Virus record (IMG/VR): IMGVR_UViG_3300030107_005365 | Coordinates: 1-29,601 of that record | Length of the DNA stretch: 29,601 nt | Reading direction: 5' to 3' (one strand) | Source: a virus | In this document: piece after piece, positions 1-29,601 of the stretch | Layout of the letters: the number at the start of each line of letters is the position of its first letter | How positions within the stretch are numbered: the first letter of the stretch is position 1 | The notes under the pieces: generated by a model | What the model was told of the DNA's origin: nothing | What the model saw: the letters and a program-made list of their open reading frames with translations, nothing else | The model's database searches: none | Program-made: the position numbers and the translations under genes

Positions 1-13
1 AGGGGTATAGAAG

Positions 14-127
14 ATGATAGTTAGATGGATAATTAGGCGATTTTTCAAACGAGATCCCGGTTTGGCGGCAAAACTCATCGGTGTGCATGTTGAGGCTACT
101 ACAGCAACCACTAGTCGACGACGTTGA
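14..127 (+). CDS. Small basic hypothetical protein (37 aa)
   Basis: I do not recognise this protein. The frame opens at ATG 14, nine bases after an AGGGG ribosome-binding sequence, and ends at TGA 125-127. It begins MIVRWIIRRFFKRDPGL and ends in SRRR. It is strongly basic, with a short amphipathic or hydrophobic N-terminus, which could suggest membrane association. Its stop overlaps the TTG start of the next gene, giving the string TTGA, so the two genes appear translationally coupled. These two are the only plus-strand genes in the window. They probably form the end of an early transcript that begins outside it. The left edge is close, so the promoter is not visible. Confidence 0.5.
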   Translation: MIVRWIIRRFFKRDPGLAAKLIGVHVEATTATTSRRR

Positions 128-336
128 AGCAGCCGCGCTATATGAGTCTCATAGAGGCCAAGACCAATGCCGGTCTTGGCCTTTTGATTAGTTGGGTATT
201 TAGCTATTGGGGGTTGCCGCTATTTGGATTGACTCCGAGTGCGACACAAGCTGCCGGCATTACCGCCTGCTATTTTGTGCTTAGTTTTTTGCGATCCTAC
301 GTTTTGCGCAGAATGTTTAATTCGTTCAAACGCTAA
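124..336 (+). CDS. Small membrane protein, DUF7220-like (70 aa)
   Basis: This is a short phage protein with two predicted hydrophobic stretches, roughly residues 17-35 (GLGLLISWVFSYWGLPLFGL) and 44-58. It ends in a basic tail, RSYVLRRMFNSFKR. The pattern of an MSLIEA start, a central PLFGL, and a C-terminal RSY-LRR-F matches the small DUF7220-type proteins seen in many proteobacterial phages. Function is unknown. I kept the TTG start at 124 rather than the ATG at 142, because relatives carry a short KQ-R lead before MSL and because the TTG overlaps the stop of the upstream gene. The 3' end overlaps the convergent 54-aa gene by 11 bp. Confidence 0.7.
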   Translation: MKQPRYMSLIEAKTNAGLGLLISWVFSYWGLPLFGLTPSATQAAGITACYFVLSFLRSYVLRRMFNSFKR

Positions 337-490
337 ACTCGCTAAACAATTTTTCTATCCCAACAGCAAAATTTTGTGCTTCAGATTCATCATTAAAAAC
401 AAACACAATACTCTCGTCGGTTGCTGAATCTTTAACAATACTTACATCAAATTCTGTGCCGGAAACTTTTTGGACCGTGACGCTGGTCAT
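326..490 (-). CDS. Small acidic hypothetical protein (54 aa)
   Basis: This frame runs ATG 490 to TGA 326. The protein starts MTSVTVQKVSGTEFDVSIV and ends EKLFSEFSV. It is acidic, with alternating beta-type residues and then a helix (ESEAQNFAVGIEKLF), resembling small single-domain phage proteins of unknown role. The ribosome-binding sequence AGAGGAAGGGG lies seven bases upstream but sits inside the 3' arm of a long hairpin at 498-537, so translation is probably conditional. It is the last minus-strand gene after integrase and the winged-helix gene, and it overlaps the convergent plus-strand gene by 11 bp. I do not recognise the family. Confidence 0.6.
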   Translation of the reverse strand: MTSVTVQKVSGTEFDVSIVKDSATDESIVFVFNDESEAQNFAVGIEKLFSEFSV

Positions 491-497
491 GAAAAAT

Positions 498-537
498 CCC
501 CTTCCTCTAAAAACTTTTGCACATTTAGAGAAAGGGG
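498..537 (-). promoter_or_regulatory. 14-bp hairpin covering the RBS of the 54-aa gene; terminator or translational switch
   Basis: Read on the minus strand, CCCCTTTCTCTAAA (537-524) pairs with TTTAGAGGAAGGGG (511-498) across a 12-nt loop. All 14 positions pair if one U.G wobble is allowed. The wobble pairs only in minus-strand RNA; on the plus strand the same position is an A.C mismatch. The 3' arm contains the ribosome-binding sequence of the gene starting at 490, and the hairpin is followed by ATTTTTC. It could be an RBS-sequestering switch, an intrinsic terminator of the integrase transcript, or both. Confidence 0.7.
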
Positions 538-552
538 TTAAGAGACGTAATT

Positions 553-600
553 GTATGACATTAATGTAAGATAATATTAGTGGACATTAATGTATGACAT
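553..600. promoter_or_regulatory. Paired palindromic operator-like repeats
   Basis: The palindrome ACATTAATGT occurs twice, at 558-567 and 584-593, 26 bp apart. Each is flanked by GTATGACAT (553-561 and 592-600), giving an imperfect inverted layout around an AT-rich centre. It lies in the 130-bp gap between the winged-helix gene and the 54-aa gene. This is what a repressor-regulated promoter region looks like. I see no convincing sigma-70 -35 box, so no transcription start is claimed. Confidence 0.55.
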
Positions 601-620
601 TTTTGTATGGTGATTTTCAG

Positions 621-1274
621 TCAATCTAACTGCGGACCTCTCCTTACTTTTATTCCTGCAAAATCAGCTAATGTAATTTGTATTTGATTAGCGATATCAA
701 CTGGCAAATATTTTTTTCTGAGAAAATCATATTTTAAAATTTCTGATATAGCATGGTGTCGTTCCGGGTCACGCTTTTGCCGCATTTCAATTTCCCAAAT
801 TGTTTGGGATACCCGCCGCTCGTAAGCTGCAACTAATCTAATTGTCGGAAACAAAATATATTTCCGATGATCGGTGGGTAGCGGCTGTTTAACAATTAAA
901 TGACAATTTATTGCTCCCTCTAACATAGTGCGCGCGCGGCGATGATCACCGCCCATTTTTTCATACGCACATTTTTGAGTCGTTGGCTCGTTGTAATAGA
1001 AATCATTCATTATCAAATGCTGTAAAATGACGCCCTGGTTTCGCTCGAAAAAATAATTTAGGTCACTGTCAAAATCGACCTCACCAGTGACCGAAATTAG
1101 ACGATTTTCATTATGTGCCTTAAATATTTTACGATAACCTTCGGCCTCAGTATATTTTGTAGTCATCCTCAGATTAATCGGGTTTTGACCACCATTGTGA
1201 ATATATCGGGCGGCGTTTCCGTCTTCCCAATCTTTTAATTTTATATGGCGATACCATTCTGTCTTGTCTACCAT
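621..1274 (-). CDS. Putative winged-helix DNA-binding protein (217 aa)
   Basis: The family is not recognised with certainty. Residues about 90-150 read like a MarR-type winged helix: a helix (GVILQHLIMNDF), then S/T-rich helix-turn-helix material (TTQKCAYEKMGGDHRRARTML), a helix ending in a hydrophobic cap (HLIVKQ), and a beta wing with TDHRKYILFPT, followed by a long helix. The ATG overlaps the integrase stop in the string TAATG, so it is translationally coupled to integrase. This position suits a regulator of integration or lysogeny, or a recombination directionality factor. The gene is visibly more AT-rich than the structural genes, with long A/T runs, which may mean later acquisition. A replication-initiator-like protein is an alternative. 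Confidence 0.55.
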   Translation of the reverse strand: MVDKTEWYRHIKLKDWEDGNAARYIHNGGQNPINLRMTTKYTEAEGYRKIFKAHNENRLISVTGEVDFDSDLNYFFERNQGVILQHLIMNDFYYNEPTTQKCAYEKMGGDHRRARTMLEGAINCHLIVKQPLPTDHRKYILFPTIRLVAAYERRVSQTIWEIEMRQKRDPERHHAISEILKYDFLRKKYLPVDIANQIQITLADFAGIKVRRGPQLD

Positions 1275-2593
1275 TACGATAACGCCCTTTCCATTTGTTC
1301 TGCAATCATGTCGTCACGTTCCGGCGAGTTGAGCCAGTGTCCATACTGTTTAATCGTGTACGCATAGTCGTGGTGACCCATCAGGCGCTGAATAATCGCA
1401 CCTTCCAAGTTGGTGTCAAAAATCATTGTCGACGCGAAGTAGTGGCGCAGATCGTGCCACCGAATTTTTTCAATCAACGGAGTCGCCGAGTTATAGATAC
1501 GGTCAGCAATAAAATCACGACCACGCTCCGTTAACGGCTTGCCCCGCGCATTAAGATTAGCGTCTAACTGTTCAAGCGATTTGATGATAGTGAACGGAAC
1601 CACCTCACCAGCTGCCAGCTGGTCACGCCATGCAATTTCGTTTGCTCTTTTGATCGCATGATGCAAAACAACCTTGCGCAAATGCTCCGAGTTTTTAAAC
1701 GGCAGACCTTCGTCGTCGGTAAAAACGTATTCGGTGTTGGCCTTGCGCAACTTGTACTCAATCAACTGTCGCCGCAGTGACTCGATAATCTTGATCTTCC
1801 GATATCCGTACTTTGACTTTGGAACGCCGACCTTACCTCTAATCAATTTTTTGTTAACGATCACGTAGCCTTTTTCAAGATCGAGATCCGGCCAAGTAAG
1901 CGCGGCCAGTTCTGAAAAGCGCAAGCCGGTCAACCCGGCAAAACGCATGATCAGACAGTCGTCCTCATTGCGCGCCGCCGCCAGAATTGCCTCAAACTTT
2001 TCTTTGGTCATGCGATCAATTGGCTTTTGATCGCTTTCTGGCTCTTTTGGAAACTTGCAGGCGATCGGTTGGACCGCCAAAATTTCTTCAGCGACCAGCC
2101 AATCGATCATTAATTTGAAATGTACCCACTTATTAACGGCCGTCTTCCAAGGATGCCGATCCAGCAATTCGTCACGAATAGCCTTTTGAATCCGACGCGG
2201 TCGCAAGTCGCCGACGCGAACGTCGCGCAGCTTCTTATCTCCATACTCAAAATTACACAGCTGCTCTAGATCGCGCTCGACGTTTTTAACAGTGTCGTCT
2301 GACAGCTTCTGGATCCGCGCGTGACGTTCGTAAGCGCTCATAAAATTGTCGTCTATCTTATTGAGTGCATCGCCAAACGTCGGCGTAGTGTTTGGGTTCG
2401 TGTAGGCACCGCGCTTGGTCTTCTCACTCAGCACCGATTGCAAAAACGCTTTGGCCTCAGCCTCACCCTTTTTGGTGGCGGGAAAATATTTCCGACCGCC
2501 ACCGGCGTTGCGCGCGTCGGCTATTAAACTTCCCTTGCCGTTTGCCTTACCCTCGATAACTCTGCCGGCATCGTTCTCGTATAATGTTGTCAT
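1274..2593 (-). CDS. int: Tyrosine site-specific integrase (439 aa)
   Basis: This integrase inserts the phage into the host chromosome by recombining attP with the 3' end of a tRNA gene. The catalytic residues are visible: Arg225 in GLTGLRFSELAAL, a beta-hairpin Lys near 261 (KSKYGYRKI), His380 and Arg383 in WHDLRHYFAS, His407 in LMGHH, and the nucleophile Tyr417 in IKQYGHW. Residues about 70-180 form the core-binding SAM-like domain, and the N-terminal 60 residues are the likely arm-binding part. A linker of about 60 residues between about 310 and 372, ahead of the HxxR box, is longer than usual. attP lies about 500 bp upstream, the normal arrangement. The ATG at 2593 follows the 87-aa gene by three bases, and the stop overlaps the next start. 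Confidence 0.95.
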   Translation of the reverse strand: MTTLYENDAGRVIEGKANGKGSLIADARNAGGGRKYFPATKKGEAEAKAFLQSVLSEKTKRGAYTNPNTTPTFGDALNKIDDNFMSAYERHARIQKLSDDTVKNVERDLEQLCNFEYGDKKLRDVRVGDLRPRRIQKAIRDELLDRHPWKTAVNKWVHFKLMIDWLVAEEILAVQPIACKFPKEPESDQKPIDRMTKEKFEAILAAARNEDDCLIMRFAGLTGLRFSELAALTWPDLDLEKGYVIVNKKLIRGKVGVPKSKYGYRKIKIIESLRRQLIEYKLRKANTEYVFTDDEGLPFKNSEHLRKVVLHHAIKRANEIAWRDQLAAGEVVPFTIIKSLEQLDANLNARGKPLTERGRDFIADRIYNSATPLIEKIRWHDLRHYFASTMIFDTNLEGAIIQRLMGHHDYAYTIKQYGHWLNSPERDDMIAEQMERALS

Positions 2594-2596
2594 CGT

Positions 2597-2860
2597 TCAG
2601 CCCTCCAATTGCGCTAACGCTTCAGCGCGCCATTCGTCATACGCCGCTCTAGTCACAAAACGGGTTGAACAATTGCCGGCATATTTTGGGCTAAAGCAAA
2701 CATGGTTTAACGAACTAATCTTGCGGCCGTCGTCTAATTCGATGTCATACCAGCGGCTGCTAAAACTATCGCAACCGACACCAACAACTTTACCAAAACC
2801 AGATCGGTTAGCTTGGTCGCCCGTGTAATAAATTTCTGTTCCTACGTATAAATTTTCCAT
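2597..2860 (-). CDS. Hypothetical protein upstream of integrase (87 aa)
   Basis: I do not recognise this protein. It starts MENLYVGTEIYYTGDQANRSG behind a good AGAGGAAAGAG ribosome-binding sequence. The first 55 residues look all-beta, with an SH3/Tudor-like rhythm (VGTEIYYTGD, GFGKVVGVG, WYDIELDDGRKISSL), followed by a helical tail (AAYDEWRAEALAQLEG). Three cysteines are present. Its stop is three bases before the integrase ATG, so the two are co-transcribed. A small gene in this position is often an excisionase or regulator, but no helix-turn-helix is visible, so that role is not claimed. It is the first gene of the integration operon, whose promoter must lie in the attP region at 2861-3090. 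Confidence 0.6.
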   Translation of the reverse strand: MENLYVGTEIYYTGDQANRSGFGKVVGVGCDSFSSRWYDIELDDGRKISSLNHVCFSPKYAGNCSTRFVTRAAYDEWRAEALAQLEG

Positions 2861-2988
2861 TTTCTCTTTCCTCTCTTTAGTGGTTTAGGCGTTATGCCAG
2901 GGGCCACAAGCTGATTAATCAAATCCCCTAGATATACATATAGTAAATTTTTCTTACGCTTTCAAGAAAAAAAAGCCGTTAGGTTATT

Positions 2989-3037
2989 TTGGCGATAGAA
3001 CGAATTTGGAACATCTTTGGCGATAATTTGGCGATAA
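2989..3037 (+). repeat. Left attP arm: three TTGGCGATA direct repeats
   Basis: Copies lie at 2989-2997, 3017-3026 and 3028-3037, all in the same orientation. The last two start 11 bp apart. Together with the two copies at 3280-3300 they flank the att core, which is how arm-type integrase sites are arranged. They also sit between integrase operon and core, so integrase binding here could autoregulate its own promoter. Confidence 0.75.
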
Positions 3038-3049
3038 ACCGATTTTTCC

Positions 3050-3083
3050 AAAAAAAAATGACCTAGCACTGCTGCTAAGTCAT
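3050..3083 (-). terminator. Intrinsic terminator (minus strand) beside the att core
   Basis: On the minus strand a stem ATGAC-x-TAGCA (3083-3073) pairs with TGCTA-x-GTCAT (3068-3058), with one internal mismatch and a four-base loop. It is followed by nine T residues (3058-3050). It ends the late transcript running in from the endolysin and nuclease genes. After integration it would lie about 10 bp behind the reconstituted tRNA, so it can also replace the host tRNA terminator. Confidence 0.8.
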
Positions 3084-3090
3084 TGATTTT

Positions 3091-3137
<47 letters not shown>

Positions 3138-3172
3138 TGTACAAAACGACTAATTATTTGTCGTTATGTACA
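3138..3172. repeat. 13-bp inverted repeat abutting the att core
   Basis: TGTACAAAACGAC (3138-3150) and GTCGTTATGTACA (3160-3172) are inverted copies matching at 12 of 13 positions, with a 9-bp AT-rich spacer. The left arm starts at the first base after the tRNA-identical core. It is a candidate operator or accessory binding site for integrase, an excisionase or a host bending factor. There is no T tract, so it is not a terminator. Confidence 0.65.
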
Positions 3173-3230
3173 TCAATAAAATCAATAACTTGCAGATATT
3201 TCAATATGTTACCGGCAGCTCACGGTGTCC

Positions 3231-3270
3231 CATGCTTACCTTGCCTTACCTTCTGTAACCTCCCCTTACC
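3231..3270 (+). repeat. Four iterons with an exact 10-bp period
   Basis: Four consecutive decamers (CATGCTTACC, TTGCCTTACC, TTCTGTAACC, TCCCCTTACC) share the ending TWACC at an exact 10-bp period. An isolated GTTACC lies at 3209-3214. All copies would face the same side of the helix, as expected for cooperative binding of a small protein such as an excisionase, or for a curved accessory region. Confidence 0.6.
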
Positions 3271-3279
3271 CGTTATTTT

Positions 3280-3300
3280 CTGGCGATAAATTGGCGATAT
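3280..3300 (+). repeat. Right attP arm: two TTGGCGATA-type repeats
   Basis: CTGGCGATAA (3280-3289, one mismatch) and TTGGCGATAT (3291-3300) start 11 bp apart, in the same orientation and spacing as the left-arm pair at 3017-3037. They are probable arm-type integrase sites on the far side of the core. The 100 bp between here and 3401 hold nothing else I can support. Confidence 0.7.
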
Positions 3301-3400
3301 TGCCCAATGTTCCTAACGACTTACTCTTCATATATCAGCTTGTGACCATTACGTTTCGTACAGACCATCAGGCCCAAAGCCTGACGACCTACCGTTTACG

Positions 3401-3730
3401 CTAGTCTGTTTTTAGCGCTGGTACAATATGAATTTGTTCCGCAGCTTCATCAACGTAGCACATACGGACGCCCAACTTCTTCTGCTCATCAGTACGTTTT
3501 CGGTGAATCCGCGATGGGGTTTTTCGACCAGATGAAATACGTGAGCGGTCTGCTTTACAATCGAACAGATAAAGCTCACCGTTTCTATCGACGGCTATAA
3601 TATCAACGGGAGAGTGTGCTTGAGTAGTCGTGAAAACTGTAAAGCCTAGCCTGGTAAATTCTTTAACCGCGATCGCTTCACACAAATCGCCAAGGGTGTG
3701 CCGGTGGTCAACCACGCATTCTTTCTGCAT
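3401..3730 (-). CDS. PD-(D/E)XK superfamily nuclease, small (109 aa)
   Basis: This is a probable DNA nuclease with a restriction-endonuclease-like or Holliday-resolvase-like fold. The motif order is visible: a GD-CE helix with Glu18, then the strand PVDIIAV with Asp43, then ELYLFDCKA with Asp57 and Lys59. A beta-strand-rich C-terminus follows (VRMCYVDEAAEQIHIV). The length fits single-domain members. It is the last gene of the late transcript, beside attP. A role in DNA branch resolution or in attacking host or rival DNA is possible but not shown. The frame stays open to 3763, but all likely starts (ATG 3730, GTG 3715) overlap the endolysin gene. I chose ATG 3730 with low certainty. Confidence 0.7.
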   Translation of the reverse strand: MQKECVVDHRHTLGDLCEAIAVKEFTRLGFTVFTTTQAHSPVDIIAVDRNGELYLFDCKADRSRISSGRKTPSRIHRKRTDEQKKLGVRMCYVDEAAEQIHIVPALKTD

Positions 3731-4130
3731 AGCGCTGCGCACGCGCAGGCACCTGTCGAGCATATTGTGATGATAGTAATTGGTTTGCAGCTTCGGCGTT
3801 GTCTCCGCGCTCTAGGGCCGCCAGCATCAGTTTAAATTTTCTGAGCGTCGTAAGACCCATTTGAAAAGTAACCTCAACCAAGACCGCTGTTCGCGTCATA
3901 TCTAATTCATCAAACCACGGAAATACCGCACGCAATTCCTTGATCGTTCGATCAATGTCGTTTCTTAGCAGGATCTCGCCCTCAGCTTCGGTAATGCCGG
4001 GGCCGGTTGGATCCACGTTGCGCCCCCACCCCAACGTCCATTTTTGCTGACTGCATTTGTAGACTGTTGGACACCAGCCCTCCTCTAATTTCAATCGATC
4101 AGCAATTTCGTCTACCGGGTAAATTTTCAT
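3708..4130 (-). CDS. Endolysin, T4-type lysozyme GH24 with E-C-T triad (140 aa)
   Basis: This enzyme cleaves peptidoglycan glycan strands at the end of infection. The GH24 catalytic region reads LEEGWCPTVYKCSQQKWTL, followed by GWGRN. Glu17, Cys26 and Thr32 have the exact E-(8)-D/C-(5)-T spacing of T4 lysozyme (Glu11, Asp20, Thr26), with Cys in place of Asp. Natural E-C-T triads are known, for example in phage P1 Lyz. The C-terminal helical lobe is present (TRTAVLVEVTFQMGL and TLRKFKLML). There is no signal or SAR helix at the N-terminus, so release should need the holin encoded just upstream, whose gene overlaps this one by 4 bp. The downstream nuclease gene overlaps its 3' end. Confidence 0.9.
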   Translation of the reverse strand: MKIYPVDEIADRLKLEEGWCPTVYKCSQQKWTLGWGRNVDPTGPGITEAEGEILLRNDIDRTIKELRAVFPWFDELDMTRTAVLVEVTFQMGLTTLRKFKLMLAALERGDNAEAANQLLSSQYARQVPARAQRYAERMRG

Positions 4131-4549
4131 TTAGGTTTGCGTAAATTTTGAGCGATGCGCTCACCAGAACGTCCCATCACGTAGCCCCCGACGCCGACCG
4201 TGAGTAACGTCCACAATTCGCTCGGCAAATCGATTGTGAGGGGAATACGATTGTTTGTTGAAAGCTCAACAGCTAATTCGATGAGGGGCGCCAATAAAAA
4301 ATTCCAAGCGACGATCGCAGTTATGACAAGCATCAAGATTGGCCGCCAGCTAGACGTAATCCAACTTTCACTCTCAGCCTCCGCGAGAATGATATCGGCA
4401 GCGGCTTTCTCAACCGTCGCTGAGTTCATCATCAGCTGCATCGATAACTCGCGTTCTATCTCAGCTGCCTTGTCTTTATCTTCTGGCAGCACCCTTTTGA
4501 CTACGTCGCCGAGTATGGGCGCGAGGACAGGTATCAAAGCTCCAATCAA
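4127..4549 (-). CDS. Holin, GTA-type 3-TM family (140 aa)
   Basis: This is a membrane protein that forms the lethal holes releasing the endolysin. Hydrophobic segments lie at about residues 2-15 (IGALIPVLAPILG), 69-93 (PILMLVITAIVAWNFLLAPL) and 112-125 (LWTLLTVGVGGYVMG). An acidic amphipathic helix separates the first two. The signature ESESWITSSWRPI ahead of the second TM, and GRSGERI after the third, match the holin_3TM family first described in alphaproteobacterial gene transfer agents. It overlaps the TM/coiled-coil gene upstream and the endolysin downstream by 4 bp each, forming a compact lysis cassette. Confidence 0.88.
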   Translation of the reverse strand: MIGALIPVLAPILGDVVKRVLPEDKDKAAEIERELSMQLMMNSATVEKAAADIILAEAESESWITSSWRPILMLVITAIVAWNFLLAPLIELAVELSTNNRIPLTIDLPSELWTLLTVGVGGYVMGRSGERIAQNLRKPK

Positions 4550-4866
4550 TGTTTTGCCCCTCCGTTAATTTTGTCTCTCAGTGAAATGTATCGCTCGTCC
4601 AGCCGATCGCGGTGACGTTCCAGCTTTGCAAGCATTTGGTCGTTGGCTGCCCACAGCTGGGTCACGTTACGCTCGGCCTGCTCCATTTTGGCTAACAGGG
4701 TAGTCGTGTGTACTTGGTCGGATTCCAAGCGCGCTACATCTTTTAACAGCATGTCCAGCTGCTTTGAGTTTTCTGCCGCACGCGCTTGCAAACGAACAAT
4801 CGCAATCAATCCACCAATAGCGGTAAGCGCTAACGGGATTAGAGTTTTTAGTGTTGCAACGTCCAT
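4546..4866 (-). CDS. Membrane-anchored coiled-coil protein of the lysis cassette (106 aa)
   Basis: One TM helix lies at about residues 8-25 (LIPLALTAIGGLIAIVRL). It is followed by an uninterrupted heptad-rich helix to about residue 95 (ENSKQLDMLLKDVARLE, then repeated leucine heptads). This shape, one N-terminal membrane anchor plus a long coiled coil next to a holin, is typical of phage lysis accessory proteins such as i-spanins or antiholins. No lipoprotein o-spanin is visible alongside, so the spanin call is only an inference. The ATG lies six bases after the stop of the upstream gene without a clear ribosome-binding sequence, suggesting translational coupling. Confidence 0.7.
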   Translation of the reverse strand: MDVATLKTLIPLALTAIGGLIAIVRLQARAAENSKQLDMLLKDVARLESDQVHTTTLLAKMEQAERNVTQLWAANDQMLAKLERHRDRLDERYISLRDKINGGAKH

Positions 4867-4872
4867 TGGTTG

Positions 4873-5175
4873 TTAAACGCCGGGGCCAGTTTTCTTTTCA
4901 ATTAAATGAAAACCGTGACCGGCACCGCCAAAACAAAAAATTGGCTCATTAGGCGGTATCAAAATAATAGAATAATCACCGTTATCGGGATTTGCGTAAA
5001 TCAACATTAAAAACCCACTCCCAGTAATACCTTGGGCGATTAATTTTTCCCCACGACCCTCAAGAAATGTGGTTGGGCTTTCGTCGAAACACGGCATTTG
5101 AATTTGTGCTTTAGCGCTAGGCAAAAAAAATGCCGCTATAAAAGCGGCTGTCAAAAGCATTTTAAAAAAACGCAT
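4873..5175 (-). CDS. Secreted small protein with signal peptide (100 aa)
   Basis: A signal peptide is clear: MRFFKMLLTAAFIAAFF, with a likely cleavage after the AKA at residues 21-23. The mature part has two cysteines (MPCFDE and IFCFGG) that could form a disulfide in the periplasm. Its beta-rich body has an L-M-IYANP-NGDYSI core. It resembles small periplasmic proteins of unknown function that recur in marine phages and alphaproteobacteria. Its start overlaps the stop of the chaperone-like gene (TAATG), and it precedes the lysis cassette. A role in superinfection exclusion or the lysis stage is possible, but nothing in the sequence proves it. Confidence 0.65.
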   Translation of the reverse strand: MRFFKMLLTAAFIAAFFLPSAKAQIQMPCFDESPTTFLEGRGEKLIAQGITGSGFLMLIYANPDNGDYSIILIPPNEPIFCFGGAGHGFHLIEKKTGPGV

Positions 5176-5696
5176 TAATCTAACTCAGGCCAATCATATA
5201 AAATGCCGGTCTTATTTCCGTCTGCATCCCAGCTTAAAAAAAGTGCAGCAATCGCATCCGTGTCTTCCGCGCTGTCAATCGCTGCTTCCATTTCAGTCGC
5301 CTTAGCGCGGATCGCATCGCGCCACGTTTGAATGTTTGACGGAATTGCAGTGCCTTTGTCAGCTTTGCGGACGATCGCCCAATCAGTCTGCGACAGCAAA
5401 GACCCTTGCTGTGTTTTAACTTCTTGTTTTAGGTTCCACTTAACTCCTCGATTTACTCGTCCATCATCGTCGGTAACATCAGTTAGCGACTTTGCTGTGC
5501 TATTTATTTTGCCATCTCGATCCATAGACCAGTTATACAAACGGCTGTCCGGTGGCGTCTCGGGCGTAACTTCTGTTAGCCCCGCTGCTGCCTTTTCATC
5601 CGCTGACCAGATGTGCCAGTTCCGCGGGTGCTGAATGCCGTTATTGTCAGTCCAACTGCTATGTTCGCGAATGGTGATGTCGCCGTATTTCCACAT
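5175..5696 (-). CDS. Probable tail fibre assembly chaperone (173 aa)
   Basis: The C-terminal third (LLSQTDWAIVRKADKGTAIP, followed by SNIQTWRDAIRAKATEMEAAI) has the pattern of phage tail-assembly chaperones of the DUF4376/XkdW type: QTDW-VIRKAE-GT-IP-, then a YR--R helix. The N-terminal part begins MWKYGDITIREHSSWTDNNGIQHPRNW, a typical substrate-description domain at the start of such proteins. The position directly after the two fibre or adhesin genes supports the call. The ATG at 5696 has AGGAGA six bases upstream. Its stop overlaps the next start. Confidence 0.75.
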   Translation of the reverse strand: MWKYGDITIREHSSWTDNNGIQHPRNWHIWSADEKAAAGLTEVTPETPPDSRLYNWSMDRDGKINSTAKSLTDVTDDDGRVNRGVKWNLKQEVKTQQGSLLSQTDWAIVRKADKGTAIPSNIQTWRDAIRAKATEMEAAIDSAEDTDAIAALFLSWDADGNKTGILYDWPELD

Positions 5697-5705
5697 AAGT
5701 TTCTC

Positions 5706-7958
5706 CTATCGTGCCGTTGCTGTTTTAAACGGGCTTTCGGCCCAAGCCATATAGATGTATGTAGCACTAGACGCATTGACCGCCGTATTCGTTGATCGTG
5801 CTTTGAACCCGTTTGACAGAATGTCTATTCGAGTGTCATCGGTTTCGGCATTGTTCAGGTTTGCTTTTAGCTGAGTACCGTAAGGATTGAATGTTTGGCG
5901 CGTAGTGTCATAGATTTCCCAGCTATCCGTAGTGCTGGTGACTTTGTACATGATGAAAGACGGTGAAAATCCGGTCCAGACAAAAACGCCGTCTGCATTT
6001 CCATTTCCCGTGTATGTGCCGAAGGAGCTATATCCGGGGATTTCTGCAAAGCAATAGGCGACATACGTTCTACTGCTGCCGTTGACATCACTATCTGTGC
6101 CAAGCGTAAAGTTCGATGACGTTGCCCCAGTTACAAAACCCGACGAGCCGCTGGCTGCTTCAGTTTCATTGAGCTTCAGTTTGTTGGCGTAATCTCCCCC
6201 CCAATCATTGACAATCCAATGCGTGCTGCCGTCACTTCTGCACTTGATCATAACAACAGACGGTTTGACGCCTAGACTATGGGAAATGTTTTGACCGGAA
6301 CCTGTGCCTTCGTAAGTCACAATATCAAAACCCGGCGTGCTGCCTTCTTTCCACTGCCAAGCGACATAATTTTCAGACGAGGTGTTTACCTTGTCATCAT
6401 CTCCCAGAGAGAACCCGTCGCTTGCAAACGCCGTTACCGTATCGGCGTCTGTTGTTTCTGCGTCTCGACTGTCTGAGGAGATAATTTTTGTCGCACCCCT
6501 GACTGCGTCCGTAAGAACATGGCTGTCTGTTGCGGAGCGGTTTTTGATCCAAACCAGATCGGGTTGGAGGTCAGAATTTCCACCGTTGGTAATCGACTGT
6601 GTTGAGCCATTGCCTGCGTACGTTGTTGCTTGAAAATATGCGGACGGGTCGGCGATTGTTGGGTCTGACAAATTATTTGCGTTAAGTGCCTCAAACCCGG
6701 AAGCTGGAGTAAATCCGGTCTGACCAAAATCAGCGACCGTTACAAGGCTCGCATCAGCAGAAAACTGTGCCGGAAAATAAGTCACATTGTTGTTAAGATT
6801 GATCGTACCTTGGCTAGCGTCGTTCTTAAAAAATTCTATCGTTTTTGTGCCAGAATCTAAGTCTAACTGGACACGGATAACATCGTCAGCAGCAAACGTA
6901 GCACCATAAGAACTTGCAGTTCCACCAACAAGTTTTGTCCCGCCGCTCCGATAGATTACGCCGTTAGCTGACTGGTCTGAGATTCCCCCGCTGCTTGCCC
7001 CGGTCGCCGCTTGGCTGGTGCCATCATCCACGCCAATACCACCGTCACTAAGGCTGTCTGTAGGCGTCCACTTCCATTCCCACTTCCCGCTAGTCACACC
7101 AAAGGTGCCAAGTTGAAAGCGGGTATAGCCCGGACTAGCTGTCGTGATTTTTAAATTTCCATCGCTGGTGACATTGTCGTTGAATGAAGTGTCGATATTG
7201 TTCCAGACGCACCAGTTTTTAGTTGGAGTATCATTAACCTGATCTGCCGCCGCCAAGCCACTGCTTGTAAAATCATTTCCGTTCCCAGAGGTGTCGTCAC
7301 CAAGGGCGGAGCTGTCTTGAAACTTTAGGTAAAAGCCGTTTGTTCCGTAGCTGCCTGAGTAAGCCTTCGGCACCCACTGACCTGTGGTGCTGTCAGTTTC
7401 TCCAAAACTGGCCGCGGTCAATTGAGACCCATCTACCAAATGTACTTCAGCGAGGTATCCATCAAAATAACCGGATGGGGCTGAAAGGGAGCCTACCGTG
7501 TTGCTAACAGTGTTGTTAACGCCCGTGTCGTAATTTAATGAGGGAGCCACATCGGCCGAAAAAGATGTTTCCTCAACGCCGTTGACGTAAAGACGTATCC
7601 TGTTTCCTGCGGTACTCTCAGTTGTGTCGACGCCGACAACAATGTGATACCAAGCAGCAACATCACGAAATACTCTGTTTGTTTGTAGCTTGCCATCATT
7701 GGCGTTGTTGAACCCGACCGAAATAATGCCGGTGCTGGTAAATCCGATGCTGTCAGTGCCGGTATTTACTGCGCCAAAAAAATACTTGGATCCAAGATTT
7801 CCACGCTTTACCCAACCGCTCCACGTCCACGTCCTTCTATTTCCCGCGCTGCTAGGTGTTCGATGCAGATAAGCTGAGTCATCATCGTTGAATCGCGCAG
7901 ACTGACTTATTTGATAAGTCGTATCGGGGGCCGCAAACCATTGTGAGGCTACAGGCAT
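5706..7958 (-). CDS. Large tail adhesin with LamG, SPRY-like and DUF7483-like modules (750 aa)
   Basis: This is probably the receptor-binding or side-fibre protein. Residues about 15-230 form a concanavalin/LamG jelly roll (TWTWSGWVKRG, WYHIVVGVDTT, RIRLYVNGVEE, GYFDGYLAEVHLVDGSQL). Residues about 265-415 look like a SPRY/B30.2 module (GKWEWKWTPTDSLSDGGIGV, then IRVQLDLDSGTKTIEFFKND). The rest carries two copies of a module beginning with a TYAGNGSTQSI or TYEGTGSGQNI strand, followed by PDLVWIKNRS or PSVVMIKCRS, as in DUF7483 proteins, and a third weaker copy near residue 640. The start overlaps the tail fibre stop (TAATG). The modular build implies recombination-driven host range change. Confidence 0.82.
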   Translation of the reverse strand: MPVASQWFAAPDTTYQISQSARFNDDDSAYLHRTPSSAGNRRTWTWSGWVKRGNLGSKYFFGAVNTGTDSIGFTSTGIISVGFNNANDGKLQTNRVFRDVAAWYHIVVGVDTTESTAGNRIRLYVNGVEETSFSADVAPSLNYDTGVNNTVSNTVGSLSAPSGYFDGYLAEVHLVDGSQLTAASFGETDSTTGQWVPKAYSGSYGTNGFYLKFQDSSALGDDTSGNGNDFTSSGLAAADQVNDTPTKNWCVWNNIDTSFNDNVTSDGNLKITTASPGYTRFQLGTFGVTSGKWEWKWTPTDSLSDGGIGVDDGTSQAATGASSGGISDQSANGVIYRSGGTKLVGGTASSYGATFAADDVIRVQLDLDSGTKTIEFFKNDASQGTINLNNNVTYFPAQFSADASLVTVADFGQTGFTPASGFEALNANNLSDPTIADPSAYFQATTYAGNGSTQSITNGGNSDLQPDLVWIKNRSATDSHVLTDAVRGATKIISSDSRDAETTDADTVTAFASDGFSLGDDDKVNTSSENYVAWQWKEGSTPGFDIVTYEGTGSGQNISHSLGVKPSVVMIKCRSDGSTHWIVNDWGGDYANKLKLNETEAASGSSGFVTGATSSNFTLGTDSDVNGSSRTYVAYCFAEIPGYSSFGTYTGNGNADGVFVWTGFSPSFIMYKVTSTTDSWEIYDTTRQTFNPYGTQLKANLNNAETDDTRIDILSNGFKARSTNTAVNASSATYIYMAWAESPFKTATAR

Positions 7959-10012
7959 TAGGCGAACGCTTTCTGCACGGCGCCTAGCTGGATACTGCCC
8001 GACGCCTTTACAAAGTATGGAATGACATCAACACTGGATGCTGCCGTGGATAATGTAATGCCAGCCCCGCCAGCGGTTTCGTAGTCGGTGCCAAGGCTTA
8101 GTGTGCGAGAACCCGTGCCGTCTTGGATGCAGACAATAACACCGGCCTGCCCTACCTGTTCCGTGCTGGGATTGGCCAAGGTGACGTTGCCCGTCAGCGT
8201 CAGCACAAAATTTTGATTTGCCGCAAAGTCCAGCGTCACGCTGCCGGTGTTTGAGGTGTCTGTGTCAGTCGTACACAGCAACGTGCCGGTAATCGAGGCG
8301 CCGTTTGCTGACGTAGCAATTTTGGCAACATTGTTATGATAGACTGTTACTGCACCGTCTTCGATGAAAGCCAGACCTGTCTCTGAGCCGGCAGCATTGC
8401 GAATGTTTACCGACGAGGCTTGAATATTCAGCCCACCGGTGCCGGCGTCAACGATGTAGCTATCGCTTCCGTTGTGATAAAGTTGCAGATCATTTCCGGC
8501 GCCAAACTGAACTTTAGCGTCATCTGGGAAACTTAGGTGATTGCTGTCGTCGAGCGTCACACCAGAGTTTTGAACTGTCTCGCCATCCGTTCCGTTAAAA
8601 CGTGCAACAGCGTTATCGGTTGAACTACCTGGCCCCGACATCGTGCCGTCTGCACCCGCGTTACCGGTGCGGTTAAACTCGACAGCAATCGGATCAGTGT
8701 TGCTAAAGCTGCCGTTAGAACTGACGTGCGTTACCGCCAGCTTAACGTAACCCGAAGCATCGGTGCTGGCACCGGATACCTTGAAGATTGCAAAGTTTGC
8801 AGGCGCCGATTTCTTCGTAATATAAATCTGGCCTCGATCAGCGCTGTTTGTGCTGTCATCCCACGTTAAAAGATACGCAGACACATCCGCGCTGTTGGCG
8901 TCTTGGTCGTCGATATATATGGCGCTGGCACTGGAGATGGTTCCATGATTAACCCGCAGTACCCCGCTCCCCGGATCGGAATCAGTGGTGGTCGTGGAAA
9001 AAACATAATCCAATCCAGCCACATCGCCATCGCCAGACGGTGAGAACTGCACCGATATTTCGGCGCTGTTGGTAATGCTGGTAGACCCGGCAACATACGC
9101 AACCGGCACCTTGGTATAGCCGCTGGCGTCTGTAACCGCGCCATTGACTTTAAAGATTACCAGTGGGCTGGCGCTATTGGGATTGCCAGCAATCGTTATA
9201 AAGCCCTTCGACCCGCTGCTGGAATTGTCCCAGCTTTGCACCCACGCGCTGATGTCGGTCGTGCCGTCAGAGTCATCGACATATAGTATAGTGCATGAGT
9301 TTAGGCTGGTATTATTTCCACGGATAAATCCGGCACCGGGGTCGCTGTCCGTTGTGGTTGTGCTGTACTGCATCGAGATGCCGGCATGGCCTGTTTGACC
9401 AATCGGTATGCCTAGCGCCAGTGCGCCGCTCGATGTGGTAAAGCTGGCGGTAGCGCTTCCGGGTGCGCCGCTGCTTGTCGCGACGTTAGAAACGCTGACC
9501 GATGAGACGCGGCCAGTGGTCGCTTCAAGCGTGTTACCGTCTGAACTAAAGCCAAGCAATTTCGATGCGCGGGTTGCCGCATCGTCTGTAAATTCTGGAG
9601 TTGTGATGGTTGAAGTTTTACTGATCTTAAATGACCGATCCATCTCCTCCTGCATTTCCTGAGAGATCATTGTCAGGCGGTCGAGGGCGTTCTCATGGTC
9701 GGCCGCGCTGAATGGATCGTTTTCAACGTAGTCAGTTGATTGCACCTGGCTGGTGTCTCTGATTAACACGACAGTTTCGCCAGAGGCGGGGGCAGTTACA
9801 AATGTCACAGTGCCGCCTGACGTTTCGCCAACACCCGATATTCCATAATTGGCGCTGCCCGATCCTTCAGACTTTAAGGTCTCAACGCCGGCGCTTGAGC
9901 GGATGTAAACCTTGATATCCGAGCTAGCGAATATTTTGAAGCCGTAGGCAAAAACGGTAGTGCTGCCATTCCCAGAATATGTGTTTTTGGTCGTCGTACT
10001 TGAAATCGTCAT
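7958..10012 (-). CDS. Tail fibre protein, T7 gp17-like N-terminus (684 aa)
   Basis: The N-terminal 150 residues (TYSGNGSTTVFAYGFKIFAS, later ENDPFSAADHENALDRLTMI, then SQEMQEEMDRSFKI) match the T7-type fibre domain that docks on the tail tube. Two tandem copies of a module of about 115 residues follow, each starting YSTTTTDSDPG or FSTTTTDSDPG and containing a [VI]DD strand, an S-W-[DN]-S segment, [VA]-IFKV-GA-TDASGY and a final VQF or VEF. A third region, NDLQLYHNGSDSYIVDAGTG, is a repeated fibre shaft motif of phage collars and fibres. The gene overlaps the ejection protein upstream by 4 bp. Confidence 0.85.
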   Translation of the reverse strand: MTISSTTTKNTYSGNGSTTVFAYGFKIFASSDIKVYIRSSAGVETLKSEGSGSANYGISGVGETSGGTVTFVTAPASGETVVLIRDTSQVQSTDYVENDPFSAADHENALDRLTMISQEMQEEMDRSFKISKTSTITTPEFTDDAATRASKLLGFSSDGNTLEATTGRVSSVSVSNVATSSGAPGSATASFTTSSGALALGIPIGQTGHAGISMQYSTTTTDSDPGAGFIRGNNTSLNSCTILYVDDSDGTTDISAWVQSWDNSSSGSKGFITIAGNPNSASPLVIFKVNGAVTDASGYTKVPVAYVAGSTSITNSAEISVQFSPSGDGDVAGLDYVFSTTTTDSDPGSGVLRVNHGTISSASAIYIDDQDANSADVSAYLLTWDDSTNSADRGQIYITKKSAPANFAIFKVSGASTDASGYVKLAVTHVSSNGSFSNTDPIAVEFNRTGNAGADGTMSGPGSSTDNAVARFNGTDGETVQNSGVTLDDSNHLSFPDDAKVQFGAGNDLQLYHNGSDSYIVDAGTGGLNIQASSVNIRNAAGSETGLAFIEDGAVTVYHNNVAKIATSANGASITGTLLCTTDTDTSNTGSVTLDFAANQNFVLTLTGNVTLANPSTEQVGQAGVIVCIQDGTGSRTLSLGTDYETAGGAGITLSTAASSVDVIPYFVKASGSIQLGAVQKAFA

Positions 10013-12960
10013 TGTGTCATTCCTTGCTCTAGCGCCTCATTTCTTTTTTGCTGTTCTTCTGCTCTTTTGCGGATAAACGCCTGTAACCCTCCTGATTTTT
10101 CAATCAGTTCAATTTTTGCGGCTTCCTTTGCTTTTCGGTAAGCCGCGGCATATTTCTGTCTAATCAAATCCGTAGCTTCCTTGTTACCGGCCTTGGATAA
10201 CCGAGTGGTTTCTTTCCATTGCGGATCGTTAAAAACTGCCTCCATTGCGGCCCGTCCAAGTTGACCGGTTCGCTTCTGTAGCCAGTAGCGGTCTTTGTCA
10301 GGCAGAGTTATCGAATCCTCTAACCCCCGCACATTAATATCGCGGTCATAGTTGCTGGTCGGTATGCCGCCGATGCGAACTAATTCGGCAATAAACGGAT
10401 CCTGATTTTCCTTGCTCAGATAAAATGGCGACAGTGAGTCTGGGCCGTAGGCTAAATTTGTTTTATTACGACCGTGCTGAATGCCGCGGACAATGTCATT
10501 TCCAAGCAGATCAACACGCGGATTTAACGTGTCTGAAAGACCGGGAATTTGCTTTTTAAATTGTTCAATAATGCCCTTAGCATCTCGAATGACCGGATCA
10601 TTCAAACGAGTCGCATAATCGACCCCGCGAGGCACAATGCTACTTAGGTAGTCCTCCACCGCTCTTGGACCCTTTGATCTATCGGAAGCCATGCTGGTCA
10701 ATCGCGCAAAGCCCTCAAGAAAAGTTTTGTTTGTAATGTTGTAAAGTGTTGCCCCAAGCGCCGCGCCGATAATATCGGTGGTATCGACCTCGTCGTCTTC
10801 ACTTGTTGCCATCAGAACTTCAGCGGCGTCTGCCCACGCGCCTATTATGGATGATAGTGGTTCGATCCCCTGATACGAAACCCATTTGCCTCCAACCTTG
10901 ATCGAATAGGGCTGCCAGCCCTGCAACCGCAGCGCTTCGCGTTGAGCTTTGTTAACCGGGCCTCCACCGGAAATTTCTCCAGTATACGCAAGATGGGCGG
11001 CAGACAATCCAAGGCTTGTTCCAAACGCTATCCGCGCTTTGGCTTCGTCAGCTTCTTTTCCGCCGCCGCGAAGAATCCTAGCTTGCTCACCCCATAAAAC
11101 ACCCAGCGGTGTGCGATCGACAAACGTGTATTTGGCGGCGTTGTAGGGCGTTTTAACAAAGGGTATCGCCCAGCGGAAAAACGCATTGCCGGCAACGCCT
11201 TTAATGTTTTTGCCAAACTTATCGAGATCATTTTGAAGCGTTCCGTATTTTGCAACAGCTTCCATTTTATCCATTGCTGCTGCTGGTGGGTCAGCAACAA
11301 ACTCTGCAATGTAATCGGCTAATTTTTCGCCATCCAAACCGCGCCCTCGGCCGGTCTGAAATGCCTGTTTATACATTTCACCGCGCATGGCGATCGTCTT
11401 AAAAAATGCATCGCCAGCCATCAGCGTGCGATAAGATACGCGGCCAAGTGTCAAAATATTGCCGGCCACATCAGCGCTTATTGCTCCAACGCTGTGATTA
11501 TTCGGATCGATATCCAGCCCGGCTGCACTGAAAGGATTGTCCAGCATCCTGTCCTCATCAAACTTGCTGCCAGGCAGCTGGTCTTTCATTGTGTAAAAAG
11601 TTTTACCAGAGGCAATTAACGCCTCTTTGAAGCTCATAATCTGCCCAAAAATTTGCGCGTTCAGATCGCCCCAAGTCGTTACATCATTGGCAGACGCGCC
11701 CATCATGCGGCGGCCTGTTCCGACCAGCGCCCCGCCAGCCGTTTCGAGGTTAGGCATCACCATTGCAGTAATGAGGCCACCAACAATATTTTTGGTTTGC
11801 GTAATAGGATTGGTCAAAAGGAAATGATGCCAAACCTCATACCCCGCATCTCCCCAGCGTTTCCATTTGCTCACACCGCGCGCCATTGCTGCACGCTGAT
11901 GCGGATGCTCAAGTTTGTTATATTTTCGCGCTGCCTCACGGAGAGCGTCAGCGCCGCCGTAGTTCTCCAAGAGCTTGGTCATGTCGCGCCCCTCAAGGGC
12001 GAGAAGATTTGCGTCTACATCGGCGTCGCCAGTTTTTGCTCTTGCCTCAATTCTAAATGAACTCGTAACCCGCGCGTATTCCGTCTGCGCGCCTTTGTAT
12101 TGGCGCATGAGATTAGCGACCAGTTCGTTTTGATAGGCAAACTGGAGCAGCGCTTTTTCGTCACCGGTTTCAGCAGCTTTAGCTAATCCGTCCAGCTTGC
12201 GCATTTCACTGACTACAATGTCTTTTGCTGCAAGCATGGACTCTGCCATACCCATACCTCGGACGTTAAGCCCCTCGCCGCGCTTACGCGCCAGAAGCGC
12301 TTCCATTATCTCGCGCGCTTTGGACGGGCTGGCTCCGATGAGGTCTGCCATTGCGCGTGTGGCTTGCAGCGTTATGACACCGCGCTTGCTTTCATCAATT
12401 TGGCCAGCATACAGCCGCGATATCTGCTCGGTGCGCTCAAGCACGCCAGATTCGTCTGGCATCTTGTTGGCATTAAAATCACTCAGCCCACCGCCAATTA
12501 ATTCATTGCGGCGCTCTGGTGCTGTTATGATAGTGCGTCCCTCCTCATCAGTTATTTTGATGTAGGGGTCGTACGCGTCCGTTTGGGTAAGGGGCGTAAC
12601 TTTTTTTGGAGTTGCCTCGGTAGTTTTTACCGAGTCAACAGGGTTATTTTCGAGACTACCGCCATCGTTTGTCTTAGATGCATCGTTTGTTTGTTGATTG
12701 GTTGGTAGGGCGCCATCATTTCCCGGTTCTACTTTTTTTTCAGCTTCCAAACCTTCCTTAATAATCTCCGAACGCCGCCGACCTGATTCCAAAACGCCCG
12801 TTCGGTCGACGGATCTTCCAAGCAATTGACCGGCTTTTTTTGCCGCCGGCGTGAACATTCCCGCGACTTGCACTTCGCCGGATTTGTCTGGCCCAGTTTC
12901 TTGACGTGCGATAACACCGCCGGATGCTAACAGCGAGGCGCCTGCTTTATCTATTGCCAT
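10009..12960 (-). CDS. Large internal virion / DNA ejection protein (983 aa)
   Basis: This is the longest gene in the window. It is a probable ejection-apparatus protein carried inside the capsid, by position after the other internal virion proteins and by its build. Residues 60-150 are low-complexity (N, T, D, K). The central and C-terminal parts are helical with hydrophobic stretches (LTNPITQTKNIVGGLITAMV, NAFFRWAIPFVKTPYNAAKY, FGTSLGLSAAHLAYT) suited to membrane insertion. The C-terminus is charged coiled coil. No transglycosylase motif is obvious. An intrinsic terminator lies 12 bp upstream, so expression depends on read-through or a promoter I cannot see. The exact family name is uncertain. 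Confidence 0.7.
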   Translation of the reverse strand: MAIDKAGASLLASGGVIARQETGPDKSGEVQVAGMFTPAAKKAGQLLGRSVDRTGVLESGRRRSEIIKEGLEAEKKVEPGNDGALPTNQQTNDASKTNDGGSLENNPVDSVKTTEATPKKVTPLTQTDAYDPYIKITDEEGRTIITAPERRNELIGGGLSDFNANKMPDESGVLERTEQISRLYAGQIDESKRGVITLQATRAMADLIGASPSKAREIMEALLARKRGEGLNVRGMGMAESMLAAKDIVVSEMRKLDGLAKAAETGDEKALLQFAYQNELVANLMRQYKGAQTEYARVTSSFRIEARAKTGDADVDANLLALEGRDMTKLLENYGGADALREAARKYNKLEHPHQRAAMARGVSKWKRWGDAGYEVWHHFLLTNPITQTKNIVGGLITAMVMPNLETAGGALVGTGRRMMGASANDVTTWGDLNAQIFGQIMSFKEALIASGKTFYTMKDQLPGSKFDEDRMLDNPFSAAGLDIDPNNHSVGAISADVAGNILTLGRVSYRTLMAGDAFFKTIAMRGEMYKQAFQTGRGRGLDGEKLADYIAEFVADPPAAAMDKMEAVAKYGTLQNDLDKFGKNIKGVAGNAFFRWAIPFVKTPYNAAKYTFVDRTPLGVLWGEQARILRGGGKEADEAKARIAFGTSLGLSAAHLAYTGEISGGGPVNKAQREALRLQGWQPYSIKVGGKWVSYQGIEPLSSIIGAWADAAEVLMATSEDDEVDTTDIIGAALGATLYNITNKTFLEGFARLTSMASDRSKGPRAVEDYLSSIVPRGVDYATRLNDPVIRDAKGIIEQFKKQIPGLSDTLNPRVDLLGNDIVRGIQHGRNKTNLAYGPDSLSPFYLSKENQDPFIAELVRIGGIPTSNYDRDINVRGLEDSITLPDKDRYWLQKRTGQLGRAAMEAVFNDPQWKETTRLSKAGNKEATDLIRQKYAAAYRKAKEAAKIELIEKSGGLQAFIRKRAEEQQKRNEALEQGMTQ

Positions 12961-12971
12961 ATTTTTTCCAT

Positions 12972-12995
12972 AAAAAAAGCGCCCGTTAGGGCGCT
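12972..12995 (-). terminator. Intrinsic terminator within the late operon
   Basis: On the minus strand AGCGCCC, loop TAAC and GGGCGCT are followed by seven T residues. It lies in the 48-bp gap between the 836-aa and 983-aa internal virion genes, just ahead of the GGAAAA ribosome-binding sequence of the latter. It should reduce transcription of the ejection protein, fibre and lysis genes relative to the tail genes. Confidence 0.9.
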
Positions 12996-13008
12996 TGTGT
13001 TAGCCGTC

Positions 13009-15519
13009 TTACTCGACCATTGGCGGTGGATCACCTACTCCGTCTGGTCGTCCGCGATATTTTTGGTTGAGTTCTTGGTTTCTTGTCCAGCCGTATCGGG
13101 CGCTGAAGTCTTCGTCGACGGCGTCGACCCTTGGGCCGACTTCTTTGATGATATCTTGAACCCGCCTTTGAAGATCGGGTCGTCCGGACCAGCGTCCACC
13201 CATGTACCCTTCGCCATTTTTATTTACCTTCCAATCGTTGCCAGCGTATCCTGTATACGCATGAAAGCGTTTTGCAAGATACTCTGTGGTTCCTTCAAAC
13301 TGCATATCTTTTAATGCTTTTTCAAGAATACCTTGAAATTCCAAATTATCAAGCCCAACGTAATCAAAATTTACGAAACGTACTCCTTCACCAAATGCTA
13401 TTGGTGAAAACTCGCCGTGGCCGGCATATTGGGCGACAAGGTCTGCCAGCTGCTTGGTTTCTGCCTCGCTAAAAGGTCGACCAATTCCCACCTCAATACC
13501 GTTGCTATTTTTTCGCGTTGTTTTATAAAACGGCCGGTGCCAACCAACGCCGTCTTGCTTCATTAAAATGCCGCGCACTGCGGCATAGGCGCTTATAAGA
13601 TCCTCACTGCTAGCCTCAATTTCGCCAAATTTTGCGCCTTTGTATTGGCGCGGCGCAATAACCTTGGTTTGCGTGCCGGGGCTAACCTTGCCCTCAAAAT
13701 GCCCCGGCGCTTCAAAGTCACCGGGCGACGGCAGGCCAAGCCTTTTGGCGACAAGGTCATTACCGTCGTCGTCTAAAAACGCCTTGGAAACCGCAACGTG
13801 ATATTCGGCCTGCTGATTATACGGAGCGTTAAAAATTTCGCCTAAATGTCTACCCTCCCGGCCGGGTATGCTTTCCCAACTAATCTGGCCAAGATTTTTT
13901 TCAGCCGCATCCGAATAGTCAAACTTCATATCATCAACAGACTTGCCGGCATTGCGCGCCTTGTTAGCAACCCAGATCGCCGCCTGTGCCTGTTGTGGTT
14001 CCCAGCCTAACTGATCCGCGATGCGTTTCGTTTCATTTTCTACAAAAGTATATTGGGCGTCTGTCGGCGTGCCGCTATATGGCGTGCCGTCCTTGTTGGT
14101 AAAGCCAAACGCGCGCATCATATGAATATCAACCGTTGCGCCCTGTTCCCTAGAAGGATCAATTTGACGCATAAGGTTATTATAAAAGGTATTGGTTTTG
14201 CGTCCGCTCCAACCGTCTTCGGAAAACGCTAGTTCCAGACGCCTGCTTTGATCGGTTGGAAACTTACCAGTAAATATCTTGTTGCCGGCCTTCCACTGCG
14301 CATACGCCTGCATTGCAAAATCAAAGTTGGATCCAACTGGCGTTGAACCGCTCGATGTAATGGCGATAGCTTGTGCAATTTTATCGGCCTCGTTTACATC
14401 GCCGCCCACCATATCAAGAATTGCCTTGCCGGACTGCTCATACCAGAAACGCGCATCCTCGCCCTCCGTTGCCAGCTTTGTCAGGTTTCGACGCAACGCG
14501 CCCAGCTTCTGTGGGCTATCAAGACCAGGGGGTCTACCCGGCGGCGTTTTTCCGCCAGTTGGCCCTAAACCAGACCGTATAACATTTGGATCTGTTAGGT
14601 CGCTAATTAATTCCTTGCCGGCCTGTACGCCCTTTACAACCCCTTTGCCGGCAAGCGGCAGAGCCTCACCAAGAACAGGAGCGACAACAGCACCGGTGGC
14701 AGTTGCGGTTGCAAGCTGGCCCTTATCTATTTCCGTTTTTAAACCAAGTTTTTCGCCAATTTCTGGATTTGATATGCGCGTGTTTATTTCTGCCGTTTGA
14801 CGCATCAAGTCGTCAAAACCGGTATAGGCACCACCTTCGATCGCAAGCGCGGACGCGGTTCCAATTCGGCTTTTTATATATGCCTTAAAGCCTGCTTTGC
14901 CGCCTTCTTTAAACGCTTGGCGTGCCGCTAAACCAATCCCAAATGTACCTAACCCGACATATGTCGAAGGCGAGGTAAACGTGTATTTTAAAAACCTTCC
15001 AGTGCCTTCCCATGTAAAATTGGGTAGCCGATCGTAACCTGATAGTAGTTCGTAAAAGGCCAATTGTTGACGGCTGTCCATGTTATCAACATTGGAAAGG
15101 TAATCGATCCATTCTTCCGGCCGATAATTGTAAGCCCCCATCAATTCCTTGGCCCACTCGGCAAGTTCGAGATCGCTTAAATTTGGAGGCATTGTTAAAT
15201 CACCGCCAAAATCGTCCTCTTCATAAAATTTGCGTTGCGCCTCATTTCCGCGAGTTTGACCCGTCCTGCGGCGCTCTTGCGGCCGAGGCCCAAGCGGTGA
15301 ATTGTAAAGAATACGCGCTGCCTCAATCCAGTTTGCAACTTGTTGATTATTAAAATTAGGCAACTCGCCGATAACCGGATTGTCAGTTAGATCGACTTTT
15401 GCGTTTGGGTTTTCCGAAATATACCGGGCGTCGTAACCTTTTTGCTCCAATACTTTTGCATCGTCTCCATCGATCCCAATGCGGCTTTGAATTTCTGGCG
15501 TAATGACTGTGACAACCAT
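13009..15519 (-). CDS. Large internal virion protein (836 aa)
   Basis: This is a probable internal or ejected virion protein, judged by its place between the gp14/gp15-like genes and the largest ejection protein. Residues about 180-330 contain glycine/alanine-rich hydrophobic helices (STYVGLGTFGIGLAARQAF, ATATATGAVVAPVLGEALPL). Residues about 360-560 form a soluble, possibly enzymatic, domain with conserved-looking patches (ATVDIHMMRAFGF and QAQAAIWVANKAR). The C-terminal part is rich in aromatic and charged residues (GVGWHRPFYKTTRKNSNGIE). The name and activity of the central domain are not known to me. The ATG overlaps the upstream stop in TAATG, and an intrinsic terminator follows the gene. 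Confidence 0.65.
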   Translation of the reverse strand: MVVTVITPEIQSRIGIDGDDAKVLEQKGYDARYISENPNAKVDLTDNPVIGELPNFNNQQVANWIEAARILYNSPLGPRPQERRRTGQTRGNEAQRKFYEEDDFGGDLTMPPNLSDLELAEWAKELMGAYNYRPEEWIDYLSNVDNMDSRQQLAFYELLSGYDRLPNFTWEGTGRFLKYTFTSPSTYVGLGTFGIGLAARQAFKEGGKAGFKAYIKSRIGTASALAIEGGAYTGFDDLMRQTAEINTRISNPEIGEKLGLKTEIDKGQLATATATGAVVAPVLGEALPLAGKGVVKGVQAGKELISDLTDPNVIRSGLGPTGGKTPPGRPPGLDSPQKLGALRRNLTKLATEGEDARFWYEQSGKAILDMVGGDVNEADKIAQAIAITSSGSTPVGSNFDFAMQAYAQWKAGNKIFTGKFPTDQSRRLELAFSEDGWSGRKTNTFYNNLMRQIDPSREQGATVDIHMMRAFGFTNKDGTPYSGTPTDAQYTFVENETKRIADQLGWEPQQAQAAIWVANKARNAGKSVDDMKFDYSDAAEKNLGQISWESIPGREGRHLGEIFNAPYNQQAEYHVAVSKAFLDDDGNDLVAKRLGLPSPGDFEAPGHFEGKVSPGTQTKVIAPRQYKGAKFGEIEASSEDLISAYAAVRGILMKQDGVGWHRPFYKTTRKNSNGIEVGIGRPFSEAETKQLADLVAQYAGHGEFSPIAFGEGVRFVNFDYVGLDNLEFQGILEKALKDMQFEGTTEYLAKRFHAYTGYAGNDWKVNKNGEGYMGGRWSGRPDLQRRVQDIIKEVGPRVDAVDEDFSARYGWTRNQELNQKYRGRPDGVGDPPPMVE

Positions 15520-17234
15520 TATGGATTTACCTTAAAATACTCGTTTACTTCGCTTTCGACGTTCTTTGCAGCGGCCTCTCCTTTGCTTTTGTTTTCGATA
15601 TACATGCGCAGCATTTTTATTTTCAGACGTTCAAACGCCCATGTGCTGGCTTTGCCTTTAAATTTTGTATTGGTTTCTGTGACCTGAGCGTCAACGTCTT
15701 CTATTGTCCACTGCTCAAACGGCTTTTTGTTCGTACCGTTCAAAAATTTGGGTATCTGGCGCAAATTCACTTTTTCGTTTTCCACCAGCGAAGTTATTGC
15801 AATGTTGAACGCCTCGCGCGGCAACATGCCGTCCTCGACCATCGCTTCAAATTGGGCTTCGATCAGCGCAGCCTTTTGTTTGGCACCCGGCAAGATTTTT
15901 GAAAGTATGTCGTTTGCATCAGCAAACTGCGCAATAACCTTGGAATAAATGTTTGCTTGTCGGGCTTCGGGCGTTTGTGCCAACAGTTGAGGTATTCGGT
16001 TCTCAACACGCAGATAATCGTCTTGCGATATTTTCAGCCCGATTTGTTTGGCGGCTTTTGCGGCAATATCGTTAAGGCGTTTGCGTTTGTCTCCAGCATC
16101 ATCGTTGGCGACGGCGCGCATTTCTTTGCGAATTGCGTTTAAATACAGGCCATCTGTAACGGCTGGATTTCCGCTCTGGTTTAACAGCGCAATCAAGCGC
16201 TGATGCTGCTCAAATCTAATTTCGTTGTCAGCAAGTAGGTCATTAACTTGCTGCACATTTATTTGCGGCGTTGCTTCGGCGTTATCCGCTGTTGCTGGCT
16301 GCGAATTGGCAAGGTTCATTTTATTAATCGCGCTTGCCGTTTCCGCAAATGTTGAATTTTCTTTTTCTATCCTGATCCGCTTGTTATTGGCTTGTGTTCT
16401 TACCTCGTCAGAATTGTTTGTTCGCTCAATCGAATTAACAATGCCCGTCGCACGCTCCACCAGATCTTGCCGCGATTGTGCTGTTAAATGTGGGTACTTT
16501 TTACGGTCTTGAATGTTTTGCAAAACTTGTAATGCGGCGTCTTCATTTTTAGTCTGCACCGCAAAATTTAAATTTTTCTCAACCTGTAAAACATCTGCCC
16601 TGTTTAAATATTGCTTTTCATATTTGTATTGTTGCTTGGCGTCGATGTGGCCAATATTTTTTAAAAGTTGAAAACTTTTAGTTAGCTCACCGGTAAGCGT
16701 CTTTCGATCCATTGGGTTTGTCGCACTGGAAAGCCGATCAACTATGTTATCAGCGTTGCGCAGTGTCGTTGAGACAAATTCTGCTGCCTGCAACTTTCGC
16801 GCACCCTGGCGAAGTTTGAGACCAGTGTTTGAAATGATTGTTGCGGACTCTGCGCCAAAGGACCGTTTCGCAACTCGATCACTCAAAGTTAAACCGTCAA
16901 CACCTCCCGCGTTAATCAGCTGCATTTCTTTTTTCATCATACTTTGAAAAAGGGCGTTTGCTTTTGTGGCATCCGGCACCGCTCTCAAACTAAAAGCAGC
17001 TTCCTCTGCTTTTTTGGTTATATGTTTTTTGGCGGCAGCAACTTCGGTTGCGCGACGCATTTTTAATTCTTTATCGAGCCAATTTAACCCGGCGTTGGTA
17101 ACAGTTTGACCAAGCTGCGCAACCGCCCGTCCAGGTGCCGCCATTGCATCACCGCTTAATCGGACATTCATCGGTTGCGCGCCCGTCTTGCGCGTTAGCC
17201 CCTTGTCAACTGTAGATATTGTCGGAATTTTCAT
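15519..17234 (-). CDS. Internal virion protein, gp15-like by position (571 aa)
   Basis: This is an almost entirely alpha-helical, charged protein without TM segments. It is rich in A, K, E, Q and N, with long coiled-coil stretches (about 40-130 and 200-330). After a short N-terminal signature (MKIPTISTVDKGLTRKTG, then PMNVRLSGDA) comes the FGRAVAQLGQ-type motif PGRAVAQLGQTVTNAGLNWL, which recurs at the start of podoviral internal core proteins. It sits where T7 encodes gp15, just after the gp14-like gene, with a 4-bp overlap. It probably builds the periplasmic part of the DNA ejection conduit. Confidence 0.7.
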   Translation of the reverse strand: MKIPTISTVDKGLTRKTGAQPMNVRLSGDAMAAPGRAVAQLGQTVTNAGLNWLDKELKMRRATEVAAAKKHITKKAEEAAFSLRAVPDATKANALFQSMMKKEMQLINAGGVDGLTLSDRVAKRSFGAESATIISNTGLKLRQGARKLQAAEFVSTTLRNADNIVDRLSSATNPMDRKTLTGELTKSFQLLKNIGHIDAKQQYKYEKQYLNRADVLQVEKNLNFAVQTKNEDAALQVLQNIQDRKKYPHLTAQSRQDLVERATGIVNSIERTNNSDEVRTQANNKRIRIEKENSTFAETASAINKMNLANSQPATADNAEATPQINVQQVNDLLADNEIRFEQHQRLIALLNQSGNPAVTDGLYLNAIRKEMRAVANDDAGDKRKRLNDIAAKAAKQIGLKISQDDYLRVENRIPQLLAQTPEARQANIYSKVIAQFADANDILSKILPGAKQKAALIEAQFEAMVEDGMLPREAFNIAITSLVENEKVNLRQIPKFLNGTNKKPFEQWTIEDVDAQVTETNTKFKGKASTWAFERLKIKMLRMYIENKSKGEAAAKNVESEVNEYFKVNP

Positions 17235-17731
17235 ACGAAGAAGCCTGCCGCTTTGGATGCACTGCCCAACAAGCTAGCCATCCCCTGTATGCGCGTTGCG
17301 CGTGCTTTTGCTGCCCCTTCCATTCTAGTCAGGCCGGCTTGCAATTTACGGCCCACTGCCTGCTCTCTCAGCGCAAGGGCCGCAACTTCACTATCGTAGG
17401 TCTGGTTTCTAATTTGCTCGTCGGCATTGTTTGCGCTTTCGAGGGCGACAACCAGCGCTGAATCCTGTCCACTGACTACGCCCGAACCGCTGTAATATGC
17501 CTGCTGATTTTTTACAAAATCGGTTGCGATCCTGCTAAAGCGCAGATTATCGCGGTCGTTCATAAATAGTTGCCGTTCAGCTTCCTGCTCGGCAACTTTC
17601 GCATCGCGCTCCATCATGCGCGCGTTAAACTCTGCCGCTGCCCTTTGAGCTTTTGCAGATTTGCCGGCACCAGCTGCCGACATAAAACCGCCAGCTATCG
17701 CTGTTCCCGCTGCAAGATACGTTGCCGCCAT
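17231..17731 (-). CDS. Internal virion protein, gp14-like (166 aa)
   Basis: This is a small internal core protein that in T7-like phages enters the outer membrane during ejection. The N-terminus is an Ala/Gly-rich hydrophobic segment (AATYLAAGTAIAGGFMSAAG). A long polar helix follows (QRAAAEFNARMMERDAKVAE, then QEAERQLFMNDRDNLRFSRI), then the conserved-looking YSGSGVV-GQDSALVVALESAN and a C-terminal Ala/Gly-rich segment ending in GFFV. The whole pattern is typical of gp14-type proteins. I chose ATG 17731, which overlaps the preceding stop (TAATG), over the GTG at 17743. Confidence 0.8.
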   Translation of the reverse strand: MAATYLAAGTAIAGGFMSAAGAGKSAKAQRAAAEFNARMMERDAKVAEQEAERQLFMNDRDNLRFSRIATDFVKNQQAYYSGSGVVSGQDSALVVALESANNADEQIRNQTYDSEVAALALREQAVGRKLQAGLTRMEGAAKARATRIQGMASLLGSASKAAGFFV

Positions 17732-18162
17732 TATTTTACCCACGCATAGCGATAGTGATCTTCTTGTTGCTGCCCAAATTTTGGCATTAAACCTTCCCTC
17801 TTCATGCCGACAAACTCGGCAAATTTTTCAGCCTGCGGCCAGCCAACTCGGACATTAGCCTGGACGCGCCAATAACCCTTTTTTTCAATGTGCCAAAACA
17901 GCGATCGTTTGACCGCGCGCGACATAGCCAACGGATGTGCTTGCAAAATATCGTTTGAAAGCATCCAGGCTTCGCCAACGCCGGGCCATAACTCTATGAC
18001 GCCTGTAGAAATTGCAGGGTTGCCATCATGTAAAAGTGTGTAACTTTCGACACTTGCTAACCGGTCACTGTGCATTGACCACTGCTCTATCTGATCGCCT
18101 GCAAGTATTTCTTCAGCATGTGTTGCTTTGAATGGAACAAGCTCAACGGTCAAAGACTTCAA
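17731..18162 (-). CDS. T7 gp13-like, GNAT-fold virion assembly protein (DUF2833 type, 143 aa)
   Basis: The sequence has an acetyltransferase-like fold: an N-terminal PFKATHAEEIL strand-helix, a central beta hairpin (SYTLLHDGNPAISTGVIEL, then WPGVGEAWMLS), a helix (MSRAVKRSLFWHIE), a strand (WRVQANVRVG) and a C-terminal FAEFVGMKREGLMPKFG motif. This is the pattern of the DUF2833 family, which includes T7 gene 13. Its place between the nozzle gene and the gp14-like gene agrees. The acetyl-CoA loop is degenerate, so a structural role is more likely than catalysis. It overlaps the nozzle gene by 20 bp. Confidence 0.78.
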   Translation of the reverse strand: MKSLTVELVPFKATHAEEILAGDQIEQWSMHSDRLASVESYTLLHDGNPAISTGVIELWPGVGEAWMLSNDILQAHPLAMSRAVKRSLFWHIEKKGYWRVQANVRVGWPQAEKFAEFVGMKREGLMPKFGQQQEDHYRYAWVK

Positions 18163-20722
18163 GCCTCGCGTAGATACCGATGATAGTTAGTGGAAGGGGT
18201 TGTTCTTGCCTGATGGTTACAAACCCATCCGTGTCGTAGCCGTTCCCAAACTCGATTGTTTTATCGCCCGTGTATAAAGGCAACGGTTGATCCATTTCAT
18301 CAGCGCTCGATCGAAATGGTATAAGATCGTTAACAGACGAACTTGGGCCGACTTTAAGACCGACAGAGCGGTATAGTCGAACCGTAACATCGTGAATGCG
18401 TTTGACTTTGCCCTGACTTGTTCCGTCAAGACTGCCGCCCTCTATACGCATTGTTTTCAGCGTTGAATTATATCCAAGGCCCACATGCACTTTTTTTGCC
18501 GATCGGTCTAACGTGATGGCCCCTGATGCAACGGTCTTATCAGCGTGTGCTGCACCGTCTGCCAGAATTGTCACGACTTCGCCTTCAAGATGGCTCAGGC
18601 CGCTAATACTGGTTGCCGCCGCCCCGCTATAGGTTAATCCGCTATCGACAAAAAAGGCGTTGTTAGTATCGTCACCAAAATCACTTGGCTTGAGATACTC
18701 AACAAAGCGTTTGGTTGCTCCGTTAATTTTTCGCTGCACGATAATCCAGACCTGATCTTCGTCCAGGTCGCCCGGAATTACAGCAACACTTTCTACAACG
18801 GCTTGCGTTTCCGATGTGACCGCAAGCCGCGTTTCGTCCTCGCTCGTTATTGTCAAAAACCCTGTGCTACTTGGGCTGGTTTCGTTGATGGTCACCACAG
18901 CCGCTGCCGGGTTCGCCACCGTAAAATCGGCGTGAGCATTTATCGCCGTGTAGATATTATCGGCAGTCGTGTCGTTGCTTTCATTATGAAAGAATTTATT
19001 GGTGTCCGGTGTGCTTGCGCCGGCGCCTTGGCAAGTAAATGTCACTTGCTCGCCGTTTGACTTTGTCAGCACCAAACGTGTTCCTGTGGCGATGTTGGAA
19101 TAATCTGAAACGGTTACCGTGCAGCTACCAGCCTGCCCACCAATTACGTGTCGGTGCCACGCGACCACGTCTTCCTCTCGTCTATATGTCAGGCCGCACA
19201 GCTGGCCGTCTGCGCGCACAGCCCAAATGACGTTATCCGGCTCTTGCTGCACATCCAGTTGCGTAAAGCCGCCCTCGCTCACATGCTCGGCCAGCAAAGT
19301 CATGTCTGGTGCAATGTAACCGTCAACATCAAAGTTATAGACAAGCTCACGGATCTTGCGCTTGGCGCGTTGCAGAAACAGCACCACGTTTCCGGTAGCA
19401 ACCGGATCGACGTTTGCAGTCCCGTACCTTGTCTGTCTTTTAATTTGTATATTCGTTGGCGATATCGGATCAGCCGTTGTGCCAGACGAGGCAACAAACT
19501 CGCCACCACTTGTACCAATGACCAGCGCGCGACCGGGCGCGAGGTAACGTATAATATTTACCTGGTTAGACGCGATCGTATAAATCATTGCGTCGGCGTC
19601 TTCGGCTCCGGTGTTGAATTGCTCAAAGCCGTTCGATTCTGAAAAGAATACCGTTTGCGGTTGGGCCGTTGTGCCGGCAAATACGAGGCGTTCCTCAAAG
19701 AAACAAATTGCGCCAGGAAAGCCGGTGGTCGTTGAAAATGCACCCAGAGACCATTCGTCGGTTGCTTCAAGTTTACCGGCCAGCGTAAAGCTGCTGCCGG
19801 CACTCTCTGCCGCTAGATCATCCGATGGGCTGACAAGAATCGTGTCGTCTGTAACATCAACAATAAGGTAGTCACCGTTGTTGCTCGACGTTCCACTAAC
19901 CGTGATTGTCTGGTTAACCTTAAAGCCCTGCTCAACAAAATTTTTGCCTGTATCCACAATCCTGTCATTGTGGCTTGCACCAGTTGCGCTTGGATCTCCT
20001 TCTACAAAACTGATTGTTGATGCGGCATAGCTTGGCAGTATCTCAGAGTCGCCGGCAAGGTTGGGTTGCACGGCGGCGGTAACCGTTGTCGGGTTTGTGT
20101 ACCCGGTTATTTTTAAAAAACCGTTGTAGAGTTTAATCAACCGGCCGACATCGGTGCTGGCAAAAAGATCAGCTGATGCCGTGATAGTCGCACTGCCGGT
20201 GCGCGCGTTTGATGTCAGCGTCGTTGTTGTTGTGTTTACGTCTTGGAACGGGCCAAATTCAAAACCGATTTCTGTCAGCGTCCACGCTGTGTGTCCGGTT
20301 CTTGTCAGCTTCCGCGGCGCATACGACGGATGAACGATAAACATCGTGTCCGCGCTCTGTGCCATTTTAAGCTCAAACAGGTCAGCGGTGACGTAGGGCG
20401 TCGAAATTTCGTAAGCGCCTCCGCCTGATGTTATTTGTCCATCGTCTTTGTAGAACCGGAAATACTCGTTTCCCGCTTCAATTATGTAAGTCTGTTCGCT
20501 CGAAAACTCGAAACTGAATAGCCTTGTTTTTGCCGCGCTGGTTTTAACCTCGGCAACGTAGTAGCTACCCGGTCGACGGGTTGCGCCGCCGTGAGCGTGG
20601 ATAAGAAAATTTTCTAAAGTCGAGCATCCATTTTTAAATTTGCTCAAATCAACTCGGCCATCAAGGCGTGGGCTAAGTTCTCCAGCAGTAAAGTTTGTAA
20701 ACGGATAGCTGAGGCGCGCCAT
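18143..20722 (-). CDS. Tail nozzle / tubular protein B, gp12-like (859 aa)
   Basis: This protein forms the tip of the short tail tube. The N-terminus MARLSYPFTNFTAGELSPRL, then DGRVDLSKFKNGCSTLENFL, then HGGATRRPGSYYVAEVK is diagnostic of the podoviral tubular tail B family (F-GE-SP-L-GR-D---Y-G---L-N-----G---RRPGT). The middle holds beta-rich inserted modules with ATITASADLF-type repeats and a second module around DYLIVDVTDDTILVSP. The FEERLVFAGT and VFFSESNGFEQFN segments are also typical. The C-terminal part carries RIHDVTVRLYRSVGLKVG and the nozzle end. The ATG overlaps the gp11-like stop (TAATG). Confidence 0.9.
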   Translation of the reverse strand: MARLSYPFTNFTAGELSPRLDGRVDLSKFKNGCSTLENFLIHAHGGATRRPGSYYVAEVKTSAAKTRLFSFEFSSEQTYIIEAGNEYFRFYKDDGQITSGGGAYEISTPYVTADLFELKMAQSADTMFIVHPSYAPRKLTRTGHTAWTLTEIGFEFGPFQDVNTTTTTLTSNARTGSATITASADLFASTDVGRLIKLYNGFLKITGYTNPTTVTAAVQPNLAGDSEILPSYAASTISFVEGDPSATGASHNDRIVDTGKNFVEQGFKVNQTITVSGTSSNNGDYLIVDVTDDTILVSPSDDLAAESAGSSFTLAGKLEATDEWSLGAFSTTTGFPGAICFFEERLVFAGTTAQPQTVFFSESNGFEQFNTGAEDADAMIYTIASNQVNIIRYLAPGRALVIGTSGGEFVASSGTTADPISPTNIQIKRQTRYGTANVDPVATGNVVLFLQRAKRKIRELVYNFDVDGYIAPDMTLLAEHVSEGGFTQLDVQQEPDNVIWAVRADGQLCGLTYRREEDVVAWHRHVIGGQAGSCTVTVSDYSNIATGTRLVLTKSNGEQVTFTCQGAGASTPDTNKFFHNESNDTTADNIYTAINAHADFTVANPAAAVVTINETSPSSTGFLTITSEDETRLAVTSETQAVVESVAVIPGDLDEDQVWIIVQRKINGATKRFVEYLKPSDFGDDTNNAFFVDSGLTYSGAAATSISGLSHLEGEVVTILADGAAHADKTVASGAITLDRSAKKVHVGLGYNSTLKTMRIEGGSLDGTSQGKVKRIHDVTVRLYRSVGLKVGPSSSVNDLIPFRSSADEMDQPLPLYTGDKTIEFGNGYDTDGFVTIRQEQPLPLTIIGIYARLEVFDR

Positions 20723-21291
20723 TACCGCCTCGCGTTAATAAAGTCGGTGGCTATAATTTCGTCGGGTGTCCCTTCGGTTGCGTCTACAAATCTGGCCTCT
20801 GAAAGTTTGGCCTGGTAGATGCTGTACATACTTTGCGTAAGGCCATTTGAGTTAGCGATCGGGTAGGCGAGGTCAGCGGCAAGCGCTGCTGATATTGTTT
20901 CTATTAGCCCTGCATCGTATTCGGTTGGATCAGTTACACGGGCAATGTAGCGAATTTTGACCGTGCCTTCGTCCGTTAAAATTTTGCGTCCTTCAATGAC
21001 GTATTGGATGCCAAGGTCTTCGCCTTCGACTTCTAAAACGCGAAGACAATACGGGTCGGCCGGCAGCTGGTAGCTGTAGGCGTATTCCCAGCTGGGCGCG
21101 TCGGTATCCTGTGCAAGCTCCACCCGTTTAATCAAGCAGTTCCACGGATGGGCGCGAAAAACAGAGTCGCGGACAAACGTATAGCGCTGATTGCACAGAC
21201 GGCCGCTGCGGCTGTCTTCGGTCAGCGAAATAATGTTGGATGCACCAATCGCGTTTAACGCGCTGTTGCAAATATCAACTTCTGAGGCCAT
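20722..21291 (-). CDS. Tail tubular protein A, gp11-like adaptor (189 aa)
   Basis: This is the adaptor ring between portal and nozzle. The N-terminus SEVDICNSALNAIGASNIIS, then the four-helix pattern YTFVRDSVFRAHPWNCLIKR, then YSYQLPADPYCLRVLEVE, matches T7 gp11-type proteins. The C-terminal helices (LIETISAALAADLAYPIANS, then YQAKLSEARFVDA) complete the fold, and the length is usual for the family. An intrinsic terminator lies 13 bp upstream of the gene, so the tail operon either starts after it or depends on read-through. No clear promoter fits in the short gap. Confidence 0.92.
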   Translation of the reverse strand: MASEVDICNSALNAIGASNIISLTEDSRSGRLCNQRYTFVRDSVFRAHPWNCLIKRVELAQDTDAPSWEYAYSYQLPADPYCLRVLEVEGEDLGIQYVIEGRKILTDEGTVKIRYIARVTDPTEYDAGLIETISAALAADLAYPIANSNGLTQSMYSIYQAKLSEARFVDATEGTPDEIIATDFINARR

Positions 21292-21303
21292 GACGATCCT
21301 TGT

Positions 21304-21330
21304 AAAAAAAGGGGCGGCCGAAGCCGCCCC
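21304..21330 (-). terminator. Strong intrinsic terminator after the capsid genes
   Basis: On the minus strand GGGGCGGC, a TTCG tetraloop and GCCGCCCC form a perfect 8-bp stem followed by seven T residues. It closes the packaging/capsid block 14 bp after the decoration gene and separates it from the tail genes. It is the strongest terminator in the window. Confidence 0.95.
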
Positions 21331-21343
21331 TAATCGTTATCGT

Positions 21344-21823
21344 CTACGAAACGACGTAGTGGATAATGAAGGACAAATCGCCTTCAGTGCCGCCAGCAGC
21401 TGACATCGTGATGGCTATGTAGTAATAGCCGCCAGGATCGCTTGTAGCGCCGGCAAGTTCCCACATCTTTTTACCAACAGTGTTGATGTTGGATGCTTCG
21501 TGACGAACGTCGGCCATTGCACCAGCGTCAGCGACTGCCGTGGCGAAAGCGTCTTCGTCCACAACAACGCCAGCGGTAGTGTAAATACCGACGTTAAAGG
21601 TGTTAGAACCACCCAACGTATCTGAACCGACAAAAATGTGCGGAACAGTTGCGTTTGATGGCACCGGAGAGAGCATCAAGATGTCATCGTCATCTGAGTC
21701 TCCGGCTGCAACAACGATGGTTCCCTGAGCTACACGCATCACGCCATGTAGATTGGCAACATCGTTAAGCACTGATGGATCAGCTTCAAAGTTGCTGACC
21801 AGTGTTGAGTTAGCAGTACCCAT
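21344..21823 (-). CDS. Probable capsid decoration / head fibre protein (159 aa)
   Basis: This is an all-beta protein encoded directly behind the MCP. Features include MRVAQGTIVVAAGDSDDDDILML, split by acidic residues, then IFVGSDTLGGSNTFNVGIY, a DEDAFATAV helix, and WELAGATSDPGGYYYIAITM. The same layout (PV-S-A-V--I-V-SD-LG, --VGIY, WEL-G-S-DPGG-YYIA) recurs in proteins that follow the MCP gene in marine podoviruses, where they are thought to decorate the shell. That function is inferred from position. The ribosome-binding sequence AGGAGGG overlaps the MCP stop codon, 7-8 bases before ATG 21823. Confidence 0.65.
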   Translation of the reverse strand: MGTANSTLVSNFEADPSVLNDVANLHGVMRVAQGTIVVAAGDSDDDDILMLSPVPSNATVPHIFVGSDTLGGSNTFNVGIYTTAGVVVDEDAFATAVADAGAMADVRHEASNINTVGKKMWELAGATSDPGGYYYIAITMSAAGGTEGDLSFIIHYVVS

Positions 21824-21835
21824 TAATCAGCCCTC

Positions 21836-23149
21836 CTATGCAGATTCATCGCAGCCGATAGAAACGACCTTGGATTCTTCCATCCTAGTCGACCCTACGG
21901 TGGCGCAATAAAATACCTGTGTGGAGTAAGACTTGTCCGAACGCTCATCAATTTTGGCGGTCGTGTCTTTCCCAACAGCAAGTAGGATTCCATCCTCAGC
22001 CCATGCAAAACAGGTTCGGATGTTGGATGCTACCGCGAGGCGATTGCTTACGTGGAACTTGAAGCCAAGATAGGAATCAAGCTCACCGCGAGCTAAGGCT
22101 TTCACGGTATTGAAATCTGAACTTTTGACTTCAGTCGTATTCAGCAAAGCTGAAATCTGAGCAGGCGCTACAACAATGTGTCGCGGAATGCTCGGATCGA
22201 TATCCGCCGAGTCCATGACTTCCTTGGCACTCAGGAGCTTGGCAACCGTCATATCCGCGCTGCCATGTGCGATCGTATTCGCAGCAAGCATTGAGGTGCT
22301 GGTCGAGCCAGCTTTGCCGGTTTTAGACGTACCTGTCGCGGCTGCAATAATCTCATCATCGATGGATCTATTGATAGCCGCGGCAGCTGCCTGAGCATAA
22401 GTTGATGTCGGATCAGCCAACATTTTTACTTTGTCGGCGTCGTCAATCAGGTCGGCCCATTCGTATGTTTCTAAAGTAACCATACGTCTGGAATGTGGGG
22501 TTTCCCGTACCAACTACAGCTTTCACTGCCGTTTTCACGTTTGTGGTCTGGACTATACCTTGACCGTCGCCCAAAGCGTTACGGCCCTCACCGTCTAGTC
22601 TCTACACGTTCCCCGAAGGGCTTCGCTCGGTATTGCCATTTTACAGGTTTCACCGAATTTGATGAGTTTTCAGAAAGTGCTTTCACACTAACTAGGCAGA
22701 AATTTTTACCAGTGGTGTATCCCCGTGTCTTGTCGTCCGCTTTACAGCCGCTCACTTATGTTCGCTTCAGTTCGCTAAACTGAAACCGCTTTCGCTGCTA
22801 TGTGTCGCCACATAGGTCAGATCATATCACCGTCCACTGGGGACGCTCTGCGCTTCGGCTGGGCTTCCAGCCTACTCCCTTTCGGGATGATCGTTGCACC
22901 TTCCCATTTCTGGGCTTGGATCAGGATTGTCTACTAGAGAGTTCCCCTGAGTTCACAGAGTTTTCACTAACGCATCACTGCATTAGGCCGCTAACAGCTA
23001 ACGGAGCCTACTTGGTCGAAAAACGCTTTTTCGCCCGTGACAGACTCTTCACGAACCGCACCGCGAAGGACACTTCCGCGCTGTTGAGCGAGTAAAGCGA
23101 TATTTGAGCTAAACTGCTGAACAAACGCTGTGGTGACTTGTGTGGACAC
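21836..23149 (-). CDS. Major capsid protein, split by two group I introns (287 aa after splicing)
   Basis: The coding sequence is a join of exon 1 (23149-23001), exon 2 (22752-22708) and exon 3 (22505-21836), totalling 864 nt. Exon 1 starts with GTG, five bases after a perfect AGGAGG, and encodes STQVTTAFVQQFSSNIALL through FFDQVGS. Exon 2 gives AAVKRTTRHGDTPL. Exon 3 continues ETPHSRRMVTLETYEWADLI. Both junctions fall inside Val codons (GT|A and GT|G). The joined protein reads through as a Phage_capsid_2-type shell protein without a gap. Without splicing, translation stops four codons past the first junction, so splicing is essential for virion formation. Scaffold precedes the gene and the decoration gene follows, as expected. 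Confidence 0.93.
22506..22707 (-). ncRNA. Group I intron 2 of the capsid gene (202 nt, no ORF)
   Basis: On minus-strand RNA: P1 pairs exon end ACUGGU with GCC-u-AGU, placing the U.G pair at the splice site. P2 is AGUGU-GAAA-GCACU (22689-22676). P3 is CUCAUC (22666-22661) with GGUGAG (22592-22587). P4 is UCGGU with ACCGA (22656-22652, 22631-22627). P6 is CCC-UUCG-GGG. P7 is GACUA (22600-22596) with UAGUC (22555-22551), inside the typical strings GUAGAGACUAGACGG and AAGGUAUAGUCC. P8 is GGCCGU with ACGGUC. A P9 hairpin GCAGU-GAAA-GCUGU follows. The intron ends in G at 22506, and P10 pairs UUUCU with exon 3 GGAAA. It has no P7.1/P7.2 and no endonuclease ORF. Confidence 0.92.
22708..22752 (-). other. 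45-nt internal exon of the capsid gene
   Basis: This exon lies between the two introns and supplies 14 whole codons (AAVKRTTRHGDTPL) plus the outer bases of two split Val codons. It is much shorter than either intron. Both of its ends pair with intron guide sequences: its first seven bases with intron 1 (P10) and its last six with intron 2 (P1). Confidence 0.9.
22753..23000 (-). ncRNA. Group I intron 1 of the capsid gene, IA2-like (248 nt, no ORF)
   Basis: On minus-strand RNA: P1 pairs exon end CCGU and intron UA with UAGCGG, giving the U.G pair at the splice site. P2 is CUAAUGC with GCGUUAG (22986-22967). P3 is CUCUGUG (22960-22954) with CGCAGAG (22852-22846). P4 is UCAGGG with UCCUGA. P6 is CCCA-GAAA-UGGG. 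P7 is GAUCAU (22892-22887) with AUGAUC (22825-22820). Two extra hairpins, P7.1 (CCC-GAAA-GGG) and P7.2 (GGCUG with CAGCC), precede P3. P8 is CGUCC with GGACG. P9 is CUAUGUG-GCGA-CACAUAG. The last base is G, and P10 pairs AGCUGUU with all seven bases of exon 2 AGCGGCU. Confidence 0.95.
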
Positions 23150-23278
23150 AAGATCCTCCTACAGTTGTGGTTGAAAAAAATTTCTCGGCACGCTTCCCTT
23201 GCGGACGTAACCTTCACTTAACGACTGATGGTCGACCTGACTTACAGGTTTGCGGCAAGACCTTTCGGCTACCTTGCA
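23150..23278 (-). promoter_or_regulatory. Structured 129-nt leader before the capsid gene
   Basis: There is no coding sequence between the scaffold stop and the MCP start. The minus-strand RNA can form four hairpins in a row: GCAAG with CTTGC closing an inner CC-GAAA-GG, ACCTG with CAGGT, CGAC with GTCG, and an ACGTCC-GCAA-GGG-aag-CGT hairpin extended by GG/CC. The last is followed within nine bases by seven T residues, so it may act as a weak terminator or processing site. The region ends with AGGAGG. Confidence 0.5.
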
Positions 23279-24100
23279 CTACGCAACCGCATCGGTTCCG
23301 TAGATATGCTCATAAAGGCGATTGCGTTCCTGCACGAAGAAATCGTGCTGCGGATGCTTGCCATCAAACAAAGGCCCGTTAGGTGCCTCAATCTCGCGCA
23401 GCTTGTCTTGCGCCTCGGATGGCGTCATCGCCGTGTTAGATTTCTCAAAGCCGGCGAAGTCATCTTCGCTGACCTTGTCTCTTATATATTCACCAATGCC
23501 CACCATCGATTTTATAAATTCCGGGTGGTCACCTAACAGCGTGCCGTCTGACAGCTGTATTTCGGTTAATTCTTCATTGCCCAGCTTGGACAACATACCG
23601 TTCGCCAGCGACATGCGGTCGTCATAGGCGTTTCCATATTCCTTGCGCAAATCAGCCGTGACCTGTGCGCGTATGCCCTCAAGATCCGGCGCCTCTTCTT
23701 CCTGACTTGCAGTTAGCTCGTTATACGAGGCCAACAATTTTTGCGCCTGATCGTTGTTTAGTCCGATGTCATGCGCGGTGTTTCTAAACCAGCCCAACAA
23801 GTTTTCGTCAGGCTCCTCTCCAGCTTCAAGAGTGTAGGCTTCACCGCTTTCCGGCCGGCCGAGACGGTCGTAAACTTCGCCCCAATCTTCAGCGCTGGAA
23901 TGTTCGCCAGGCAATGGAATTTTGTCGCGTCCGATCATGGACGAGGCGTTTACATATGCCTTCGCCAAGTTTTCTACGGACTGTATTGGCTCTAGCGCCT
24001 TGTTGCCCCGTAGCCCTTCATCATCAATTACAGCTTTCCAGTCGTCAGACGGGGCTACCTCCGGTTCGGAGACCTCCGCTACCTGTTCTTCTTCAGCCAC
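23279..24100 (-). CDS. Capsid scaffolding protein (273 aa)
   Basis: This acidic, helical protein is encoded immediately before the MCP, the standard position for the internal scaffold of podoviral procapsids. The N-terminus is very acidic (MAEEEQVAEVSEPEVAPSDD). It is followed by DWKAVIDDEGLRGNKALEPI, then SVENLAKAYVNASSMIGRDK-type text and GRPESGEAYTLEA, a combination typical of this scaffold family (LAKAY-----IG----PG, YD-LGRPE-P--Y). The C-terminal helix-turn region (QHDFFVQERNRLYEHIYGTD) would contact the capsid protein. Its start overlaps the Bbp19-like gene by 8 bp. Confidence 0.85.
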   Translation of the reverse strand: MAEEEQVAEVSEPEVAPSDDWKAVIDDEGLRGNKALEPIQSVENLAKAYVNASSMIGRDKIPLPGEHSSAEDWGEVYDRLGRPESGEAYTLEAGEEPDENLLGWFRNTAHDIGLNNDQAQKLLASYNELTASQEEEAPDLEGIRAQVTADLRKEYGNAYDDRMSLANGMLSKLGNEELTEIQLSDGTLLGDHPEFIKSMVGIGEYIRDKVSEDDFAGFEKSNTAMTPSEAQDKLREIEAPNGPLFDGKHPQHDFFVQERNRLYEHIYGTDAVA

Positions 24101-24314
24101 TATCTACTTCTCCTTCTATTGGTTTGCGGTCGCTCAGGAGCGACAGGATGAACAGAACGACAGACCTCTGTCCCTCTGCGTAGGCACTTTCGCAGTGATC
24201 GCCGCGAAAGGTCGGGGTGTAAAATCCATAGCGGTGCTTCATATCTTCAAGCAGCCGCTCCCCTTCGTTTGTATTAAATATGTGTTTTGCGTCTTCGCGC
24301 AGTTCCTCAATCAT
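24093..24314 (-). CDS. Bbp19-family phage protein (73 aa)
   Basis: This small helical protein has the Bbp19 pattern: a helix ending in HIFNTNEGERLLEDMKHRYG, then FYTPTF-GD, then the AYAEGQRSVVLFILSLLS helix. Members lie between portal and scaffold or capsid genes in many podoviruses. Their role in the virion is not established. The ATG overlaps the portal stop by 4 bp (ATGA), and the 3' end overlaps the scaffold start, placing it firmly in the capsid operon. The length is normal for the family. Confidence 0.85.
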   Translation of the reverse strand: MIEELREDAKHIFNTNEGERLLEDMKHRYGFYTPTFRGDHCESAYAEGQRSVVLFILSLLSDRKPIEGEVDSG

Positions 24315-25924
24315 TGACCACCGCCTTGCAGCACCTTGATTGCCGGTGCCACGGATCCAAGCGCTTCAGCGGTCTGCGTTGCTTCGTTCAATTCCTGCTG
24401 CTGTGCCTGTTGCTCCTGCCGTACCTGGCGATCGCGTGCTATTTCGCCTTCGCCCTTTGTGACGCTGGCCGGGATGGAAAGCGTGCGGAGCATGTAGCGA
24501 ACAAGGCCATCGGTATCGAGGTGGTCAAATACACCGGGGTCAATGCCAGCAAGAGGACTAAGCAGTTCAAACAACCGCATAATGCCCTGCACGTCGGATT
24601 GTTTCTGTGCCTTCGCCAGCGGACTGACGTATTCAATGTCGAGGCTTTCTTGCTCTATTGTCTCAGGTGCTTCCGGTATTTTGCCTTGCCGGATAAGCAG
24701 CGCAAAAACGCGCTCAATCATGGGTTGGAGCAATTCAGCTTGCAGGCGCCCAAGCACGGGGCCAAGCAGCCTCATTTTTTCTTCAGTTCTTTGCACGACT
24801 TCCGTCGCGGTCATTTGCGGGCCAGCACCCAGCACCAGCTGGTCGACGTAAAACGCCGATCGAATTGCCTGCCGTCGCTGCTCTTCCAGATTAAGGCCAA
24901 GGGGATTATTGGCGCCAATCTGCAATGGCTCGATGCGGTCACGGGTGCCGCTGCGGTAAAAGTTGAGACCAGCAGGCTTGGTTTTGATAGGCAGCATGAA
25001 CCCGTCATCCGGCACCATTAAAGGCGGATCGACCTGTTTCTGTGCCGCGGTGATTGTCACCTTCGACATCGCGTTGATCATCATGGTGTCGGGCAATGCC
25101 GTCATTGCCGGCGATCGACCGTAGCCTTGCTCAAAGCTCGCCTTTAGAAAGCGTGGGCAAACGTATGGAAACTCGTCAAAGCCGCCCTCGCGGATAATTA
25201 TCTTTTGTGTTGGCTCAATGTAGATGGAAGCAAACGGCTTATTGCCGCTGTCTATTTTCTGCGCGTCCCTCTCATCCCGCGGCATAACGACGTGAACGAA
25301 CGTAACTTCCTCATAAGGATTGCGCTCAAGTTTGCGCACCAGTTTATCGCCAAGCGCGTCTTCCCCAAACTGGATCGCGGCGGCACGTAGGCTAAGTTTA
25401 AACTTGCGAAAAACCGTATCCACGCGTCCATATTCATCTTCCGCTAGGTAACATTCTGATATGTGACGGGTAGCAAAACGCACACCGCCTTCGGGCGCGT
25501 TTTCGATATACATAACGCCAGTGCCGAAAGTGATGAGATCGTGATAAAGCTCATGTACCTGTTCGGCGTGGTTTGAGCGCTGAAACTCGCGCTGCATAAT
25601 TTGCGTCACGCTTTCCAGATATTCCTTGGCCTCATCGTCCGTGTTGAGTTCTTCTTCAACAAACGCGAGGTCGAACCAAGCCATGCTGGGGTTGGTCAGC
25701 ATCCCGTGCAGGGACGCACTTAACATTTCAGCGGCATGGATAGCGGTGCCGTCGTAGATAAGCTCCATGCGCTTGTCGCCGGCGCTACGGGACTTTGTCA
25801 CGTCAGCTTTTCGAGGAACAATGTATTCCGCTATCTGCTGCCAATGGTGTTCCCATGTGCTGCGTTGTTCTGCCAGCTTGTCCAGGCGCTTTAGCAGGAC
25901 GGCGGCGCGATCGTCACTTGCCAT
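24311..25924 (-). CDS. Portal (head-tail connector) protein, T7 gp8-like (537 aa)
   Basis: This protein forms the ring at the capsid vertex through which DNA is packaged and ejected. The N-terminus (LDKLAEQRSTWEHHWQQIAE, then YIVPRK) and YDGTAIHAAEMLSASLHGML, then TNPSMAWFDLAF, are hallmarks of the head-tail connecting protein family. So are the middle FPYVCPRFLKA, the YGRSPAMTALPDTMMINAMS helix and the later EEQRRQAIRSAFYVDQLV and MTATEVVQRTEEKMRLLGPV, then LGRLQAELLQPMIERVF. The C-terminal 60 residues are Gln/Glu-rich coiled coil. The ATG directly follows the stop of the proline-rich gene, and the length is normal. Confidence 0.95.
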   Translation of the reverse strand: MASDDRAAVLLKRLDKLAEQRSTWEHHWQQIAEYIVPRKADVTKSRSAGDKRMELIYDGTAIHAAEMLSASLHGMLTNPSMAWFDLAFVEEELNTDDEAKEYLESVTQIMQREFQRSNHAEQVHELYHDLITFGTGVMYIENAPEGGVRFATRHISECYLAEDEYGRVDTVFRKFKLSLRAAAIQFGEDALGDKLVRKLERNPYEEVTFVHVVMPRDERDAQKIDSGNKPFASIYIEPTQKIIIREGGFDEFPYVCPRFLKASFEQGYGRSPAMTALPDTMMINAMSKVTITAAQKQVDPPLMVPDDGFMLPIKTKPAGLNFYRSGTRDRIEPLQIGANNPLGLNLEEQRRQAIRSAFYVDQLVLGAGPQMTATEVVQRTEEKMRLLGPVLGRLQAELLQPMIERVFALLIRQGKIPEAPETIEQESLDIEYVSPLAKAQKQSDVQGIMRLFELLSPLAGIDPGVFDHLDTDGLVRYMLRTLSIPASVTKGEGEIARDRQVRQEQQAQQQELNEATQTAEALGSVAPAIKVLQGGGQ

Positions 25925-26164
25925 TTAGCTGCCCAATAAGGTTTTAGAAGTAGTCGGTGCCGAGCCTAGAACAGAGCCACTTAGTCGAGCGCCTCTGCCG
26001 GCGCCCGTTCTTACTTTTTTCAATCGCTTATCTTGCTCGGTTTCACCGACTTTAACGACGGTATTGGGGGTGACTGTTGGCGCCTGAACTACCGGTTCCG
26101 GCTTTACAGGCGGCGGCGGTGGAGGAGGCGGTGGGCTAAAAATCCGTTGTACAACTCTGCTCAT
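25925..26164 (-). CDS. Proline-rich small protein B (79 aa)
   Basis: The frame begins MSRVVQRIFSPPPPPPPPPV, carries further P/V-rich text to about residue 35, then a basic segment (EQDKRLKKVRTGAGRGARLS) and ends TTSKTLLGS. It is related in layout to the neighbouring 73-aa protein: a short N-terminal hydrophobic motif, polyproline, a basic middle, and an S-K-xLLGS C-terminus. They look like tandem paralogues. Small proline-rich proteins between terminase and portal genes recur in marine podoviruses. Their function is unknown, and a packaging or head-completion role is only suggested by position. It overlaps the upstream paralogue by 4 bp. Confidence 0.7.
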   Translation of the reverse strand: MSRVVQRIFSPPPPPPPPPVKPEPVVQAPTVTPNTVVKVGETEQDKRLKKVRTGAGRGARLSGSVLGSAPTTSKTLLGS

Positions 26165-26382
26165 TCTGATGATCCTAACAATGAGGCTTTTGATACCTCT
26201 GCTTCAGTGGTTAATCCCGTTCCGCTCGTGGCGATTGTTGCCTTTCTTCCCTTCCGGCGTTTCATATCCTGCCGGACTTTTGTCTCAACGGTTGTGTCCG
26301 GCGCCAAAATTGCCGGCGGTGGTGGAACGGGCGGGATTGGAGGTGGCGGTGGAACGCTTACCTTTGGGAATAAAAAACTCAT
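26161..26382 (-). CDS. Proline-rich small protein A (73 aa)
   Basis: It begins MSFLFPKVSVPPPPPIPPVP, followed by PPPAILAPD, then a highly basic segment (KVRQDMKRRKGRKATIATSG) and the end SKASLLGSSE. It shares its plan and C-terminal SK-x-LLGS motif with the next gene, so duplication followed by divergence is likely. The ATG overlaps the TerL stop by 4 bp, and its stop overlaps the paralogue start by 4 bp, which supports real, coupled translation. There is no recognised domain. Confidence 0.7.
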   Translation of the reverse strand: MSFLFPKVSVPPPPPIPPVPPPPAILAPDTTVETKVRQDMKRRKGRKATIATSGTGLTTEAEVSKASLLGSSE

Positions 26383-27668
26383 GCTGCTACATTTCCAAAT
26401 GGGTTGTAGTTGTTGTCCGCAAACTGTTGCGGCGGAATTGCGTCTTCACTGCGCGTTTCAAGACCGATCGCCATGTATCTCAGGGCGTCTGCAAAATGTG
26501 ACGACCAATCGTGGACGGGTTGGTCGCGGAACGTCCGCGTTCTTTCGTTATAGGCGCGGTGGTAGTGCCGAAGCGCTTCCAGGGCATCGCGACAGTTGTC
26601 GCGGTCAAACCATAGTCGTGGGATTAGTAACCGCGCAGCATGGATGCCATCTTCAACAGGCAACCTCGGCAACACGCGGAAATTGAGGCCCAGGTCGTAT
26701 GCCATTTCCCTGCGACTTTTGCCGCTGCCCACTTCACGGACTTCCAGATCGTGCGGCCCATAGTGCGTGCCGTAGAGATAACCGCGTTCTTGCAATACAC
26801 GGGCGTAGTGCGGCAAACCCTCACCACGGTTTTGATAAGCATCAATGATGTGGATTTCACCGCGGCCCACAGATTGCGCAAATAGGATCGCGGTGTAGTC
26901 GTGCATTCCCAGATCCCAGAACGTATCAACCTTAAACCTTGGGTCATATGGGACACTGGTAATTCTTTGCTTGTCATCCGCTTCCTGTAATTCCTTGCCA
27001 AATACGGAGCCGGGGACGTTAGCTACCCAGCTGCACTCAAATTCCTGATTATATTGGTCTTCCGTCATGGTCGCCTTGGCGGCGGCCAGTTCGTCGTCAT
27101 CCAGTAGCCTGGTTTCCGACGCCTTGTACATCTTGCGCGCCCATCCCGGTGTCGTGGCGGCCGCTTCCCAAAGGTCATAAAAATAATTGTGTCCCTGGGG
27201 TGTCGAAATAAAGCAGGCGGATCCTTTTCTATCGGAAAGCGCCGGTCTTATAATTTCTGGAAATATGCTTTCCGGCATGGACGCCACCTCGTCCATGACG
27301 GCCATATCACTATATATGCCTCTCAATGATGCAGGGTTTTCTGCCCCAAGCAGTGTTATTCTTGCTCCGTTCGGTAAATCGCACCGCAACTCTGTTTCGT
27401 GGTATTTCGTGCCGGGTATGCCGGCGGTAAAGCTGCGCAGGTAGTCCCATGCTACCAATTTGGACTGTCTGTATGTGGGGCTGACGTAATGCAGCCGGGG
27501 TTTTGGTTTCTTTTCCTCAATAGCGCGTTTGATTAGATGGTTTATAGCGCACACCGTTTTGCCGAACCGTCGATGCATTACGAGGACGTTAAAGCGGTTT
27601 TCGTCGAGCATTTTGTGCAGTTCGCGCTGTAGCGGCCGCGGCGTATACTCAATTTCAATTGTTTGCAT
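26379..27668 (-). CDS. terL: Terminase large subunit (429 aa)
   Basis: This is the packaging motor ATPase and nuclease. The Walker A-like motif HRRFGKT lies at residues 32-38. The adenine-side region YVSPTYRQSKLVAWDYL lies near 61-77, and Walker B MAVMDE at 122-127. The coupling motif follows (CFISTPQGHNYFYDLWE). The RNase H-like nuclease starts near 245 with DTFWDLGMHDYTAILFA and includes later acidic residues around HADFADALRYM-type text (WSSHFADALRYMAIGL). I chose ATG 27668, which overlaps the upstream stop (TGATG), rather than the TTG one codon earlier. The length is normal for this family. It is followed by the proline-rich genes and portal. Confidence 0.95.
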   Translation of the reverse strand: MQTIEIEYTPRPLQRELHKMLDENRFNVLVMHRRFGKTVCAINHLIKRAIEEKKPKPRLHYVSPTYRQSKLVAWDYLRSFTAGIPGTKYHETELRCDLPNGARITLLGAENPASLRGIYSDMAVMDEVASMPESIFPEIIRPALSDRKGSACFISTPQGHNYFYDLWEAAATTPGWARKMYKASETRLLDDDELAAAKATMTEDQYNQEFECSWVANVPGSVFGKELQEADDKQRITSVPYDPRFKVDTFWDLGMHDYTAILFAQSVGRGEIHIIDAYQNRGEGLPHYARVLQERGYLYGTHYGPHDLEVREVGSGKSRREMAYDLGLNFRVLPRLPVEDGIHAARLLIPRLWFDRDNCRDALEALRHYHRAYNERTRTFRDQPVHDWSSHFADALRYMAIGLETRSEDAIPPQQFADNNYNPFGNVAA

Positions 27669-27832
27669 CAATGCACCGTGCGGTTTCTTTCGACGTGCAG
27701 CGCGTAGTCTTCCTCAAATAATATTTTCAGAAATGCTTGCGCCTCTTCCACCGAGGCGAATGGTTCCATGAAAACGCACATACCAAAACCGCCGTTGTTT
27801 AGTGGAACGCAGTAGGCGCTATATTGCTGCAT
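27668..27832 (-). CDS. Small hypothetical protein before TerL (54 aa)
   Basis: The frame starts at ATG 27832 behind a good GGAGG at a four-base spacing. The protein starts MQQYSAYCVPLNNGGFGMCV, continues with FMEPFASVEEAQAFLKILFE and ends VERNRTVH. It looks like a single small alpha/beta domain: two strands around an NGG turn, then a helix. The stop TGA overlaps the TerL ATG in TGATG, which makes it likely that this gene is translated and coupled to TerL. I do not recognise the family. Confidence 0.65.
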   Translation of the reverse strand: MQQYSAYCVPLNNGGFGMCVFMEPFASVEEAQAFLKILFEEDYALHVERNRTVH

Positions 27833-27849
27833 CTAACCTCCGAATAAGT

Positions 27850-27884
27850 GCGCCGCGTGGGAAAGAGATAAAGCCACGCGGCGC
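27850..27884. repeat. Perfect 11-bp inverted repeat (GC-rich hairpin)
   Basis: GCGCCGCGTGG (27850-27860) and CCACGCGGCGC (27874-27884) form a perfect hairpin with a 13-base loop, in the gap between HNH and the 54-aa gene. No T tract follows on either strand, so it is not a standard terminator. It could be an RNA processing or protection site, or a packaging-related element beside the terminase genes. Confidence 0.75.
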
Positions 27885-27925
27885 GGCCCTCCGTCGCACA
27901 AAAGGACAAAAATTGCGCCAGAGAG

Positions 27926-28147
27926 CTATTTTTTCGATCTGTTGCGGCTACGTGACATAACACTCAAATTCGAGGAGCGGTTGTCTTGCGGATTGCCGTT
28001 CTTGTGGTCTATGTCTTTGCCGTCGCCCCTTTTCACCCTGCCGCGTTTCATTAGCGATCGACGGGCGGCGTTGCGGCTGGCACGGTTTTTTTTCTGTTTT
28101 GGTTTACTATGATACGTCGCGTATTCGTTTGCGTAGTTTCGGGCCAT
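27926..28147 (-). CDS. Small HNH endonuclease (73 aa)
   Basis: The core motif is GDGKDIDHKNGNPQDNRSSN followed by L-V-SRS-NRSK. It contains the DH pair, the central Asn and the final N-R-S typical of compact HNH nucleases linked to phage terminase operons. A basic N-terminus (RASRNAARRSLMKRGRVKRG) would bind DNA. Such genes next to TerL often assist genome cutting during packaging. A freestanding homing role is also possible given the introns 5 kb away, though neither intron encodes an endonuclease. The ATG overlaps the preceding stop in TAATG. Confidence 0.88.
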   Translation of the reverse strand: MARNYANEYATYHSKPKQKKNRASRNAARRSLMKRGRVKRGDGKDIDHKNGNPQDNRSSNLSVMSRSRNRSKK

Positions 28148-28290
28148 TACCCTCGGCCCATTACCGACTTTTTCTTTTTCGGAAAGCCCTTTTTCATCGC
28201 GCTGTAGGACTTCGCGCTGATGGTGCTTTTGCTTTTCGGGCGGCTGGTGCCTGCTTTTTTCCGCTTATTGATATTTGCATATAGTGACAT
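28147..28290 (-). CDS. Small lysine-rich phage protein (47 aa)
   Basis: The frame runs ATG 28290 to TAA 28147 and encodes MSLYANINKRKKAGTSRPKS, a KSTISAKSYSAMKKGFPKKK segment and the end GRG. The MSLYANINKRKKAGTSR start and the Y--M--GFPKKK end occur in very similar form in many phage genomes near the terminase genes. Function is unknown, but the strong positive charge suggests DNA or RNA binding. The stop overlaps the HNH start (TAATG). It is the first gene after a 270-bp regulatory gap, so a promoter probably lies within 28291-28557. Confidence 0.75.
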   Translation of the reverse strand: MSLYANINKRKKAGTSRPKSKSTISAKSYSAMKKGFPKKKKSVMGRG

Positions 28291-28416
28291 TGGCGCTCAC
28301 TGGCTGACAGCCAGAGCCTCATTTGTGATTGTATTATCGTCTAGTGAAGATGCGGGTGGACTTTGGGGGGGAGGGGGTGCCTCTTTCCCAAAACCCGGAA
28401 CAAATTATTGGTCCCT

Positions 28417-28437
28417 TTGGCAATAGATTGGCGATAA
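28417..28437 (+). repeat. Distant pair of the attP-arm repeat
   Basis: TTGGCAATAG (28417-28426, one mismatch) and TTGGCGATAA (28428-28437) start 11 bp apart. They have the same orientation and spacing as the attP-arm pairs at 3017-3037 and 3280-3300. The pair lies in the non-coding gap between TerS and the 47-aa gene (28291-28557), so it could let the same protein, perhaps integrase, act on late gene transcription. Confidence 0.6.
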
Positions 28438-28469
28438 CAGCAATAAAGTATTGATATCATTGCAATTAA

Positions 28470-28488
28470 TTTAGGATACGTGCCTAAA
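28470..28488. promoter_or_regulatory. Operator-like inverted repeat
   Basis: TTTAGG (28470-28475) and CCTAAA (28483-28488) are perfect inverted copies around a 7-bp centre, ATACGTG. They lie in the AT-rich gap between TerS and the 47-aa gene, about 180 bp ahead of the latter. The neighbouring TTGATATCAT-TGCAATTAA text is also partly palindromic. It is a candidate binding site for a dimeric repressor; no promoter is asserted. The rest of the gap shows only a G-rich run near 28363-28378. Confidence 0.45.
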
Positions 28489-28557
28489 CGATAGATATTT
28501 CCAAGTGAGAATGATTATTATTAGCAACAACATCGAGCCTCGCGCGCGCGACTGGTG

Positions 28558-29010
28558 TCAGGACTGCTCTAATAAAATCGGTTCTTTAGCATCCAACACG
28601 TCGACGCCACCGCCCCACTTGATGGTTATCTCGCCAGCGTTTCCAGCGTCTTCCTGCTTGTCACGCACACCACTGGGCTGCATCTGCCTGATGTGCTTAT
28701 CCTTCGCATCTACCTCAAGCCTGCGACGCTGAACCTCAGCCATTGCCAGCTTGGGATCAGTTGGCAACGGTGTCTCAACCAGCTTAATGATCTGATCGCG
28801 CATTGTCTCAGCCTGTATCTGCCTCGACTCACGATAGCGATCGTATGCCTCTTCATCCTCACGCACGAAACGCAGGACCGTGCGCCAGCTTGGCAAATGA
28901 TCCGTAGCCTCACACATCGGCTTCAGTCCCTCGCCCTCAGCTATCCGCTGGCAGATCTCATCGAAATGCTGGCTCGATACTCTAGGTTTCTTGCGCTTCT
29001 TCAGCGTCAT
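28558..29010 (-). CDS. terS: Terminase small subunit (150 aa)
   Basis: This is the DNA-recognition subunit of the packaging machine. The N-terminal helix-turn-helix reads FDEICQRIAEGEGLKPMCEA and DHLPSWRTVLRFVREDEE, matching Sf6-type small terminases (EIC-R-A-GESL---C----MPS--TV-RWL). Next come the YDRYRESRQIQAETMRDQII oligomerisation helix and the RRRLEVDAKDKHIRQMQP helix. The C-terminal EITIKWGGG tail probably contacts TerL or the portal. The open frame extends up to 29058, but that extension crosses a terminator. ATG 29010 lies five bases after GGGAAGA and is the better start. Confidence 0.85.
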   Translation of the reverse strand: MTLKKRKKPRVSSQHFDEICQRIAEGEGLKPMCEATDHLPSWRTVLRFVREDEEAYDRYRESRQIQAETMRDQIIKLVETPLPTDPKLAMAEVQRRRLEVDAKDKHIRQMQPSGVRDKQEDAGNAGEITIKWGGGVDVLDAKEPILLEQS

Positions 29011-29026
29011 CCACGTCTTCCCAAAT

Positions 29027-29050
29027 AAAAAAGCCACCCCAAAAGGTGGC
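29027..29050 (-). terminator. Intrinsic terminator between the DUF6362 gene and TerS
   Basis: On the minus strand GCCACC, a TTTTGG loop and GGTGGC are followed by six T residues. It ends the transcript of the DUF6362-like gene, so TerS and the genes below it need their own promoter, a late activator or anti-termination. Confidence 0.9.
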
Positions 29051-29088
29051 CTAAGCAATTTGCCTGCAAATTGTAGAAAAAAACTACC

Positions 29089-29529
29089 TCAAATAGCCCT
29101 CTTCGTCGACACAGGATCCTGTAGCTTAAACCATAGTCCCAATATTGCCCGTTCAAACCTACGCTTTGCGGTCGCGGGATGCATACCCATCAACCGCGCA
29201 ATGCGCCGCCACGCAACACCACGCTCACGCCTCACCTGGCTATGTGCGGCAAGCCACACCAGCTTCGCCTCACCCTCCTCAAACATTAAAGACAACTCCA
29301 GCGCAACGTCATACAAATCTACTTCCGCGGATGTCGCGGCACCGCGCCGCACTTCCGTCTCATTATATCCATATGACAAATTGGGATCCGGCGCTGTCTC
29401 AGGCCACGCCGATCGAATGCGCTTGTTTAATGCCTGCGGCATCTTCTGCTCAACCTCGGCAGCTGTAAAAAACAGACCGGCCAGCCCGTCAACATCACCA
29501 ACTTTATCCCTCACCACCGTCAAATCCAT
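29089..29529 (-). CDS. DUF6362-like helix-turn-helix protein (146 aa)
   Basis: The N-terminal FFTAAEVEQKMPQALNKRIR and the C-terminal VWLAAHSQVRRERGVAWRRI, then ARLMGMHPATAKRRFERAI match DUF6362, a helix-turn-helix family common in alphaproteobacterial phages and prophages. The middle (VDLYDVALELSLMFEEGEAK) is helical. It probably binds DNA and may regulate late transcription, since it sits just ahead of the packaging operon and is separated from it by a terminator. ATG 29529 is preferred to the TTG at 29538; neither has a strong ribosome-binding sequence. The true start may differ, because the conserved part begins near residue 20. Confidence 0.78.
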   Translation of the reverse strand: MDLTVVRDKVGDVDGLAGLFFTAAEVEQKMPQALNKRIRSAWPETAPDPNLSYGYNETEVRRGAATSAEVDLYDVALELSLMFEEGEAKLVWLAAHSQVRRERGVAWRRIARLMGMHPATAKRRFERAILGLWFKLQDPVSTKRAI

Positions 29530-29577
29530 CGGCCGCAACCGTACCGTAATTGCTCGGGGCTACCGGTCGCGTGCGCC

Positions 29578-29601
29578 CCAAGCGCGCCCCAAGGCGCTTG
29601 G
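29578..29601. repeat. 8-bp inverted repeat at the window edge
   Basis: CCAAGCGC and GCGCTTGG form a perfect stem around GCCCCAAG at the very end of the window. It lies about 50 bp upstream of the DUF6362-like start, so it might be an operator or the stem of a terminator for a gene further right. The window stops before that can be judged. Confidence 0.5.

Follow-up and report, generated by a model that had tools for sequence, protein, structure and literature searches.

Two putative self-splicing group I introns in the major capsid gene of an uncultured HTVC010P-type phage

The interrupted capsid gene and its reading frame

Positions 23149-21836 on the minus strand of the window (the whole 29,601-nt stretch of viral DNA analysed here) encode a major capsid protein (MCP) without a continuous frame, and stop codons abounded outside three exons, all of which lie on that strand. 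Exon 1 (23149-23001, 149 nt) starts with GTG, carries codons 1-49 and two bases of Val50, and ends in CCGT; a Shine-Dalgarno-like AGGAGG lies 5 nt upstream of the start codon (23160-23155, minus strand) and was also found in three closely related contigs treated below (L002, L003 and L004). Exon 2 (22752-22708) has 45 nt, or 15 codons' worth, and was delimited by exon joining and by alignment with intronless alleles. Exon 3 (22505-21836, 670 nt including the stop codon) matched the profile PF19821 (E=1.1e-64) and PHROG 3437, a major head protein family. The exons are separated by two segments without open reading frames on the same strand, both in phase 2, which are the predicted intron 1 (23000-22753, 248 nt, at Val50) and intron 2 (22707-22506, 202 nt, at Val65).

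When the three exons were joined, an 864-nt frame of 287 amino acids plus a stop codon was obtained. Residues 5-285 of this protein covered the PF19821 (Phage_capsid_2) profile from 1 to 293 with 287 bits (E=1.6e-85), a full-length match, whereas exon 3 alone matched positions 63-293 only. The MCPs of HTVC010P-type pelagiphages aligned without interruption over 100% of the spliced protein, with up to 64-65% identity. Judged by these comparisons, the host gene is the major capsid gene of an uncultured, marine-type tailed phage, with an MCP of the HTVC010P type. A sequence-only reading of this DNA had proposed the three exons, their lengths and the Val codons at both junctions, and exon joining together with the alignment of intronless alleles confirmed them to the base. 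It had also stated that the gene has no continuous frame and that joining restores a single 287-aa capsid frame, and the stops throughout the sequence outside the claimed exons and the coverage of the complete capsid profile bear out both statements. One of the signs that it had named as speaking against splicing, homologs failing to align across the junctions, did not appear; uninterrupted MCPs aligned exactly across both. When AlphaFold2 was run on the MCP of an intronless relative with a shallow alignment of 15 rows, the pLDDT was 34, too low for judging an HK97-type fold.

The GC content was about 46-52%, and the HTVC010P type was assigned from the MCP comparison only. A phage integrase gene was located at 1274-2593 of the window. 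Near it, the translation of an open reading frame at 2962-3144 (HNLKVAGSNPAPAT) resembles read-through of a tRNA 3' end and is perhaps an attachment site; ARAGORN detected no whole tRNA there. The integrase and the possible attachment site suggest a temperate phage despite the HTVC010P-type MCP.

Group I structure and predicted splicing

Both segments exceeded the curated gathering cut-off of 50 bits when searched with the Rfam group I model RF00028: intron 2 scored 61.8 bits (22717-22536) and intron 1 scored 53.6 bits (23010-22798), and no further match was obtained elsewhere in the 29.6-kb window. The margin of intron 1 over the cut-off was only 3.6 bits, and no match above this cut-off was reported for the near-identical copy in L004/L203; the assignment of intron 1 draws in addition on the copy in L004 and on covariation, and that of intron 2 on covariation. 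The P1 helix of intron 1 is CCGU/GCGG, with a U·G pair at the splice site, and that of intron 2 ends in GGU/GCC; a terminal G closes both introns. P10 comprises up to 8 bp in intron 1 and 5 bp (GGAAA/UUUCU) in intron 2. A P3-P8 core with the P7 pseudoknot was found in both introns in the Rfam alignment and in the cores of their two families.

Splice sites were set by hand for 18 introns of these families, 16 of which were distinct in sequence, bar one near-identical pair. Automated calling misplaced some sites at V199 owing to ties in local alignment and failed on the window, and the hand-checked sites were used. In every hand-checked case the exon 5' of the intron ended in U and the intron ended in G, and the spliced frame of each MCP relative checked was a full-length MCP. 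Family A, which includes intron 2, had lengths of 188-208 nt in this set and a short P1, mostly GGU/GCC, while family B, which includes intron 1, ranged from 241 to 266 nt. In family A, standard pairing was seen in 97.2% of pair cells, and both sides had changed in 31 of 50 pairs against a shuffled mean of 18, a count that none of 500 shuffles reached. P3, P4, P6 and P8 covaried and P7 was invariant; the P10 helix covaried with the 3' exon across insertion sites. Double changes were found in 48 of the 70 pairs predicted for family B. By these sequence features, introns 1 and 2 are members of different subfamilies (B and A, respectively). The sequence-only reading had proposed two different group I introns with P1, P3, P4, P6, P7, P8 and P10 in each, and the model scores, the Rfam alignment, the covariation and the pairing of P1 and P10 with the exons agree with this.

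An in-frame stop was present 2-9 codons past the 5' splice site in every intron; counted across the junction, it is the fourth codon in intron 1 and the sixth in intron 2. We infer that such early stops would keep ribosomes off the ribozyme core. They also argue against an intein, since translation would end soon after each 5' junction. Inteins, group II introns and gene duplications were rejected as identities of the two segments by these stops together with the matches to the group I model, the U and G boundary rule and the P1 and P10 pairings; nothing that supports any of the three was found, and the chance that one of them is correct is negligible. Neither intron was found to encode a homing endonuclease, and the overlapping antisense open reading frames had no Pfam match at E<=0.1.

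Our main reading, to which we give a probability of roughly 93%, is that two small group I introns without reading frames, of families B (Val50) and A (Val65) and 45 nt apart, would restore the 287-aa MCP by self-splicing. Both most likely do so by the standard two-step reaction initiated by guanosine, as their structures predict. In P1, the last U of the exon would pair with a G from the internal guide sequence, and guanosine would attack there; the intron-terminal G and P10 would bring in the downstream exon, and removal of both introns would lead to a normal 287-aa capsid protein. Splicing in the cell, with its efficiency and order, we infer from the DNA. By sound reasoning, production of the capsid would depend on two splicing reactions per transcript.

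If splicing had instead been lost, the gene would be dead or the capsid would be built from fragments, such as a 225-aa piece translated from TTG at 22513 in a split arrangement like that of Aeh1 NrdA. An open reading frame with this possible start does extend over 22513-21836, and a phage intron that does not splice has been described along with the split NrdA (PMC7344957). However, the exon differences from the nearest alleles were mostly synonymous with no amino acid change around the junctions, P1 and P10 were intact and matched the exons, the core was conserved with covariation, and the N-terminal 65 residues belong to the conserved family profile, all of which makes a loss of splicing very improbable.

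Functional splicing could still be regulated or alternative. Joining the 5' site of intron 1 to the 3' site of intron 2 would keep the frame because both introns are in phase 2 and exon 2 has 45 nt; the resulting 272-aa variant matched PF19821 from end to end, with 249 bits vs 287 bits, and exon skipping between group I introns has been reported in Twort orf142 and in a SIOphi gene (PMC11878797). However, skipping would drop 15 residues (AAVKRTTRHGDTPLV), including A51, A52, K54, T56, R58, H59, D61 and T62, which were invariant in 15 relatives, indicating that a functional variant is unlikely. Splicing might alternatively gate late capsid synthesis, but most relatives are intronless, showing that regulation of this kind is generally not needed. 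We consider regulated or alternative splicing unlikely, and removal of both introns remains the preferred reading.

Intronless alleles, an intron hotspot and intron mobility

The IMG/VR contigs L001, L002 and L003 carried an uninterrupted MCP gene whose product was 97-98% identical to that of the window. Their DNA aligned with the window base by base, and the gaps were exactly the two segments. L004 contained intron 1 only, with one difference in 248 nt, and was without intron 2; an exact-pattern search found no identical copy of intron 2. The window and L003 did not differ in CDS 1-135. By contrast, 19 nucleotide differences and no amino acid change were found in CDS 136-225 (90 nt around both junctions), and the divergence was lower after that. 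Some of the silent flank changes create P1 and P10 pairings; P10 with the exons of the intronless alleles would have only 2 bp for either intron, compared with 8 bp (intron 1) and 5 bp (intron 2) in the window. Such a synonymous cluster, with changes that make P10, is expected if the flanks were co-converted when the introns were transferred. L001-L003, L004 and the window thus show the pattern that marks a mobile intron, in which alleles with and without the intron occur together and the flanks are co-converted. Given that alleles with no intron and with one intron occur in nearly identical form, and that the flank differences were synonymous only and some of them create P1 and P10, the introns look as if they were acquired recently by allelic exchange. 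Towards its 3' end the MCP gene has another divergent stretch (CDS 721-765; 17 nt and 4 amino acids different from L003), which indicates that recombination in this gene was not confined to the introns.

The window is a metagenome contig, and alleles with intron 1 only and with no intron occur in the same species-level group, so the two introns could each be present in the population and never in one genome, having been brought together in a chimera of strains. Exon 2 looks mosaic in that only its left part matches L004. Yet only 45 nt separate the introns, and assembly through both should need reads or k-mers that hold both intron ends; moreover, independent contigs of the same lineage carried MCP genes with two and three introns. 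We judge a chimera improbable.

On the contigs compared here, the MCP gene of the HTVC010P-like lineage is an intron hotspot, of which the window is one example. About 8-10% of the sampled contigs had an MCP intron (10/120 in one sample and about a dozen/115 in another). About twelve insertion sites were recorded, at F43, V50, V53, 60/61, L64, V65, 71/72, L84, 152, V199, L202 and 258, plus one near 64-69; in 32 contigs, V199 was occupied by an intron of family A. L038 had a relative of intron 1 at CCGT/AG of codon 71/72, compared with CCGT/AG at V50 in the window, showing that family B used two similar sites. The sequence-only reading had called two introns in one phage structural gene rare. 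This did not hold, as seven MCP contigs of the lineage besides the window had at least two introns. L311 (1008-2573; sites 43, 199 and 258) and L325 (4559-6088; sites 60, 84 and 199) had three each, and every one of these scored above the Rfam cut-off. Two introns were present in L309, L319, L320, L314 and L267; in L314 and L267 the contig end truncates the second intron, and the V199 intron was assigned in L319 and L314 from the profile and not from the Rfam cut-off. A profile search of about 2.5 Mb of MCP-centred loci gave no intron outside the MCP gene, a negative result that is partly circular, since MCP introns had served to build the profile. The Rfam model likewise detected none beyond the MCP gene in the loci searched with it, and it gave no match anywhere in 148.6 kb of sequence from eleven loci free of introns.

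As the introns lack reading frames, they would have to rely on an endonuclease supplied in trans or spread by way of RNA. Comparison of the alleles favours exchange between strains at the DNA level, as far as can be read from the alignments. A free-standing gene for a 73-aa HNH_3 endonuclease was observed at 27926-28147, upstream of the terminase gene, and is a candidate trans mover of introns without reading frames. The occurrence of many sites with a P1 of only 3-4 bp is compatible with reverse splicing. The capsid gene of HTVC010P-like phages might even be a general sink, in which introns without reading frames reverse-splice into the abundant MCP mRNA, for which a guide pairing of about 3-4 bp would suffice, and afterwards re-enter the DNA. 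This idea is speculative and we give it a small chance; if true, it would explain the roughly twelve sites, the two families, the presence of as many as three introns in one gene and their absence from neighbouring genes.

Phage introns have mostly been reported from genes of DNA metabolism and packaging. By contrast, a whole phage lineage here carried introns in the capsid gene and none nearby in the sequence examined. A 2025 survey asks why phage introns colonise only genes of DNA metabolism and packaging (PMC11878797). The lineage-wide hotspot is a more interesting result than the two introns of the window. Alleles with no, one, two and three introns exist, some in near-identical backgrounds, which allows a direct comparison of the cost and spread of the introns and of splicing efficiency at very high expression levels. 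For marine viromics, where the MCP gene is a standard marker, the introns are also a warning that this gene is split or truncated by automatic annotation.

Comparison with related introns and published precedents

A related capsid intron was found in a cultured pelagiphage, HTVC120P (MH598807.1), making capsid introns of this kind accessible to tests at the bench. An unannotated 197-nt family A intron lies at 2968-3164 between two coding sequences annotated as 'capsid protein', and joining them restores FPVMGRTVAAYH; it scored under the Rfam cut-off and was assigned by its homology to family A and by the restored capsid motif. An 80% identical relative of this intron was observed at 190292-190454 of LR756501.1, a 735-kb uncultured phage record without annotation. 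The capsid gene of Chosvirus KM23-C739 (KT997847.1) had two unannotated group I matches at opposite ends (2446-2626 and 3155-3335), the second without an exact splice site. HTVC120P and KM23-C739 thus resemble the window in having family A introns in the MCP gene of a marine phage, but their capsid protein is that of the Autographiviridae and not Phage_capsid_2, and their introns are unannotated. In phage C72C1 (OQ984150.1), an intron similar to family B (2435-2675) lies between two 'major head protein' coding sequences, and small antisense open reading frames are annotated over it.

In a literature search that most subscription papers lay outside, we found no description of MCP introns for viruses of the pelagiphage type, no capsid gene described as an almost exclusive intron target with about twelve sites, and no mention of HTVC120P. 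The portions available of the published accounts of P7_Pc, PA-SR01, S-SRM01 and MEP401 contained no MCP intron.

The earlier claim of rarity is also countered outside the lineage, by the two matches in the KM23-C739 capsid gene, by a crAss-like phage and by Twort. In the crAss-like genome (Zeta group, cMAG OLRF01000054), the MCP gene is divided into five fragments by group I introns (PMC7886860). As in the window, several group I introns cut one MCP gene; unlike the window, with its introns of 202-248 nt and no reading frames, this phage belongs to a gut lineage and three of its four inserts encode protein domains of intron type (PMC7886860). Mycobacteriophage LittleE and lactococcal phage Tuc2009 have a group I intron in the major capsid gene, and in LittleE capsid splicing was demonstrated by RT-PCR and N-terminal sequencing (PMC3706429). 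They differ from the window in having one described intron each, and that of LittleE is 820 nt long with a homing endonuclease frame on the opposite strand (PMC3706429). Several introns per phage gene, short exons and exon skipping have been published for Twort and the Bastillevirinae (PMC11878797). The tail tube gene of Staphylococcus phage Twort (orf142), which gave three RF00028 matches, resembles the window in that a single virion gene holds several small group I introns, and one of them was 79% identical to intron 1 over 90 nt; the gene encodes a tail tube rather than a capsid protein, and exon skipping has been demonstrated in Twort. With multi-intron MCP genes, single MCP introns and other multi-intron phage genes all published, the arrangement in the window is therefore already known in kind.

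Follow-up and report, generated by a model that had tools for sequence, protein, structure and literature searches.

The major capsid protein (MCP) gene of an HTVC010P-like marine podovirus of a bacterial host, carried by a 29,601-base virus record (referred to throughout, at its full length, as the window), very probably contains two group I ribozymes that descend from separate lineages, each of which arrived through its own recombination event. On the minus strand, positions 22506-23000 consist of exactly intron 1, a 45-nt exon and intron 2, as determined by spliced alignment (Table 1). The purpose-written spliced protein-to-DNA aligner favours, but does not force, exons that end in T and introns that end in G, and both window introns were placed with these ends. 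Intron 1 follows nt 149 of the coding sequence (CDS) and intron 2 follows nt 194. Predicted splicing yields a 287-residue MCP that is collinear with its uninterrupted relatives and equal to them in length, and exon 3 is 65% identical to HTVC010P. Both introns exceeded the Rfam Intron_gpI gathering score (50 bits).

As both introns lie in phase 2 and exon 2 measures 45 nt, exon skipping would remove 15 codons in frame. Elsewhere in the window, positions 1274-2593 hold a tyrosine integrase gene (Pfam Phage_integrase), and the phage may therefore be temperate.

Table 1. Features of the interrupted capsid gene, of its introns and of the HNH gene, in window positions
Feature	Position	Strand	Remarks
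MCP exon 1	23001..23149	-	149 nt; GTG start; 3' end ...GGCTCCGT; spliced alignment to uninterrupted HTVC010P MCP
Intron 1	22753..23000	-	248 nt; group I, IA type with P7.1/P7.2; Rfam 53.6 bits
Intron 1 internal guide GCGG	22988..22991	-	pairs with exon end CCGU, U.G at splice site
Intron 1 P3 5' strand	22954..22960	-	
Intron 1 P7 5' strand	22888..22892	-	
Intron 1 P7.1 hairpin	22876..22887	-	
Intron 1 P7.2 hairpin	22857..22872	-	
Intron 1 P3 3' strand	22846..22853	-	
Intron 1 P7 3' strand	22820..22824	-	second TGATC, index 177-181
MCP exon 2	22708..22752	-	45 nt = 15 codons in length
Intron 2	22506..22707	-	202 nt; group I, IC3 (tRNA-intron) type; Rfam 61.8 bits
Intron 2 internal guide GCC	22695..22697	-	opposite exon end GGU; picked by eye
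Intron 2 P3 5' strand	22661..22666	-	
Intron 2 P7 5' strand	22596..22600	-	
Intron 2 P3 3' strand	22587..22592	-	3 nt after P7
Intron 2 two-part P8	22562..22586	-	two-part shape read by eye
Intron 2 P7 3' strand	22551..22555	-	
MCP exon 3 including stop codon	21836..22505	-	Pfam Phage_capsid_2 1.1e-64 on 21839-22513
Free-standing small HNH protein, 73 residues	27926..28147	-	Pfam HNH_3 1.1e-09; between terminase genes

Structure and subgroup of the two introns

Subgroup IA2 is defined by two hairpins, P7.1 and P7.2, between the 5' strand of P7 and the 3' strand of P3, and the label IC3 denotes kinship with tRNA introns and a direct P7-P3 junction. The first-pass annotation of this DNA had described two extra hairpins at this place in intron 1, and in intron 2 a direct passage from P7 to P3 with an extended, two-part P8. 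Both descriptions were borne out: two hairpins separate the P7 5' strand from the P3 3' strand in intron 1 as against 3 nt in intron 2, and the tRNA-intron consensus likewise has a two-part P8. Among 17 capsid IA introns, 7 of the 8 pairs of P7.1 and P7.2 showed changes of both partners in at least one sequence, and pairing was kept in 100% of cells, in an alignment that was fitted to the model. Covariation was also seen for P7.2 in 30 other viral IA introns (5/5 pairs). In alignment A4, further pair types were no more numerous than in shuffles (295/500). For intron 2, the automatic P1 finder chose another, probably spurious pairing, and the guide was thus selected by eye.

Subgroup classification was performed with two covariance models of 30 cores each: R1, built from introns of bacterial tRNA genes (alignment A1), and R2, built from viral introns that carry the P7.1/P7.2 motif and lie elsewhere than in HTVC010P-type capsid genes (alignment A2). 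Neither model includes any HTVC010P-type capsid intron, and both reference sets were themselves gathered by core patterns. Intron 1 scored 130.4 bits with R2 and 25.4 bits with R1, whereas intron 2 scored 110.1 bits with R1 and 43.6 bits with R2. As controls, the T4 nrdD intron, which is annotated as a group 1A intron, scored 89.2 with R2 and 25.2 with R1, and the best two matches in Twort orf142 scored 125.2 and 105.5 with R2 and 46.9 and 46.8 with R1; the third of the Twort matches was weak with both models (38.6 and 25.3). Every capsid intron searched divided along the same line. By Blast, intron 1 matched Twort and T4-like polymerase introns, and the top match of intron 2 was HTVC120P. The different lineages proposed in the first-pass annotation were therefore recovered by independent models, and its statement that the two sequences are unlike was confirmed, the longest local match between them being 9 nt, with a score equalled by 193 of 500 shuffles.

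The names IA2 and IC3 are applied here to the R2 and R1 reference sets; the models themselves speak for kinship rather than for a label. Judged by sequence models and predicted folds, intron 1 belongs to the phage IA kind, since it has P7.1 and P7.2 and scores with phage IA introns and not with IC3 introns, and intron 2, with its R1 score and 3-nt P7-P3 junction, is of the IC3 kind that is usual in bacterial tRNA genes. The tRNA-intron kind of intron 2 was absent from the first-pass annotation. The designation of intron 1 as IA2 made there holds as far as IA, in that the intron belongs with the phage IA introns of Twort and T4 nrdD in a comparison without IA1 or IA3 models. IA2 is described as heterogeneous in the available text of PMC11878797.

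Distribution of the introns and divergence of their flanks

Each intron was sought alone in the capsid genes of relatives. Neither was present in the closest relatives (L008-L010). Intron 1 alone, differing from the copy in the window by 1 nt, was found in L011, which is without intron 2. Conversely, L152 carries a 208-nt IC3 intron at the intron 2 site (65/2; R1, 112.1) and lacks intron 1. Co-occurrence of the two introns as one unit is ruled out by these two loci. The first-pass annotation had named constant co-occurrence, or a common subgroup together with sequence similarity, as outcomes that would contradict its proposal of separate invasions; neither was observed.

The exon sequence beside the introns was unusually divergent. 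Compared with L010, the window had 21 differences in CDS nt 149-232 (25.3%) versus 5.5% elsewhere (scan P, 0 of 20,000); all 21 were in synonymous codons, and there were 0 differences in the 100 nt preceding intron 1. Compared with L011, a patch around intron 2 (CDS nt 184-232) contained 14 differences (scan P, 0.009), none of which was non-synonymous; nt 56 to 185, spanning both flanks of intron 1, were identical, and divergence began at nt 186. Within the intron 2 patch, the window was no closer to its four nearest relatives (69-71% identity) than to distant MCPs (up to 79%), and over CDS nt 300-700 it was 94-98% identical to its closest relatives. Identity also dropped near introns in other loci (L242, 81.2% versus 98.2%; L138, 73.8% versus 86.8%; L302/L303, 93.8% versus 98.5%). 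No drop over ±40 nt was seen between L011 and L208 (92.5% in both), in which the change was limited to a stretch of about 27 nt in one flank. Strong divergence of the window from L009-L011 was also found in CDS nt 700-800, where no intron is known. With the exceptions of the L011/L208 pair and of this intron-free patch, the flanks thus showed the co-conversion pattern of mobile introns.

Because the patch at nt 700-800 is free of introns, the MCP gene is mosaic and recombines in any case. An IA intron lies at residue 258, in the nt 700-800 region, in the MCP of a distant relative (L490). A search for a donor allele of the intron 2 patch returned 0 matches, and intron 2 in this exact allele is known from one contig. 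As far as sequence comparison can tell, the patches beside the introns are as would be expected of imported flanks and of separate co-conversion events.

Introns in HTVC010P-type MCP genes were surveyed in loci from four capsid-protein scans of IMG/VR, from phage records and from two intron-pattern scans. There were 300 loci with a capsid match, of which 5 scoring <450 were left out, and the 295 used yielded 221 distinct sequences. Intron calls of <150 or >400 nt, or near protein ends, were excluded as end artefacts, and counts that include the intron-pattern loci are samples among the matches listed. An intron was carried by 13 of the 198 distinct MCP sequences found without an intron pattern, one of which carried two. 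Among the 221 distinct MCPs listed, 36 carried 41 introns at 13 sites (22 IC3 introns at five sites and 19 IA introns at nine sites), with site 199/2 occupied by both kinds in different phages. The capsid gene is thus a repeated target, as the first-pass annotation had suggested. Eight of the 13 sites fall within residues 49-72 (simulation P, 0.00016), and in all five two-intron MCP genes among the 221 listed an IA intron is combined with an IC3 intron. The 41 introns listed measured 192-261 nt, and all had an exon ending in U and an intron ending in G, ends that the aligner favours; GGT preceded each of the 22 IC3 introns listed, at all five sites. The introns of L011 and L636 scored below the Rfam cut-off.

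Two further propositions found no support. One was the placement of intron sites at the most conserved codons (mean entropy, 1.02 versus 1.11, P = 0.20; 89th among 286 circular shifts). The other was descent of all the capsid IA introns from one ancestor, as the tree, in which supports are rough and from which L431 was skipped by the core finder, needs 9 changes and its starred branches force at least 4.

Beyond these genes, 78 of the 120 IC3-core matches listed in viral contigs lay in tRNA genes as called by ARAGORN, mostly in Leu(UAA), a CAU tRNA (Met by ARAGORN) and Arg(CCU). Some of the contigs with tRNA-borne cores (among L088-L206) may be host or provirus. According to the accessible portion of a 2014 review, every phage intron known by that time lay in a protein-coding gene (PMC3984707). 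Other listed matches lay in HTVC010P-type MCP introns (18), in T7-like capsid loci (5), beside T7-like capsid sequence (L090), beside another head gene (L204, for which no splicing to a T7-like MCP was obtained) and elsewhere (17). The match at 4816-4832 of L089 adjoins a LAGLIDADG endonuclease fragment.

In HTVC120P (L636, MH598807), the capsid at 1292-2466 is annotated as two proteins, gp29 and gp30, between which lies an unannotated 197-nt IC3 intron (R1, 105.7 bits). By reading of the alignment, its position corresponds approximately to residue 46 of the window MCP, and the gene is uncut in the HTVC120P relatives Bylgja and HTVC134P. Among 65 distinct T7-like capsid sequences, a set that includes references and four pattern loci, 6 had intron calls, one of them twice. 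The capsid of the deep-sea Chosvirus KT997847 (L719; 3257-4474) is also annotated as two proteins, and its gene contains two R1 matches (108.2 and 74 bits). Two R1-type introns were found in one T7-like capsid gene in each of L133 and L193; the pairing of one intron of each kind therefore fails in the T7-like family. In L399 and L451, three listed IA-core matches each fall within about 1.5 kb, which suggests other multi-intron genes.

Acquisition and movement of the introns

We propose that each intron would have entered by a separate DNA recombination with a diverged capsid allele that already bore an intron at that site, in the setting of a co-infection, and that flanking exon bases would have been co-converted with it. 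The gain of intron 1, which is common to L011, would have preceded that of intron 2, which would fall on the branch that leads to the window. By established group I chemistry, each intron would be expected to self-splice from the late capsid mRNA and restore the 287-residue protein. No recognisable endonuclease was found in the window introns, antisense included, and the two plus-strand ORFs over them matched no Pfam or PHROG family. Because neither intron encodes a recognisable endonuclease, mobility would have to be passive or aided by a nuclease acting in trans, for which the free-standing HNH protein is a candidate. Of the homing suggested in the first-pass annotation, the transfer is implied by the co-conversion-like patches, but the endonuclease has no recognisable counterpart in the window introns, and the 41 capsid introns are uniformly small.

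A founding event at the RNA level is possible but less likely than not. In this scheme, a tRNA-type intron reverse-splices into capsid mRNA at any GGU that its guide GCC encounters and is later copied to DNA, an IA intron does likewise at CCGU, and homologous recombination only spreads the founding insertions. Guide-directed reverse splicing is treated as a route in the available part of a review (PMC3984707), and a founding of this type is suited by the constant GGU before capsid IC3 introns, as 6.9% of the triplets ending in T in these genes are GGT, which over five sites gives about 1.6e-6. In addition, the IC3 capsid introns of the five sites cluster in a tree, where they adjoin a tRNA-Thr(GGU) intron whose exon end is identical to theirs; this tree, from a short search with few columns, several long branches and uneven support, serves as a hint only. 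IA introns at 50/2, 64/1 and 72/0 share CCGT in 6 of 7 cases (L431 has CCAT), and cross-site IA pairs with a common target were more alike (mean 0.735, 8 pairs) than the others (0.677, 102 pairs). However, guide-exon pairing is required for splicing itself, so surviving insertions must match, and guides are re-tuned in IA introns at other sites. The scheme also calls for a reverse transcriptase, for which no source is known, and the co-conversion patches favour DNA recombination for the window copies. A broader version is distinctly unlikely: that the tRNA-type IC3 lineage entered phage capsid mRNA and is spread by GGU-directed reverse splicing within the gene and between distant capsid families, in competition with IA introns for the N-terminal segment. 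Under that version, same-guide copies would tend to be mutually exclusive, since exon skipping would result if two were present.

Movement by the free-standing HNH protein, which would cut intron-less capsid alleles in trans as in the collaborative homing described in the accessible text of PMC10448857, is rather unlikely. The co-conversion-like patches would agree with it, as would the homologues of the window HNH between the scaffold and capsid genes of four Autographiviridae (HTVC025P, HTVC011P, Gjalp and KT997847), among which KT997847 has its capsid gene split by R1-type introns. Yet next to three of these four HNH genes the capsid gene has no intron, the window HNH lies about 5 kb off, the HTVC204P copy is elsewhere in the structural region, and 13 sites could hardly be cut by one nuclease.

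The double-intron state was seen in a single metagenomic contig, as an assembly chimera of two phage populations might produce; this is highly improbable, as intron 1 recurs with one difference in an independent contig (L011), the reading frame is exactly restored, and four other distinct sequences also combine an IA with an IC3 intron in a single gene. Derivation of one intron from the other by tandem duplication, for which the separation of merely 45 nt could speak and against which the first-pass annotation had already argued, has next to no chance in view of the unlike subgroup scores, a similarity within that of shuffles and the occupation of each site alone.

Relation to known introns and significance

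Phage capsid genes with introns, and phage genes with more than one intron, are already known. Intron 1 resembles the introns of Twort orf142 (the tail tube gene) and T4 nrdD in its core, P7.1/P7.2 and R2 score, and orf142 has several introns in one gene, as does the window MCP. Unlike the T4 intron, which encodes I-TevII, intron 1 lies in a capsid gene and is without a recognisable ORF. Intron 2 has a core like that of bacterial tRNA IC3 introns, scoring 110.1 bits with a model made from tRNA introns only, but differs from them in its location in a protein-coding phage capsid gene, its exon end GGU and its length of 202 nt.

In the text available for PMC3706429, the mycobacteriophage LittleE also has a group I-like intron in its major capsid gene, and splicing was shown for LittleE; that intron is single, is given no subgroup in this text and holds an endonuclease ORF, whereas the window introns are two and hold none that is recognisable. 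The same text reports a tail intron in BAKA alongside it, provides in LittleE a precedent for an antisense intron endonuclease, and cites a capsid intron in the lactococcal phage Tuc2009. In phiNIT1 and other Bastillevirinae, as proposed for the window, one gene was colonised sequentially by distinct introns; a small exon between two introns is a further shared feature, and exon skipping is reported for such multi-intron genes (PMC11878797, available portion). Those introns are mainly IA-like and occupy polymerase, reductase and terminase genes, and the term IC3 is absent from the main text of that source as far as it was available. The accessible part of PMC10580990 describes a marine phage whose polymerase gene is split.

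In the literature searched, no paper was found on introns in HTVC010P-type capsid genes or naming HTVC120P together with a capsid. As far as that literature extends, three findings are new: the repeated presence of tRNA-type IC3 introns in marine podophage capsid genes, the presence of two ribozyme subgroups in one gene 45 nt apart, and natural pairs of alleles with and without an intron, in which co-conversion is measurable. Metagenomes, and at least two named records (HTVC120P and KT997847), contain capsid genes that are cut by introns and misannotated. The HTVC120P record lists a host strain, and splicing is therefore directly testable there.
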